A DNA stretch of 64,000 bases, from NCBI GenBank assembly GCA_963556145.1, contig OY744473.1, positions 1,674,001 through 1,738,000 on the forward strand. Direction: 5' to 3'. The notes beneath the pieces are model-generated. The model worked only from the letters and a program-made list of their open reading frames with translations. It made no database searches and had not been told where the DNA came from. Below, piece after piece: positions 1 to 64,000 of this stretch (positions within the stretch are counted from its first letter, which is position 1; every line of letters begins with the position of its first letter). A program made the translations under genes and the position numbers. The DNA comes from Hygrocybe punicea. Lineage: Eukaryota > Basidiomycota > Agaricomycetes > Agaricales > Hygrophoraceae.

Positions 1-770
1 AATTAATGTCCATGTGGCTTGTCGAACATTTGTTGAACAGTGTTTGGCCTGTTCGACACATGTTCGACAAGTCATTGCTTTGTTGATAAATTAAGTGGAA
101 TATATATTCACGTAGATATGGCTTGTCGAACACTTGTTGAACAGTGTTCGGCTTGTTCAACAAGTGTTCGACAAGCCATATCTACGTTAATATATATTCC
201 ACTTAATTTATCAACAAAGCAATGACTTGCCTAACTAATGTGGAAATGACTCGTCGAACACTTGTTGAACAGGCCAAACACTGTTTGACAAGTGTTTGAC
301 AAGTCATTTCTACGCTGATAAATTAAGTGGAATATATATTAACATAGATACGGCTTGTCGAACACTTGTCGAACAGGCCGAACACTGTTTGACAAGTGTT
401 CGACAAGCCGTATCTATGTTAATATATATTTCACTTGAATTATTAACCAAGCAATGACCTGTCGAACACTTGTCGAACAGTGTTTGGCCTGTTCGACAAG
501 TGTTCGACAAGCCGTATCTACGTTAATATATATTCCACTTAATTTATTAATGTAGCAATGACTTGTTGAACACTTGTTGAACAGTGTTCGGCCTGTTCGA
601 CAAGTGTTCGACAAGCCGTATCTACGTTAATAAATATTCCACTTGATTTATTAACTTGGAAATGACTTGTCGAACACTTGTCGAACAGTGTTCGGCCTGT
701 TCGACAAGTGTTCGACAAGTGTTCGACAATTCATATCTATGTTAATAATCATACCATTATATATATTAGC
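1..770. repeat. Nested palindromic satellite built on GTCGAACA words
   Basis: Imperfect units of roughly 100 bp alternate a GC-richer core made of CTTGTCGAACAC and its reverse complement with an AT-rich spacer resembling TTAATATATATTCCACTTAA. Units appear head-to-head, so long inverted repeats result, for example about 77-230 and 300-460. The short core words are also self-complementary. No protein is supported: the small open frames here are by-products of the repeat. It may be a foldback-type element or a local satellite; the left end lies outside the window. Confidence 0.8.
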
Positions 771-1089
771 ATCAAGCATGTTTGGCCTCTTCACCGTGTC
801 ATAAGTTAAGAATATATATTTGTATAGCTACATGACAAATAGCGCTTATCGACATTTTAAGGATGTATTACGGCAAAACTTGAGAATCAAGTACACCATG
901 TTTGGTTGTATGTTATTTGTACACCGCATGTCCGATCAATGTATGCAATGCCGAACATGTGTTGTTGACAGGTCATCTGACTTGGCCAGTTCCCTCATAG
1001 GCCAGGGCATCGACCCTGACATCCAACGTTTTCCGTTCCCCTCATTTCTACCCTCAGACGCCCACCAAAAAGGTTGCACTACATCTACC
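771..1089. other. Upstream region of the first gene
   Basis: This AT-rich stretch lies between the satellite and the first probable start codon. An open frame extends leftward from the gene to about 820 but contains no convincing conserved start, so I treat it as leader or promoter. No clear TATA box or other element stands out. Confidence 0.4.
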
Positions 1090-3019
1090 ATGTCCTTGCC
1101 CGTCGTCAAAACCTCGACTCCTGCTGTCAATCCCGCGGCTTTCAAATACTGGCCTGATGCGCTGCCCAAAAAGCTGCAGGAGCTGCATCGCATTTTCCAA
1201 ATCCAGTACATGGTCCCGCCCAAGATTCCGGCACCCAACAAGGATTCCAGCACCGTCCCCATCTTTTCTCGTAACCTATATGTACTGAAGACTCACCCCC
1301 ACGATGCCACCGCCCGAGGCGAGTTATGGCGCGAAATGCCCGAACGATACGAGGAACCACTCCGTCGCTTAATTTATCAAATGGATATGTACATCTACGC
1401 GACAGCAGCCATCGCATACAACAAGGCACCCAACTACCCGCCGGACTACGTCAAAAACGATAAGGAAGGGACCGATTCACTCTGGGATTACCTCAAGTAT
1501 ACCGACACCATCATGGACGAAATTTGGGCAGAGGTTTTGGTCGCAAAACGGGCCAACGAGGTCACCTGTGACTGGCGAAGCAAGATCTTCGACGATTGGC
1601 TCCTCAAAGAGTTTTATGTCGGCAAGCACTCTCCATCCGCTTTGATTCAACATGGCGCCGTGAACACCGAGATCAAGCCCGAGGACCTAGGTGAGTAGAT
1701 ATATGCATTTCTGGCCAAATGAAATCTCACGTCTGGCATCATAGATTGGGCAAAATATGACGAATCCGTGCCAGCATGGCACAGCAGAACCTCTGCAAAT
1801 TGGTCGTTTGGTGGGCTGCCAGACGCCACAAAGCTCGAAATCATCGGTCAGGTTATTGCATGGTGTAAAGGACATAGCTTCCTCGTCGATGCCGATGTGG
1901 CGGAGGACAATGAAGGTGTGATCTAGAATTACATGTGTGAATGTGCTAATAATATAATACATTTGCAGAAGAGCCGGTTCCCCAAGGCAAGGGCAAGGGC
2001 AAAGCGAAGTCAAAATTGGCCGGAACACAGAAGGTATCTTCCGCTGGTTTGTAAACGTTTTCACCCATATCAGTGGATAGATGTATTGAATATTCAGGTG
2101 ACGCAGGTGGCACAGACAATTCGTCCGAGAAGGATAAAAAGAAGCCCAAGCCCAAGCCCAAGCCCAAGCCCAAGCCCAGTAAGTAGTGTCATTGTCTGTA
2201 ATCATCACACACGGTAACTCCTCATCATCACAGAATGCACCGTGAAGTCCAAACCCGATGACGACGCTGAGGGTGAGTTATTAAATTCTAAATATCAAGA
2301 TTATAACGCAAATTATTCATTCACGCATAGACGATATCAAGATGGAGGAGGACGTAGCCCTGGTAAAGAAGAAACGATCCAAGGCTCAAATGCGTACATT
2401 ACTCACTTTGCTCTAAATAAGGCACTGACATCCCGCAGTCGCTGTCAAAATTGCGCCATCGCGCGGATCCAAGAAATCAGAATCCGAAAAATTGACAGTG
2501 GAAGTTAAACCACCCATCTCCTCCAAGGCGGATGATGTGCCACTGGAATCCGCAAAGTTGGGCTTGCCAGAATGGGGCGGGTTGTTGAGTTGTGATGACG
2601 ATATAATCATGCACAACAACGATGGACCTCCCGAACCCATACAGGAGTCTCTCAGCGGCGATCACGAGGACGGCGAGACAGCAAAGAGGAGGAAGCTGGA
2701 TCTGGCATCGGAGCAAGCGGGCATTATTGCAGAAACGCTCCAGCCAGTGAAGCCTCCGAAGAAGTCTCCGACTCCAGGTATGTACATCACACTTTATATA
2801 GATTTCACATCTGATCATGTCAATATCCTAGGATTCCGTCCCAATACGCATGCATCGTCACGCCATCAGTCGTCAACCCCTGCGGAGCCAGGCGGTTTAT
2901 TAATGGATGTAGATTGGAGCAATATCGTTCCTCCCGATATCCTAGTCTCCATTCCTCCGAGCCAAATGAGGTCTTCATCTCCCAAGGCGTCGACATCCAA
3001 ACTGGACCCTGGGCCTTAA
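1090..3019 (+). CDS. Hypothetical 519-residue protein, eight exons, apparently intact
   Basis: A continuous frame results from exons 1090-1690, 1745-1915, 1969-2046, 2098-2178, 2234-2272, 2331-2393, 2439-2777 and 2832-3019. All introns are 45-55 bp with GT..AG ends; the third uses a GTTTGT donor. The ATG at 1090 has a favourable ACC before it, although the frame is open further upstream. The N-terminal 240 residues look globular and rich in aromatic residues (for example PERYEEPLRRLIYQMDMYIY). The middle has KGKGKAKSK and a KP dipeptide tract, then an acidic and Ser/Pro-rich tail with KRRK. That layout suggests a globular domain with a disordered, possibly nuclear tail. I do not recognise the family. 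No stop or frameshift interrupts it, unlike most neighbours, so it is probably a host gene. Confidence 0.7.
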
Positions 3020-3466
3020 TTTCGGGTGCTGTAAGTCCTCTTTTTGTGGAGTATTAATTATATTTGACTAAAGACACTTTTATCTCAGTCGTTGAGTTCT
3101 GGTAATGATAATCTGTGCCCTCAACGTCCTCCTCTACCACCATTCTTTACATTTGTACAATATCTGTACAATTCTTTTTTTGCTCTATTGAAAATGGCTT
3201 GTGTTACTTTCCTATGACCATAACAATTGAGCACGATAATAAGCAGACACAGATATCACATAAGAAATCGATCTTGGTGACTGAAAATCTGTTTGTCTAA
3301 ATTAAATGTATTAATTTCAGTTCACGTTTGTCATAGTACAGCCACCACAGGTAACATGAGAAGGACAACCTTGGATTATTATGACTTGAGCTAATGAACA
3401 TTCAAATTGAATATATGTAATAAACCAAAACTGCCAACTTTATGGACCAATTAAATGGGGATACAC
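3020..3466. other. AT-rich stretch after the first gene
   Basis: Holds the probable 3' untranslated region of the upstream gene and low-complexity AT-rich sequence. No gene, tRNA or terminal repeat is recognisable. Confidence 0.4.
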
Positions 3467-3690
3467 ATAGGAGACGGATGAGGAATTTTTGCCATCAAAT
3501 AATATTGAAACATCCACTCAAATATTGAAATTATTTTGTTGCTATCATAAGTCCGAAAATGTTGAAAACATATCGTTATCCACTTTTTACAACGTTTTCG
3601 GACTTATGATAACAACAAAAATAATTTTAATATTTGAGTGGATATCTCAATATTATTTGATGGTAAAAATTCCTCATCCATCCCCTGTGA
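3467..3690. mobile_element. Foldback MITE-like inverted repeat, about 224 bp
   Basis: Two arms of roughly 100 bp are reverse complements. The left arm runs from GATGAGGAATTTTTGCCATC through CATAAGTCCGAAAA, and the right arm returns through CGGACTTATGATAAC to TGATGGTAAAAATTCCTCAT. The unpaired centre is only a few tens of bases. No open frame is contained. Target duplications were not resolved. Confidence 0.75.
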
Positions 3691-3972
3691 CAACTGTAAG
3701 AAATCCCCCTCGTATGGTGGCAAGCATAACCATCACTCCAAGGAAAGCTATGACTATTCAGTACTGGAATATTAGGTATGTTACGAAAACATTCAATTAA
3801 ATAAAAACATTATAAAGCTTCAGGCACACCTTATGATGTTTTTGGAAGAGCTTACAAATAAGATAATGTCATATGATCAATCCAATTGTGTTAATTGTTG
3901 TTCATGATCCGAACCACTTAACTAGTTAAATAGATACATGGGCAGTGCTTTCTCTTACTATCACCAATCCAC

Positions 3973-5037
3973 ATGAATCTCCACGATACCATCCATATCT
4001 GCATTGCGGTTTTGACTGTTCTACATTTCCTTGCAAACGCAACCATATTTCCACAACTATGCCAAGACCAACTTATGGATATCTCTCTTGAACCAATTTC
4101 CGTTCCTTTGATATCGACCTTGACCCAAGAATTGGGTGTTTTTCAAAGAAAACTCATAGAACATGAGTTTGCCCCAGATCAGGGCGATGCAACAATACTG
4201 ATGCACATAAATGCAACACAATGTGTAAGGTTCAATGAAATAACAAATAATACTTTGACGCTCAATGCATTATTCGCTTGGACTACATTTAAAGATAGCA
4301 CATTCAATATGCAATTACATTCTATTCAATATGCCAGAACATATTTCTTACCTTCTAAATATCTCTTTGCTTTGTATTGTCTTCTCAAACCTATCACTGT
4401 CCAATGTCGTTGTAAAATGATCAATGCATTGCTCATGCGATCGCTATTGAAACGACATGATTTCAGATCATATTTATTTCATTGCATTACTAGTTCTCTA
4501 TCACATGCAACATTGCTGTGGACCACACTATGTTTCATAATACGGCATAGCCGTTCAAACATAATTGTGTTCAATTTGAATTTATTCAGAAACTTGTTTA
4601 AATCTTTATATATAAATTCCGTTCATAGATATGACTACATTGGTGGTGGTAAACGAATACCAACATTCAAGTTTAGCTTTCTTCAATCTTTCATGCTACC
4701 GTCTAATAATATCAACCATGATTCTGACATATTATTCGAATATGTGGGGCATATTGATGAACAAACAGCCAACACTTTATATGGAGATAGAAAAAAATAT
4801 GTATGTGTTAAAATGCCTTTACATGAACTTCTGCCAAAGTTGACGGTGAAGGATATTGGTGAAATAACAACAATACATGGTATATATTTGTCAAAGACAT
4901 TACAAAGATTACATGGACAAGATCTATCTGTGGCATTAATGAGGCATAATTGTTCAGCTTGTGATACTCATGTTTCTATTTTTCATGTGCATGATATTAA
5001 ATCAAATAAAGATAAGTGTAAAGAGTGGTACAAATGA
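3973..5037 (+). CDS. Helitron N-terminal open frame (354 residues)
   Basis: An uninterrupted frame starts at an ATG. Its last third is the part that looks most like the N-terminus of fungal Helitron proteins, with the segment LHELLPKLTVKDIGEI and a C-x2-C pair in HNCSACDTHVSIF. The first two thirds are AT-rich with weak composition and could be partly non-coding. The stop at 5035 comes just before a second Helitron frame at 5044, so a single ancestral reading frame has probably been split. Role inferred: substrate or DNA binding ahead of the Rep nuclease. Confidence 0.5.
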   Translation: MNLHDTIHICIAVLTVLHFLANATIFPQLCQDQLMDISLEPISVPLISTLTQELGVFQRKLIEHEFAPDQGDATILMHINATQCVRFNEITNNTLTLNALFAWTTFKDSTFNMQLHSIQYARTYFLPSKYLFALYCLLKPITVQCRCKMINALLMRSLLKRHDFRSYLFHCITSSLSHATLLWTTLCFIIRHSRSNIIVFNLNLFRNLFKSLYINSVHRYDYIGGGKRIPTFKFSFLQSFMLPSNNINHDSDILFEYVGHIDEQTANTLYGDRKKYVCVKMPLHELLPKLTVKDIGEITTIHGIYLSKTLQRLHGQDLSVALMRHNCSACDTHVSIFHVHDIKSNKDKCKEWYK

Positions 5038-5043
5038 CAACAA

Positions 5044-6847
5044 ATGACAGAAACATATGAGTGCAGAACAGAAGAAACTCAGACTAAAATGAAAGAAGAA
5101 TTGGACAAGTCAGATGAGCAATCATTTCCTCCTCCTCCACCATCTATTGAATTGAAGGAAACCATAATCAGCAACTGGTGCAGAGATACATCACCTGAAT
5201 GTTTTCAAGAAAGTGGGTGTGCCGTGTGCGGTCAATTGGTTGCATTGAAGAACATGTCTTTATTGTCAAAGACAAAGGTTAATCTGAAAATATTAACTAG
5301 AGACAATATGGGAATCACAAGATGTGAACGATATCATTGTTCTGATCCAATAGAGAATATCAAGGTCCAGTGCTAGATAACACATGTAAATGGATATGCA
5401 AACCATGTATGCTCAGTCTGAATAAAGGCCAAACTCCCAAATATGCTTTGGCGAATGGACTTTGGATGGGAAGAATTCCTGCACAACTTCAAAATCTAAC
5501 ATTTGCTGAACAACTTTTGATTGCCCGTGTTCGTCACAACAAATGTATTGTTCGTGTCTCATCTGGGATGCATAAAATGAAAGCAAATGCCATCATGTTT
5601 CAAAATCCAACACCAAAGATATATCAATGGTTGCCTCCAACAATTAAAGAACTTGATGAAGTGCTAGCCTTCATTTTCACGGGTCCTGCCAGACCAACTC
5701 CAGAAGACATGGAGCGAACACCTTTATTGGTTCGCCAAATGCGAGTTTCTGCAGCTTTAGAATGGCTGAAATTGAATCACATGGATTACTATGATTTAGA
5801 TATCTCCTATGAAAATCTAGCACAATATCCAGATCATGGAATTCCTGTTGTGGTTGCATATCGACCAGCAGACACAAATAAGGAACCGGAAGCCACTAGT
5901 GCATTTGACAATGAAGAGGAAGATGGTGTGGAAGATGGGTCTTGTCCCTTTGTTGTTAGTGGGGTAACTGGCGAAAATCTAGATATTACAAGTCCAAAGG
6001 CATTAATAGCTAGAGCAACCAAGCACTTGATAGATGACCATGGTGGTGTTCTTGCCATAAGCCATGCTAGAAATCCAGAATCGTTCTTTAATAATCCTCA
6101 GTTATATCCTATGATGTTCCCCTGCCTATTTCCATATGGCTTGGGTGGTATTAGCAGCATTGACAAGGATGTTTTAAGCATCAGTGATATGATGCACAAA
6201 AGGCATCTTCTGATGTACCATGACAAAAGATTTCAAACTGATCCCTATTTTCCATTGATTGCATTCAATCAAGAACAAATCAAGGACAGTACAACCGGAG
6301 GATATTTGTTGACTAATAAACATAATTTCAATGATATTGCAGATCGCCTGATGAATATCAATACAGCTGTTTTGGATGACCTCTCTAAAAGATTATCTAG
6401 AGGTGATAGAGTCAAACCAGATACATCGGGGGGAAAAGCATGCTATAAACTCATTTCTGATCTGGATCACGTAGCTGGTCAGGTCAAAGGTTCAATTACT
6501 AACAAGAAATACATGCGAAATGAGATTTGGTCTCTGATATCCTATATTGGTGCTCTGACTTGGTTTATCACTTTTGCACCTGCAGACATCAATCATCCAC
6601 TATGCTTATATTATGCTGACAACAAAGAAAAGTTTTATTCTAAACTACGTCTACCCCAGGATTGTTACAAACTAATCGCAAATAATCCAGTGGCTGGAGC
6701 CCGCTTCTTTCATTTTACTACTGAAATGTTCATCAAACATATATTAGGAATGAATGAATCTCACCCTGGCCTTTATGGAAACACATCAGGTTATTATGTG
6801 ACGGTAGAGGAACAAGGACGTCTTACCTTGCATCTTCATATGCTGTT
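5044..6847 (+). pseudogene. Helitron Rep region, truncated at the HUH motif
   Basis: The frame 5044-5376 contains a Cys pair (CAVCGQL). It must shift by one base near 5368 to continue as the following frame. That frame carries the typical Helitron-like N block (ICKPCMLSLNKGQTPKYALA, then VVSGVTGEN, LFPYGLGGI, YMRNEIWSLISYIGA, NNPVAGARFFHF) and ends with the two-histidine HUH motif RLTLHLHMLLWIKG at about 6817-6858. Everything normally following HUH, including the catalytic tyrosines, is missing because the sequence jumps into the helicase in another frame. It cannot nick DNA as it stands. Confidence 0.85.
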
Positions 6848-7825
6848 GTGGATAAAGGGATGGTTCTTGCACCAACTGGTGGTGCTGCTGCCCTTGTCAA
6901 TGGATCTACATATCACTCAATTCTGGGAATTAATCATGGGGATTCATCTCGTTCCCTTGCACAAGTCTGTGCCAATCTTGATGGTGTGGATTACATTTTC
7001 ATTGATGAGGTGTCAATGTTATCTTGCAGAGATATGTACAAAATCAGTGCTCAGTGTGCAAAAGCACGTGGTGTTTATGATGAACCCTTTGGTGGCATTA
7101 ATATGATATTTGCAGGAGATTTTGGCCAACTTCCACCAGCTATGAGTGGTGCTCCTTTGTACTCCGGAACCATTGGTGTCCAAATCAATTCCAGTCAAAC
7201 TATAGCAAATCAGGAAGCTGCTATAGGCAAAGCTCTTTGGCATCAGATTACAACAGTTGTTATATTACGTGAAAATATGAGACAAACCAATCAGTCCAAA
7301 GAAGATGTCCAACTGAGACAGGCATTGGAAAACATGAGATACAAAACATGTACTCAAGAAGATATTGCATTTCTTCGTACTCGCATTGCAGGAAAAGGTC
7401 CAAATGATCCAAAATTAGCCCAAAAGAAATTCAGGAATGTATCAGTTGTAACTGCATTGAATGCACAAAAAGACAAAATCAATGAACTTGGTATTCAACG
7501 TTTTGCTGCTGAAAATAAAAGACCATTAACATCATTCTATTCCATAGACAAATGGAATGATCCTACTAGTTCCAATAGCAAAAGAAAATCTCATCACATG
7601 TCAACAATTTTGGATCCTATTCGACACACAAAGATATTGGAACCTTCACTCCAAAAGCTACTTTGGAGCCAACCACATGCATCATCCTCTGAGCATATAC
7701 CAGGAAGATTGGACTTATGTGTAGGCATGCCAGTGATGCTGAGAAACAATGATGCAACGGAGTGCTGCATTACCAAAGGAGCAGAGGGCATGGTTGTGGG
7801 TTGGCAGAGTGCAATAGGTCCAGAA

Positions 7826-9454
7826 TGTTACATTTTTCAACTCCGCAACTCCGATTCTGACTCCGCTACCCACAATGACGATTCCACTTTACCATACCCT
7901 CCCTTTTCGTTCCCCTTTACCTTTTGTCTTCTTTTGGACATCATTGTTTATTCTTGTTCTTGTTCTCTTTTCATCCTTTTCTTCTAGAACAATCCAGACC
8001 GACCATGGACACATCCCCACGTTACCTTGCTGTAACCGAATAGTCGCCTTGCCAATGGACATCACTTTCATTGTCTTCGCTGTACAACATACTGTCTTCC
8101 CAAACCAATGCACAATGGCTATCCTCACCAAACAGTTCATAACCGTAATGATCATTGGTGCCATAGCGATCACCTTCCTGATCGGTTTCTACATTGTCAT
8201 GATTTGCCTCTGGAAAAGGCAACCTTCCTTCATTGATGAAACCGACATCCGCCTCGACAGTATACCGACACGTAATTGACAATTGCCATTCCTGGATATT
8301 TGGTTTCTATATTCATACCCTGTGCCTACCATTATCCTCCCTGACGATCCAACGACATTCCTCACCTGCATGCGAACTCTGAACAATCCCCGATCACGAG
8401 ACATTTCACTGTTCTCTCAAATCTGACCATCGCCGGAGCATACTCTTTTGGACTTCGACCACAGACCATACGACTTCCCAAACAGTGAACCAACCCCTAT
8501 CGTATATTGTTCGCACGACACCGCTTCAATGCAGTACCCAACGACTTGTTCCCACAGCTTGTCACTCATGCCATGACTCGAAACCTGGACCCACGTTCAT
8601 TTATCCTTTTCCATCTATAATCCTGATACCTCCCACACTCGTTTACAATGATACCCTTTCTTGGACGAATACCGACATCAGGTGGACCGCATTGTTCCAC
8701 ACACAGGACAAGACACTGCCCCTCGATACGTCATTGACACAGACATCGTCATCCGGTACAGCTTATGCTGTTCACATGTCTGACCTCGACTGGCCCACTG
8801 TCTTAGTTGGTTTTTTCCTCTATACATTCCTTCATTTTCTTTCATACCAACCTTGCCGCTATATCCACGCTACCTCAAGACACTCTCATCACCAACCCCA
8901 CACTGGACGATACCCATCTTCAACCCGACCGTGCAATGCACTTGCCAAACTGCACACTTGCCCGTTACAGCAAGTGTAGACCCCGAATTGGCAATTCTGC
9001 ATGTCACATGATCTGATGACAAATCATCCGAGTCATCCGGACCTCTTCTATCCTCAACGACACCCAGGCCTCCAGTTGGATCGCGAGAACATCGACATGA
9101 GGACGCCTCATGTACGCCTCATGGTAAACACATGGTAGAGTTGGACATGTTGTGGCTTCATGGTTGTATTTCTATTTACCTCCCCTCAAGACCAGTCACT
9201 ATATATACTGTTCTTGTTGTTGGTTCGGACTTTTTCTTCTTTTCCTTTCTTTACGTTTAGTCTGGTTCTTGGGGCAGACTCATCTTGTTTTGGGTAACCC
9301 CCACGGCTCGCAATGACATAGACCTTGACCCCCCCCTCTTAGCAGTGTTGTCTTAGCTGTAAGCAACAATGAAAGCTGCTGTTCTACCCTCTGGAAGCCG
9401 ATCCCCTGTTAAGTTGATTGTTGCCGGAGCCCGCTGCAGAAGCAATCCGTAACA
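7826..9454 (+). mobile_element. LTR-like element, 1629 bp, target duplication CAGAA
   Basis: Begins TGTTAC and ends GTAACA, and is flanked by CAGAA on both sides (7821-7825 and 9455-9459). Removing the element and one CAGAA restores the helicase frame. Interior features include TATATATA at about 9199 and a small transmembrane open frame. A second copy lies in reverse at 26951-28606. The ends and 5-bp duplication fit a solo LTR of a retrotransposon, but 1.6 kb is long for an LTR, so a small non-autonomous element is also possible. Confidence 0.85.
8115..8279 (+). CDS. Small membrane protein frame inside LTR-like element, 54 residues
   Basis: Starts ATG (MAILTKQF) and ends TGA. One hydrophobic helix covers roughly residues 8-32 and is followed by a basic LWKR segment and a Ser/Asp tail ending in PTRN. 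The second copy of the element encodes a 56-residue relative with the same plan. Many differences between the copies are synonymous third-base changes, which is what selection on the protein would give. The function is unknown. The frame stays open upstream to 7875, so the true start could be further 5'. Confidence 0.45.
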   Translation: MAILTKQFITVMIIGAIAITFLIGFYIVMICLWKRQPSFIDETDIRLDSIPTRN

Positions 9455-10176
9455 CAGAACAACAAACTGTACTGGACACTTTATTTGTCAGATTATTGAA
9501 TCCTCCAAAAAAAATTAACATAGAAGGACTTCCTGAAAATGTTGTGCTGATTACAAAACATATCACTTCCACCATGTGCGCATTACCCAATGATGATGTG
9601 ATATCTTTGTTCAGAGAACAAGTGTTGGTACTACCTAATTTTGCAATGACTGATTATGCATGTCAAGGACGTACTCGTCCTAACAATGTGGTCGACCTCA
9701 GTAGTTGTAGAAACCACCAATCCTACTACACTTGCTTATCAAGAAGTGCATCTGCAGCAGGAACTATCATCATGCAAGGCTTTGATCCTAAAGTAATTAC
9801 AGGTGGTGCTTCTGGATATCTCAGGCAATAATTCAGGGAATTAGAACTGCTTGATGAGATTACCAAACTGAAATATCAAGGACTCTTACCAGACCATGTC
9901 AAGGGAGATCAGCGAAATTCTATCATTGATCAATTTAGAAAATGGAAAGGAAAGTCATATATTCCAAAAAACATTCATCATGCTATCGCATGGAAAGCCA
10001 CAGAGCAACTAAATCAATACACAACACAGCCCTCTCCATGGCAATTAATTAAACCTATGAACAAAAATCAAAAGGCAGATTACAGAAACCTCAACTTTGT
10101 TCCTGCAAAAGGAACTGTTCCAATCACTGTCACTCATAAAAATTCCACAGCCAATGTACTGTGCCTAATTGGGTAG

Positions 10177-10504
10177 TCGGTCACACTAGACGTTTGGGAC
10201 AAATTATACTCAGTACAAGAGGATCGACACCAAAGTTAAGGTGTGATCTGATGGACAGACATATGGAGAATATATCTTCACGGTTTCAGAATTTTTGACC
10301 ATGAATTGCAGTAGCCACGAATTCTTTTCTGGAGTGGGTGCCAACATTGCCCAGTATGGGTTACTCAGCCACCCATGCGAAAAACTTAGAGTCACACAAA
10401 GTGGGTCTCAAAACTGAGCGTCATTGCACCGTAACAAAACAAATACAAAAAAAAAAGGTGTGGGGCATACTACATAATGATACAAACAAAAGAAGACCAC
10501 GTCA
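10177..10504. other. Junction between Helitron and pogo remnants
   Basis: Probably holds the 3' end of the Helitron and the 3' end of the minus-strand pogo element. There is an A-run at about 10447. I see no gene and could not fix the Helitron terminus. Confidence 0.4.
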
Positions 10505-12449
10505 GGAGTGATTCCTGTTCCGTGCACTCCGTCGTAACCCAACTCCCTCTGTAGGGGCCTGGTCTGTGTCTGATTGAACAGAGACAGGGCGAGGACGAGG
10601 GCGAGGGCGAGGGCGAGAGGAAGGGGAAGGGCTTGACGGAGGAGATGATGAGTTGCTTGGGCTCTCTGAGCGATGGCGGGGGCAGGGGCGGGGGCAGCGG
10701 GTGGTGGTTTTCCTCGGGCGAACTTGTTTTGTGTGAGCTACCTTCTCAGCAGCTTTCTCCACAGCCTTCTCCCGTCGAGCAACCTTCCGTGCTTCAACAG
10801 CAGCACGCTGCTCATCTTTCTTAGCAGCCCTTTCTGCTACCTTCTCCTGACGCCAATGAGGAGACAGCGTACTTCGTCCTGGGACATAGCGTGATGGAGG
10901 TTGGGTTCAGAGTTGACATTGTGATGGGGGTTTGAATCCAGGGTTCGTTTTGGTGATGTTACGTACACAACCCGGTCACTTCCGGTTGGCGTTTCCATGT
11001 CCTTTTCTAAAAGAGGAAGTAGGAATGCGGGGAATTTTGCAGGGAGGGGTTGTGCCGCTGCCATGGTGGTATTCTTTGCAGGTTCAAATAATGTTTTGTC
11101 AAGGGCGTCAGGATTTAATGGCCAAAGGCCTGTCTTCCGAAATGCAGATACAATGGTTGAGGGTTTAAACGCGTCATTCCTGGCCTGACTGTAGTGTAGA
11201 AGGAAATTTGTCTTGGTGATAGGGACATAAGAACGTGATAACTTGTTGACGGTAGCTTTCCAGCAGGTTGCTAGGGGTCCGAATACGCCAACATCGCATG
11301 GTTGAAGTGCATGCGTTGTGTGAGGAGGTAAACAGACTACGATAATGCGGTGGTCAGCAGCGAATTTGCAGAACTGATAGGTGCAATGAGAGTTGTGCCC
11401 GTCGAGGACGAGAAGTCAATAGCCATCGTCCTTGTTCCGTGCTGCCGACATCGGATGGAAATCTTTTTTCAGCCATAGGTAACCCAACTCTTGATCCATC
11501 CAACCTTTCGGCGAATGTGAAATACTGCCATGTTAACAATGAGTAATGTTATGTATGTGATAAACTGAGAACACTTACCTGGCGTCACATGGATTTACCC
11601 TTCCCCACTGGAGATTTCATCTGAGTCCTTGGAATATGACGGAGGGTCGCAGTGACGTTGGAGTGGGCAGGGGGTGCCCACTCAGGGTGTCATGGGTGCA
11701 TCATGGTGGGATAAGCTGAGTCTCTACTACAGTGTGTTCTCTACTAAGTAGTCCTACGAACCGTGGGATCCTATCACGTGACCTCCTACTACAACGTGCC
11801 ATCAGCGCATATGGTCTCGATGATGGTGATAAGATCCCGATTGCCATCTTCAACTTGGAACGCAGTCTTCTGATCCCTGTCAATCAGTGCTGCAACTCGT
11901 GCCCCGATGCTAAGTTGGATGCCCTTCTCGTCCATGTTGTAGATATTCTCGGGTTTGATGTCGTATTTCTCAATAAGTTCCTTCAGCAGATCAAAGTATG
12001 TGTCAGCGGCGGCGTGGTTCAGGGACTGTGTGCGGCAACGTTCAAGTGATGTCGTCCATTTTACCCGGATGTCCAGATGTCGTGAAAGGAATCGCTTGAC
12101 CCAGGAGGTGCCGATCCATCGACCACAGATATCCGATACGTAATCCTGCAATAACGGCTGTGTCATAGGAATGCCTCGTCGCCCCATCACCTTGATCCAC
12201 TTGACTAAAACCTCTTCTTGTGCCGGGGCAAGCCGTTGTTGGCGCACATGTCCTTCCTTGCGAGTAGGGACACCATGGAAGCGACCGGTGAGAGTGCTGC
12301 GTGGCACGATGAAGGCAATAGCTGCCTGTCAGAGAGAGCACCGGTTGGCCATCAGGCTTGAATCTGGCGACTTCTATTGCCTTTAGGGCAAGCTGGATGC
12401 GTTCTTCAGGGCTGAGTTTCGTGATATCAGGGGGAACTTCTGGATCCAT
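10505..12449 (-). pseudogene. pogo/Fot-type DDE transposase, broken
   Basis: Reads right to left. The N-terminus (start at 12449, MDPEVPPDITKLSPEERIQ) is followed after a frameshift near 12330 by a helix-turn-helix and CENP-B-like region (KWIKVMGRRGIPMT). The first catalytic block is NIYNMDEKGIQLS. A 135-bp insertion lies at 11659-11793, followed by RPSVIFQG. A 54-bp intron (11525-11578) has proper ends. The later blocks LLVLDGHNSH and LPPHTTHALQPCDVGVF carry the remaining DDE residues. An in-frame TGA stands where DGYR-LL would be expected, probably CGA to TGA. The C-terminus is basic and low-complexity. It is inactive as it stands. Confidence 0.85.
11659..11793. mobile_element. 135-bp TG..CA element with ACGT target duplication
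   Basis: Flanked by ACGT at 11655-11658 and 11794-11797. It starts TGGAGTGGGCA, immediately forming a hairpin with TGCCCACTC, and ends CCTACTACA. The interior resembles the outer 145 bp of the large palindrome at 39517-43343, sharing the GGGTG start, an AAGCTGA..GTCTC block, TCCTACG.AAC, ATCACGTGA and the TACTACA end. Its removal restores the transposase frame. Confidence 0.75.
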
Positions 12450-13048
12450 AGCAGTAGGAAGAGAGCCATGGCTGCGTGCAGGGAATGAAAAGACGGCTGT
12501 TATACCAAGTTAACATGAGGTGAATGCATGTTAGATTGAAACTTACACCGCACGGCGACTGATGTAGAGATATCCATTGTTCCTCACGACTGCTCAGCTC
12601 CATTTTCTCCGCCTCTGAACCACCACCTATTCATGGTAAGAGTCTCGATAAGAATCTCTGTGAGTGGAAACTTGGTTCCACACCACGGGCTCCTGAAGTC
12701 ACACATTATGACACTGGTGAGAGATGTTTTGCATGTACATTCACATGACAATCCAGATTTGGATGTTTGCACATTTTGCACGTTATTTTGTGAACCCTTG
12801 CCCTTGCCTTCGCACTTGGTATCCTGAGCAATAAGATCCAGGAGTTACGAGAGTGGGAACGACCTCGTGAGTTTGAGCATCGCACCCAGGGTCTATGGGA
12901 GATGCCGCAGCCGCTAGTTGAGGTGCGGTATATGCATCTGAATATGGATCCATGGGAGTTGCATAGGGGCGAGGGCAAACGCCGGGACTGATATATATCT
13001 GAAGCAGGGGCAGCTTCAAAGCGTCTGGAAATTGGCCGTGATGGAATA
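12450..13048. other. Region 5' of the pogo transposase gene
   Basis: Should contain the 5' end of the pogo element. A minus-strand frame at 12783-13019 (ISPGVCPRPYATPMDPYSDA) may continue the membrane-protein gene found beyond the CAG element, because that element inserted between them at a TA. I cannot confirm the join. Confidence 0.35.
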
Positions 13049-14007
13049 GTGTTGCCGTAGTTCGGTTCTGAACCTAGCCGAACCCGGTTCAAACCCCGAA
13101 CCGAACCCTAGGTTCAGTCTAAGTTCAGCCAAGTGCTGAACCGGACCGCGGGTTCAGTTCCGGGTTTCGAGGCCTGCCGGATTTCCTGAACGGCTCCAAA
13201 CCGCGTCCAAACCGCGAACGTGGATATTTTCAGGGTATTTATTTCATTTGTTTTTCATATTTCTTTACTTACTTTTTCGTGTTAAACGGTATCATGTGAC
13301 CATTACACAAAGTTTCTTCACCAACAACAACAACTTGAACACAAGGCCAATGAACGCGACACAATGTCGCGTTCATGGACACAGGTAAGTTTTATCATTT
13401 ATCTTAACTTTACTAATATTATCTGTTACAGGAAACTCGACCGCGACCACATCGCGAGCACACCACCGTGGCACAAAATGGATCCCAACGCCAACGCGAT
13501 GCCAACGGACGCGGGACAGCCGCAACACCACCACCACCACCACCACCACCAGCGGTGGCAACGGCAACAGCAATGGCAATGGCAACCAGGCAATGACAAC
13601 GGCAACGGCCAGCAGCAGCAGCAACAGCGGAAGCAGCAGCGCCGGCAGCAACGGCAGCAGCAGCAGTGGCAGCGGCAGCGGCAATGGCAAATGCCATCCA
13701 ACATCACCACCAGCGGCAGCAACAACAATGGCAAGGACAACCACGACGGCCAGCAGCAGCAGCAGCAATGCCGGCAGCAGCAGCAACAGCAGCAGTGGCA
13801 ACGGCAACAGCAGCAGCAGGAGTGCAGCAACGACAGCAGCAACGGCAGCAGCAGCAGCAGCAGCAACGGCCACGACAGCAGCAGCAGCAGTGGCAGCAGC
13901 AACGGCGACAGCAGCAGCGCCAGCGCCGGCAGCGGCAGCAACAGCAGCAGTGGCAGCGGCAGCGGCAACGGCAGCAGCAATGGCCACGACAGCAGCAGCA
14001 GCAACGG

Positions 14008-14041
<34 letters not shown>

Positions 14042-14387
14042 GGCAGTTGCAGCAGCAACGGCTACGGCAGCGGCAGCAACAGTGACAGTGGCAACGGCAA
14101 CGGCAGCAGCAGCAGCACCGGACGGCTCCCCCGCAGCCCAACTACCTCGCGAAGTGCAGCGCCGTATCAAGTGATACGTGCCTGCCATTCGTGAGGAGAA
14201 CAGAGCTCATGGGGTGAGCCCATCTCGGTCCGGGGTTCAGACCGTGTCTGAACCCAGACCAAACGCGGACAGACGGTTCGATGCCGTCTGGGTCCAGGTT
14301 TGGCCCAGCGCCAAACCGGACCCGAAGTTCGGTTCGCGGTTCCGCCAAAAAGGGTCGGAACCGGACTAAACTGAACTTCGGCAACAC
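13049..14387. mobile_element. TA-flanked TIR element carrying a large CAG-type repeat
   Basis: The ends are inverted: GTGTTGCCGTAGTTC at the left and GAACTTCGGCAACAC at the right, each next to a TA dinucleotide (13047-13048 and 14388-14389), as for Tc1/mariner-pogo elements. Subterminal sequence is built of GGTTC/GAACC words in both orientations. A perfect inverted repeat, GAACGCGACA..TGTCGCGTTC, lies near 13350-13372. The middle (about 13518-14118) is an imperfect CAG/CAA/GGC trinucleotide repeat that leaves nearly every frame open. No transposase is present. Confidence 0.75.
13518..14118. repeat. Imperfect CAG/CGG/CAA trinucleotide tract, about 600 bp
   Basis: Runs of CAGCAG broken by GGC, CAA and TGG triplets. 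Read on either strand it gives poly-Gln/Ser/Ala or Leu/Val strings. The absence of stops follows from composition and is not evidence of a gene. Confidence 0.9.
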
Positions 14388-14389
14388 TA

Positions 14390-14694
14390 GCGATGTCGGC
14401 ATGATCCGCAGCTGTGTGGCCCTGGCCTGATGTGTCATGGGTGGGTTTGCAAGGGGACGCATCACCTTGGCGGCCTGATTCATTGTTGTCATTGCTGCCG
14501 TGCGACGTGTCATTGCTGTGGATCATGGGAGGTCGGAACACCTTGAATGTCGATAGGGGGATCTCGGGGTCGATCACCTTGTGGATTCGTTGTACTCCCC
14601 GGATTATTGTCATGAGGAGGAATGTGTACACGATAATGATAGCGATAACGGCGGCGGCAATTGACAGTGTCATGATTCGGTCTTTGACAGGCAT
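14390..14694 (-). CDS. Partial membrane-protein frame
   Basis: From an ATG at 14694 (MPVKDRIMTL) a hydrophobic segment of about 25 residues (SIAAAVIAIIIVYTFLLMTI) is followed by a basic stretch and a polar His/Asp-rich tail. The frame runs into the inserted CAG element at 14387, which may have split it from a continuation at 12783-13046. The plan (short N-terminus, one helix, basic and polar tail) resembles the small protein in the LTR-like elements, but I cannot demonstrate homology. Function unknown. Confidence 0.35.
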
Positions 14695-14922
14695 GGGTGG
14701 TGATGGTGAGAGTGGGGTGTCTATTGTCTTTGTGTGAATGATGGGAAGAGTGGTGTCATCTGATGGAAAGTGGAGTTTGAACGTCTGGTCACGTGCAGGT
14801 CTTGCTGGCAATTGCCAGCGAGTCGTTCTTGGTGATAGGGTCTTCTTGGTTGTGTATAAAGCTTGGTGGTTTCTGTGTGCTTGTCCTGCAGAAATGCAAT
14901 GTGTCTCCACCCTTATCACCAA

Positions 14923-15682
14923 GTCACTTTCTTCAAGGCTTCTTCACTCTTCCCCCCAACCTCAGTTATTAAGGTTAATTGTTATACGTTCCACCACCTC
15001 GTCCAACTCTCGGCTTCTGATCGGGATCTCTATTGGGCTTTGGGTCGGTGTTTCGCTTGCGGGAAGGTGAGGCATCGCATGGAGTGTTGCCCGTTGGTTA
15101 AGGTACGCAAGGTCCTTTTGTGCCAGTTACTGGCCAACCCGTACTGTGAGTGTTTTGGTTGGTGGGTCGTCTGGGGTCTTCTGACTGAGTCTTATTCTAG
15201 AATTGGATGATGCGTGGAGGTCGGAGGAGTCGTCCCCTGAGATACCGCCGCTGATTACAGTGAGCTGGGGCTCATCATCTGAGGACCTGAGGGGTCCTTC
15301 TCCGGAGCCAGTCGGAGACTTGACTTATCGTGAGTCTGGTTTCCCACTGCTATTTGCGGTGGCTTCCAGGTTTATGATGGTTTGTCACGCAGTGATTGAG
15401 AGGTCATTGGAGAGGGAGGTTGAGCGGTTCTTGGACAATGTGCATGTCCAGTTGCAAGTGTCGGGATCATCGGTCTCGGATGCGATTACTGTAGAATAGA
15501 GTAGTCGCATTATCTGTATTTGTATCCGGTCTGGTGCCCCTTCCAGGGGTCTGTGAATGTATATGTCCCCCCACTCCGCAGGGTGTGAGTTGTAAGGGCT
15601 TGTCTGGTGATCTGTCAAAGATTGTCATGAAAATAAGTGGTATTTGAGGAAAAATGTATGGGGGTGACATATTTTCATGACA
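14923..15682. other. Unassigned region with a zinc-knuckle-like motif
   Basis: A plus-strand frame at about 15045-15095 contains C-FA-C-GKVR-H-RMEC-C, which fits the CCHC zinc knuckle spacing of Gag-like proteins. A following frame (15203-15499) cannot be joined to it by a consistent splice. At 15624-15636 and 15670-15682 the word TGTCATGAAAATA occurs as an inverted pair, the second copy ending exactly where the hAT fragment begins. Probably remnants of more than one element. Confidence 0.35.
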
Positions 15683-16525
15683 GGATCAGAACCTCAACCA
15701 TCAGATGAATGAACCTTACCATCTGGCTATTTTCACCGCCATGAAGCTAGCACACAAGAAGATGAATCAGTATTATTCTCTCACAGATGAGTCTTCTGCA
15801 TATCGCATTGCAATGGGTATGTTCTACCAAACCTGTAAATACTTTCATTCAAAATCGCTAACCATCAATAGTGCTTCATCCTGGCCTCAAATTGCAATAT
15901 TTTCGGCAACAGGGATGGAACGAAGAGTGGATTGATCACACTGAGAATCTGGCACATGAAGAGTATATCAGTTCTTATGAGAATAAGGTTGATACATTGG
16001 AGTGTGTTATGGAGACGAACACTCCAGTGAGTGTTTGTAATGCTTCACCTGCACTGACTAACCTTGTTATAGCCCAACGAGAAAGGCTTCTCAGACTTCA
16101 GTAACTTATCTGTCAATCAGTTGGCAGTGCAGCGCTGTAGTGAAATTGATGAGTACTTGCGTGTCCCAGTTGACAATGTCAAGAACCCTCTAGTATGGTG
16201 GCTCGCCAATCAACACATTTACCTGAATTTATCGCAGATGGCTCTAGATTATCTCAGTATCCCTAGTACGTGTCAACAACATGTACCTGTGTTATGACTT
16301 ATCATTATGCCGTTAGCCACCTCCACTGCGGTGGAGAGAGTTTTCTCACAAGCATGGCACCTTCTCAGTTTCACTCGCAACCGTCTCTCCCCATCATCAA
16401 TCCGTTCTTACCTCTGTCTTGGTTCCTGAGGCCGCCATGACCTTCTTCTGATGGAGGATCTGCAGGAGGCCATGAAAGATAACAAGAGTAAGAGGGACGT
16501 CTCAAATTTGGAGGTTGCAGAGTAA
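15683..16525 (+). pseudogene. hAT transposase, C-terminal portion
   Basis: The frame reads across three introns (15817-15871, one after TNTP near 16027, one near 16268-16315) and gives recognisable hAT blocks: YYSLTDESSAYRIAM joined to VLHPGLKLQYFRQ, then NPLVWWLANQ and STAVERVFSQAWHLLSFTRNRLSP, the C-terminal dimerisation region. A TGA interrupts at about 16429 and the frame then resumes to 16525. The upstream DNA-binding and catalytic parts are absent here; they occur, as the same or another copy, on the minus strand at 23561-25863. Confidence 0.85.
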
Positions 16526-16669
16526 GTATATATCTGATGTGTACAATGTTTGCTGCTGTGGTGCACGTTCAACCGTGCAAAATATACCCAAATGAACCAC
16601 GGTGCAAACAGCACCATGGGGTTTATGTCACACCTGTATATGTTACAGCCATTTTCTTAATTCTTGAGA

Positions 16670-17430
16670 CTTTTTGGATTTTTTTAAGAGTTTAGGAAAA
16701 TGTTGACTTAGAAAATTTTTGAGTGCTGTGTTTTGTATCTCATGGAATACTGCATGGATTGATATGGTAATAGAGGGAAAGTTGGACTGTTTCTTAAGGG
16801 CTTTCCACTCTTGTAATTACAATTGGAAAATATTTAGTGTGTGGTGAGTTGTGGATGAAACAAAAGGTAAACAAGTACTTTTTGACACCCCAAATGATAT
16901 TCACAAATCATGGCATCAAATGAGCTCCTATGAACAAGATTGTAGGGAGAAAATTGTTCAGTTTTTCAAGAGCTAGAAGTACATATACTATATTTTTCTT
17001 TATTTTTTCCCCTTCAGCCAATAGTTATGACTCCTGTGGTTTTTTATTTCAATGAAGACAAACATAGTATTGATGTAATATTGGCTGAAGGGGAAAAAAT
17101 AAAGAAAAATACGGTATATGTACTTCTAGCCCTTGAAAAAATGAACAACTTTCTCCCTACAATCTTCTTTATAGGCGTTCATTTGATGCCATCATTTGAC
17201 AATATCATTTTGGGTGTCAAAAAGTACTAGTTTACCTCTTATTTCACCCATAACTCACTACACATTGAATATTGTTCAAATGTAATTACAGGACCTGATA
17301 GCCCTTCAAAAATAGTACAACTTTCCCTCTATAATCATGTCATTCCATGCAGTATTTCATGAGAAACACAAAACAGCATTGAAAATTCTACCAAGTCCAT
17401 ATTTCTCAATTGATTAAAAAAAGCCCAGTT
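16670..17430. mobile_element. Foldback element, about 0.75 kb with arms over 300 bp
   Basis: The left arm (from about GACTTAGAAAATTTTTGAG through CTTTATTTTTTCCCCTTCAG) is repeated in reverse complement at the right (CTGAAGGGGAAAAAATAAAG through GAAAATTCTACCAAGTC). The loop is about 50 bp around 17035-17075. Arm similarity is imperfect, so this is an old copy. No coding potential. Confidence 0.75.
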
Positions 17431-18661
17431 ACTCTCATGCTTTATGCAAGCGGCTGTAAGTGAGCGGTGTCAACCCATACTCGATAAGGGTACGGTGTAG
17501 AGGGTTGACGTCCCTCTGAGTCCGTATCATCGATATATCACGAATCCGGACCAACCCGATGCCGCCATTCGACTTGCATTCGAACCCGACGTAACCCGAC
17601 GTGACGTGACGTGACGTGACCCGACGTGACCGACGTAACCCGACACATGCCGCTTTGTGACGGCCGCTTTTGGGCTAAATCTGTCAGCCTCAAACGCCTC
17701 GGAGTTCCAATTCCAGGAGATGGATCTCTTCGGACTCAATCCCTGACTTCGGATTTACCTTATTTATGCATCCCCTCGTCCTTTCGGAGATATGTAGGAC
17801 TTTTCCAATCTTTTTCATGGATATTCGTTTTCCCCTCCACTTTCCTGTCTTCGTTGCTTTGCAACCCCCCTTTCCACTTCCCCATTCCAGTGTTTCTTTG
17901 TAGTTTCTATCGGCCGAAGTAGACATGTCCGAAAGTAGCTACACACTCATGTACTATAAAAACGGTCCCCGACGACTGTACAAAATAAGATACCCTTAGT
18001 CCCCATTTCCCTTTAGTCAGAATCGCCTTTTAATCCCTTCAAATGCTCGTCCACGTAGACCCTTAGCATTTTTATAGTTCACTTCGTCGTCTTTATCGTT
18101 GTTTCCGTATATTCGTTCATCATTTCCGACCTGACCTGACCCGACCCGCCGTACCCGACATCGTCGGCATCGTCGGGTTCTTTATTATTTGTCCATTTTC
18201 ACTCTGTTCATCGCCGGATTCGTCGTTATTAGTCCAGTTTTACGCGGCGCCTTTACTTTTACTAACAATCCCTTTCTTTTACTACTATTCCCGACACTGA
18301 ATTATCCAGTCACTTCTACGCTGACACCCTCTGGTTAGGATCTTATTTCTTTATATAGTTCCGAAGCCACCAAGAACCCGCATCTACAACGGTTTTAACG
18401 GTTTCGGGTACGGTGTTCAAAAAATTGACCTGCAGTATACCCATACCATACCCCAATCACATAGAGCAGTGAAAAAAATTGCATTGCAGGTCAAGGTCAC
18501 TCAAAATGGTAACTGGATTGCCCAAAAATGGTTTGGCTATGGTGTAAATCGAAATTAAATGGGTGGTTGAATTATACCTGGAGTGGGTGGTAGAAAATTA
18601 AATAAATTAAATAAAGGGAGAAGAGGAGGTAGTACAAGACAATTAATCAAGGCATACATGG
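17431..18661. other. Possible degenerate LTR with GTGAC-type microsatellite
   Basis: The GC-richer part (about 17465-18420) contains a CCGACGTGACGTGAC microsatellite at 17583-17645 and a TATAAAA at about 17956, and its two ends both carry GGGTACGGTGT. These features suggest an old solo LTR, but TG..CA ends and a target duplication were not found. 18420-18661 is the 3' flank of the next gene. Confidence 0.3.
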
Positions 18662-21600
18662 TCAACTATTAAACGCACCTGGACAGCCCACCTGACCACA
18701 CCTTGGGCATGCACGAGGTTTCCTTTTTTTGATAACAATATCCTCACCAGAAGAATCCATCTGTCTCTTTTTCCCCTTTCCCTGCACCAAAGTGCCACCA
18801 AGTGGTTTTTCTCCATATGAGAGATGAAGTGTTGTTTGTTGAGCACTGGCACGGCCAAGAAGTATACCAATGTGGTATCTGTTGACATTGTCATCATCAG
18901 TGTGTGGCAATGCACGTTGACCTTGCATAACTTGTTCATCAAGTGTCTGTGGGCCCTGAGCTGGAATCTGTTGAGTATGTCCTGTGTCCAGTATTATCTC
19001 CAGTTGTGCACAAATCAATGTATATGCAGTCTTATTTTGTTTAACTGAGTTTGACTCATTGCAGTGGTCCTGCCAGGTTTTGTGATATGTCTTGAGATGC
19101 TCTGGCAGCTGTTTACATCATATCACACCAATGAACATAAATATATGAATGCACAACCAATTGTGACCAATCAGAAGAGACAGCAATCCAGCTTGGCTGT
19201 CGTGGACCACCAAAATGCCCACTCTCCAGTTTTATGAGTGCACGGTAGAGGGCTCTCTCCTGAACAGTGTGAATTGGTAAGACAGCAATACAAGTGTGTT
19301 GGTGTTTGGCCAGGTGGTCATGTCACACATTGATCTCTTCAGCAAATGTTGGATGATCCCAAGCTTGCTGCGAGTGGATTCAGAGAGAGGAAGGATCCCA
19401 AAAGACTCTGATGATCTGTCGTAGTCATTTCCATTCACCCATCCCAATAATGGTAGATTTGACTTTGTGACTGGATGACAGGCTTCAGCAGTGGAGTCGA
19501 GGAGGGAGAACAGGTGATTTGTAGCCCAGATATCATATGAGCCAGCATAGGGTTTTTCTGTGCAATTGGTTGTGCCAACCTGTCATGGGCATTGTCAGCA
19601 AGTGATTCTGGGTAAGATGAATGAGACTTACTTTCAGATTGTGGGACAGACAATAGTCACACAACATGTTGACTGCAAAACATGGTGATGCATTGAAAGA
19701 CCCAAATCGCAGTCTGATGTTCTGATGAACACCACCCTCCACATTGTTTGTGCCTTGGATACATCTGTACATGTTGAGGCCATGGGCGTCAGTTCCATGG
19801 GTGGTGTAAAGGCTGACACCAGGTGGGTCAGAATAATACCCTAATTTGATATTCTCAAGCACAGCACGAGCTTTCTCCCAGGATGCATCACTGAATAGTG
19901 GCTGCCTGGTTGTGCTGTCCCTCAATGGTCCAAATGTCTGAAGAACTTGTGTGACTCAAGGCAGCAATATCTCTGGCTCCGGAATAAACCTCTTGACACG
20001 GGCCCAGACCCACTCTGCATTAGTGAGCACCATGAGGTCATAGGTTGTGTGAAGTGTGTCAAGAACATGAGACACAGCAGCCTTGTCACTAGCATCTGGA
20101 ATGAGTAGTGCATTGCGTAACGCTCGAGCAAATGGGCAACAGAGACCATGATGTAGTGATATCTTGAATTGATCCATCAGGTGCCAGATATCCCCAAGGA
20201 CTCACGATCGTATTGGCATATCTGGTGATGCAAGGCAGGGAAGACGTTGCAATGACTGTGCCTGAATGTCTGAAAGTGGATCCCGGCTTGCTGTTCGTGG
20301 GTTGTCCTCATCGTGGTCATACTGAATTACATCAGGCCATGTGGAACATTCATCAGCTTCAGGACCTGTTTGCAAAGCTGACACCACATCACTGGAGGTA
20401 TATTGTTCATTGAGGGGAACATAGTGTTGAGCAGGTAGTGGTGCCAGTGTGCATGGTTGCTGTGGTGGGTGAGGGCATATGCGAAGGTCTCAAATGTGGC
20501 AGAGAAGGCCAAATGGGAAGGAGTCACCAAAGTCAGAGATTGCAACATCCTTGCTGCAGGATTTGAGTAACTCACGAGGAATGAGATAGGCAGGCACCTG
20601 GACTGATGTGAGATTTACAATTGTTCATGTCTTTGTGACAGTGACACCATTGAAGTCAACTGGCCTGTCTGGTGCAATAAATCCAAATGCAACAGTGGTC
20701 TTGTGATCTTGAGACAGTAATCGCACTGGTGTACCTCCACTCATCTTGATGGTGACCATGTTATCAAGTGGTAGGGCAGTCATGGCATCAAATATAGCCC
20801 ATGCAGCGTAGACATCAAGAATCACATACTGCTTCTGTGCCGTTGTGAGTGTCCCACTGTCCCACTGTGTGCTGATGTGGATTGAGGCATCCTTTGGGAG
20901 AAAGCGATGGAGGACAAGTGAAGTGAGATCAGCAAGTCTGATATTTGTGAGACTCGTGATATTGTTCTGCTTTGTGACAGAACCCAGCTCCAGTTCCCCG
21001 CAAAATGGTGGATCTGTTGCTGAAAAACCACAGTCCCGAAAGAGCCTTGTGAAGTCTGCCTTAATGTGCACCCCAACTTTGCAAATGTGAGGTGAATGGA
21101 GCAGAGAAAGCAACGTATGTGGAAGATGCAAAAACCCATCATGAATGTAGGACACAACCTTGATCAGAATTAGCCTTCAATTCACAATGTGCAGTATGTT
21201 GGTGTACTGGTATGAGATATATCTGTTGATGAACAGCAAGCTGAATCAGAGAGACCCGGCCCTGGATCCCATTCTGCAGGTCAACAGGCCATTCCATATC
21301 CATCACCACATAGGCATCACCGGAGATGGTCTGGAAGTCCTCCATGAGGCTATCAAGCTGCATATTGACTTGATAAGTGGTACCAAGCTCAGATACACTC
21401 CATTTATCCAGAAGGGATAGTGATGGCAGTGTAGAACTCGGCACGGGGTGGACATCACGGACAAGCGATGGGAAAATCCTCTCCAGCTCCGCTTTATCCC
21501 CTTGTACACTATTGGTGTATACCAGCTCAATGTTACTATGGCCATATTGTCGCAGAGAAAAAGGAATCTTCGAGAGGGCTGGCATGAACTGATCATGAGC

Positions 21601-23011
21601 CTTCATTGGTGTTAATGTCATGTTACAGATTTCTCCATACTCATTGACCACTGTGTGAAGAGCTCCGAACACTGGAACACCCCCCAGTTGTCCAAGGTGC
21701 TAGAGCAGGGTCAGACACAGCTGTGGTGAATATAATATTCCTCATCTTAAAATTGTGGTCAATACAAAGGACCCATGCTGAGAGCATTGCCATGTGCTGG
21801 TCAATTTCGGTGCCATGTTTCTCAATCAGCATATCATAGAAACAACGGAAATATGTGTGTGATGGCACAAAGCCAGCATAACCATTTACATTGTTCCATG
21901 CACCGAAAGGCAGATATTTCAACAGAAAGCCATTTGACACAGCCACTGAGCGGGACTTGACCACCTCAAGATATGAGATATGCAATTGCTCATATTGATG
22001 GATATGAAGCCTCTGAATCATTCCGGTGAATGGGGAAGGGCCAAGCCCTCGTTGGAAACAGGAGCGTAGGAGAGCAACAAGGTCATCAGTCAAACCACTC
22101 TGGTACATGAGGTGGAATCGGAATTCGGAAGCAATGTAAGGTGGGATGACATCGAGGATAGCAGGCGACCAACTGTGATAGGTCTTCTTGCACCATGCAT
22201 CACTGCAATAGTAATGTTGACCAATGATGTACACATTAAATTCGACACCAACAACTCATCAGGGCATCTCTGGCCCTTCCTTGACAGCAAGCAGACAGGC
22301 TTTATTGTCCTTCCACTTGTGTCCCAATATCTTGCATGAAGGACATGGTATGCGATGGAATCGGTGTGGTAGCCATACAAAATAGTCTGGACAATAGAAA
22401 AGACGTGGCTGGAGTTGAGCAGGATTTGAAAACACAATGGATGGTTGGCGGTCGATGAACTGGCCAGCAACATAACAGTTTGGCTGCCCTTGCACATTGG
22501 CTCTCATCTTGGTTTTGAGCCATTCACAGGTGTCATGGTAATCGTCCACAAGCCAGGTCAGAAGATGGCTTCGAGCTTTTCTAGGACCTCCACGCCTGGT
22601 TGGATTGATTGTTGATGCAGGGTTTGCAGTGTCTGGGGAAGGGATGGGAAGGAGAGAGCTGGGTGGAATTGTCTCCTCATCATCACCGTCATTTTGAAAC
22701 TCTCCATTGCTCCCATCATCATCTTCAGTGTCGTGTTGCTTGTCCTCATCATCCGGATCATCAGGTCCGCTCTCAGGCAGCTGGTAACAAGTCCCTGGTA
22801 CACTGGACACTGTGGTGTCACCCTGGGATAACACCGCAGCGGATGGGATAGTTGGATGCAGATCTATCCATTCGCAATGGCTTGCATCAACAAGAAACCA
22901 TCCGAAAACAGAGAACTCACCAAGTCCAGTTGGCGACGCACGGCCATCTCCAGAGAGTTTGGACAGACTTCCAGACACTTGAATTTGAGTCAACGAATGG
23001 GGGATCGACAA
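18662..23011 (-). pseudogene. DUF6729-like / transposase-like / 3'-5' exonuclease protein, decayed
   Basis: Minus-strand blocks in order: an acidic linker; a Cys-rich region (CPDYFVWLPHRFHRIPCPSC, then YYCSDAWCKKTYHSW) like the zinc domain I know as DUF6729; RNase H-like blocks VLCIDHNFKM and FGALHTVVNEYGEI and LVYTNSVQGDKAEL; a DEDDy exonuclease with VVMDMEW (DxE), VGVHIKADF and YVILD (Y-x3-D); then LGYYSDPPG, TNNVEGGVHQNI and FGSFNASP, and a C-terminal CPRCGQVGCPG knuckle. Several stops and frame changes lie between 18662 and 20625. Family assignment rests on memory of basidiomycete proteins. The whole looks like a transposase with an exonuclease inserted; a host nuclease is the alternative. 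Confidence 0.7.
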
Positions 23012-23310
23012 TGTTTGCGAAAGCTGAAATCAATGACCATGAAGACGTCATTTGAGCACAAAAGCTCACCAAATCCAGCTCTCTTGGCAAGGGTGCCTGC
23101 AGACGGTTGAGGCGAACCTCTGGGCTCTTGAAAGGGGGAGCACAGGATCAACGTCAGTGATTGCCCAATCACCAACGCCGAAGAAAAGAAACTCACCCAA
23201 CTCCACATTTTCAGCTTGGGCACCCACAGATGGTTGCTGCAGACATTCAGGAACTTGAGTGGTGGGAGGAATGGGCCACATATCCACCTCATTGTGTGAT
23301 GCGTTGACTG
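22880..23310 (-). other. Three similar short exon-intron units
   Basis: Upstream of the exonuclease gene, three units in a row read as CAAG, then about 55 coding bases ending in GAGTTGG, GATTTGG or GACTTGG, then a GTGAG donor and a 40-90 bp intron ending CAAG. The exons encode different but similarly sized peptides. They are probably 5' exons of the gene and may have arisen by duplication. Confidence 0.4.
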
Positions 23311-23329
23311 AGGCCGAGTTGTCAGTCAC

Positions 23330-23520
23330 TGGTGCCTGTAGTGATGGACAGGTCCAGTTCGGTCCGGATCTTAGCCAAATTTGGTGAACCCCGGACCAAA
23401 CCTCAGGTCCAGTTCTACTTAAGCTCAGAACCTCAGACTGAACCATGGGTTCCGGTTCTTTCAGGTCCAGTTCTGGTTTGGCAATCTTAGAACCAAGAAC
23501 CGAACTCAAAATTTTAATAA
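23330..23520. repeat. GGTCC/GGTTC word repeat
   Basis: Starts TAGTGATGGACAGGTCCAG and continues as alternating GGTTC, GGTCC, GAACC and GGACC words that can fold on themselves. The same end word GTGATGGACAGGTC occurs in reverse at 29319-29332. It separates the exonuclease gene from the hAT gene. The right boundary is uncertain. Confidence 0.55.
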
Positions 23521-23560
23521 ATGCAGTTATTTTTTTTTTTTCAAACACTATAAAATGTAG

Positions 23561-25863
23561 CTAAGGATCTGGGTACTTCAGGTCAGGGACTTTCTCACTG
23601 TCATCAGCTAGTTGGACAAAGCGGTTGACACCCTAGGTCAAGATGATTAGCCACTGTGCAGATAGATAGACTAGGTATGTGAAATACATACATGTTTGAG
23701 CGTGAGTATATGGTCCAAGAAGTCAAATAAGGATGCCCATCGAGTGTGAATCCACCCCAGCAACTGAAGTGCTGGGGCGTCGACTTCATGACAACACAGA
23801 AGTGCAATTAAATTGATCCAATTAAAGACGTGCCTGCATAACTAAAGCCAGCGCTTTACCCACAGCATCACCAACTTCAAATCCAAGGTCGGCGATGTCA
23901 TCATCTTCCCCATTTCCCTCTATGTCACCGTCATAACCAGAATACTCTTGAAGTCGATTGAGGTCTAGTACGTCATCCATATTTGCACCTTTGAAGGCAT
24001 CCTTCACCTTCCAGAGAAGGGCCTGGCCAGAAGTGGGTGCCATGCCTTTGATGGAGTGACCAGCGGCAAGATGAACCACATGTTCCATGCATCTGACAGT
24101 CACCGTGAAAGAGTGAATAGTGTCAACAGCAGGGGAACTTACCTGATCCTTCGCTGAGTAGGATCCCAGCATTGTTCAAAGGGATCCAACATTTTCCCAA
24201 GTTCCTTCATGGCAGTATCATTGTTGGAGGCGTTATTGGACGTGAACCAGCCAACCTATGCAACAGGTCAGATATAAGTCATAGAGATACAAATAAACAT
24301 ACCTTTTGACGGATGTCATAGTGGTCGACAACACGGATAATAATGCTCACAAGATTGGCACCCGAGTGGTTGCCTTCAATTTGTGCAAAAGCAAGCTGTT
24401 CCATCTTCAGTTCCCATTCTTCGGGATGGTCAACTGGCGCAGTTATATAGTGTCCAGTAATCGAGAAAAAAGGGTCCCCATTCTTGGATGTCCACGAATC
24501 GAATGTAAAAGAGACTTGGCCAGGGATATCCTGCAAGTGATAACAATTCAGCAAATATTATATCTCAATCAAGTAGCGTACATTGAGCTGTGACTTGACA
24601 TGCTCTTCCGCCTGCATTGCCCTCCACAAAATCTTGGTTTGAAATCTTTTGCGATGTGGAATATCCTTGTCGAAAAGTGTCGGGCGAAGGTAGGTGATGA
24701 GACGGCGAAATGGGCCTTTGTCAACAAGTTGGAAGGCCTGTAGTTCTTACTATTAATAAATGCATATACCAAAAGAGAGAGTACATCACCTTATCCTCAC
24801 AGACCATCAGTTCAACCATGTAGTCGAGGAGACCATTGGTCGAGAATGCTGGGACCTTTGGCTGATGGGTAATCGATCCATCCAAAGTAGATTGTTTGTG
24901 TCTAATTATGTGATATAGAAGGCAATGATTAACACACGATTGAGAACTCACTTGTCCAGACTACTAGCACTCGTCTCTTTGAGGAGTGCTCGAGGATGGA
25001 GAGGAATACTCATTTGGCTGCAACGGTCTTTGTAGAGCCTAACATGATCAGGGTGGCTGGAGAGTTAAAATATTAGCCAAAATGAATGTTTGATGTGGTG
25101 GTTGTATCACCATGAAATGTGCGTGCGCAACAATGAAACTCCTCTGGTGAAGAAGCAATACTTCTTCCTAATAAGTTTGCTCCTATGTTCAACCAATTAG
25201 ACACCATGAACCATGATAACATCCATTGTACATACTTGCACACTCGGCACCAGTGGCCAGATTCCTCCTTACCCGTGTCAATATTGGCGTGATGGTCATC
25301 ACATTTGAAGATGGTGCGCACATCAGCTGTTCAGTCACTCTTGGTCTGAAAGCTAGCGAACTTGAGATATTTTATTCAGTGGCAGTCTAAGTAACTCCAT
25401 CAAAAAAACTCACCTGGCGATCAGTATCACCCATGGATTTGGTGGACTTGAAATTGATTTCAGTGTCAGTGTCATCAGCAATGATCTCCATAGCATCATT
25501 GCGACCTTCCTCATCAGCAACCTCCTGCAAGGGGGATCCCTCAGGGTCGGTATTTTCCTTGTCGCTGTCAGTGTTGCTGTCAGCAATGATTCGGCGAGCA
25601 ACATGTCGAGGATTCTCCTTAGCAGTAGCCTTCCTTTTGACTGCCGCGACATTAGATTCGACGTTGTCAGGGTCACGAACTTTGTTTGAAGGACGTGAGA
25701 TATGGCTAGTATGGCAAGAACCTGCTATCTTAGGAGAGGGAGAATGGAGAGGGAGCTTTTTTGTATGAGTGAGAATGGGAGTATTGTCGTCAGCATCATT
25801 GTACCAAACAATCTCAGAAGCGTCGAGAAGCTGGCCATTGCTGCCTACAGCACAGTCAGCCAT
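23561..25863 (-). pseudogene. hAT transposase, N-terminal and central portion
   Basis: Starts at 25863 (MADCAVGSNGQLL). Exon 1 runs to 25414 with an acidic Asp/Glu/Ser region. After an intron (25346-25413), exon 2 (25236-25345) carries the first Cys pair of a BED finger (GHWCRVCK) and an in-frame TGA near its start. Later exons give QLVDKGPFRRLITYLRP, VSFTFDSWTSKNGDPFFSITGHY (the hAT catalytic Asp region), GWFTSNNASNNDTAM and RCMEHVVHLAAGHSIKG, all at plausible splice sites. The frame ends at a TAG at 23561 after VPDLKY. The dimerisation domain is missing here. Confidence 0.8.
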
Positions 25864-26950
25864 TGTAGTATGTGCACGAAAGAGTGCTGAATACTTCTTT
25901 ATATACCGCTGAGGCATCAGCTGACCCTTACACTTTAGCGGTATTGCAAAATCTTCTGATGATGAGAACTATACAGATAATTAGATAATTAGGGACATGA
26001 AACAGCTACAGAGAATAAAGGTATGTACCAGAAGGGAAAGGCTGGGTGCTGCATTGACTCCTTCGAGAGAAAGCAGGCTGAATGTATCGTGAGACAGATG
26101 GGCAATCTGTGCAACTGGTTAGACCAACAACTACAGAGAATAAAAGTACATACCAGAAGGAAAAGGTTGGGCGCTATGTCGAGAGAAAGCAGGTTGATGT
26201 ATTGTGAGAGAGATGGGCAATCTATGAAACCTGGTTAGACCAACAACTACAGAGAATAAAGGTACGTACAAGAAGGGCAAAGCGTCGAGAGAAAGCAGGT
26301 CGAATGTATCGTGAGGCAGATGGGAAATCTGCGCAACTTAGTCAAAAATTTACTGTCCCCAGACTGAGAAGGATAGGCTGAAAAAAAAGGGATGAGCCGA
26401 ATGATACAAAAGGAAAGGCATGAAACATACTGGGAAAACACCGCTGTGAGCTTCAGCAAGAGAGGGAAAGGCTGAACCATGAGATGGTTTTGTTAATGAC
26501 AGGGAACAAAAGAAGAATGTGGTCAACCAGCAAGGGGTGAATTGGACAGAGGGGGATGGGGGCACAGCTGAGCGAGAGTGTTGTCAAGAGTCGATGTAGG
26601 AGAACGTGGGTGATAAACATTAAACAATAGATAACAACGTGATCGGCAAGGTCATGAGTCGGTTAGCCACCTGACCTGTGACCGCCTGACCTCAAGGACT
26701 TCGAAGACATCGAAGACGAAGACACAACCTTGTCAGCAGACTCAGCACTGACAACAAAGCTCACGACAACAAAGACTATGATGAAGATCACAACCTCAGA
26801 GAAGGGGAACAAAGGACGACAGCGGAAGAGGATGGGAGACATATCGAGGATGGGAGAAGAGACGAGGATGGGGGAGGGAGTAGGAAGCTGACAACTGCAA
26901 ATCATCACCCCGCCATTGTTTCTTACAGATTTTCATATACGTCATGTATC
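25864..26950. other. hAT 5' flank with tandem and GAAGAC-rich repeats
   Basis: Includes the promoter side of the hAT gene, a three-unit tandem repeat (26003-26345), and a purine-rich GAAGAC/GAGGATGGGAG stretch at 26700-26880. No gene recognised. Confidence 0.5.
26003..26345. repeat. Tandem repeat, about three units of 105-120 bp
   Basis: Each unit contains AACTACAGAGAATAAA, CAGAAGG, GTCGAGAGAAAGCAGG or a close variant, and AGATGGGCAATCT. Units differ by small deletions and substitutions. Confidence 0.8.
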
Positions 26951-28606
26951 TGTTACGGATCGCTTCTGCAGCGGGCTCCGGCAACAATCAACTTAACAGG
27001 GGGGCGGTTTCCAGAGGGAAGAACAGCAGTTTCATTGGTAGATAACACTGCTACAAGGGGGGAGGTTCGTGGTCTAAAGTCATTGCGAGCCATGGGGGTT
27101 ACCCAAGACAAGGGGGTCTGCCCCAAGAACCAGACTAAACGTAAAGAAAGGAAAAGAAGAAAAAGTCCGAACCAACAACAAGAACAGTATATATAGTGAC
27201 TGGTCTTGAGGGGAGGTAAATAGAAATACAACCATGAAGCCACAACATGTCCAACTCTACCATGTGTTCACCATGAGGCGTACATGAGGCATCCTCATGT
27301 CGATGTTCTCGCGATCCAACTGGAGGCCCGGGTGTCATTGAGGAATAGAGGGGGTCCGGATGACTCGGATGATTTGTCATCGGATCATGTGATGTGCAGA
27401 ATTGCCTATTCAGGGTCTACACTTGCTGTAACAGGCAAGTGCGCAGTCTGGCAAGTGCATTGCACGGTTGGGTCGAAGATGGGTATCGTCCAGTGTAGGA
27501 TTGGTGATGAGAGTGTCTTGAGGTAGCGGGGACATAGCGACAAGGTCGGTATAAAGGAAAACAAAGGAATGTATGGAGGGAAAACCAACTAGGATGGTGG
27601 GATAGTCGAGGTCAGACATGTGAACAGCATAAGCTGTACCAGATGATGATGTCTGTGTCAATGACATATCGAGGAGCGATGTCTTGTCCTGTCTGTGGAA
27701 CAATGCGGTCCACCTGATGTTGGTATTCGTCCAAGAAAGGGTATTGTTGTAAACGAGTGTGGGAGATATCAAGGTTATCGATGGAAAAGGTTAAATGAAT
27801 GTGGGTCCAGGTTTCGAGTCATGGCATGAGTGACAAGCTGTGGGAACAAGTCGTCGGGTACTGCATTGAAGCGGTGTCGTGCGAACAATATACGATAGGG
27901 GTTGGTTCACTGTTTGGGAAGTCGTATGGTCTGTGGTTGAAGTCCAAAAGAATGTGCTTCGGCAATGGTCGGATTAGAGAGAACAGTGAAATGTCTCATG
28001 ATCAGGGATTGTTCAGAGTTCGCATGCAGGTGAGGAATGTCGTTGGATCGTCAGGGAGGATAATGGTAGGCACAGGGTATGAAACTGGAAACCAAATATC
28101 CGGGAATGGCAATTGTCAATTACGTGTCGATATATTGTCGAGGTGGAAGTCAGAAGTATCAATGGTGGAAGGGTTTCGGTGCCGATGCCAAAGATAGATC
28201 ATAACAAGGTAGAAACCGATCAGGAAGGTGATGGCAATGCTGCCAATAACAATTACGGTAATGAGCTGTGTCGGGAGTACAGCCATTGTGATCGGTTTGT
28301 CGTGGGATAGCGTAAACAAGATATTGAAGGGAAAAGACAATGTCGGTGACGTCCATCGGCAAGGAGACTATTCGGGTACAACAAGGTCACGTGGGATATG
28401 TCCATGGTCGGTCTGGATTGTTCTAGAAGAAGGGACAAAAAGAGAACAAGAATAAGAAAATACAAGGATGTCCAAATGAAGAAACAATGACGTTGAAAGG
28501 AAGACAAAGGACAAAAAGAATGAAAAAGGAAGGTGTGCAGTGCAGAATCGTCATGGTGGGTATCGGAATGGGCATCGGGGTTGGAAGCGGAGTTGGAAAC
28601 GTAACA
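26951..28606 (-). mobile_element. LTR-like element, 1656 bp, reverse copy, target duplication GTATC
   Basis: Same family as 7826-9454 in reverse orientation: TGTTAC and GTAACA ends, flanked by GTATC on both sides (26946-26950 and 28607-28611). The TATATA box lies at about 27188-27195. Similarity to the first copy extends over the whole length with scattered substitutions and small indels, so the two insertions are independent and not recent. Confidence 0.85.
28116..28286 (-). CDS. Small membrane protein frame, 56 residues, second copy
   Basis: ATG at 28286 (MAVLPTQLITV), a hydrophobic helix containing SIAITFLIGFYLVM, basic LWHRHR, and a tail ending STRN. It aligns end to end with the 54-residue frame at 8115-8279 with one two-codon difference. 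Conserved core IAITFLIGFY; third-base changes are frequent. Confidence 0.45.
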   Translation of the reverse strand: MAVLPTQLITVIVIGSIAITFLIGFYLVMIYLWHRHRNPSTIDTSDFHLDNISTRN

Positions 28607-29621
28607 GTATCAGCACTTCCAGATAGTGTATCTAGACTATCTAGACTATAATATACACAAAAGTACAATATGAAAGAAATACAAAATAAATGTAGGTAGG
28701 CAGCTACATGGGGTGCTGCCACTGAACCGGTGGATACTCACCTTTAAAAAGGGGTCAGGTGGGGTATACACTTGATGAGGAAGGGTGCCTGAGGGTGGAT
28801 AGGACACTGGGGGCGGGGAAGGGCTGCCAGAGTAGGGTGGCAAAGCGTGGTGGTGAAGGGCCAGGGAAGCAAGGTGGATGGTGCAGAAAGTGACGAAATG
28901 GATGGGAGAGGGTTCCTGGCCCTGAACGAGTGGTGGGGAGTGGTCAGCGGGTGGGGGGAATGCGGTATGGAGTAAGTACTCACCTGGGCCATCGAGGTCC
29001 CCCACAGCTCTCCATGTGCTTGTTGTTGACGATGAGGAGCGCAAGACCCGATTTTGATGGGTGGGGCCATGGCAACGAGTGGCGGGTAAATCTGAGCCAT
29101 CGGCTGTTCCTGATGCCATCAGGACCTGACTGCCTGGTATAGCTGGTGTCAGGTGGCTAGGATGCGTTTGGGGTTCAGACCGGTCCGAACAGGTTCTGGA
29201 CCGTGACAAAAAGGCCGAACATGGAACCAGACTTCAGGTCTGGTTCATACCTGGCCTCGAACCTGGACCCAAACCATGGTTCGGTTCTCATCGGTTCAGG
29301 TTCGAACCATGGTTCCAAACCTGACCTGTCCATCACCAGCTGCCTGGACTGGTAAGGAGAGGGGACCGGAGCAATGAAGGGATGGAATAGATGTAGTGTG
29401 TGATGGGGAGGTTCTTCAAGCATACAAACACACAGGTAAGTGCATGAATCATGTAGAACAATTAAATGACTGACTGCTGACTGGCGCCATCCAACTGGCC
29501 TCCCCTTGGTACCAGCATCGGGCTTGTTCTTGGACCCTTTCGGGCGTCGATGAGGGCGTTTAGGTGCGTTGGGTGTCCTCATCTTGAACCTTCTGACTCT
29601 GGACAACGGACGTGGCTTCAT
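28607..29621 (-). pseudogene. AT-hook-type protein gene, fragment
   Basis: The start at 29621 (MKPRPLSRVRRFKMRTPN) leads into RPHRRPKGSKNKPDAGTKG and then RPVGWR, a basic AT-hook-like segment that probably binds the DNA minor groove. A Pro-rich frame continues leftwards after the GGTTC repeat (29165-29338) with GTGAG-type donors at about 28984 and 28741. I do not recognise the remainder. It may be the 5' end of a gene disrupted by the insertions to its left. Confidence 0.45.
29165..29338. repeat. GGTTC/GAACC word repeat, second copy
   Basis: Built from GGTTC, GGTCC, GAACC and GTCTG words in both orientations. It ends ACCTGACCTGTCCATCACC, the reverse complement of the start of the 23330 repeat. 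Confidence 0.6.
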
Positions 29622-30004
29622 GTTCTTGCCTGCGCGACTTTTTGTTTCTTGTTTACTATTGTTTAGGTCAGTTCAAACTCCGATAGGTTTTGGATCGCTC
29701 CAGTTATAACTAATCACACTAACTCAGTTGTCTTTCGAGTAGAGTAAGGTGTCTGTGGCCCAGCTCTGAATTCAGAAGCTGGGCCCTGAAGTGAATAATG
29801 TATATCAAGGAGAAATACAAAAATATGAAGGTGCAGGAACAAAAGAGGCTGCAGAACTGTAAGAGGCTATTCGGTTTTTTTTTTTTTTTTTGTCTTGTAG
29901 AGCAAGGAAGTGTGCATGCGCAGTAGAACGAATGAAAGGGAGAAAGAAGAAGGGAAACAGAAGACAGTGAGCTGGGAAGCGATGGGAAGCAGCCGGGGAA
30001 GAAG

Positions 30005-30991
30005 TCAGCATCGGCAGAACAAAAGGGCAGCCTGTAATGCAGGGTGCCGGTGGATGTAAATTTGCCAGGCGTCGGAAGCCCAATGGCCAATACTCTGGAT
30101 CAAGTACGGTGGTACGCCGGAATTGGCAAGGTCAGTCGCGCTGCTGGAACAGAGGGATTGACCACCAATGGAGGGGTCAGGGAAGTGTTGCCGTAGACGG
30201 CGAATAAACCAAGAGCGGACGGGGATCTGACCACTGGAACACAACCACAACTCAGGGTGCGTTGGGAACAGTCGGTCACGGGAGTGCATGTAGGCGAAGA
30301 AGATGGTGAGTGGGTCGTGTGCAGAGTCCCGTGCATGGATAAGGCTGCGGCTCCCTTCAAAGAATCGGTCCGCCTTGTGGCCGGGTAGGAAAAAATTGAA
30401 GGAAGCGGGGTGGAGCTGAACACTGTCATGCATCGTGACCTTCCGGTAGTCTTGTAAGTGCAGGTTGTCCGGCCACACCAGCTCCCCCAGCCGGAGAAGG
30501 CCATGGAAGGCTATGGTTGTCATAGCGGCGAACAGGCGGTCGTCATGGGAAGGGGAATCCAGGTATGAAGACGTAAGGGAGTCGAGGTCGTTGCGGGTCA
30601 GGGGTCGCTTGCGATTGGTCCCAACGGTGCGCAATTTCTTGCACCCGGCCAGGGTTTTGGACACGAGAGGATGATGACGGGAGGCACGGACGTCAGGGTA
30701 GAAAGGTTTGAGCTGGTTGCAAATGCCAGAGAGGTAGTTGTCAATGGACTGTGGTTTGATGTGGTGTGACATGTAAACAATGAAGAAGCTGAGGGAGTCA
30801 GGGGTGGGGGAGTTAGGCAGCTGATGTGCGGTGCAGAACGTGACATAAGAATGCAAGGCGGAGGAGTAAGTAGCGGCAGTTGCAGGCTCAATGGAGCAAC
30901 TGATCGCGATGGTGTGTTCGTGCCTGAGCCTGTCAATCGACCAGGGTTTCCGTGATGGTTGCCTGGCTGACTGTTTTGGCGTCGTCAACAT
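30005..30991 (-). CDS. Tyrosine recombinase (328 residues), box II altered
   Basis: A phage-integrase-type recombinase that would insert circular cDNA. The N-terminal SAM-like part (ATAATYSSALHSYVTFC) is followed by the catalytic domain with the first Arg in GLLRLGELVWP and the C-terminal GHWASDAWQIYIHRHP, which provides the usual H/W position and the tyrosine. The segment that normally reads HSLRSGGAT reads QSLCSSSAT here, so the box II His and Arg are Gln and Cys. The frame is uninterrupted but probably inactive. Its ATG overlaps the end of the RT frame in ATGTTGA. Confidence 0.85.
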   Translation of the reverse strand: MLTTPKQSARQPSRKPWSIDRLRHEHTIAISCSIEPATAATYSSALHSYVTFCTAHQLPNSPTPDSLSFFIVYMSHHIKPQSIDNYLSGICNQLKPFYPDVRASRHHPLVSKTLAGCKKLRTVGTNRKRPLTRNDLDSLTSSYLDSPSHDDRLFAAMTTIAFHGLLRLGELVWPDNLHLQDYRKVTMHDSVQLHPASFNFFLPGHKADRFFEGSRSLIHARDSAHDPLTIFFAYMHSRDRLFPTHPELWLCSSGQIPVRSWFIRRLRQHFPDPSIGGQSLCSSSATDLANSGVPPYLIQSIGHWASDAWQIYIHRHPALQAALLFCRC

Positions 30992-32880
30992 TGCGCTGCC
31001 CCCAGCAGCACATGAGGGGGTTCAAAGGGGGTGATGGAAAGGGTGGGGAAGAGTTCCTGTGCGAAGGTGTTGCGTCCACGAGAGAGGGCGTCGGCGATGT
31101 CATTGTACAAACTGGGGAGGAAGTCGACGCGGAAAGTGAAACCGTGGAGGAGGGAGAGTTTGACAGTGGTGAGGAGGATTGGGTTGTAAAGGGGGGTCAC
31201 CCAGAGAGTGTTGAACATGTCAACGGAGTTGGAGTTGTCGCAATACATGACAACACATCGAGGCAGCAGCCTGACGTGGAGGGTGACATGCAGCAATGCG
31301 GAGAGGACAGTGAGGGCTTCAAGGTAAAAGATGGTGTGGGGATGCCCGTTGGGCAGGGTGTGGGTGTGCCCAGTCGAAAGGTCAGGTGACCAGAAACCAA
31401 GGCCAGCAGGGCACGCATCGGAGTAGAACGAGATATCAGCATCACACGTGGACCAGGTGGTGGAGTTGAGAATGTGGATGCCGTCGGATCGTTCAATTTC
31501 ATCCACAACCCAGAGAAGTTCTTGGGTCATGGTGCTGTTGATCCAGATGGGCTTGTGCGGCGCCGATTTACCGGTCATTTTGTGATAAGTCATCGACAGA
31601 CCTGGCCACAGTAAAGGATACACATCCAGGGCCCAGTTGATCCAGCCAGCTATCTTCTGGAAATCTCGAAGAGGGCAACGCTGCCCTAGAAAAGCGAAAC
31701 ACTGGATGGCGGCGACGGGTTCTGCGTGTTGATCAGACGCCATCGTGATGGTCATTGCATTGGGGTCGACGAGGAAACTGATGATGGACAGTGCAGGCCC
31801 CCACTCTTGTTTACTCTGGGCATGGGGTATGCCAAGAGCATCCCATAGTTGAAGAAGACGGGCTTGCTTAGTCAGCATCAATTTTTGATAAGGTTCGTAC
31901 CAAGTGAGGCTGTCCGCAAATTCCCAGGAGAAGTTGTCGTCAACGTAGGTAAAGATGTCAATCAAGAGTAAAACGTAAATCGCGATCCAGGTTACCAAGC
32001 AGGCGAAGCTAGCAAAAACACGACCACTGGCTCCGTTACCGAAATGGTTGCAACGGTTTACAGAATGTTCGCCATCGAAAGTCATAATTTGCCGTATCTG
32101 CCACAAGGGTGCCATAGGGATGAGATGGTACATGCGGGAGATGTCAGACTTGAAAACTACGAGCTTGCGACCAGGGTGCTGAGCGTGTCCGAGGCGAAGG
32201 GCGTGACCGAGATGGTGCAGGTTGTCCATACGCACGAAACGGTCCTCTTTAGGGATTAACGAGTTTTGTGCGAAAGGCTCTGCACTCTGGTCGATGACCA
32301 TCCGCAAAGCTGTTGAGTGGGGTTTCAAAACAACCCCTAGGGGCATGCTGTGCATGCCTGGAAGTAGTTCCCTCCCAAAAGGGGGGGAAAATTGGCCCAG
32401 GGCGACCTCGGCGTCGCGTTGCTCCAGCAGGAAAGCGCGATGTTCGGGGTCCTTGACAGGCCGGAAGGAGTTATTGTGAGTGACAGGATATGAAGGGTCA
32501 TCAGTCTGTGCCCAAAGCCAGAAACCTTCACACAAGCCCCGGCAAACCGAGAGGATGAAAGGCTGATTGGGATGTGTGGAAAGGTAGGAGCGAAGGACGT
32601 CGACTTTGATCGGTGTGACGATCTGAAAAAGATGGGGATGTAGGCGAATGGTGTTGTTCGCGGCGGAGTTGTGTAGTTCATTCTCGGGTACACAAGGGAT
32701 TGGCAATTCCAAGGTGCTAGCTAAAGCGGTCATCAGTTTAGGATGGAGGACCGGGTCCCAAACAAACTCCCTCGCATATTTGGGCCGGTTCGCCCAACGA
32801 CTAAGCCTTTCGGATGGATTGCGTGGTGCATTCCATGGCGCGGTGGCTGCCTTGCTGGCATTTCGAGCAGACATGGGCAT
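30985..32880 (-). CDS. Reverse transcriptase / RNase H of DIRS-order element
   Basis: The chosen start at 32880 (MPMSARNASK) gives 631 residues; the frame is open further upstream but that part overlaps gag in another phase and has no RT character. RT blocks are VVLKPHSTALRMVIDQSA, VFKSDISRMYHLIP and the catalytic FTYVDDNFSW. RNase H follows with DISFYSDACPAGLGFW, YCDNSNSVDMFN and LPSLYNDIADALSRG. No stop or shift is present. The frame is +1 relative to gag and overlaps it by 80 bases, so translation needs a shift or reinitiation. Confidence 0.85.
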   Translation of the reverse strand: MPMSARNASKAATAPWNAPRNPSERLSRWANRPKYAREFVWDPVLHPKLMTALASTLELPIPCVPENELHNSAANNTIRLHPHLFQIVTPIKVDVLRSYLSTHPNQPFILSVCRGLCEGFWLWAQTDDPSYPVTHNNSFRPVKDPEHRAFLLEQRDAEVALGQFSPPFGRELLPGMHSMPLGVVLKPHSTALRMVIDQSAEPFAQNSLIPKEDRFVRMDNLHHLGHALRLGHAQHPGRKLVVFKSDISRMYHLIPMAPLWQIRQIMTFDGEHSVNRCNHFGNGASGRVFASFACLVTWIAIYVLLLIDIFTYVDDNFSWEFADSLTWYEPYQKLMLTKQARLLQLWDALGIPHAQSKQEWGPALSIISFLVDPNAMTITMASDQHAEPVAAIQCFAFLGQRCPLRDFQKIAGWINWALDVYPLLWPGLSMTYHKMTGKSAPHKPIWINSTMTQELLWVVDEIERSDGIHILNSTTWSTCDADISFYSDACPAGLGFWSPDLSTGHTHTLPNGHPHTIFYLEALTVLSALLHVTLHVRLLPRCVVMYCDNSNSVDMFNTLWVTPLYNPILLTTVKLSLLHGFTFRVDFLPSLYNDIADALSRGRNTFAQELFPTLSITPFEPPHVLLGAAQC

Positions 32881-34060
32881 AATTGCATTTACCCCCATTG
32901 TTCGGGCACTTGCCGTCATTCCAACGGCAGCAGGGGTCACGCTTATGGGAAGGGTGCTGCTCGCCCTTGCCATCGTTGCGGCGGCCGCGTAGCCCGTCCC
33001 AGGACTGGAGCCAGTGTAGTTGGAGGTCGGCGAACTCATGGATGTCGGTGAGTAGAAGGTCCCGTCGTTGTGCGACTCGGATACGTATGCCTTTGTCGAA
33101 ATGTATGATTCGTTGATGCTGGTCGACCAGGAGTGCAGCGAAGAGCCCAGAGATATATTTACCATACTTCCGGAACTCGCTGTGTCGCAGCGGGAAAACG
33201 TAGATGGTGGCTTCGATGGTGGGTTCCCAGGCCATGATCCATTCTCTGTGAGATGTGACAGCCTTTGCTGCTGCTGAGTTACCAAAGGAGATCTCGAGGG
33301 ATCCGACGTGCTTGTGACGTTTGGCCTCCGAGACGGAGAATAATCCAGAGATGACGTGGTTGAGGTTGACGGATCGGCCTGAGATGAGGTTGGTCCACTC
33401 GCTAACCGGGAATTGTGGGCAATCGGGGGAGTTGAGGATTGAGTTAACGGTGAACTTGACATCCCTCGTGTAGTTTCTGAGGGAGACTCTCGCTTCTTGG
33501 AGCGAAACGGGGAGTTCCGTAGGATGGACCGATTGCCTGACGACCCACGGAAGAAGAGAGACATTGACCCTCCATTTGGGAGGGTGAGCGTTTTCTTCGT
33601 CTCCTTCATCATCTGAACTGATCGCATGCTTAGCCGGTCTAAGAGGCTTCCTTGAGGTGGAGAAGAGGTCGTGCACGCTGGAGGGTCTCGGTGAGATGGC
33701 ATGATTGGTCCGTGCATCTCTGTCTTCGGTCTCTTGGTTCTCATCATCAAATTCAGCCAGCGGGTTTGTGGCCTCAGCTCGTGATTGGCCTCCAGATCGC
33801 AACTTATCAAAGTCATCGAGCATCCTGCAATACAATCTAAAAGCCTCTCTGGAGGCAAAGTCGTCTTCTCGATTGAGCGGCAGGAGAAGGGTGAGGTCGA
33901 GGATCGCTGAGATCTTGTCTCTAGATCCACTCCTGTATTCCTGCACAAGTCGGGTGCAGTCACGTCTAACGTCTGCTGCAGAAGGACTGGAGGTTCTCCT
34001 GTTATGAGATGAGCTTTGCGTTTGCATTGGTACTGCGGAAGATTCTTCATTTTGAGTCAT
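32801..34060 (-). CDS. Gag-like protein of DIRS-order element (419 residues)
   Basis: ATG at 34060 (MTQNEESSAVPMQTQ). The N-terminal half is polar and Ser/Asp-rich, the middle is globular (SVNLNHVISGLFSVSEAKRH), and the C-terminus carries a Cys/His cluster, CCRWNDGKCPNNGGKC, followed by YAHVCSKCQQGSHRAMEC, combining a CCCH-like and a CCHC-like finger. Expected role: packaging element RNA in cytoplasmic particles. Frame intact. Confidence 0.8.
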   Translation of the reverse strand: MTQNEESSAVPMQTQSSSHNRRTSSPSAADVRRDCTRLVQEYRSGSRDKISAILDLTLLLPLNREDDFASREAFRLYCRMLDDFDKLRSGGQSRAEATNPLAEFDDENQETEDRDARTNHAISPRPSSVHDLFSTSRKPLRPAKHAISSDDEGDEENAHPPKWRVNVSLLPWVVRQSVHPTELPVSLQEARVSLRNYTRDVKFTVNSILNSPDCPQFPVSEWTNLISGRSVNLNHVISGLFSVSEAKRHKHVGSLEISFGNSAAAKAVTSHREWIMAWEPTIEATIYVFPLRHSEFRKYGKYISGLFAALLVDQHQRIIHFDKGIRIRVAQRRDLLLTDIHEFADLQLHWLQSWDGLRGRRNDGKGEQHPSHKRDPCCRWNDGKCPNNGGKCNYAHVCSKCQQGSHRAMECTTQSIRKA

Positions 34061-34578
34061 GAAATTTATATATTGATGGGAGGTACGACAAGGAAGAAAG
34101 CACGAAAGGGAAAGACAACTGAAGATAAGAAAATAAGGAAAGGTGAGGGAGAGAGGAAAAATAAGAAAAACAGCTTACTCGAGGTGAGACTGAGAGAGGT
34201 CCTAGGAATAGGAGTCCACCTCGAGAAGTGTTTATAAAGGTAAAAAGGGGTGAAGTGAGACAAACGCAAAAGGTCCCCGAAGGGGAAAGGATGAAGCGGA
34301 AAAGGGGGCGCACGGGCTCCAAGTCAAGCAGCGGTTGACTGAAAGTGGGAGGACAATCACTCCGAAGCTAATTCGAGCATGATTAGACTACAGTAAATAT
34401 TTTATTTAAAAACCAATTAAATGTGTGGGATTCAATTGTATCAAATTATATCATTTAGGTATCGTTACATATCGAAGGACTTTTCACTCAGTGGGAGGCC
34501 TCAAGCTCAACGATGCATATCATTCAAATCGAGTTTTACAAGTGATGTTATCTCCATACATGCTGCATCAAGTCCAGG
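34061..34578. other. DIRS 5' region and gap to next gene
   Basis: 34061-34340 is purine-rich leader of the minus-strand element, with CTCGAGGTG and CACCTCGAG as an inverted pair (34188-34224). 34341-34578 is AT-rich. No gene seen. Confidence 0.4.
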
Positions 34579-35479
34579 TCATATACCCACAATCACCTTA
34601 AACGCTTCATAGCACCTCAAAATTTCACGCCTGTTGTCCAGAGGTTTCATCCCTTCACTACGTCGGCGGGCAGGACGAGGAACGGGCGGATGACAATAGG
34701 TCACGTGGGTTTCCTCTGGAGGGTAGGTCCCATGGCGAATATGAGTGGACAGGGTTCTGGTGACGGGAATTTTAAAGAACGTGGGCGAAGTGCCCACCAT
34801 GACAATGCCGGGTATGACCTGAGAAGAACAATCTCTCAGAAAAGGGTCAACAAACTCGCGAAATGACTCACCTTTTCCACCAGAGGAGCGAGTCCAGCCG
34901 CTTCCCTGTGCGCATTATTCTCGTTAAAGGCCCCGATTGCTTCTGCCACAAGCTGAGCTTGCGCATTGACAGGCTCCCCGCGCTCCAACCTCTTGTCCTC
35001 CTGGACGAGGAGAAGGATATCGTTGTGAGATCGATCGATGATACAGACGTCGGTCTTTGCGTGCCTGCTTTCGCCGCAAATAAGGAGCGAGAGGTCCATC
35101 CGCGTGCGTGCCACTCGTTCTCGACGAACATAACCCAGAGTCTTGAAAAGCTCGACGACAAAATCATCCACTGCGGTTTCACCCAACTCGGGCATCATGG
35201 CGAGATCAAGGTAGGTGATCAACTCTGCGTGGCGATCTTGTCGCATAGCGCCAGCTTCGGCATTGGTGAGCAGCTCTGGATCAACCAAGGGTTGTGGCAA
35301 CGCCTGTGATGTGCAAAGTCGTTAGAGTCTATCCGGGGGCTATAGCGAAACATATCCTCGCGCACCTGTAAGCCAAAGAACGGAAGAGCGTCCATCTGAT
35401 GGAGGCTGATGTGATATGAGTCCAGGTCATTGAGAGTCCAGTCGCTGCCGGACTTGGCGGAGCGAATGAGGTTAGCCAT
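34579..35479 (-). CDS. PD-(D/E)XK-like hypothetical protein, 261 residues, intact
   Basis: Exons 35366-35479, 34872-35303 and 34579-34818 join in phase 0 with GT..AG introns of 61 and 52 bp. The N-terminus (MANLIRSAKSGSDWTLNDLD) and the body match a large Agaricomycete family of unknown function that I recognise from genome annotation. The central ARTRMDLSLLICGESRHAKT, VCIID and ILLLVQEDKR give an Asp..Gln-Glu-x-Lys pattern resembling the PD-(D/E)XK nuclease core, which suggests nucleic-acid cleavage or a degenerate nuclease fold. The C-terminal RRRSEGMKPLDNRREIL is also typical. All exons are open and it is one of only two apparently intact host-type genes here. Confidence 0.85.
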
Positions 35480-35600
35480 GATGACAGTTGGCAGTTGGCA
35501 GTTGAGTAAACTTCCCGCAATTACCCGCCTCTTTTTTAAAAATAAATAAATTAAAAATCATAAAAATATTTATTTTTGTTTAAAATTAAATTAATATTTA

Positions 35601-35983
35601 CAGTATTCAATGGCGCCTTTGAACACAAAAATTACTCTCAAATGCCACAGGAAGCCAAATTATCTTGAACAAAATCTGAATAGACAGAAGGTTGCTCATA
35701 TATCTCAAGACCTCTCATACCAATTTTTAAAGAAATCTGTTGATACTGGAATGTTTTATGGTCAAAACATTAGTGTTCAAAGGAGTGATCAGATTTCTCT
35801 CTACTTTATGAATATTCAGTTTCTAAATTTATTGGTGGTTCTGAATAAAAACCAATATCTAGATAGGTTCAGATAATACACTGAAGGAATTAGAACATTT
35901 TTTAGCAGTAGAAATCAGTACAGAATCAATTATATCAGGGTGTTCAAAGGACTGGTAGTGTTCAAAGGAGCCATTGAACACTG
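35601..35983. mobile_element. 383-bp MITE, target duplication TATTTA
   Basis: Terminal inverted repeat of about 25 bp: CAGTATTCAATGGCGCC at the left and the complement of CAGTGTTCAATGGCTCC at the right, continuing into CTTTGAACAC. Flanked by TATTTA on both sides (35595-35600, 35984-35989). The open frame at 35610 begins inside the TIR and is not a gene. Confidence 0.75.
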
Positions 35984-36122
35984 TATTTATTTTATTTTAC
36001 CAATCCAGCTGAGTTTCAATTTCGCTGCACTGCCATCTCCACTGCTGCTTTACTCATCGTGATGACAAACATCCAAAAAGGGTATAATCACGTGTTTTAC
36101 TTAACAGCAAGTTAATAATAGT

Positions 36123-36766
36123 CACACTGGAAAACAAACAATTTCACCTGTACTGAAAACTGGACTGAAACTAATAGTTTCAATAAACTAGCTAGCCAAG
36201 CTCAAATGGGAATGAAAATCATTAGATTAGGAAGTCCTGGAACTAATATGTAAACTAATGAAATTAGTATTATTTTTGGAGGTACTAAAATCAATACCTA
36301 AACTAAAAAATTCAGGTAACCTGAAATGGTAACCGAAATATTTGTTTTCGGGACTATTGTCAGGATATCCAAAACTATTATTTTCAGCTGTGTCCTGAAA
36401 CTCAATAGGAAACCTTAGATTTCAGAAGCCCTGAAGGCATTATTTTTATGAGATCGGGCACCCTGAAATCTAAGGTTTCCTATTGAGTTTCAGAACACTA
36501 CTGAAAACAATAGTTTTGGATATCCTGACAATAGTCCCAAAAACAAATATTTCAGTTACCATTTCAGGTTACCTGAATTTGTTAGTTTAGGCATTGATTT
36601 TAGTGCCTCCGAAAATAATACTGATTTCATTAGTTTACATATTAGTTCCAGGACTTCCTAATCTAATGATTTTCATTTCCATTTGAGCTTGACTAGCTAG
36701 TTTATTGAAACTATTAGTTTTGGTCCAGTTTTCGGTATAGCTGAAATTGTTTATTTTCCAGTGTGA
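36123..36766. mobile_element. 644-bp foldback element with 300-bp arms
   Basis: Ends CACACTGGAAAACAAACAAT and its near complement ATTGTTTATTTTCCAGTGTG. Arms pair along their length (for example GAAACTCAATAGGAAACCTT with AAGGTTTCCTATTGAGTTTC) around a roughly 35-bp loop near 36428-36462. Possible 3-bp duplication AGT. No coding capacity. Confidence 0.8.
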
Positions 36767-37355
36767 GTCATGTCCCAAAGGTCCGGTGATTACCAGGCAA
36801 CCTCGTGGTGACTGGTCATGTGCATATTCTCACACTCAATCACATCCTTCTGGTTACCTTGCAACTTCAGTGCTGCCCCTGTGCTGGCCAGGTTTGGCAG
36901 CAGGTTTCTGAGTTCAAAAACAAAAGTAAAACTTAATTGCAGTTCATACTTCTACAGTTGTCGAGGCACTAGTTTATTACATGGCACACCAGAAAAAATC
37001 ATGTAAGGAAGGGGACAACCAATCACTAAGTAAAAGAGTCAGCAGCAGCTATGACTTCCTGCCAACCAGACCCATCCTTCTTATGCAGATGCTCGTGAAA
37101 CTTTCAGGCAGAGAAGTATGGCTCAAATCTCTGCCACAAAAACCATAGCGCAAGTGTGGTGCTCCATTGGTGCCAACCAGACAAGTCCTGGACTGGTTGT
37201 ACCACTTTTTTTGTTGTTGTGAGTGAGCTGTCTTCAACCCTGGGAGGTTGCACCTGCATTTCGCACCCAATCATTCCTCAAGCTCACATGTGGACAGGTA
37301 TCCATTCAGTAGACCCAGTCATTTTGGTTAACCCAATTACAGATATAGTTGCAAA
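36767..37355. other. No recognisable feature
   Basis: Contains unremarkable mixed-composition sequence. No conserved frame, RNA gene or terminal repeat was found. Confidence 0.4.
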
Positions 37356-37359
37356 AGGT

Positions 37360-37765
37360 AGGTACACATAGCCCAGTTGCTTGCTGGGGGGGTAGGTTAA
37401 CCCAAAAGACAGCTCTTGCTGGGGAACTGTGGGGTGGTAGGTTGACCCAGGTACAGCTCTTGCTGGTCAAGGGTGGCTGGGTGGGTCAACCCAGTGTCAG
37501 CTCTGCCATGGGTAGGTTAACCCAGGACAGCTATTCTGGGATGGTTGGGTTGACCCAGGTCCAGGTGTTCAAGCAATGTGGGTTGACCTGGCTGCAGCTA
37601 TTGCTGCAGCACTGGGTTGACCATGGACCAGCTCTTGCTGCAGGCTTGGGTTGACCCAGGTCCAGCTAGTGCTGCAGCACCAGGTTGACCCAGATCCAGC
37701 ACTTGCTGTGGGGCTTGGGTTGACTTGGGTCCAGCTATTGCTGCAGCACTTGGTTGACTTCACTG
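37360..37765. repeat. Minisatellite on GGTTGACCCAGGTCCAGCT
   Basis: About ten imperfect units of 35-45 bp, each with GGTTGACCC or GGTTAACCC, GGTCCAGCT or ACAGCTCTTGCTG, and later units adding GCTGCAGCAC. Unit length varies. Confidence 0.85.
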
Positions 37766-38346
37766 AGCAAACAGCATCACATGCAGTAGACTAAGGTGAG
37801 GCCTCAAGTCGAACTCAGAAGTTGCTGGAAGTTGCCAGAAGTATCATGAGACCTTATCACAAGCCACTTAGGAATAGATAATGTATCTTGATATGTAGAC
37901 CATGTACACAGCTGGGTTCACCTTTTTACAGAAAGGTAATACAACCAGATTGATCCTTTGTTCCAAGATATATCTTGATGGCCCAAACTCAATGTCAACA
38001 AGGAATTTCTCACATACCACGATGTCAGAGATGATCGATATGGACTTTTTGCACGCGTTTGATGATCCCGCTTGGGTAAGTCAATGATTCACCCACTTCC
38101 ACTATTATTCTCTAATTACCACTCATAGTTCAAGTCTCAAGCCAATTTGGCCATAGAGAATTGTAAATACATGGGTTTTGTCACCCATCACACTTCTAAT
38201 CTAGCAAGGAGCGTTAGGCATATACTTATTGCCCTCAGAAGTCTTTTCACAAATCCTGACCACTTGGCCCCAAAGTTCTTTCCCTCACATCTCAACACCC
38301 TCATCGTCGCCCATCCCCGCTAATGAAACCCCTCCTGCAGTCATGG
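37766..38346. other. Possible first exon of a lost gene
   Basis: At about 37998-38075 the plus strand reads MSTRNFSHTTMSEMIDMDFL and HAFDDPAW before a GTAAGT donor, which looks like a real 5' exon, but no downstream exon was found before the MITE at 38347. Confidence 0.25.
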
Positions 38347-38668
38347 CTAGGGAAATGCAGGGATAAGGGTAATCCCTGATCTGCAGGTATCCGTACTCAT
38401 AAGAGTACAAGTACGGATACAGATTCTCGTATCCGTGGGCTTCAAAATGAGCCAGAGATCACCTGAAACGGTCAAGAATTGACTGAGATAGAGACTAAAC
38501 ATTGATTGGACTCTATCTCAGTCAATTCTTGACCGTTTTGGATGATCTCTGGCTTATTTTGATCAGGAATCCATGGGTAAAATCCGCGGATATGGTATCC
38601 GTATCTGTGGCAAGTACGAGTATGGATACAGACAAATGTATCCTGGGATTACCCCTGCATTTCCCTAG
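38347..38668. mobile_element. 322-bp MITE, target duplication TCATGG
   Basis: Ends CTAGGGAAATGCAGGG and CCCTGCATTTCCCTAG are perfectly inverted. TCATGG flanks both sides (38341-38346 and 38669-38674). The interior folds back, with alternating GTATCCGTAC words and a perfect CTATCTCAGTCAATTCTTGA pairing at the centre. Confidence 0.85.
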
Positions 38669-39516
38669 TCATGGCATTGACATCTAGTGAATATCACATG
38701 TACAGGTAAACCCGCGGGTTTTGCCATGGGTTTTGCCATGGGTCTGGGTCTGGGTCACACTTTGGTGACCCATGGCTATACCCATACCCACAATGGGTGA
38801 CTCATGACTATAGGTCACACAAGTCACACGTCGCGTTCAACTTGAACGTGACACGTTGAATGACAAGGCAGAGACCAGTACGAAGCTGGTCTCTGCTAAA
38901 GGTAAGTTTTTTTTTTCTTTGACATCATTACTTATGAAATCTACAGGTACAACTATAGCTTGACCCAGGAAATGCAAATGCAAATGCAAATGGCCACAAT
39001 GAAAAGTCGTTGAAAATGACAACAACTAAAATGACAACAACAACAACAGCGACAGCAAGGGCAAGGGCCACAGCAGCAATGCCAAGCAAAGCAAGACTGG
39101 GGGAGTGGTGCACCCACCCCCAGTCGCCAGGTGAGTCTGTACATATAATTGATTCATTTGCCACTCACTGGCAATTCCCCCAGCCTGAGGACCACCTTTA
39201 ACAAGTACGGCCATGCATCCAACGATGCAGCCTCCACCCATAGACAGGCATGGCCCACGTGTTTAATGACACCGCCTCCATCTGCCTGCTAATGCACCCA
39301 ACTGCACCATACTAGAACAGAGTGCACTGTGCACCTCAAGACGCCCCAGCCTTAAGATGCCCAAAGCCCATTCCACCTTGCCAATGCACGGTGCCACATC
39401 AATTGACGCATGTCTGGTTGCAAGGTCACCATGCCAGGCCAGAGTGCGCCTGGAGATGTGAAGACACCCCAAGCCCACTCCACCTTGCAAATACACAGCG
39501 ACATGTCAATTGACGC
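38669..39516. other. CAA/CAG-type stretch and local duplications
   Basis: Contains GGTTTTGCCATGG and GGGTCTG repeats (38705-38760), an inverted CGTTCAACTTGAACG, a short AACAACAACAGC tract near 39040, the motif GGTGCACCCACCCCC at about 39108, and a 50-bp duplication (units at about 39360-39408 and 39465-39514 ending CAATTGACGC). No gene supported. Confidence 0.45.
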
Positions 39517-42500
39517 TGTAGTAGGGACTAGGGTCCCTACTGGGTGCCTCAGTGGTCTCAGGTGGTGTGACAAGCTGAAGTCTCATATCCTATCTAAGAC
39601 ATCATGTAATCCTACGGAACGATCACATGATCTACTAGTAGTAGTGGACACTATCCACTACTACATGTACCCCCCTCGAAAAAAACAGTGGCGTCCTCGC
39701 CACTGTGAAGCCAAAAGACCAACACTCACAAAAACTCCCAAACTCCAACTCAAAACTCCAACTCTGTTGAGGACTTATGAAACGCTGCCAACAGTGATAT
39801 GCCCCCCAGTGGATGCCACCACCAGCTCAAGATATCGCCTGCTGACCGAATCGCCTGTGCTCAGAGTGTAACTCTCGAAGGGATGTGAAAAACTCATAAC
39901 GTGTTGGTGTGGCATGGGGTAGGGGTACTAGATACGGGGAATAACAAATGGGGATGATGACAATGTAGGCTAGATAGAGGGTAATGGGTAACAAGATGAA
40001 AATGGGCATATGGGGTGATGAGATGGTATGGTGGTAGGTTAAAAAGGGACAACTTCGGTTCGTTTTGGTGAACTTGGGGTAACGGCAGGTCGTCGGGTGT
40101 TGAACGGGCTGTGGGGAGTCGAAAGGGTGAACGTGGGATGGGGAACTTACGAAAAAACTAGGTGGGCTGGCGATAACTTGGCTCTATGATGAAATATGGG
40201 GCTATGCGGGGTGACGAGGGGCAAACGCGAGGTTCTCTGGCCTCGCGTGTGGGTTTGTGGGATGTAATGGGGGTATGTGGGGCTTGGGGTGGTGAAAAAC
40301 GGGGGTCGGACTCTGGGTGATGCAGCGTGTCTGTGGGGTGGCCATGAAGGCTGGTGACTGCTCGTTTGGGGTGACGCGAGTGAACGGGGACGTTTGGTGC
40401 ATGGAATGGGGGTTCGTGGAGTTGAGCGTGTGTGCTGGAGGGCTCGGTTACTCGGAAAACGGGGGTCAAACTTTGGTGACGTGGTGAAACGCAGGGGCTC
40501 TAACACAGCGAGGTTGGCTCATGTGGGGCATATGCATGGGTACGTGGGGCTCTGTGGGGTTCTAAGACGTGGGCCATTGGTGTAAAGAGGCGCATCGAGC
40601 ATGTGTGTAACTTGGGGGCTGTAAAACATGGTGTGAACTGACCTGGTGCGGAAAAGGCGCGCTTGCCATGCAGACGCTTGTGGGTGGTGCAACGCGGCCT
40701 AGCGTGGGTCTTGGGAATGTTTATCATAGGTGTGGGGGCTCTTATGGGTGCATCTTGGTGGTGAATAACGAAAAAAATCCGGGTTGAAGACAATGACTTG
40801 GTGGTACGCAGATTGGCCTTTTTGCCTCAAAAAGGGGCCATAGTGGTGCATGGTGAGTCGCGAAAGCTCGTGGGCTGTCTGACAAAAATATGGGTGGCCG
40901 TGTGGCCGGCCATGGACGAAGAACGGGGGTCGCTCTGCAACTGAGTGGTGATACCGCGTGAAAAAACTGTAAGGGCGAGAAAACCAGTAGAAAAGCTCAA
41001 AAAGGGGCTCAAAAAAGCTGGAGAATGGTGAGAACAGCAAACGTGAGATGAATCACACTCTCATCACTAGGTGATGAGATTGTGATTCGTCTCACCATTT
41101 CATTTCTTGTCTTTCTCTGGCTTTTTTGAGCTGTCTTTGAGCTTTTCTACTGGTTTCTCGTGCCTACAGTTTTTTCATGCGGTCTCACCACCCAGTTGCA
41201 GGACAACCCCCATTTTTCATCCATGCCCAGCTACACCGCCACCCACATCCTTGCCAGACAGCCCACAAGCCCTCGCATCTCACGAAGCGCCATCACCACT
41301 CCTTTTACGGGGCAAAATGGCCAACATGCACACCGCCACGTCACCGTGTACAAGCGACATTTTTCATAGTTCACCACCAAGACACACTCGTAAGAGCCCC
41401 CACGCCTATGCTAAATGCCCCCAAGACCCACGCTAAGCCGCGTTGCACCAATCACGCGCGTCTTCACGGCCAGGATACCTTTTCCGTGTCACATTATCCC
41501 AAAACATTTTTTTACAGTTCTCAAGCAATGTATGCATGCTCAAAGCGCCCTTAGCACTCATGACACATGTCCTAGAGCCTGCGCACCCCCATGTATGCCC
41601 ACACGAGCCAACCTTGCCGTTTTAGAGCCCCTGCGTCATGCCATGTCATCTTCGTTAGCACCCCATTCCCATCAGTTAAAGCCCTACATGTACACGTTAC
41701 ACCCCCCGTGCCCTCGTTCAACCTACCCGAGCCCTCTGCTCCCATTCGTCATCCCAAACAAATGGTCACTGGCCTTTCTGGCCACCGCCACGTCACCACA
41801 CCCCCATCCCCCATTTTTGCGTAGCTGAGCCATCTAGCCCACGCAACCGACCCCACAGGCCCTTGTTCAATGTACCGGACATCCCCGTTCGCTCGCACCG
41901 TCCCAGACGAGCAGTCGCCAGCCTTTATGGCCACCCCACAGACACGCTGCTGTGACGGCGAGTTCTGTTGTAGACCTGGAATGGGAATCTATGGAAAGGG
42001 TGATCAGCTAGAAAGTGATCAGAGGAATTAGTTTCTTTTTAGAAAGGTCTAGTCAATCCAACCCAAATCCAGGGGTTCTGGACTCAGAGGGAGAGTATGG
42101 GGGAAAGGACGAAGGCAAGTGTAAATGAGACGGGACAATAAGAGGATTCTATATGAGACTCTGGGTATCAGTATTTCTTCTATATGGTTTGTAGTCTAAA
42201 TGTGCTACTTTTATACTACTGTGAGGGATCCTGTGCTGTAGTAACCATGTACTACAAGCGAAGGCTGTAAGTGATAGGGGTAGTGGAGTGGAGGAATGGT
42301 GGAGTGGTGCTATGTACTAGGAGACGGGAAATGAAGATACATGATATATGACTATATACATACTGATTCCGGGTCGCTAGGGACATTGCAGTGCGAGTAG
42401 GAACGATTCTGGAGGTGGAATCTGGAGTGGAATCGATGGAATCAAGTGGAATCGAACGGAATCGATGATATGGGAATGGGAATGGATGGGAACGGAGTGG

Positions 42501-43343
42501 GATATGAAGAGGAAACGGATCCACACGATCCGGAGCCTCTACACCGCATCACCCAGAGTCCAACCCCCGTTTTTCGCCACCCCAAGCCCCACATACCCCG
42601 TTACATCCCACAAACCCACGCGTGAGGCTGGAGAACCTCGCGTTCGCCCCTTGTCACCCTGCATAGCCCCATATTTCATCATAGAGCCAAGTTATCGCCA
42701 GTCCACCTAGTTTTTTCATAAGTTCCCCATCCCACGTTCACCCTTTCGACTCCCCACAGCCCGTTCAACACCCGATGACCCGCCGTTACCCCAAGTTCAC
42801 CAAAACGAACCGAAGTTGTCCCTTTTTAACCTACCACCATACCGTCTCATCACCCCATATGCCCATTTTCATTTTGTTACCCATTACCCTCCATCTAGCC
42901 TACATTGTCATCGTCCCCATTCATTATTCCCCGTATCTAGTACCCCTACCCCATGCCACACCAACATGTTATGAGTTTTTCATGTCCCTTCGAGAGTTAC
43001 ACTCTGAGCACAGGCGATTCGGTCGGCAGGCGATATCTTGAGCTGGTGGTGGCATCCACTGGGGGGCATATCACTGTTGGCAGCATTTCATAAGTCCTCA
43101 ACGGAGTTGGAGTTTTGAGTTGGAGTTTGGAAGTGTTGGTCTTTTGGCTCCACAGTGGCGAGGACGCCACTGTTTTTTTCAAGGGGGGTACATGTAGTAG
43201 TGGGTAGTGCCCCACTACTACTAGTAGATCACGTGATCATTCCATAGGATTACATGATGTCTTAGATAGGATATGAGACTTCAGCTTGTCACACCACCCC
43301 GAGACCACTGAGGCACCAGTAGGGACCCCTAGTCCCTACTACA
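39517..43343. mobile_element. 3.8-kb giant foldback element
   Basis: Starts TGTAGTAGGGACTAGGG and ends CCCTAGTCCCTACTACA; flanked by ACGC (39513-39516) and ACGT (43344-43347), a near-perfect 4-bp duplication. The arms pair over about 1.5 kb around a centre at 41068 (TCATCACTAGGTGATGA). The outer 800 bp are closely similar; inner parts are more diverged. The right arm carries an extra 593-bp insertion. The outermost 145 bp of each arm resemble the 135-bp element at 11659-11793. No transposase found. Confidence 0.8.
41951..42543. mobile_element. Solo LTR-like insertion in the right arm
   Basis: Present only in the right arm of the palindrome. Begins TGTGACGGCG, ends CTCTACA, with imperfect flanks CTGC/CCGC. 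Contains TATATACA at about 42353 and, near its end, a GGAATCGATGGAATC-type pentamer repeat (42411-42500). Compared with the left arm, removal restores continuity. Confidence 0.55.
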
Positions 43344-43602
43344 ACGTGATCTACTAGTAGTAGTAGACACTATCCACTACTACAATGTGCGTCTGGTGTT
43401 GTGAGGTCAAATAGGTTATATGGGCCAGAAAATAGTAGAGTCCCATGGGTTATCCGCTGCGGATACGCATCCTGGGTAACCCGAGGGTTGGAACATACAC
43501 AGCTGCAACAAAACCCATACTCCAAGGGCAAGTATGGGTTTTTAACAGGTATGGGTATGGGTACCCCCAAAAAAACCTGAGGGTTACCCATGAAGTTCAC
43601 TA

Positions 43603-44494
43603 TTGACATCGACTACTCTCACAACAATCGATACTTCTGACCTCCCCGCACCAACTATGATCATCGCATCAGACAACAATTTATTGACATTTGACGCAAT
43701 CCAACCTGAGTTTGCCCTGGTCTTGATATCTCTGCCGCTGTCTTATCGTGACTCTACATTTGACACACCGTTGAACATGCAAGACCTTTCACTATTTTAT
43801 TTACAGATGACCAACTTGGCCAAGGACAGGTTTGATGTTGGAGTCGGGTGTCGCCCTTTGTGGTGCTCTTATCCACAACTCGCTGAAGATGCTCTTCAAG
43901 AGCTATATACTGCGGGATCAGGAATTCATCAGAGTCAAGGTGAGCCTTTCTGGCAGCCGGAGTATGGTACGTCCTTGCATCCCACATGATTTTGCTTTAT
44001 TAATCCCCACAAGACAAAATGCATGGCTTGTCAGGACATCACATCATGTTTGGAACACTTGAAAGTCCCCACCCAGCTATCCTCAAACACGTAAGTCTAT
44101 GAAAAGTTTCTCTACTTGGCTCATTTTACACTCAGCAGATTGCTTGCGATCATTTTGTAGTTTGTTGCATGATTCTAGGTGCCATCAAGATGCATATCAT
44201 TCCTCATATCGTCAGCAGGTGTTACAGGCCTCTTGGTGACTTTGACACCCTCTCCTGCCTCAACCAGCCTACAATCTGGGTAAGTGTTATGTCAAGAGGT
44301 ATATCTTCTATGCTAATTATTTCACTCAGGATGACATCCAGCCCATTGTCAACTTGGGGGGGATTATTCTGTCCAACATCATGACCGTCATTTTCCTCGG
44401 GAAAGGTTTGGGTTCAATCGTAGGTCATGGGCATTTTGTGAGAGAGGAACACCCCATAATTCCTCTCCACACAGTCCAGACTGCAGCTGTTCTG
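43603..44494 (+). CDS. Spliced gene of unknown function (partial)
   Basis: Exons up to 43966, 44014-44090, 44139-44279 and 44330-44494 keep one frame through three introns with GT..AG ends. Peptides include PEYDKMHGLSGHHIMFGTLE, SPHPAILKH, IACDHFVVCCMILGAIKMHI and DDIQPIVNLGGIILSNIMTV. A GTGAGT donor at 44495 implies further exons. The first exon's start is uncertain. The hydrophobic stretches may be membrane segments. I do not recognise the family. Confidence 0.5.
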
Positions 44495-46484
44495 GTGAGT
44501 AACCTCTTCCATGTTTCAGACAGTGAACTAATTAAAACTCTATGGAGACATCCAGTTAAGACCAAGTTATCAGTCAATATGAAACAATATTGGTATCATC
44601 ATCCGCCACTATTTGACTCACTTGTACACTGCATTTGTTTATTTCAATTTGGAGTCATATTTGCTTCAGCATGTGGAGCATTTTTACCAAATTTAATGGA
44701 TCTCCATGCTCAGTTTTTTTCATGTCCATCATGTCCCCCTCTTTTCTCACATCTGTACATCAATCCCTCCCTGTTTTCCCTCCTGTCCTGTCCCCAGCCC
44801 TCCCATGCAGTATGATGTCCATAGTCTTGACACCTGTATCTTTACCAACTAGCCAAATTTTTACCAACGCTTCATTGGTTGTCACTGGTTGTTGGATGAA
44901 TGAAAATACAACAACCCTCGAATGATTGGTGGTCATATTATGCATGCATTGTAATAATGAAGGCAATATAGTCAAGCACCATCTCTACGGTGAGGGTAGA
45001 TTACCGCATAAAATGCTATTGGCAAATGGTTTCTTTCTCAAAAATGACTTCCATTGCTGACATTTGGTATATATAACCCACAACGTCCCCAGCTACAAAC
45101 ACAAGAGAGGTTCTGGAAGAAACTTGCAAAAATACAATGACTGGCTACCCTAAAACTCACAGGCACCAAACAACTTACTGGATATGCACACAGGAATCCT
45201 ACCTATAAACTTCCAATGCCATAAAGCATGTCACTGAGCTTGTGATCAGAACCTCCCTACTGAAAACCCATCTAATTCACCACCTTCTACAACAATGTGC
45301 CAAACACTTAGCCTCAGAGCAAAACTACCACGCACATACCTACCTGTGAATGAACTAGGGTTTTCTCACCAAGTCAAACGAGGCAATTAAAACAGTGCTA
45401 GGACATGCTGGTGGGGATGGCCCATCAGGGTTGCAATTGCAAGTCAGAGGTGCAGGATAGGGAAGGCCCCTACTTTACAGATACCTTAGTTGCTTCTCCA
45501 ATTACTACTATATTATTTAATGGATCTCGCGACTGACACGGCTAGTAGTAATTCAGGAAAGGAACGACATTACTTGTTCAACACTCAACCGTCATCACAT
45601 TTCAGCCCAACATGCACAATTCACATCCTGCATGTTTAATAACCTTGGAGGTGGTCAAATAAATAAATTTTGTAAGTTCCTACTACCAGGTGTAAAATTA
45701 TGCTGACAGATTCGTAGTTTCCAAGCAACGTCTCGACAGCCCACTGGCAGACTTAGTATACAGGTGACTGAGATGGGAGAAGCAGTTGCGGGAGGCAGCG
45801 GTAGGAGAAACGACTGTGAGTGGTGGCAGAAAGAGAAGTGTGGCAGGAGAAATGGTTGCCAGAGGCAGCAGAAAGGTGCGAGGCAGATATGGCAATATAA
45901 GTAACCTCTATGTCTTGATCAATGGCTGACCTGACCCCGAAAACCTTTTTATCTTCCTCATTCTCGCCTGGATTTTACTCTAGATAGTGCATATCTCCTG
46001 CATTCAGACAATGATTAACAGCTGTCAACTATTATCACCAATAGCTCCTCCCTTTGTTTTGTTCATGCCTTCTACTCCACAGTCTGTTCCTGTCTATCCC
46101 CATTGCAAAAATTTCCCACTGAAATCCTACTTTGCAGCTTAAAATCTCCACATCGGGTGCTGATCAATGTCAGTGTCTCAGCATGCTCGCCTATCCCTCG
46201 AATGGTCCATGCAAAGATAAATACACAATCTACATCTCCCCATGCTCCACAATGGCGGTATACATTGGTGCCCCTCAAGCCATCCCATATCATTCATCTG
46301 TTGGGAACAGAAACTGTCACTGCTGTGGAATATCCCTTTCCAACACTTTGTTCACTCTTGGATTGACATTCAATGGCAAAAGGTTTTGACAGGCGAGTCG
46401 ATCAACTGACAGACATTGGCAGGAGGTCGTATTTATTATGACGTCATCTCATTTATGATGCATTCATTTGACACACAAAGTGGG
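44495..46484. other. Unassigned, exon-like fragments only
   Basis: Probably continues the preceding gene, but I could not extend it. A plus-strand stretch around 46132-46390 has a Cys-rich peptide. No transposon ends recognised. Confidence 0.3.
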
Positions 46485-47250
46485 TTAGGATGGCTGTCTA
46501 CAGGGCCATTCCAAGTAGAATTTGATGTGTTTTCCCTCTGGGATGTACTTCCAGGCCAGTGCATTGATGTGCTCCTCCCTCTCCAGTCTTGCCTCACAAT
46601 CTATGCATTTCAATGTTAAGCTCTGAATGTCTGCTTGTGTGACGAGAAGTTCCTGTCTGGACTTCAGAAGACGCTCATTCAAATCCTGGATCGTGTCTTC
46701 TATAACAGATATAAGTGCTCTTCATTATTTAAATAAACATCAACTGACTGGAAAATGTGAGAGCGTTCTCCCCTGACGCACGACGAATCCTTTTTTTTGG
46801 GATTATCCTGGGATGGTACAGTGATTACAGAGGGTAGTCATGATGATGGGAGCCAGTTAACAAACCTCACTGTTACTTCAAGGTCTTCCTCGCTGCCTTG
46901 TTTGGTGAACTGCTCCTCGAAGGTAGACATTCTTTTTCTATGTGGTGTAACTTCTTACATTTATATGAGCAGATACCCTCAAGTTATGACAAGCATTAGT
47001 TTCAAGGTCCGGTCAGTACCAACTAATCCTCCAATATCATCTCTGTAGATTTCATACTCAGACCAAAGTTCGAATTGGGTCCTGTTATATGCCTCAATAT
47101 TAATTAATAGTTTCATTCTCAGCACATCCCATTGAATAAAAGCAAGCTTACTTGCAGCAAGAAGTATCCATCTATCCCATCTTCTTCCACTGAGAACCAA
47201 ATGTCTGAAGCTGCCACTTCAACTGGTCGACGGGTGCACGATGACGCACT
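46485..47250 (-). pseudogene. Spliced minus-strand gene fragment, unknown
   Basis: An exon ending SDIWFSVEEDGIDGYFLLQ joins across a GTAAGC..GAG intron (about 47100-47158) to AYNRTQFELWSEYEIYRDDI, then GGLVGTDRTLK. Further left, MSTFEEQFTKQGSEEDLEV and a helical NERLLKSRQELLVTQADIQS may be later exons, but stops lie between. It is transcribed away from the DUF6698-type gene beside it. Confidence 0.35.
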
Positions 47251-48266
47251 GCAAAGCAGACCTAGGAAGAAAGCATAAGGGTTTGGCTGCTCTCCTCACA
47301 CATACTGACGTTATGGATAGTGCTGTCACCAACCCCCTCATACATCATGGCCATCACTTCGGTCAGGTTTCTTATGCCTTCTGCAATATCAAAGTGCTTC
47401 TCACAAATGGCCTCGTGTGCATGGCAGAAGAGGACCCAGCACCTCCCAAGACAATAAGGTGAGTGTTAAGGCATTACTAGTAAGGCAATGATCTTAATGA
47501 TTGCTCCTTCTGGAAGTGAGCATCATGAGCATGCTTTGTTTAATGAATTGCTTAAAATATGCATTGGCCTTGAAGAAAGGCTTTTGTCTGGCTCTGATGA
47601 AGAGATAGAACTTGTTGCTGATATAGTAAGCTGTCTCCATCTGCAATCTCGTGATTATTATAATGTTCTTCAGATACAGAAGGGCATGAATGGAGCCCGC
47701 ACCAATGACACTAAAACTATGAAGTTCACAATTATCGATTGGATTACTCCGCCAGGACAGACCCTCGTCCCCGCCCTCAGTCATAAGGTCAAGATGACCT
47801 GCAGGTTCCACCATGAGTGAACCAGTGCCTTGCTCTGCCCCGCCAGTTTAGATTGGTCTGTACCCCAGTAAGCATTACATTGCATTTCTGGATGAGATTG
47901 TGAGCCAATACTCTATAGTATCAAGGAGAAGCTTCACAGCGGTGAAATGCACATATGCAATGATCAATGGCCCATTTTTCTATATGCTGACCTTTCATAC
48001 GATCCTGATTACCCTTGGAATGGGCTCATGGAGTCAGCCCCTGGTTGTGGTATGTTCTCATAAGTAACCATACACTTATCCCTGCCTGATATTTGGGAAT
48101 ATAGGGTTTCAAACATGTTTTTACTTCTCCAAGCTCAGTCGATGAGAAAGCTATGCAATCAGGGAATGCATGCATCCATGGCATGACATGTGTCACAAAG
48201 GCATCTTTGGCATACATCACCACTCAGGTCCTCCCACCGATGTCCAATAATGCCACCACTAATTTC
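47241..48266 (+). pseudogene. DUF6698-type protein gene, 5' portion
   Basis: Blocks of a widespread Agaricomycete family I know as DUF6698 occur in order: NPLIHHGHHFGQVSYAFCNI, GLEERLLSGSDEEIELVADI, then after a 49-bp intron GMNGARTNDTKTMKFTIIDW, ITPPGQTLVPALSH, YADLSYDPDYPWNGL, and VFTSPSSVDEKAMQSGNACI with HGMTCVTKASLAYITTQV. A TGA replaces an expected Arg after FHHE (47817). The sequence ends at the 8-bp duplication of the large insertion and resumes at 59328. Function of the family unknown. Confidence 0.8.
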
Positions 48267-48775
48267 GAGCACTTTACACTGAGCCACTGATTCCTAGTGG
48301 AATCTGATCGGAATGCTCAGATTCCTATGATTCTGAGTGGATTCCGAGTGAATTTCAAGTCTAGCCAAATTGTTAGAATTATTACTATAAACTCATTCCT
48401 AGTGCATTCCTAGTCCCAGCTGATTCTGAGTGGAATCCAAGCAGAATACTAGGAATCCGAGGAATCCTATGGAATTCCGAGTAAAGTCCTAGCATTTATT
48501 CTGCATTGGACTCAACTCAGAATCCATTCAGAATCCATTAGGCATTGTAGAGTAAAAGTTTTAATACTATTATCTAATTTATTGTATATCTACTTAATTG
48601 GGGTGCTGCCCCAAAATAGATAGCTGAGTTTCGGGAGTTTATATAGGTTTGTTTGGTGCACAGACCATTTCAGTGCATCACATGATCATCAACAAACCAA
48701 CAAACCAAACAACACAAACAACACAACAACACCCACATCCACCCACACAACACACCAAATGCCAAACGATGGACC

Positions 48776-49331
48776 TGTCATATCCCATGCAGCTCCGCCG
48801 GATTCCGACGAACTCCGCTCCGGACTTTTCCGCCAACTTATCTTATCTTATCTTATCTTATATTCTCGCGTACGTTATTGTTCTTCTCTTGTTAAATACT
48901 ATTCTTCCCCATCTCCGTTTACTCCGACCTCCTTTTCTCTTCCTCCCCTTTGTTTACTTGTCACCGTACATAGCAACCTTTTATCCCTTTTATTTTCTTC
49001 CGAACTCCGGTCCTCTTTCCAGAGTTCATATTGTCTTCACGTCTCCAAGGACATGACAATTAGTTTACCAAGTATATAAACTAGAACTACAATGTCCTGT
49101 AACTCCATTCAGAAAATCAACTTGAGTTCCTTATTTCTTACCCACTCTCAAACTTAAGGCTTTCCCTTGAGCTCATTAATTATCTTAGTACTTAGTCCGG
49201 AACTCCGGACCAACTCCGCTCCGTCCACGTCTTCTCAATACGACTTAAGGAAGTAGTGAACCTACTTCAAGAGTTGACGTCTCTGCTCCTCTGAAGAACT
49301 CCGATCCTTCCGGAGTTGCACGCCTCTAACA
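48776..49331 (+). repeat. 5' LTR of chromovirus
   Basis: Contains a short TTATC microsatellite (48839-48861), many CCG/CGG triplets, and a TATATAAA box at about 49073 likely to start genomic RNA. Confidence 0.95.
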
Positions 49332-49377
49332 GTATTTTCTGAACAACTCTTGAGTCGTATTCCCTTTACATTTGATC

Positions 49378-50550
49378 ATGTCTTTCCAAGGCTTCTCCCA
49401 AAGAAGAACCCCCACACGTTATCGACTTACACGACCGGCAAACACCTCATCCAAACGCCCAACGATAACCCCAGTCTCTCCGTTAGAAGAAACTCACACT
49501 CCGAGACACGAACCCTTTCCGCGCCCAGTCTTCGAAGAGAACAATCCTCTCGGACCGGGCAATCCTAATCGCGATGATACCAACCTTGCTGAGGCCATCG
49601 CTCTTCTAGCCACTACTCTCCGAAACAAAGGAGACGACAAGCAACGCACCAAAGTCCGAGAACCGGACACGTTTGACGCCTCCGATCCGACAAAACTCCG
49701 CCCTTTCCTGGTTCAGTGTCAACTGAACTTCAATGATCGACCAACCGCTTTCCAAACGGATGGCGCCAAAGTCAACTTCGCCCTCTCCTACCTCAAAGGG
49801 ATCGCACTTGCGTGGTTCGAGCCTTACCTTTTGGAGAACCCGGATATCGATACCTATCCGCCGGACTTCATGTCCGATTACGGAGATTTCTGCACGGAGT
49901 TGCAGAATAATTTCGGACCTCTGGACCCTAAAGGTAGCGCCGAGAGCGAGTTGGAAAACCTTGTAATGAAGGATAACCAACGAATTGCGAAGTATATCGT
50001 TAACTTCAATCGTCTCGCTACGCAGACTGGCTGGGACATCGGTGCCTTACGGCATTCTTTTTACCGAGGACTTCCGGATCGCCTCAAAGATCAACTTGCC
50101 CAATCCGAGAAACCAAAGAACCTCTACGAACTGAAGGATAAGGCTCAACTCCTTGACGCCCGGTATTGGGAACGGAAATCGGAGATTTCCTGCGCTTCGG
50201 GATCCTCTTCTGCTAAAGCCTCTACTTCCGAGGCCAAGTCTTCAACCGAAAAAGCTTCTGAGAAGAAGTCCCCTACCAAAACTACCAACTCCGGTGGTAC
50301 CTCCTCCACCACTCCGAAAACCCCTCCTGTCTACGCCGATAAGCTAGGCAAGGATGGTAAACTCAAGCCCGCGGAACGTCAACGCCGCATCGACAATAAA
50401 CTCTGCATTATATGCGGGGGAGCCGGACACATGGCCAAGGATTGCACCAAGGCCAAGTATTCGTCCACTCGCGTTGCCGCCCGCGCCACCTCCACTTCCT
50501 CCGCACCTCCGGTCTCTAGTTCCGATTCTCTAGAGGAGCCTGAAAAATAG
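49378..50550 (+). CDS. Gag of chromovirus (390 residues)
   Basis: ATG at 49378 (MSFQGFSQRRTPTR). The retrotransposon Gag domain lies centrally (VNFALSYLKGIALAWFEPYL and FGPLDPKGSAESELENLVMK). A Ser/Thr/Lys-rich linker follows, then a CCHC zinc knuckle CIICGGAGHMAKDC near the C-terminus. The frame is open and ends TAG at 50548, preceded by a run of five A where a -1 shift would enter pol. Role: forms the virus-like particle and binds element RNA. Confidence 0.95.
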   Translation: MSFQGFSQRRTPTRYRLTRPANTSSKRPTITPVSPLEETHTPRHEPFPRPVFEENNPLGPGNPNRDDTNLAEAIALLATTLRNKGDDKQRTKVREPDTFDASDPTKLRPFLVQCQLNFNDRPTAFQTDGAKVNFALSYLKGIALAWFEPYLLENPDIDTYPPDFMSDYGDFCTELQNNFGPLDPKGSAESELENLVMKDNQRIAKYIVNFNRLATQTGWDIGALRHSFYRGLPDRLKDQLAQSEKPKNLYELKDKAQLLDARYWERKSEISCASGSSSAKASTSEAKSSTEKASEKKSPTKTTNSGGTSSTTPKTPPVYADKLGKDGKLKPAERQRRIDNKLCIICGGAGHMAKDCTKAKYSSTRVAARATSTSSAPPVSSSDSLEEPEK

Positions 50551-53500
50551 AGAGCAGTCTGCATACTCCGGCACAGGATGTAGGCTGCGTTGAACCTGAC
50601 TGTGCGCTACCGGAAGTAAAACTCAACGCGTCCGCTCTTTCTAACAATTCCTTGACGATTTCTCTTTATCATTCTTCTACGCTTATCGTTACCCTTGTGG
50701 ATTGTGGATCGACGCATTGTTTCATTGACCCGGAATTTTGTTCCCTTCACAATCTTCCTATTTTTCCTACTGCTCCGAAACGCCTCCGCTTGTTTGATGG
50801 TTCCTCCGGTGGAATCATCGACAAATGTGTATCTATCTCTGTCCGTTTTTCTACTGGTGAAATTCTAATCTTAGAATTTTTGGTCACTCCGTTGGATCCG
50901 TCTGTTTCCGCAGTTCTTGGATATAGCTGGCTCGCCAAATACAATCCGTTGATTGACTGGATCGAGCATAGCGTTAAATTCCGTTCTTCTGATTCCGCGC
51001 CTCCGTTGTCGACTCCGGTGCCTAGCGGGGCACCACTTCCGGACCCTCCAGTACAACCTCCGTCCCCTCCGTCCTCTCCGTCTACTCCGCCTGAACCTCC
51101 TTCACCATTCGCTTCGAAGCCTGACATCTCCTTTGTCAGTGCTCAAGCCTTTTTGCGTGGTTGCAAAGTACCCGGCACTCAGGTCTTCCATATGGAAGTC
51201 CGATTACCTGACGCCACCGGTCGCTCTGCAAGCTACGGCCCTCCGGAGTCCTCCGAACCCTCCGTGGACCTTTACAATATCCCTGAAGAGTATCACGAAT
51301 TCGCTGACGTCTTTAGCAAGACGAAGGCTTGGAACCTCCCTGAACACCGTCCTTACGACCTCAAAATTAATTTAGAGGATGGTGCAAAACCTCCTTTTGG
51401 CCCGATTTACTCTATTTCACCCTTAGAGCTCGAGACCCTTCGGGAATTCCTTGACAAGAATCTCCGGGCGGGTTTTGTCTGCTCCTCCCGTTCTCCCTGC
51501 GGAGCTCCCATTCTTTTCTCTCGGAAGAAAAATGGAAGTCTTCGACTTTGCGTAGATTTCCGAGGACTCAATCGTATCACGAAGAAGGACCGCTATCCTA
51601 TCCCTCTTACGGCGGACCTTCTCGACGCTCCCCGGACTGCGCGCATTTACACTAAAATCGACCTTAAACACACCTACCATTTAGTCCGGATTGCCGAAGG
51701 CGATGAGTGGAAAACAGCTTTCCGCACTCGCTATGGCTCGTTTGAATGGTTGGTAATTCCGGAAGGTCTTACTAACGCCCCGGCGGCTTTCCAACACTTC
51801 ATCAACGATATTTTTTCCGACCTCCTTGACGTCTCTGTCATTGTTTACCTTGACGACATCCTTATCTATTCCGATGACCCCGCTGATCATGTAGACCATG
51901 TCCGCGAGGTCCTCCGACGACTCCGGAAACACGGCCTCTATGCCAACGCCGAGAAGTGCTCTTTTGGCGTTGACACGGTGGAATACTTGGGTTACATTCT
52001 TTTCCCCCAAGGCCTTTCTATGGATCCTGCCAAGGTCCAAACTATCCAGGATTGGCCGGAACCCCGGAAGATCAAAGATGTTCAATCCTTCCTTGGATTC
52101 GCCAATTTTTACCGGCGTTTCATTCCGGACTATTCCTCCATCACTATTCCACTTACCCGGCTCACTCGTAAAGGGTTACAATGGAATTTCGATGATAAGT
52201 GTCGTTCTGCCTTCAATGACTTGAAGTCCGCTTTCATTTCCGCTCCAATCCTTTCCCATTGGTCACCCGAGTTTGACACTCTGGTGGAGACTGATGCTTC
52301 CGATTACGCCGTTGCTTCCATTCTCTCCGTACGCCATCCTGACGGTGAAATTCATCCGGTTGCTTTCCGGTCTCGTACCCTTTCAGACTCGGAGTTGAAC
52401 TATGATACCCATGACAAGGAACTCCTTGCCATCTTCGACGCTTTCACTGCCTGGCGGCATTATTTGGAAGGTACTGCTACTCCGGTCGACGTTATCACCG
52501 ACCACAAGAATTTGGAGTACTTCTCCACCATCCGCTTACTTACCCGCCGTCAAGCCCGCTGGTCGGAGTTCCTTTCCCGCTTCAACTTTGTTATCCGCTT
52601 TCGCCCAGGCAAGCTTGGCACTAAGCCCGATACCCTTACTCGACGCTGGGACGTCTACGCTAAAGGGGGAGATAGTGACTACGCCAAAGCCAATCCTCAC
52701 AATTTCCGCCCTGTTTTTGGGCCGGAACAATTGGCTTCGTCCCTCCGAGCGACTTCCCTCGAAGATGTAGTCCTTGGCGCCGGATTCACCATAGACGTTG
52801 ATTCCCTTCACTCCGATATCATCTCCGGACTACAGGTTGATCCTATTGCCTCCGGACATGTTTCCCGTACCACCTCCGGCCCAGATCCTCGATGGTCTAT
52901 CAACGATTTAGGTTTTCTACGCCTCGATAATCGTATCTATGTCCCCGATGTCAATGACCTACGACTCCGGATTTTGCGTTCCAAACATGATCATCCTACT
53001 GCAGGACACTTCGAGCAAAACAAGACTCTCGAAATCATCCGGCGGGAATACACCTGGCCCGGACTCCGGACTTTTGTCCGTGATTACTGCAAGTCTTGCA
53101 CAACCTGCGCGAGATCCAAAACCCCTCAGCATCGTCCTTACGGATTGCTTAAGCAGCTCCCTATTCCGGAGAAACCATGGATTTCAATTTCCATGGATTT
53201 CATCGAACAACTTCCGGACTCCGAAGGATTTACGGCCATCCTAGTTGTGGTTGACCGTCTTTCCAAGCAAGGGATCTTTATTCCAACTTACGATACGATT
53301 ACTTCCCCCCAACTCGCACATCTTTTCCTTATTCACGTTTTTTCTAAGCACGGAGTTCCTAGTCACATCACCTCCGATAGAGGCACGGAATTTGTTTCCC
53401 ATTTTTTCCGGTCTCTCGGAAAGGCCCTCGACATGAAACTCCACTTTACCTCCGGTTATCATCCTGAAGGCGATGGCCAAACGGAACGCGTCAATCAAAC

Positions 53501-54269
53501 CCTTGAGCAATATCTCCGCGTTTATTGCAATTATCAGCAAGATAATTGGTCGTCCCTCCTTCCTCTTGCGGAATTTGCTTACAACAACGCTCCAAACGCC
53601 ACTACCGGAGTTTCTCCTTTCTTTGCCAATAAAGGTTACCACCCTAACCTTTCCGTTCACCCGGAGCGCGACCTCTCCTCCGCCCACGCACGAAAATTCG
53701 CTGTGGACCTCGATGAGTTACATCAACAACTTCGACAAACCATCTCTGAGGCACAACAACGTTATCAACACTACGCGGACTTGAAGCGCGCTCCGCCTCC
53801 GGACTTCAAGGTTTCGGATTCCGTCTACGTCAAAGCTGAGCATTTCCGGACTACTAGACCCTCCAAGAAACTTTCTGAGAAGAACTTGGGGCCTTTTGAA
53901 GTTATTGCTAAGGCCGGTACTCACTCATATACCCTCCGTCTTCCGGAGGCTCTCCGCTCTGTTCACCCGGTCTATCATGTCTCTCAGCTCGAACCGGCGA
54001 CTCCGAATACCATTCCTAACCGTGTCCAACCTCTGCCTCCTCCGGTCGTTGTCGACGGAGAACCGGAGTTTGAGATCTCCGAAATACTCGATTCCAAGAT
54101 CGACAACCGCCGTCGTGCTTGCAAGCTACTGTACCTTGTACGTTGGGAGGGCTACGAAGGCACTGACGAAGAAACTTCTTGGATCTTGGCCTCCGAACTT
54201 GGACATGCTACTGAGCTCGTTTTGGACTTTCACTCCGCTTATCCTTCGAAACCGGGCCCATCCTATTAA
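50544..54269 (+). CDS. Pol of chromovirus: protease, RT, RNase H, integrase, chromodomain
   Basis: Open from 50544, with no ATG near the start, so expression as a -1 fusion with Gag is likely. Aspartic protease LVDCGSTHCFID; RT with LDDILIYS at about 51850; RNase H VETDASDYAVASIL; integrase zinc finger (HDHPTAGH..CKSCTTC) and catalytic SMDFIE, SDRGTEF, DGQTERVNQTLEQ; then a chromodomain EFEISEILDSK to YLVRWEGYEGTDEETSWI, which in this group guides integration to marked chromatin. About 1,240 residues, uninterrupted. The element therefore looks capable of movement. Confidence 0.95.
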   Translation, partial: KIESSLHTPAQDVGCVEPDCALPEVKLNASALSNNSLTISLYHSSTLIVTLVDCGSTHCFIDPEFCSLHNLPIFPTAPKRLRLFDGSSGGIIDKCVSISVRFSTGEILILEFLVTPLDPSVSAVLGYSWLAKYNPLIDWIEHSVKFRSSDSAPPLSTPVPSGAPLPDPPVQPPSPPSSPSTPPEPPSPFASKPDISFVSAQAFLRGCKVPGTQVFHMEVRLPDATGRSASYGPPESSEPSVDLYNIPEEYHEFADVFSKTKAWNLPEHRPYDLKINLEDGAKPPFGPIYSISPLELETLREFLDKNLRAGFVCSSRSPCGAPILFSRKKNGSLRLCVDFRGLNRITKKDRYPIPLTADLLDAPRTARIYTKIDLKHTYHLVRIAEGDEWKTAFRTRYGSFEWLVIPEGLTNAPAAFQHFINDIFSDLLDVSVIVYLDDILIYSDDPADHVDHVREVLRRLRKHGLYANAEKCSFGVDTVEYLGYILFPQGLSMDPAKVQTIQDWPEPRKIKDVQSFLGFANFYRRFIPDYSSITIPLTRLTRKGLQWNFDDKCRSAFNDLKSAFISAPILSHWSPEFDTLVETDASDYAVASILSVRHPDGEIHPVAFRSRTLSDSELNYDTHDKELLAIFDAFTAWRHYLEGTATPVDVITDHKNLEYFSTIRLLTRRQARWSEFLSRFNFVIRFRPGKLGTKPDTLTRRWDVYAKGGDSDYAKANPHNFRPVFGPEQLASSLRATSLEDVVLGAGFTIDVDSLHSDIISGLQVDPIASGHVSRTTSGPDPRWSINDLGFLRLDNRIYVPDVNDLRLRILRSKHDHPTAGHFEQNKTLEIIRREYTWPGLRTFVRDYCKSCTTCARSKTPQHRPYGLLKQLPIPEKPWISISMDFIEQLPDSEGFTAILVVVDRLSKQGIFIPTYDTITSPQLAHLFLIHVFSKHGVPSHITSDRGTEFVSHFFRSLGKALDMKLHFTSGYHPEGDGQTERVNQTLEQYLRVYCNYQQDNWSSLLPLAEFAYNNAPNATTGVSPFFANKGYHPNLSVHPERDLSSAHARKFAVDLDELHQQLRQTISEAQQRYQHYADLKRAPPPDFKVSDSVYVKAEHFRTTRPSKKLSEKNLGPFEVIAKAGTHSYTLRLPEALRSVHPVYHVSQLEPATPNTIPNRVQPLPPPVVVDGEPEFEISEILDSKIDNRRRACKLLYLVRWEGYEGTDEETSWILASELGHATELVLDFHSAYPSKPGPSY

Positions 54270-54279
54270 TTCTGTCTAT

Positions 54280-55131
54280 TTACGATTTTTGCGGACTCTT
54301 TTCAAGGTTTCCTCCTTTCCCCAAAAAATCCCCCTCTTCCCACTCCGTTTCCGTCTCCTCCGGCGCGATGTCCTCGGACTCCGGAGTGTACTTCCGGAGC
54401 TCGTATGAGTTATCTCTGAGGAACTCTAAGTTCCTCAGATGGTCGGCCCATTGAGCCGCATGTTCGCGGAGATCCTCCACGGTGTCCCATACCCCCTCGC
54501 ATGCCTCCGCGACCTGTCCCAACATCGCCGTGTTTTCTTCTGTCGCCCGGAGCAGCTTGTGAAGAAGCTGCTCCGTCCTCGTCAGCGGCTTCTTTACCGC
54601 GGGCTCCACTCCGCGGTACTCCGATCCGGATTCCTCCTTTTCCTCCTTTTTCTTTTTCTTCTTCACTCCACCCTCTTCACCATCTACCTCGCATCACGCT
54701 TTCCTCTTCTTACATGCATCGCAACTCCACGCCTTTCCGGACGCGGGCCACACACAGTTTTCCCGGCGTTCCGCGCACGCCTTGCATTGTACGGCCCTGC
54801 TTCTGTAGTCAACTCCGGTCTTTCATTTATGTGCCTTTGCTTACCCGTCTCTTTTTCTCTTCCCCTTCTCCACACTTGAGGGCCCCTCCTCCGCCGCCTC
54901 CACTTTCTTTTTCTCCTCCTCCGCCGCCGTTTTCTTCTTTATTTCCTCCACCCTTTTCATCGCCTCCACCTGGATCTTCTGTCTCCTCTCCTCTTCCGCT
55001 TTCTTCCTCTCGTCCTCCACTTTTCTCCGTTCTTCTGCCTCCTCTTTCGCCCTCATTTCGGCGAATTCGCGCTCCATCTCCTTGATGCGCGCGGCTATCT
55101 CTTGCGAGGACGATAATTGCGAGGACGACAT
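54280..55131 (-). CDS. Antisense gene: coiled coil plus six-Cys cluster (copy A)
   Basis: Runs opposite to pol, tail to tail with it (10 bp apart). Exon 1 is 54845-55131, intron 54803-54844 (42 bp, GTAAGC..CAG), exon 2 is 54280-54802; 269 codons. The N-terminus MSSSQLSSSQEI is followed by a Lys/Glu-rich coiled coil, then KRKRD. Six Cys follow with C-x2-C-x6-C-x10-C-x2-C-x6-C spacing (CKACAERREN-C, then CDACKKRKA), like Zn2Cys6 clusters but with the RK-rich half second. The C-terminal part contains EYRGVEPAVKK and FLRDNSYELR. A TGA at 54694-54696, probably from CGA, interrupts the codon just before the sixth Cys. Copy B keeps the same protein. Likely nuclear DNA-binding; function unproven. Confidence 0.8.
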
Positions 55132-55145
55132 CTTTTGGGTTGTCT

Positions 55146-55168
55146 CCTGGCCAGGAGTTTGTTTTATA
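55146..55168 (-). promoter_or_regulatory. Promoter of the antisense gene (copy A)
   Basis: GTATAAAAC (TATA box read on the minus strand, 55161-55168) lies about 30 bp before the antisense ATG. Between them is a perfect 14-bp palindrome CTCCTGGCCAGGAG (55146-55159). Both are conserved in copy B (62687-62713). Possibly a binding site for an autoregulator. Confidence 0.55.
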
Positions 55169-55253
55169 CCGTAGGCCCTCCGCTTCGAACTCCGCTGCGG
55201 TTCTCCCTTTGTTCCACAGGCGTCTCAAGGGTTCGACGCTAAGGGGGAGATAC

Positions 55254-55809
55254 TGTCATATCCCATGCAGCTCCGCCGGATTCCGACGAACTCCGCTCCG
55301 GACTTTTCCGCCGACTTATCTTATCTTATCTTATCTTATCTTCTCGCGTACGTTATTGTTCTTCTCTTGTTAAATACTATTCTTCCCCATCTCCGTTTAC
55401 TCCGACCTCCTTTTCTCTTCCTCCCCTTTGTTTACTTGTCACCGTACATAGCAACCTTTTATCCCTTTTATTTTCTTCCGAACTCCGGTCCTCTTTCCAG
55501 AGTTCATATTGTCTTCACGTCTCCAAGGACATGACAATTAGTTTACCAAGTATATAAACTAGAACTACAATGTCCTGTAACTCCATTCAGAAAATCAACT
55601 TGAGTTCCTTATTTCTTACCCACTCTCAAACTTAAGGCTTTCCCTTGAGCTCATTAATTATCTTAGTACTTAGTCCGGAACTCCGGACCAACTCCGCTCT
55701 GTCCACGTCTTCTCAATACGACTTAAGGAAGTAGTGAACCTACTTCAAGAGTTGACGTCTCCGCTCCTCCGAAGAACTCCGATCCTTCCGGAGTTGCACG
55801 CCTCTAACA
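55254..55809 (+). repeat. 3' LTR of chromovirus
   Basis: Same length as the 5' LTR. Differences seen by eye include one extra TTATC-type change near 55340 and a few C/T changes. TATATAAA at about 55551. Confidence 0.95.
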
Positions 55810-55814
55810 GGACC

Positions 55815-56410
55815 TGCCAATGCCCAAACAACCGTGCCTGCGCCCACAACCCATGACGCCCATCAACCACACCACACCCACCTCCACGCCCACCTCCACA
55901 CACCGCCAACACACGTGATGCCAACTAACCACAGGAGCCAGGGACAGCAACGGGGGGTGTAGCGGCAGGTGGTGCACCCCCATATTACTTTTTTACATAT
56001 TTTACTAACTACGACCACACCTGGTGACCAATGACACCCAGCAACCAAGTGCATACCCACCTCAGCATCCACCTCCACACCCGTGCCCACCTCCACCCAC
56101 GCCTATGCACCACCAACACACACAATGCCAGCCAACCACAGGAGCCAGGGACAGCAACAGGGGGCACAGCGGCAGGTGGTGCACCCACCCCCGCTGCTAA
56201 AGTAAGTTATTTTGTTGTTTTTCATGTACTTTACTAACTATATCGTGGCCATAATGGCACCCACACATGCCAGGCCACCGCAGGATGCACAACAACACCC
56301 ACAGGCATTAATGTGATGGCAACAGCAGCAACAGTAACGGCGGCAGCAGTAGCAGCAGCAGCAGCAGCAACAGTGATGGAGGCATGGCAATGGGGGCAGC
56401 AGCAGCAACA
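55815..56410. repeat. Duplicated CAC/CAG-rich block
   Basis: Two related units about 215 bp apart (GCCAACTAACCACAGGAGCC near 55920; GCCAGCCAACCACAGGAGCC near 56128), each continuing into GGGACAGCAAC and GCGGCAGGTGGTGCACCC, followed by an intron-like GTAAGT..TTTACTAACTA and then a CAG-type tract (56320-56405). The same GGTGCACCC motif occurs at 39108. Confidence 0.7.
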
Positions 56411-56835
56411 GCAACAGGGCCAGCAGCAATGGCACCCTGTAAGTCCCCTCCCTTCCCCTCTCATCTCCCTCTCATTCTCCCTCCCTCCCTCACCTCCTTC
56501 TCCCTCCCCCCCTCTCCTGCCCTTTCCCTTTCCCTTCCCCCTCCCTTTCCCTCCCCCGTTTCTCCTCCCTTTCCCCCTCCCTCCCCCTTCCCCCTCCCTC
56601 TCACTTTTCCTTTCCCCCTTTCCCTTCCCTTTCCCTTCCCTTTCCCCCCGTTTCCCTTCCTCTTCCCTTTCCACCTTCCCCTTCCCCTTCCCTTGTCCCC
56701 TTCCCCCTCCCCTTTCTCTCTCCCTTTCCCCCCTCCCTCTCTTTCCCCCTCCCCCCTCACTTTTCCCCTCCCTCTCACTTCTCACCTCCCCTTGCCTCAC
56801 TTTTCCCACTTTCACACTTCCCCCTTCTTCCTCAC
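56411..56835. repeat. Polypyrimidine tract, about 420 bp
   Basis: Almost pure C/T on the plus strand, with CCTCCC, CTTTCCC and TCTCCC words. Long frames on either strand here reflect composition only. Could form triplex structures. Confidence 0.9.
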
Positions 56836-58840
56836 CTCAAATGCTTAATATTAATTGTGTAAATAATTTGTGAAATATTAAAAGTTCTTTTGTATATGGA
56901 GTTATCAATATTGAGAGTACAGAAAATTAACCAAGAATTGTGAGACTATCTTGGAAACTTAGAAATATAGGCTGTCTAGATGACTATAATATGGCAGCTG
57001 TAATAAAATCTGGCTTTGGAGTGAAGTCATAGCAACCCATAGCACAACTTGGGAGAGAGCAAATATTTCTAATCCAGTATCAATTCCTTGGCATGAATGA
57101 TGGGACATATCAATTGATAGTGATGTTATATTTAGACACCTTTCAAAATATCTCTACCCCAGTGATATTATGAATTTATGAGCAATTCAGATTGAGACAA
57201 AAGGTTCTTAGATATCAGGTGCTAGTTTATATGAATCAATATATTGTGGAGGAAGTGCCAATATTGTTGGTAAAAACCTTGCTTGATGTGGCTAGACAAC
57301 ATGTCAAGTGACATATACAATAAGATCTTGCACCCCATGCAACTCTACATATGTGTACAACAAGCACCTGAAAGGCCAGCCCACCAGGTGAGGGCAGACA
57401 AATTGGAAAAACCTGATTTCATGAAATTCTGGCTTCAATCAAGACAACTCAGTAATCTTGCAAGCAAGGTAACATGGTCCCACTCAGCTATGATTACAGA
57501 TAAGCAAGGATAATGTGGGAACCAAGAAGTGGAAGGACTGTATGCAAACTCTGTAAGACAACCTTAGGTCAAGGCTATCACTCGAACTATGAGAATCCAA
57601 AGGTGAATATATATACAAGAAGGAATACCTAACTGTACCAACCTAATGGGGATCCAAAGAGAAAAGGCTAAGGAGCCCCAGTAGGGCAGCAGAAAATATA
57701 ACAGCCACTTTAGAGGGAGCGATTACTGTACAGTACCCAATAATAGGGAGGAATAGTGGGTAATAGAATGGGGTGTGTGCATGTATGTACATATAAATAG
57801 CAATAACAATATATGTTTGAGAGAGATGAAAAGGAGTGAAGACTGAACCAAGATACAATACAAGGGTGTGGATGCAGAAACCAGAACCGGTTCTGATGTA
57901 CTGGTTCCAATGGTGCTCAAATTGAGCCTGAGCTATCCAGGACTGGAATTGGAGTCAGAATGGGTTGTCCCCTTACAAACTCCATCTAAATGTTTGCAGA
58001 TTGAAATAAGTGATTCAGCTGTTTGATAACTCTACTACTGATCTAGATGGAAGTAAACAAATAGAGGACCTTCAATCTTGTCAGAACTTTAGATTGGTTT
58101 ATACAGGCAACAGTTTAAATATGGTCAGAAAAGAGATGGACAAGAAGAAATGAAAAGGGGTTCAAAGAAATATGCATTCTGGTGAACATCTCAGGATGTA
58201 TGTTGTCATCTTTGGAGATGATAGTCCATGGCTTCAAAAAGTGGTTTATAAAACTCAGCCTTATGATCAGATCAGAAAGCTGTTGATCCAGTACAGTCCA
58301 ATTACTTCATAGCCTTTGATTCTTGATGTGGAAACAATCTTGCCTCTAATGGACTGGTGATTGCTTGGTAAAGTTTGGAAATATCATTAATAATAGGACC
58401 ACCAGGTGGATATGGATAGTCCTGCTCCATAGACAGCAATAGAAGAGAGTGGAAATAGAGTAAAGCAAGTGATACAAATTTTAGAGTCTGAAGTACATGC
58501 AGTAAACTATGTGCTATATATATGTGAATAGAGATAGAGATAAAGGCTGCATACCATGGACAAGGAAATGAATATAGAAAAAAAGAGAATTGAAAGGAAG
58601 GTAACATATTGGGAAAGGAACAGGCTATATGTCTTGGAATGGTGAAAGAAACATATACAGAAAGGGATGCTGTTCATAGGACAAAGCCTAACAACTAAGT
58701 GGAGAGGAAAGGCATGTGTATCATGGTGACAAAGTAAAACAGGAAAAGGAAAAGGAAAGGCAGGAGTGTAGAAATTGTATATTTGAATATATGAGGAATG
58801 CAGCAATAAAGTGAATACATTGACAATGTTTTGCAGGGAA
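56836..58840. other. Body of the hAT-like element, nothing recognised
   Basis: AT-rich, no conserved domain on either strand. A small AGAACCGGTTCT palindrome occurs at about 57884-57895. Short frames (for example 57283-57513) have no supporting features. Confidence 0.4.
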
Positions 58841-59327
58841 TCCGCTCAGACTCCGCTTGGACTCTGCTTGGACTCTGCTTGGACTCTGCTTGGACTCCAC
58901 TTGGAATTCCTACCAAATATGGAGCATGGGAAAATATTGCCTAATTTGGTTAGCATGCCCATTGTATACCCAATGCCATATATAGTGTCAGAATTGTTTT
59001 ATTTACAAAATTGAGTGAGCAAAATGCAAAAAAGTCAAAAAAAGCCAACACTTTTGAAAAACTTGGCAGGATTCTGAGTGGATTCTGAGTGGATTCCACA
59101 TGATTCCTTGTAAATAAGCATACCCCATGAAAACCAATGAAAATCCAAAAAAATGACCATTCCAAGCAGAATTCAGTCGGAATCCGATCGGAATATTAAA
59201 ATTGGTAGTACTCTACAAAAAAAGGTTCCATTCCACTCAGAATCCACTTGGAATTCTCGGAGTCTGAGCATTCTGATCGGAGTCTAATCAGATTCCACAG
59301 GAATGTGTGGCTCAGTGTAAAGTGTTG

Positions 59328-59685
59328 CTAATTTCCTTGATGGGTTCGCTTCGCCTTGTGTTCGTCTAGCACATTCTCGTGTACGGATATGGTCACCAAT
59401 TCTGAGACATTTTACAATGGTATTCTCAACCTTCTCGATGATCCGCAGGAGAACAGAGAAGTGCAGGACCTACTGAATTGGTGGAACTGGTAAGTCATAT
59501 CCCGCCTTCAATCACCATGACGCATGACTTCCTGACATTGCTTTTACAGGAAAATCTTCCTTCACACATTCTCTGAAGCCAAATTGCCTGTTGAAGGCAG
59601 TGCTCTCGCTTGCATCAAGGAGAAGAGGTGTGCACAGAAAGACTTAGAGGAGCTCATATTTCGTGATGTTGCAGAGGCTCTGTAG
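59328..59685 (+). pseudogene. DUF6698-type protein gene, 3' portion
   Basis: Continues the fragment 47241-48266 after the 8-bp duplication: ETFYNGILNLLDDPQENREV and QDLLNWWN, a GTAAGT..CAG intron (about 59490-59550), then KIFLHTFSEAKLPVEGSALA and IKEKRCAQKDL ending TAG at 59683. The splice and frame are preserved, but the junction frame contains a TGA. Confirms that the 11-kb element split one gene. Confidence 0.75.
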
Positions 59686-60125
59686 ACCATAAATTGACTG
59701 ATCACATGCACCAATATACCCTGTTTTGTCCATTAGCAACTGGAAATTTTATAAGAACATGTTAGAGGCATGCAACTCTGGATGGAACGGAGTTGTTGGA
59801 GGACCGGAGGTGTGAACTCTTAAAGTAGTTTTGCTACTTCCTTAAGTCACACTGAGTAAGCACAGGCGGACGGAGCAGAGTTAGTCTGGAGGTTTGGACT
59901 AAAGACGGAGACTAATAGTGAGCTTAAGGTGAAGCCCTAAGTTTGAGGATGAGGGGAACTTAAGTTGATTTTCAGAAGGGAGTTACAGGACATTGTGGTT
60001 CTAACTTATATACTTGGTAAGTTAATTGTTATGTCCTTAGTAATGTAAAGATAATAAGTACTCCGGAAAGGGAACCGGAGTTCGGAGAGGGATAAAAGAG
60101 ATAAAAGGTTGCTACATATGGTGAC

Positions 60126-61969
60126 TAGTGGGGTGTGGGCCATTGCTTTGCATGGCAGGTTACTCGTCCATTTTTAGTAATGAGAGTATACAAATAATAC
60201 AGTATTATTACCCTTCTATGATAATAAATATTTGCAAAGTTATTGATATTTCCTTTATTATTACATACTGATGCTAGTCAGATACCAATCTGATACCATA
60301 CTACAATGATATTAATTGATTATATCCTGTTCCTTCCAATTTGTCATGACCCAATATCAGATCCAAAATTGACATATTTCATATCAAGTTTGCAGTATTC
60401 AAGTTGGCAGATATATAACTAACTACCTTACTACTTTATTATTAGTCATAGTTACTGTGAAGATTTTACAGAATGTGTAGCAAGTATATCCAGAAATGCT
60501 AAGTATCTGAATTATTTGTCAGGTCAGGAACAACCTCCTGTGAGTACTGTAGAAATAATCCCATGCACAATGATACCAATTGCACTGCTATTGGAATCAC
60601 TTTGATAAGATTGCTGGTTTTGATGAGTACCAGAATCAACAATATGACTGGTTCAGCTTGTGTACACTGGCAATGCTTCAGATTAAATGAAGCTGGGAAA
60701 TTGGTGAGGCAATATTCTTGTCAAACAGTTTGACGAGTATTGGACACCTGAACCATTTCCAGCACACATGATCAAGATAGGTGTGGCGTGCATGCATGGA
60801 ATTTGTGGAACAGACAGTGTCTGTTGCACTGCAATGCTGCATACTGTGCCTGAGTCACTGGCCCAATGATTTGCTGAAAATCATTCAGCCTATTGTACCA
60901 GTATTGAGAATGTATTAAGTATGATGTGCATTGCAAGGTTATAGAGCAATAGTACAGACCCGTCCAATATACAGGTAATACTACTGTTTGTACAATGGCA
61001 TTGCCCAGCATTGAAGATGGAAGACCATATTATACCTGGGAAGCTTGCTGAATGCTTTCTGGTACATTGTTCTACCTGTTGAATGAGTAAGCACTGCTTG
61101 CATTGTTGATGATTTCAAAGTGCATATTAAATATTGCTACATCACAGACACATCCAATATGCTGTTCATACAGTGGTTTGCACATTGGGAATGTCTCAGA
61201 TGAAAACTGGGACACCTACCGAACACTTACCGAACACCTTTGGACCTGTGTGACAAATAGTCACTGCTTGCATTGTCAATAATTCTAATGCACATTGTAC
61301 ATGCATCCACATTACAGATACATCAAATACGTTGTTCGTACAGATGTTTGTGCAAGTGGAATGCCCAAGATTAAGGCTGGGACACTGACCGAACACTTTA
61401 CTGAACACATCGAACACCTTTGCAAATAGTCACTGCTTGCATTGTCAATAATTATAATGCACATTGTACATGCATCCACATTACAGATACATCAAATACG
61501 TTGTTCGTACAGATGTTTGTGCAAGGCTGGGACACCTACTGAACACTCACCAAACACATCTGGACCTGTGTGACAGGTGTACAATGAACACTGCTCGACC
61601 TCTTTTCATTGTCAACAATTCTAATACACACAGTAGATATAACTACATGACAGATACCACTGACATATTGTTCATTAATACATGGTGCATTGCATTACCA
61701 ATGCATGTGATTATTATAAGAAACCGATTGCAATTGCAATACTAAAATGATATGACACTACCCATTTCCACATTGGCTGCTGTGATCTGGCTGCCTTATT
61801 GTTCTTGCTGATTGGGACAACAAATTCTCACACTCAACTCCGCCCAGTCACACGGTTTCATAATTATTCCCAGGGCTTCAAAATTGTTCCCACAGCTTGG
61901 CAAATTAGAGTCTGACCCTGAGTTTGAGAATCCACCATATAGAACGATTCCCTTATAGGGACTCATAAC
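60126..61969. mobile_element. 1.84-kb insertion splitting the LTR of copy B
   Basis: Defined by comparison with the intact LTR: GGTTGCTACATATGGTGAC is followed by foreign sequence until AAGTAAACAAAGGG resumes. AT-rich, with a tandem repeat at 61090-61640 and no recognised protein. Target duplication not evident. Confidence 0.6.
61090..61640. repeat. Tandem repeat, period about 165-180 bp, about four units
   Basis: Units contain TCACTGCTTGCATTGTCAAT, ATGCACATTGTACATGCATC, GTTGTTCGTACAGATGTTTG and GGGACACCTACCGAACAC. The two central units (about 61263 and 61429) are nearly identical. Confidence 0.85.
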
Positions 61970-62212
61970 AAGTAAACAAAGGGAAGGAGATGGATAGGAG
62001 TCCAGAGAAATGGAGATGAAGAAGAATAGAGTAACAAGGGAAAGGAACAATAACATATGCGAGAGGATAAGATAAGATAAAATGGCAGAAAAGTCCGGAG
62101 TGGAGTTCATCAGAATCCTTCAGAGTTGCATAGATATGACAGTATCCCCCCCTTAGCGTCAAACCCCTGAGATGCCTCTGGAACAAAGGGAGAACTGAAG
62201 CAGAGTTTGAAG

Positions 62213-62664
62213 TAGGGCAGGTCAAGTGTATGCAATACCCCCAGGGGTTAAGAGTACGGGTACCACGGGTTAAGGGTACGAGTCCAGCCTCAGAATACCC
62301 GCAGTACCCACACGGGTATGGGCTGTATTTTTTTTGGGAGAAGAAACATCAAAAACTCAATTTTTGGGGTATTTTTCGCTATTTTTGAGGGATATAATGA
62401 GAATCATTGCTTGTAAAAATATGTAAAAATGCTCTCAACACTCCCCACGGTATTCTAAACATTGTGTTTCTTTACACTAAAGGGATCCGGCCAGTATTCC
62501 GTCCACAATAACCATAAAAACCACCAAAAACAGGTAAAAATGGGGTATTTTGCATGTTTCTTCCTGTACCCCTGCAAAACCCGTGCCATACCCGTACTTT
62601 TGGCCTCGGGTACGGGTCCGAGTACAGCCCCAGAGCACTGCGGATGTACCCCTGACTGGCCCTA
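62213..62664. mobile_element. 452-bp hAT-type MITE, target duplication GTTTGAAG
   Basis: GTTTGAAG at 62205-62212 and 62665-62672. Ends TAGGGCAGGTC and GACTGGCCCTA. The interior is built of GGGTAC/GTACCC words at both sides (AGTACGGGTACC; GGGTACGGGTCC). Sits between the LTR and the antisense gene promoter of copy B. Confidence 0.8.
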
Positions 62665-62686
62665 GTTTGAAGTGGAAGTCAGGCGG

Positions 62687-62713
62687 TATAAAACCAACTC
62701 CTGGACCAGGAGA
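62687..62713 (+). promoter_or_regulatory. Promoter of the antisense gene (copy B)
   Basis: TATAAAAC at 62687-62694 and CTCCTGGACCAGGAG at 62699-62713, same order and spacing as in copy A; ATG at 62728. Confidence 0.5.
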
Positions 62714-62727
62714 TAACTCCGCAAAAA

Positions 62728-63590
62728 ATGTCATCCTCACAGGAACTCACAGCCCACATTAAGCAAATGGAATGGGAATTCGCCGAGCTGAGGGTGAAGG
62801 AAGAGGAGGAGGAGTGGAGGAAAGTGGAGGAAGAGCAGAAGCTGTTGGCAGAGAAGGAAATGTGAAGGAAGGCAGAAGCTGAAGCAAGGAGAAAATGGGA
62901 GGAGATGAAGAAGGCAGAGGAGGAGAAGAGGAAAAAAGCAGAGGAGGAGAAAAGAAGTAAGGCCGCAGCGGGGGTGTCCAGAGCTGGTCCCAGACCCATG
63001 AGCATGGAGAAGGGGAAAAGAAAAAGGGACAGGTAAGCAAATTAGTCGCATCCAAGCAGACCCAGAAGTGACAAAGACACAGGGCCATCCAGTGCAAAGC
63101 GTGCGTGGAGCGCCAGGAGAACTGCATGTGGCCAGAGACTGGTAAGACAAGGAGTTGTGTGGTGTGCCAGAAGAGAAAGGTGCAGTGTGAGGTAGAAGGA
63201 GAAGATGGTGTGGTGAGGAAGAAGAAAAAGAAAGAGGAAAAAGAGGAGTCCAGATTGGAGTACCGTGGAGTGGAGCCAGCAGTGAAAAAAGGCTCCAAGT
63301 CCTCGACGTGGGTGGAGGAACTTCTCCTCCAGTTGCTCCGGGCAACCAAGGAGAATATGGCAATGTTGGAGTGGGTCGTGGAAGCCTGTGAGGGGGCTTG
63401 GGACACCGTGGATGACATCTGCAGAGAAGCTGCCCAGTGGGCAGACCACCTGAGGAATGTGGAGTTCCTCAGGGACAACTCCTATGAACTCCGGGATTTC
63501 AGTCCAGAGTCCAAGAACTTCAAGCTGGAGGAGGTGGAAACGGAATGGGAGGAGGGAGAGTATTTGGGAGAGGGGGGCAAAATGGCCTAA
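62728..63590 (+). CDS. Antisense gene: coiled coil plus six-Cys cluster (copy B)
   Basis: Exon 1 62728-63032, intron 63033-63082 (50 bp, GTAAGC..CAG), exon 2 63083-63590; 270 codons, same phase-2 splice position as copy A. N-terminus MSSSQELTAHIKQ, Lys/Glu-rich coiled coil, KRKRD, six-Cys cluster (CKACVERQEN-C..CVVCQKRKVQC) with all six cysteines, then EYRGVEPAVKK, WDTVDDI, REAAQWADHLRNVEFLRDNS. One TGA at about 62863 (GAAATGTGA) interrupts the coiled coil, again explained by CGA to TGA. Exon 2 is strongly similar to copy A, although the surrounding LTR is much decayed. Confidence 0.75.
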
Positions 63591-63627
63591 GTTAACTTCA
63601 AAAAGCAAATTGTAAATAGAGTAGAAG

Positions 63628-64000
63628 TTAATAAAACGGGCTGGGTTTAGAGGGGTATGCAGAGTGAAAGTCCGAAACAATTTTGGAGGCATGTCCGAGT
63701 TCGGAGGCCAGAATCCAAGAGGTTTCTTCATCGGTGCCCTCGTAACCTTCCCAATGTACAAGGTATAGTAACTTGCAGGCACAACAATGGTTGTCAATTT
63801 TCGAGTCAAGGATTTTGGAGATCTCAAACTCTGGTTCTCCATAAACAGTGACCAGAGGAGGCAGAGGTTGGACACGATTGGGGATGGTATTCGGAGTGGC
63901 AGCTTCGAGCTGAGAGACATGGTAGATGGGGTGAACAGAGTGGAGAGTTTCCAGAAGACATAGTGTATAGGAGTGGGTTCCAGCCTTAGGGATAATCTCG
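63628..64000 (-). CDS. Pol C-terminus with chromodomain (copy B, partial)
   Basis: Open to the window end. Contains PVYHVSQLE-type text (HPIYHVSQLEAATPNTIPN), FEISKILDSKID and YEGTDEETSWILASELGHA, the chromodomain, and ends at TAA 63628. Aligns with the end of pol in copy A. Confidence 0.85.
   Translation of the reverse strand, partial: EIIPKAGTHSYTLCLLETLHSVHPIYHVSQLEAATPNTIPNRVQPLPPLVTVYGEPEFEISKILDSKIDNHCCACKLLYLVHWEGYEGTDEETSWILASELGHASKIVSDFHSAYPSKPSPFY

What the first reader, a model, noticed from the sequence alone, without database searches (positions are those of the whole stretch)
54280..55131. Conserved antisense zinc-cluster gene inside a Ty3/gypsy chromovirus
A spliced gene lies opposite the sense RNA between pol and the 3' LTR. 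Copy A (54280-55131) and the older reverse copy B (62728-63590) encode proteins of 269-270 codons with the same layout: a charged coiled coil, six Cys at C-x2-C-x6-C-x10-C-x2-C-x6-C, and a conserved C-terminal region. Intron position and phase are identical. Each copy has one stop, at different sites, both explained by CGA to TGA decay, so the ancestor was intact. A regulator encoded on the antisense strand of a retroelement recalls HBZ of HTLV-1 in layout only; I know of no described fungal case.
Basis: partly seen in the sequence, partly recalled or inferred. Interest (0 to 1): 0.88.

Follow-up and report, generated by a model that had tools for sequence, protein, structure and literature searches.

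The report
Antisense zinc-cluster gene in fungal retrotransposon
A fungal jumping gene carries, on its opposite strand, a selected gene for a DNA-binding-type zinc protein, and the same element is packed with the kind of short DNA word such proteins usually recognise, which suggests a parasite that marks and controls its own copies.

Summary
Confirmed. A spliced gene lies antisense between pol and the 3' LTR of a young Ty3/gypsy element (LTRs differ at 5 of 556 sites) in a 92-Mb fungal genome. At least 50 close copies exist; exon 2 is open in 33 of 34 checked, the window copy being the exception. Eighteen diverged loci keep the layout. Between subfamilies antisense dN/dS is 0.12 (0.07-0.19); the other five frames give 0.31-1.83. 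A TATA block precedes the gene. Exon 2 is predicted as two CxxC helices, a basic linker and a long helix; all 18 (individually non-significant) PDB matches are Zn2Cys6 DNA-binding domains. New here: CGGA/CTCCGG, containing the CGG triplet typical of Zn2Cys6 sites, is the most over-represented 4-mer at synonymous sites of pol (111 vs 66), is also top in gag and the antisense gene, and is enriched in the LTR (21 vs 4.6). Twelve frames from other Gypsy elements show no CGGA excess; motif sites are conserved between subfamilies (6/5000). I infer a self-encoded, self-targeting regulator resembling VANC of VANDAL transposons; binding is untested. Antisense accessory genes are known in plants and in the fungal element Boty, so this is a new variant of a known kind.

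The parts
48776..49331 (+). 5' LTR (556 bp), flanked by 5-bp duplication GGACC
   Evidence: 5 mismatches to the 3' LTR, no gaps, GGACC on both sides
49372..50550 (+). gag ORF with zinc knuckle
   Evidence: Retrotrans_gag 44.2 bits, zf-CCHC 21.0 bits (cut-off 20.8)
50652..54269 (+). pol ORF: protease, RT, RNase H, integrase, SH3_Tf2-1, chromodomain-like C-terminus
   Evidence: RVP_2, RVT_1, RT_RNaseH, Integrase_H2C2, rve, SH3_Tf2-1 over cut-off; Chromo 24.2 bits against a cut-off of 25.1
54845..55131 (-). antisense gene exon 1 (copy A): charged coiled coil
54797..54844 (-). intron, 48 nt, GTAAGC...CAG, with in-frame stops
   Evidence: donor kept in 31 of 32 rows, acceptor AG in 32 of 32
54280..54796 (-). 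antisense gene exon 2: Cys6 cluster, basic linker, long helix, acidic tail; internal stop private to this copy
54691..54786 (-). six-cysteine Zn2Cys6-like cluster, C-x2-C-x6-C-x10-C-x2-C-x6-C
55144..55157 (.). palindrome CTCCTGGCCAGGAG upstream of the antisense ATG; in the B group with one inserted base
55162..55168 (-). TATAAAA box 37 nt upstream of the antisense ATG
   Evidence: B-group form of the TATA-palindrome block found 20 times in the genome with up to 2 mismatches, reversed control 0
55178..55194 (.). two CTCCG/CGGAG motifs 12 bp apart just upstream of the antisense TATA box
   Evidence: read from the sequence
55254..55809 (+). 3' LTR (556 bp), dense in CGGA/CTCCG
   Evidence: CGGA 21 against 4.6 in dinucleotide shuffles of 55253-55812
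62728..63590 (+). copy B of the antisense gene (exon 1 62728-63032, intron 63033-63082, exon 2 63083-63590), in an older, decayed element of the other orientation
63628..63995 (-). 3' end of pol of the copy B element, convergent with copy B
   Evidence: inverted repeat I1, 81%; locus L029

Best explanation
The element encodes, from a promoter-like TATA block on the antisense strand between pol and the 3' LTR, a spliced protein of about 270 residues with an N-terminal coiled coil, a Zn2Cys6-type DNA-binding cluster, a basic linker and a long, probably dimerising helix. Shown: the gene, its intron, the promoter-like block, its conservation by selection and its fixed link to this element lineage; and that the element has accumulated a CGGA/CTCCGG word in its LTR and at synonymous sites of its genes. 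Inferred: the protein binds this word all over the element's DNA, probably as a dimer, and thereby controls transcription or chromatin of its own copies (most likely LTR activation or anti-silencing, with feedback on its own promoter, which has two CGGAG sites). An intron on the antisense strand is not spliced out of the sense genomic RNA, so it can survive retrotransposition.
Against: No binding or expression data. The Pfam Zn_clus score is below cut-off (12 against 21 bits); of nine exon-2 rows four match Zn_clus (best E 0.18), while the lowest E-value is a zf-PHD-like match in two rows (E 0.0052). No Foldseek match is significant (best E 0.99); pTM is 0.27. The strongest basic run lies after the second CxxC, not the first as in Gal4 (recalled). 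The gag excess vanishes under the stricter control (50 of 500 shuffles reach it). No rule of paired half-sites was found. In one of six codon-phase classes motif sites are not better kept than controls (0.77 against 0.84). Another Gypsy family shows an excess of a different word (CGACA, z 6.1), and two of the twelve control frames have mild excesses of longer versions (CTCCG z 2.8 in L088, CTCCGG z 2.2 in L084).
Confidence: 0.5

Rival explanations
1. The antisense gene is real and selected, but its protein does something else, such as nuclear import, RNA binding or protein-protein regulation, and the CGGA word is the site of a host factor that drives the LTR.
For: Antisense proteins of plant elements can be nuclear but their role is unknown (PMC7264820, passages); highly basic linker; the Zn_clus profile score is sub-threshold.
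Against: A host-factor site would be expected in the LTR rather than spread through pol in all three codon phases; among the Gypsy families tested here, gene and CGGA excess occur in the same one.
Confidence: 0.25
2. The motif excess is a codon-context or compositional by-product of this element lineage and has nothing to do with the antisense protein.
For: A different word (CGACA) is in excess in another Gypsy family (z 6.1); the gag excess is not significant under the junction-preserving control.
Against: CGGA tops unbiased scans of three separate ORFs, one of them on the other strand; it is enriched in the non-coding LTR; in pol it survives the stricter control; motif sites are more conserved than phase-matched CpG sites.
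Confidence: 0.17
3. The gene is a passenger: a captured host gene carried by this burst of copies.
For: Gene capture by LTR elements is known; only one homologue was found outside this genome.
Against: It is present, with the same order and intron, in subfamilies about 0.6 substitutions per site apart, with dN/dS 0.12; of 30 loci examined none lacks both the pol end and the LTR (2 lack the pol end, 3 the LTR match).
Confidence: 0.05
4. Only the antisense RNA matters (double-stranded RNA or interference with the sense transcript), and the reading frame is incidental.
For: Antisense transcripts of retroelements can act as RNA (PMC7264820, passage); transposon-derived antisense non-coding RNAs are reported from the fungus Blumeria (PMC10648671, listing only).
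Against: Strong protein-level constraint confined to one frame; spliced frame open in 20 of 20 close copies fetched.
Confidence: 0.03

Closest known systems
Boty antisense gene brtn (Botrytis cinerea, Sclerotinia; Zhao et al. 2011, not read; cited in passages of PMC7264820, PMC8365987, PMC4227169)
   Same: Fungal Ty3/gypsy element with chromodomain and an extra antisense gene between pol and the 3' LTR.
   Different: I had neither the primary paper nor the sequence, so homology, domain and intron are uncompared; no motif accumulation is mentioned in the passages I saw.
Plant antisense aORFs: Grande gene23, RIRE2, Retand ORF4 with TRP28 (passages of PMC7264820, PMC11963269)
   Same: Antisense gene between pol and 3' LTR, kept in most copies; own antisense promoter (Grande); predicted DNA binding (TRP28).
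   Different: No TRP28 match here; chromovirus-type pol rather than the non-chromovirus Retand lineage; Zn2Cys6-like cluster; conserved intron and motif accumulation, which those passages do not mention.
VANC anti-silencing proteins of VANDAL DNA transposons, Arabidopsis (PMC5735166 passages, PMC10398659 abstract)
   Same: An element-encoded protein, and a short DNA word dense in that element family and rare in others.
   Different: DNA transposon; VANC sites lie in non-coding tandem repeats and binding is proven; here the word is spread through coding sequence and LTR, the protein is of another type and binding is untested.
Zn2Cys6 (Gal4-type) fungal transcription factors
   Same: Six-cysteine spacing, predicted fold, linker plus long helix, CGG-containing word.
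   Different: Sub-threshold Pfam score; strongest basic run after the second CxxC; encoded by a retroelement.
Additional ORFs of unknown function in some fungal Gypsy elements (PMC2864245, figure legend seen as a passage)
   Same: Extra ORF in a fungal chromodomain Gypsy element.
   Different: Orientation and sequence of those ORFs were not visible to me; not compared.
HBZ of HTLV-1 (from general knowledge)
   Same: Spliced antisense gene with coiled-coil regulator layout in a retroelement.
   Different: HBZ is a bZIP protein expressed from the 3' LTR; here a zinc cluster and a promoter-like block inside the element.

Membership tests
Ty3/gypsy (Metaviridae) chromovirus | gag, then PR-RT-RH-INT order, LTRs with target-site duplication | tested here: met
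Ty3/gypsy (Metaviridae) chromovirus | C-terminal chromodomain | tested here: inconclusive
   Chromo 24.2 bits, cut-off 25.1
Zn2Cys6 (Gal4-type) DNA-binding proteins | six cysteines in the C-x2-C-x6-C ... C-x2-C-x6-C spacing | tested here: met
   five of the six cysteines invariant in all 9 rows of A2; the third (C12) lost in one decayed copy (L033)
Zn2Cys6 (Gal4-type) DNA-binding proteins | Pfam Zn_clus above the curated cut-off | tested here: not met
   12.0 and 12.4 bits against 21
Zn2Cys6 (Gal4-type) DNA-binding proteins | binuclear cluster fold | tested here: inconclusive
Zn2Cys6 (Gal4-type) DNA-binding proteins | binds zinc and CGG-containing DNA | not testable with these tools
   needs protein and DNA binding assays
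Antisense additional ORF between pol and 3' LTR (aORF-3R) | position, orientation and conservation in most copies | tested here: met
Antisense additional ORF between pol and 3' LTR (aORF-3R) | transcribed antisense | not testable with these tools
   no RNA data; only a TATA block
Retand TRP28 antisense proteins | TRP28 (PF04195) domain | tested here: not met
   PF04195 not among the families listed for exon 1, the spliced protein or the 9 exon-2 rows
Boty brtn | sequence homology to brtn | not tested
   no brtn sequence was available to me
VANC anti-silencing system | element-specific short word at high density | tested here: met
   control families of this genome only
VANC anti-silencing system | protein binds the word and removes silencing marks | not testable with these tools
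   needs binding and methylation data
VANC anti-silencing system | word lies in non-coding tandem repeats | tested here: not met
   spread through coding sequence and LTR; one short local run noticed at 51059-51089
HBZ-like antisense bZIP | bZIP domain | tested here: not met
   no bZIP family among the Pfam matches

The most novel reading that the evidence does not exclude
An LTR retrotransposon encodes its own sequence-specific zinc-cluster protein from the antisense strand and has written that protein's recognition word (CTCCGG/CGGAG) into its LTRs and at synonymous positions across its genes. The protein could then coat and control only its own family: a self-addressing, VANC-like system evolved independently in a fungal retroelement, with the address embedded in coding sequence.
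Probability: 0.4. Interest if true: 0.9.

Novelty: new variant of a known kind. Interest (0 to 1): 0.76.

Why it matters
Antisense genes in LTR retrotransposons have been listed for decades without a known function. Here one has a likely DNA-binding fold, strong evidence of selection, and a candidate target word in excess on the same element and not in excess on the other Gypsy elements tested in this genome. That turns 'what do antisense accessory genes do' into one binding assay. If the protein does bind the word, self-targeted regulation of the VANC type exists outside plants and DNA transposons, and a transposon can evolve a recognition array inside its own coding sequence.

Tried and rejected
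Non-coding ORF by chance: rejected by frame-specific dN/dS. The 0.31 ratio in one opposite-strand frame is expected, because its third positions coincide with those of the antisense gene. Captured host gene: disfavoured. Half-site spacing: six of 116 spacing tests in pol exceeded z 4 (largest: TCCG repeats 9 bp apart, 6 against 0.6; TCCGGA, 15 against 4.4), but three of the six 9-bp pairs come from one run at 51059-51089 (read), so I claim no spacing rule. IQ-TREE codon runs gave no omega line; only their codon alignments and the DNA tree were used. Homologue searches: 1 protein (P0001, 165 aa, 68%, unnamed source) in 5.8 billion, twice; none in viral contigs; I take that database to be poor in fungi, so absence means little. 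PDB sequence search: no significant hit. The hydrophobin search was uninformative. One of 13 other-family stretches (L093) was cut on the wrong side of pol and is not counted. Literature: no title or abstract start listed (0 papers; 1; 10; 5; 10 of 13 listed) describes a fungal antisense zinc-cluster gene; most of those papers were not opened, and the library is open-access only. Zhao et al. 2011 was seen only as a citation.

Full report
What is there. The window is part of a 92.2-Mb, 42-contig genome that has 24 matches to the Fungal_trans family, so I take it to be a fungus. A Ty3/gypsy element lies at 48776-55809: 556-bp LTRs that differ at 5 positions, a GGACC target duplication, a gag ORF with a zinc knuckle, and a pol ORF with protease, RT, RNase H, integrase, SH3_Tf2-1 and a chromodomain-like end just under the Pfam cut-off.

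The antisense gene. Copy A has exons 55131-54845 and 54796-54280; copy B has 62728-63032 and 63083-63590. In an alignment of 32 rows the donor GTAAG is kept in 31 and the acceptor AG in 32, with introns of 43-51 nt. The best acceptor in A makes the intron 48 nt; a second acceptor 6 nt earlier exists. Upstream of the ATG there is a TATAAAA box and a CTCCTGG(N)CCAGGAG palindrome. The block in its B-group form occurs 20 times in the genome with up to 2 mismatches, and the reversed control finds none; by position, 17 of the 20 lie directly upstream of a gene copy listed or 21 on the same strand, 3 do not. The DNA search with copy A listed 41 matches and that with copy B 44, both lower bounds; a 21-nt pattern finds 50 close copies. 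Spliced frames were open in the 20 of 20 close copies fetched, and exon 2 was open to residue 164 or beyond in 33 of 34 distinct close copies (48 loci, 14 of them repeats of the same place). The window copy's stop is private: 1 of 43 exact pattern matches.

Linkage. In 28 of 30 loci (29 distinct places) the pol C-terminus lies next to the gene on the opposite strand; the two without it have the LTR. An LTR match is present in 27 of 30. All 18 loci of this family that came in through the pol-domain search have the gene; the 12 loci of another Gypsy family in the same set have no match to it (tblastn, E up to 1e-3, about 1.2 kb after pol held).

Selection. Five near-identical rows were dropped before codon analysis, leaving 27. 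One A-group copy against 17 B-group copies gives dN/dS 0.12 for the full coding sequence and 0.14 for exon 2; within the B group the full sequence gives 0.23. Over exon 2 the other two frames of the same strand give 0.88 and 1.35, the three frames of the opposite strand 1.11, 0.31 and 1.83. The pooled value is 0.125, with a bootstrap range over codons of 0.07-0.19. dS is near saturation (about 1.9), so the exact ratio is rough, but the contrast between frames is not. Young A-group copies give dN 0.012 and dS 0.036.

The word CGGA/CTCCGG. Because Zn2Cys6 proteins typically read pairs of CGG triplets (PMC5559640, passages), I counted CGG-containing words. CGGAG occurs 103 times in the element (both strands) against 6.5 expected from two other stretches of the window. 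Shuffling synonymous codons in pol, which keeps protein and codon usage, gives CGGA 111 against 66.7 (sd 5.8) and CTCCGG 20 against 6.1, each reached in 0 of 1000 shuffles. In unbiased scans CGGA ranks first in pol (z 7.4), gag (z 4.2) and the antisense coding sequence (z 3.9). In pol the excess appears on both strands (CGGA 39 against about 22, TCCG 72 against about 45) and in all three codon phases (z 1.5 to 4.4). Under a control that also keeps codon-junction dinucleotides pol stays at z 4.7 (0 of 500), while gag does not (50 of 500). The stretch 55253-55812 (3' LTR) has 21 CGGA against 4.6.

Controls on the word. Three other pol pieces of this family give CGGA z 5.6 to 7.8. Twelve long open frames beside the pol domain of other Gypsy elements in the same genome, from a few families, give CGGA z of -1.4 to 0.5; two of them have mild excesses of longer versions (CTCCG z 2.8 in L088, CTCCGG 2 against 0.5 in L084) (a thirteenth stretch, L093, was cut wrongly). 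The nearest other family (pol end 39% identical) gives 27 against 24.0. One other family has its own excess word, CGACA. In 565 bp of pol compared with 13 B-group copies, the bases flanking CpG at 19 motif sites are kept in 0.77 of comparisons against 0.51 at 65 other CpG sites (permutation p 0.007); stratified by codon phase the expectation is 0.53, reached in 6 of 5000 permutations; one of six phase classes goes the other way (0.77 against 0.84). Of 17 B-group loci with a pol match I left out four before this count: two duplicates, one with a 108-bp stub and one partial, 62% match. The 13 copies are related, and pol amino-acid constraint is only partly controlled, so this is good but not final evidence that the word itself is selected.

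Mechanism. Shown: gene, intron, promoter-like block, selection, element linkage, motif excess and its specificity among the families tested. Inferred: the protein binds the word; binding affects transcription or silencing of the element; two CGGAG sites beside the antisense TATA box give feedback. I put the whole chain at 0.5, and the claim 'selected antisense protein-coding gene of the element' alone at about 0.95.

Comparison. [quoted passage not shown] PMC11963269 passages; PMC4227169 and PMC8365987 passages; the Boty paper itself not read). Some fungal Gypsy elements are drawn with an additional ORF of unknown function (PMC2864245, passage). VANC proteins bind a word dense in their own VANDAL family (PMC5735166 passages; PMC10398659 abstract), but in non-coding tandem repeats of a DNA transposon. 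The present case combines the two and adds a Zn2Cys6-like fold and a word inside coding sequence. The listings show no earlier description in fungi, within an open-access library and mostly from titles and abstract starts.

Limits. One genome, one homologue elsewhere (P0001, exon 2, 68% identity, unnamed source), and no RNA or binding data.

Noticed in passing
L097 702-1025 (-), L098 1007-1345 (+); 85 places genome-wide; window 14926-15144 (+): The nearest other Gypsy family has a conserved open exon with a CCHC knuckle (RCFACGKxxHRxEC) antisense to pol. Five same-strand pairs lie 5.8-8.2 kb apart, four of them flanking that family's pol end, which suggests it lies inside both LTRs. 82 of 85 matches have no stop; identity falls to 51%.
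   Followed up: partly
L100 472-1335 (+), L101 474-1337 (+): The abundant Gypsy family with a 1437-aa open frame has a sense 288-residue open frame after pol in the two copies read.
   Followed up: no
L084 (pol piece): In that family the word CGACA is in excess at synonymous sites (25 against 9.2, z 6.1), so other families may carry their own words.
   Followed up: no
L062 501-1127 (+), similar fragments in L055, L056, L060: A third Gypsy family shows similar antisense open frames after pol, up to 209 residues, without a Pfam match for the L062 one.
   Followed up: no
L063, L067, L068, L070, L074, L075, L077: In these close copies the antisense protein ends 7 codons early, so the last residues are variable or dispensable.
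   Followed up: no
window 59760-62141: The LTR of the copy B element spans 2.4 kb and seems interrupted by unrelated DNA that includes an array of about 170-bp units near 61084-61525.
   Followed up: no
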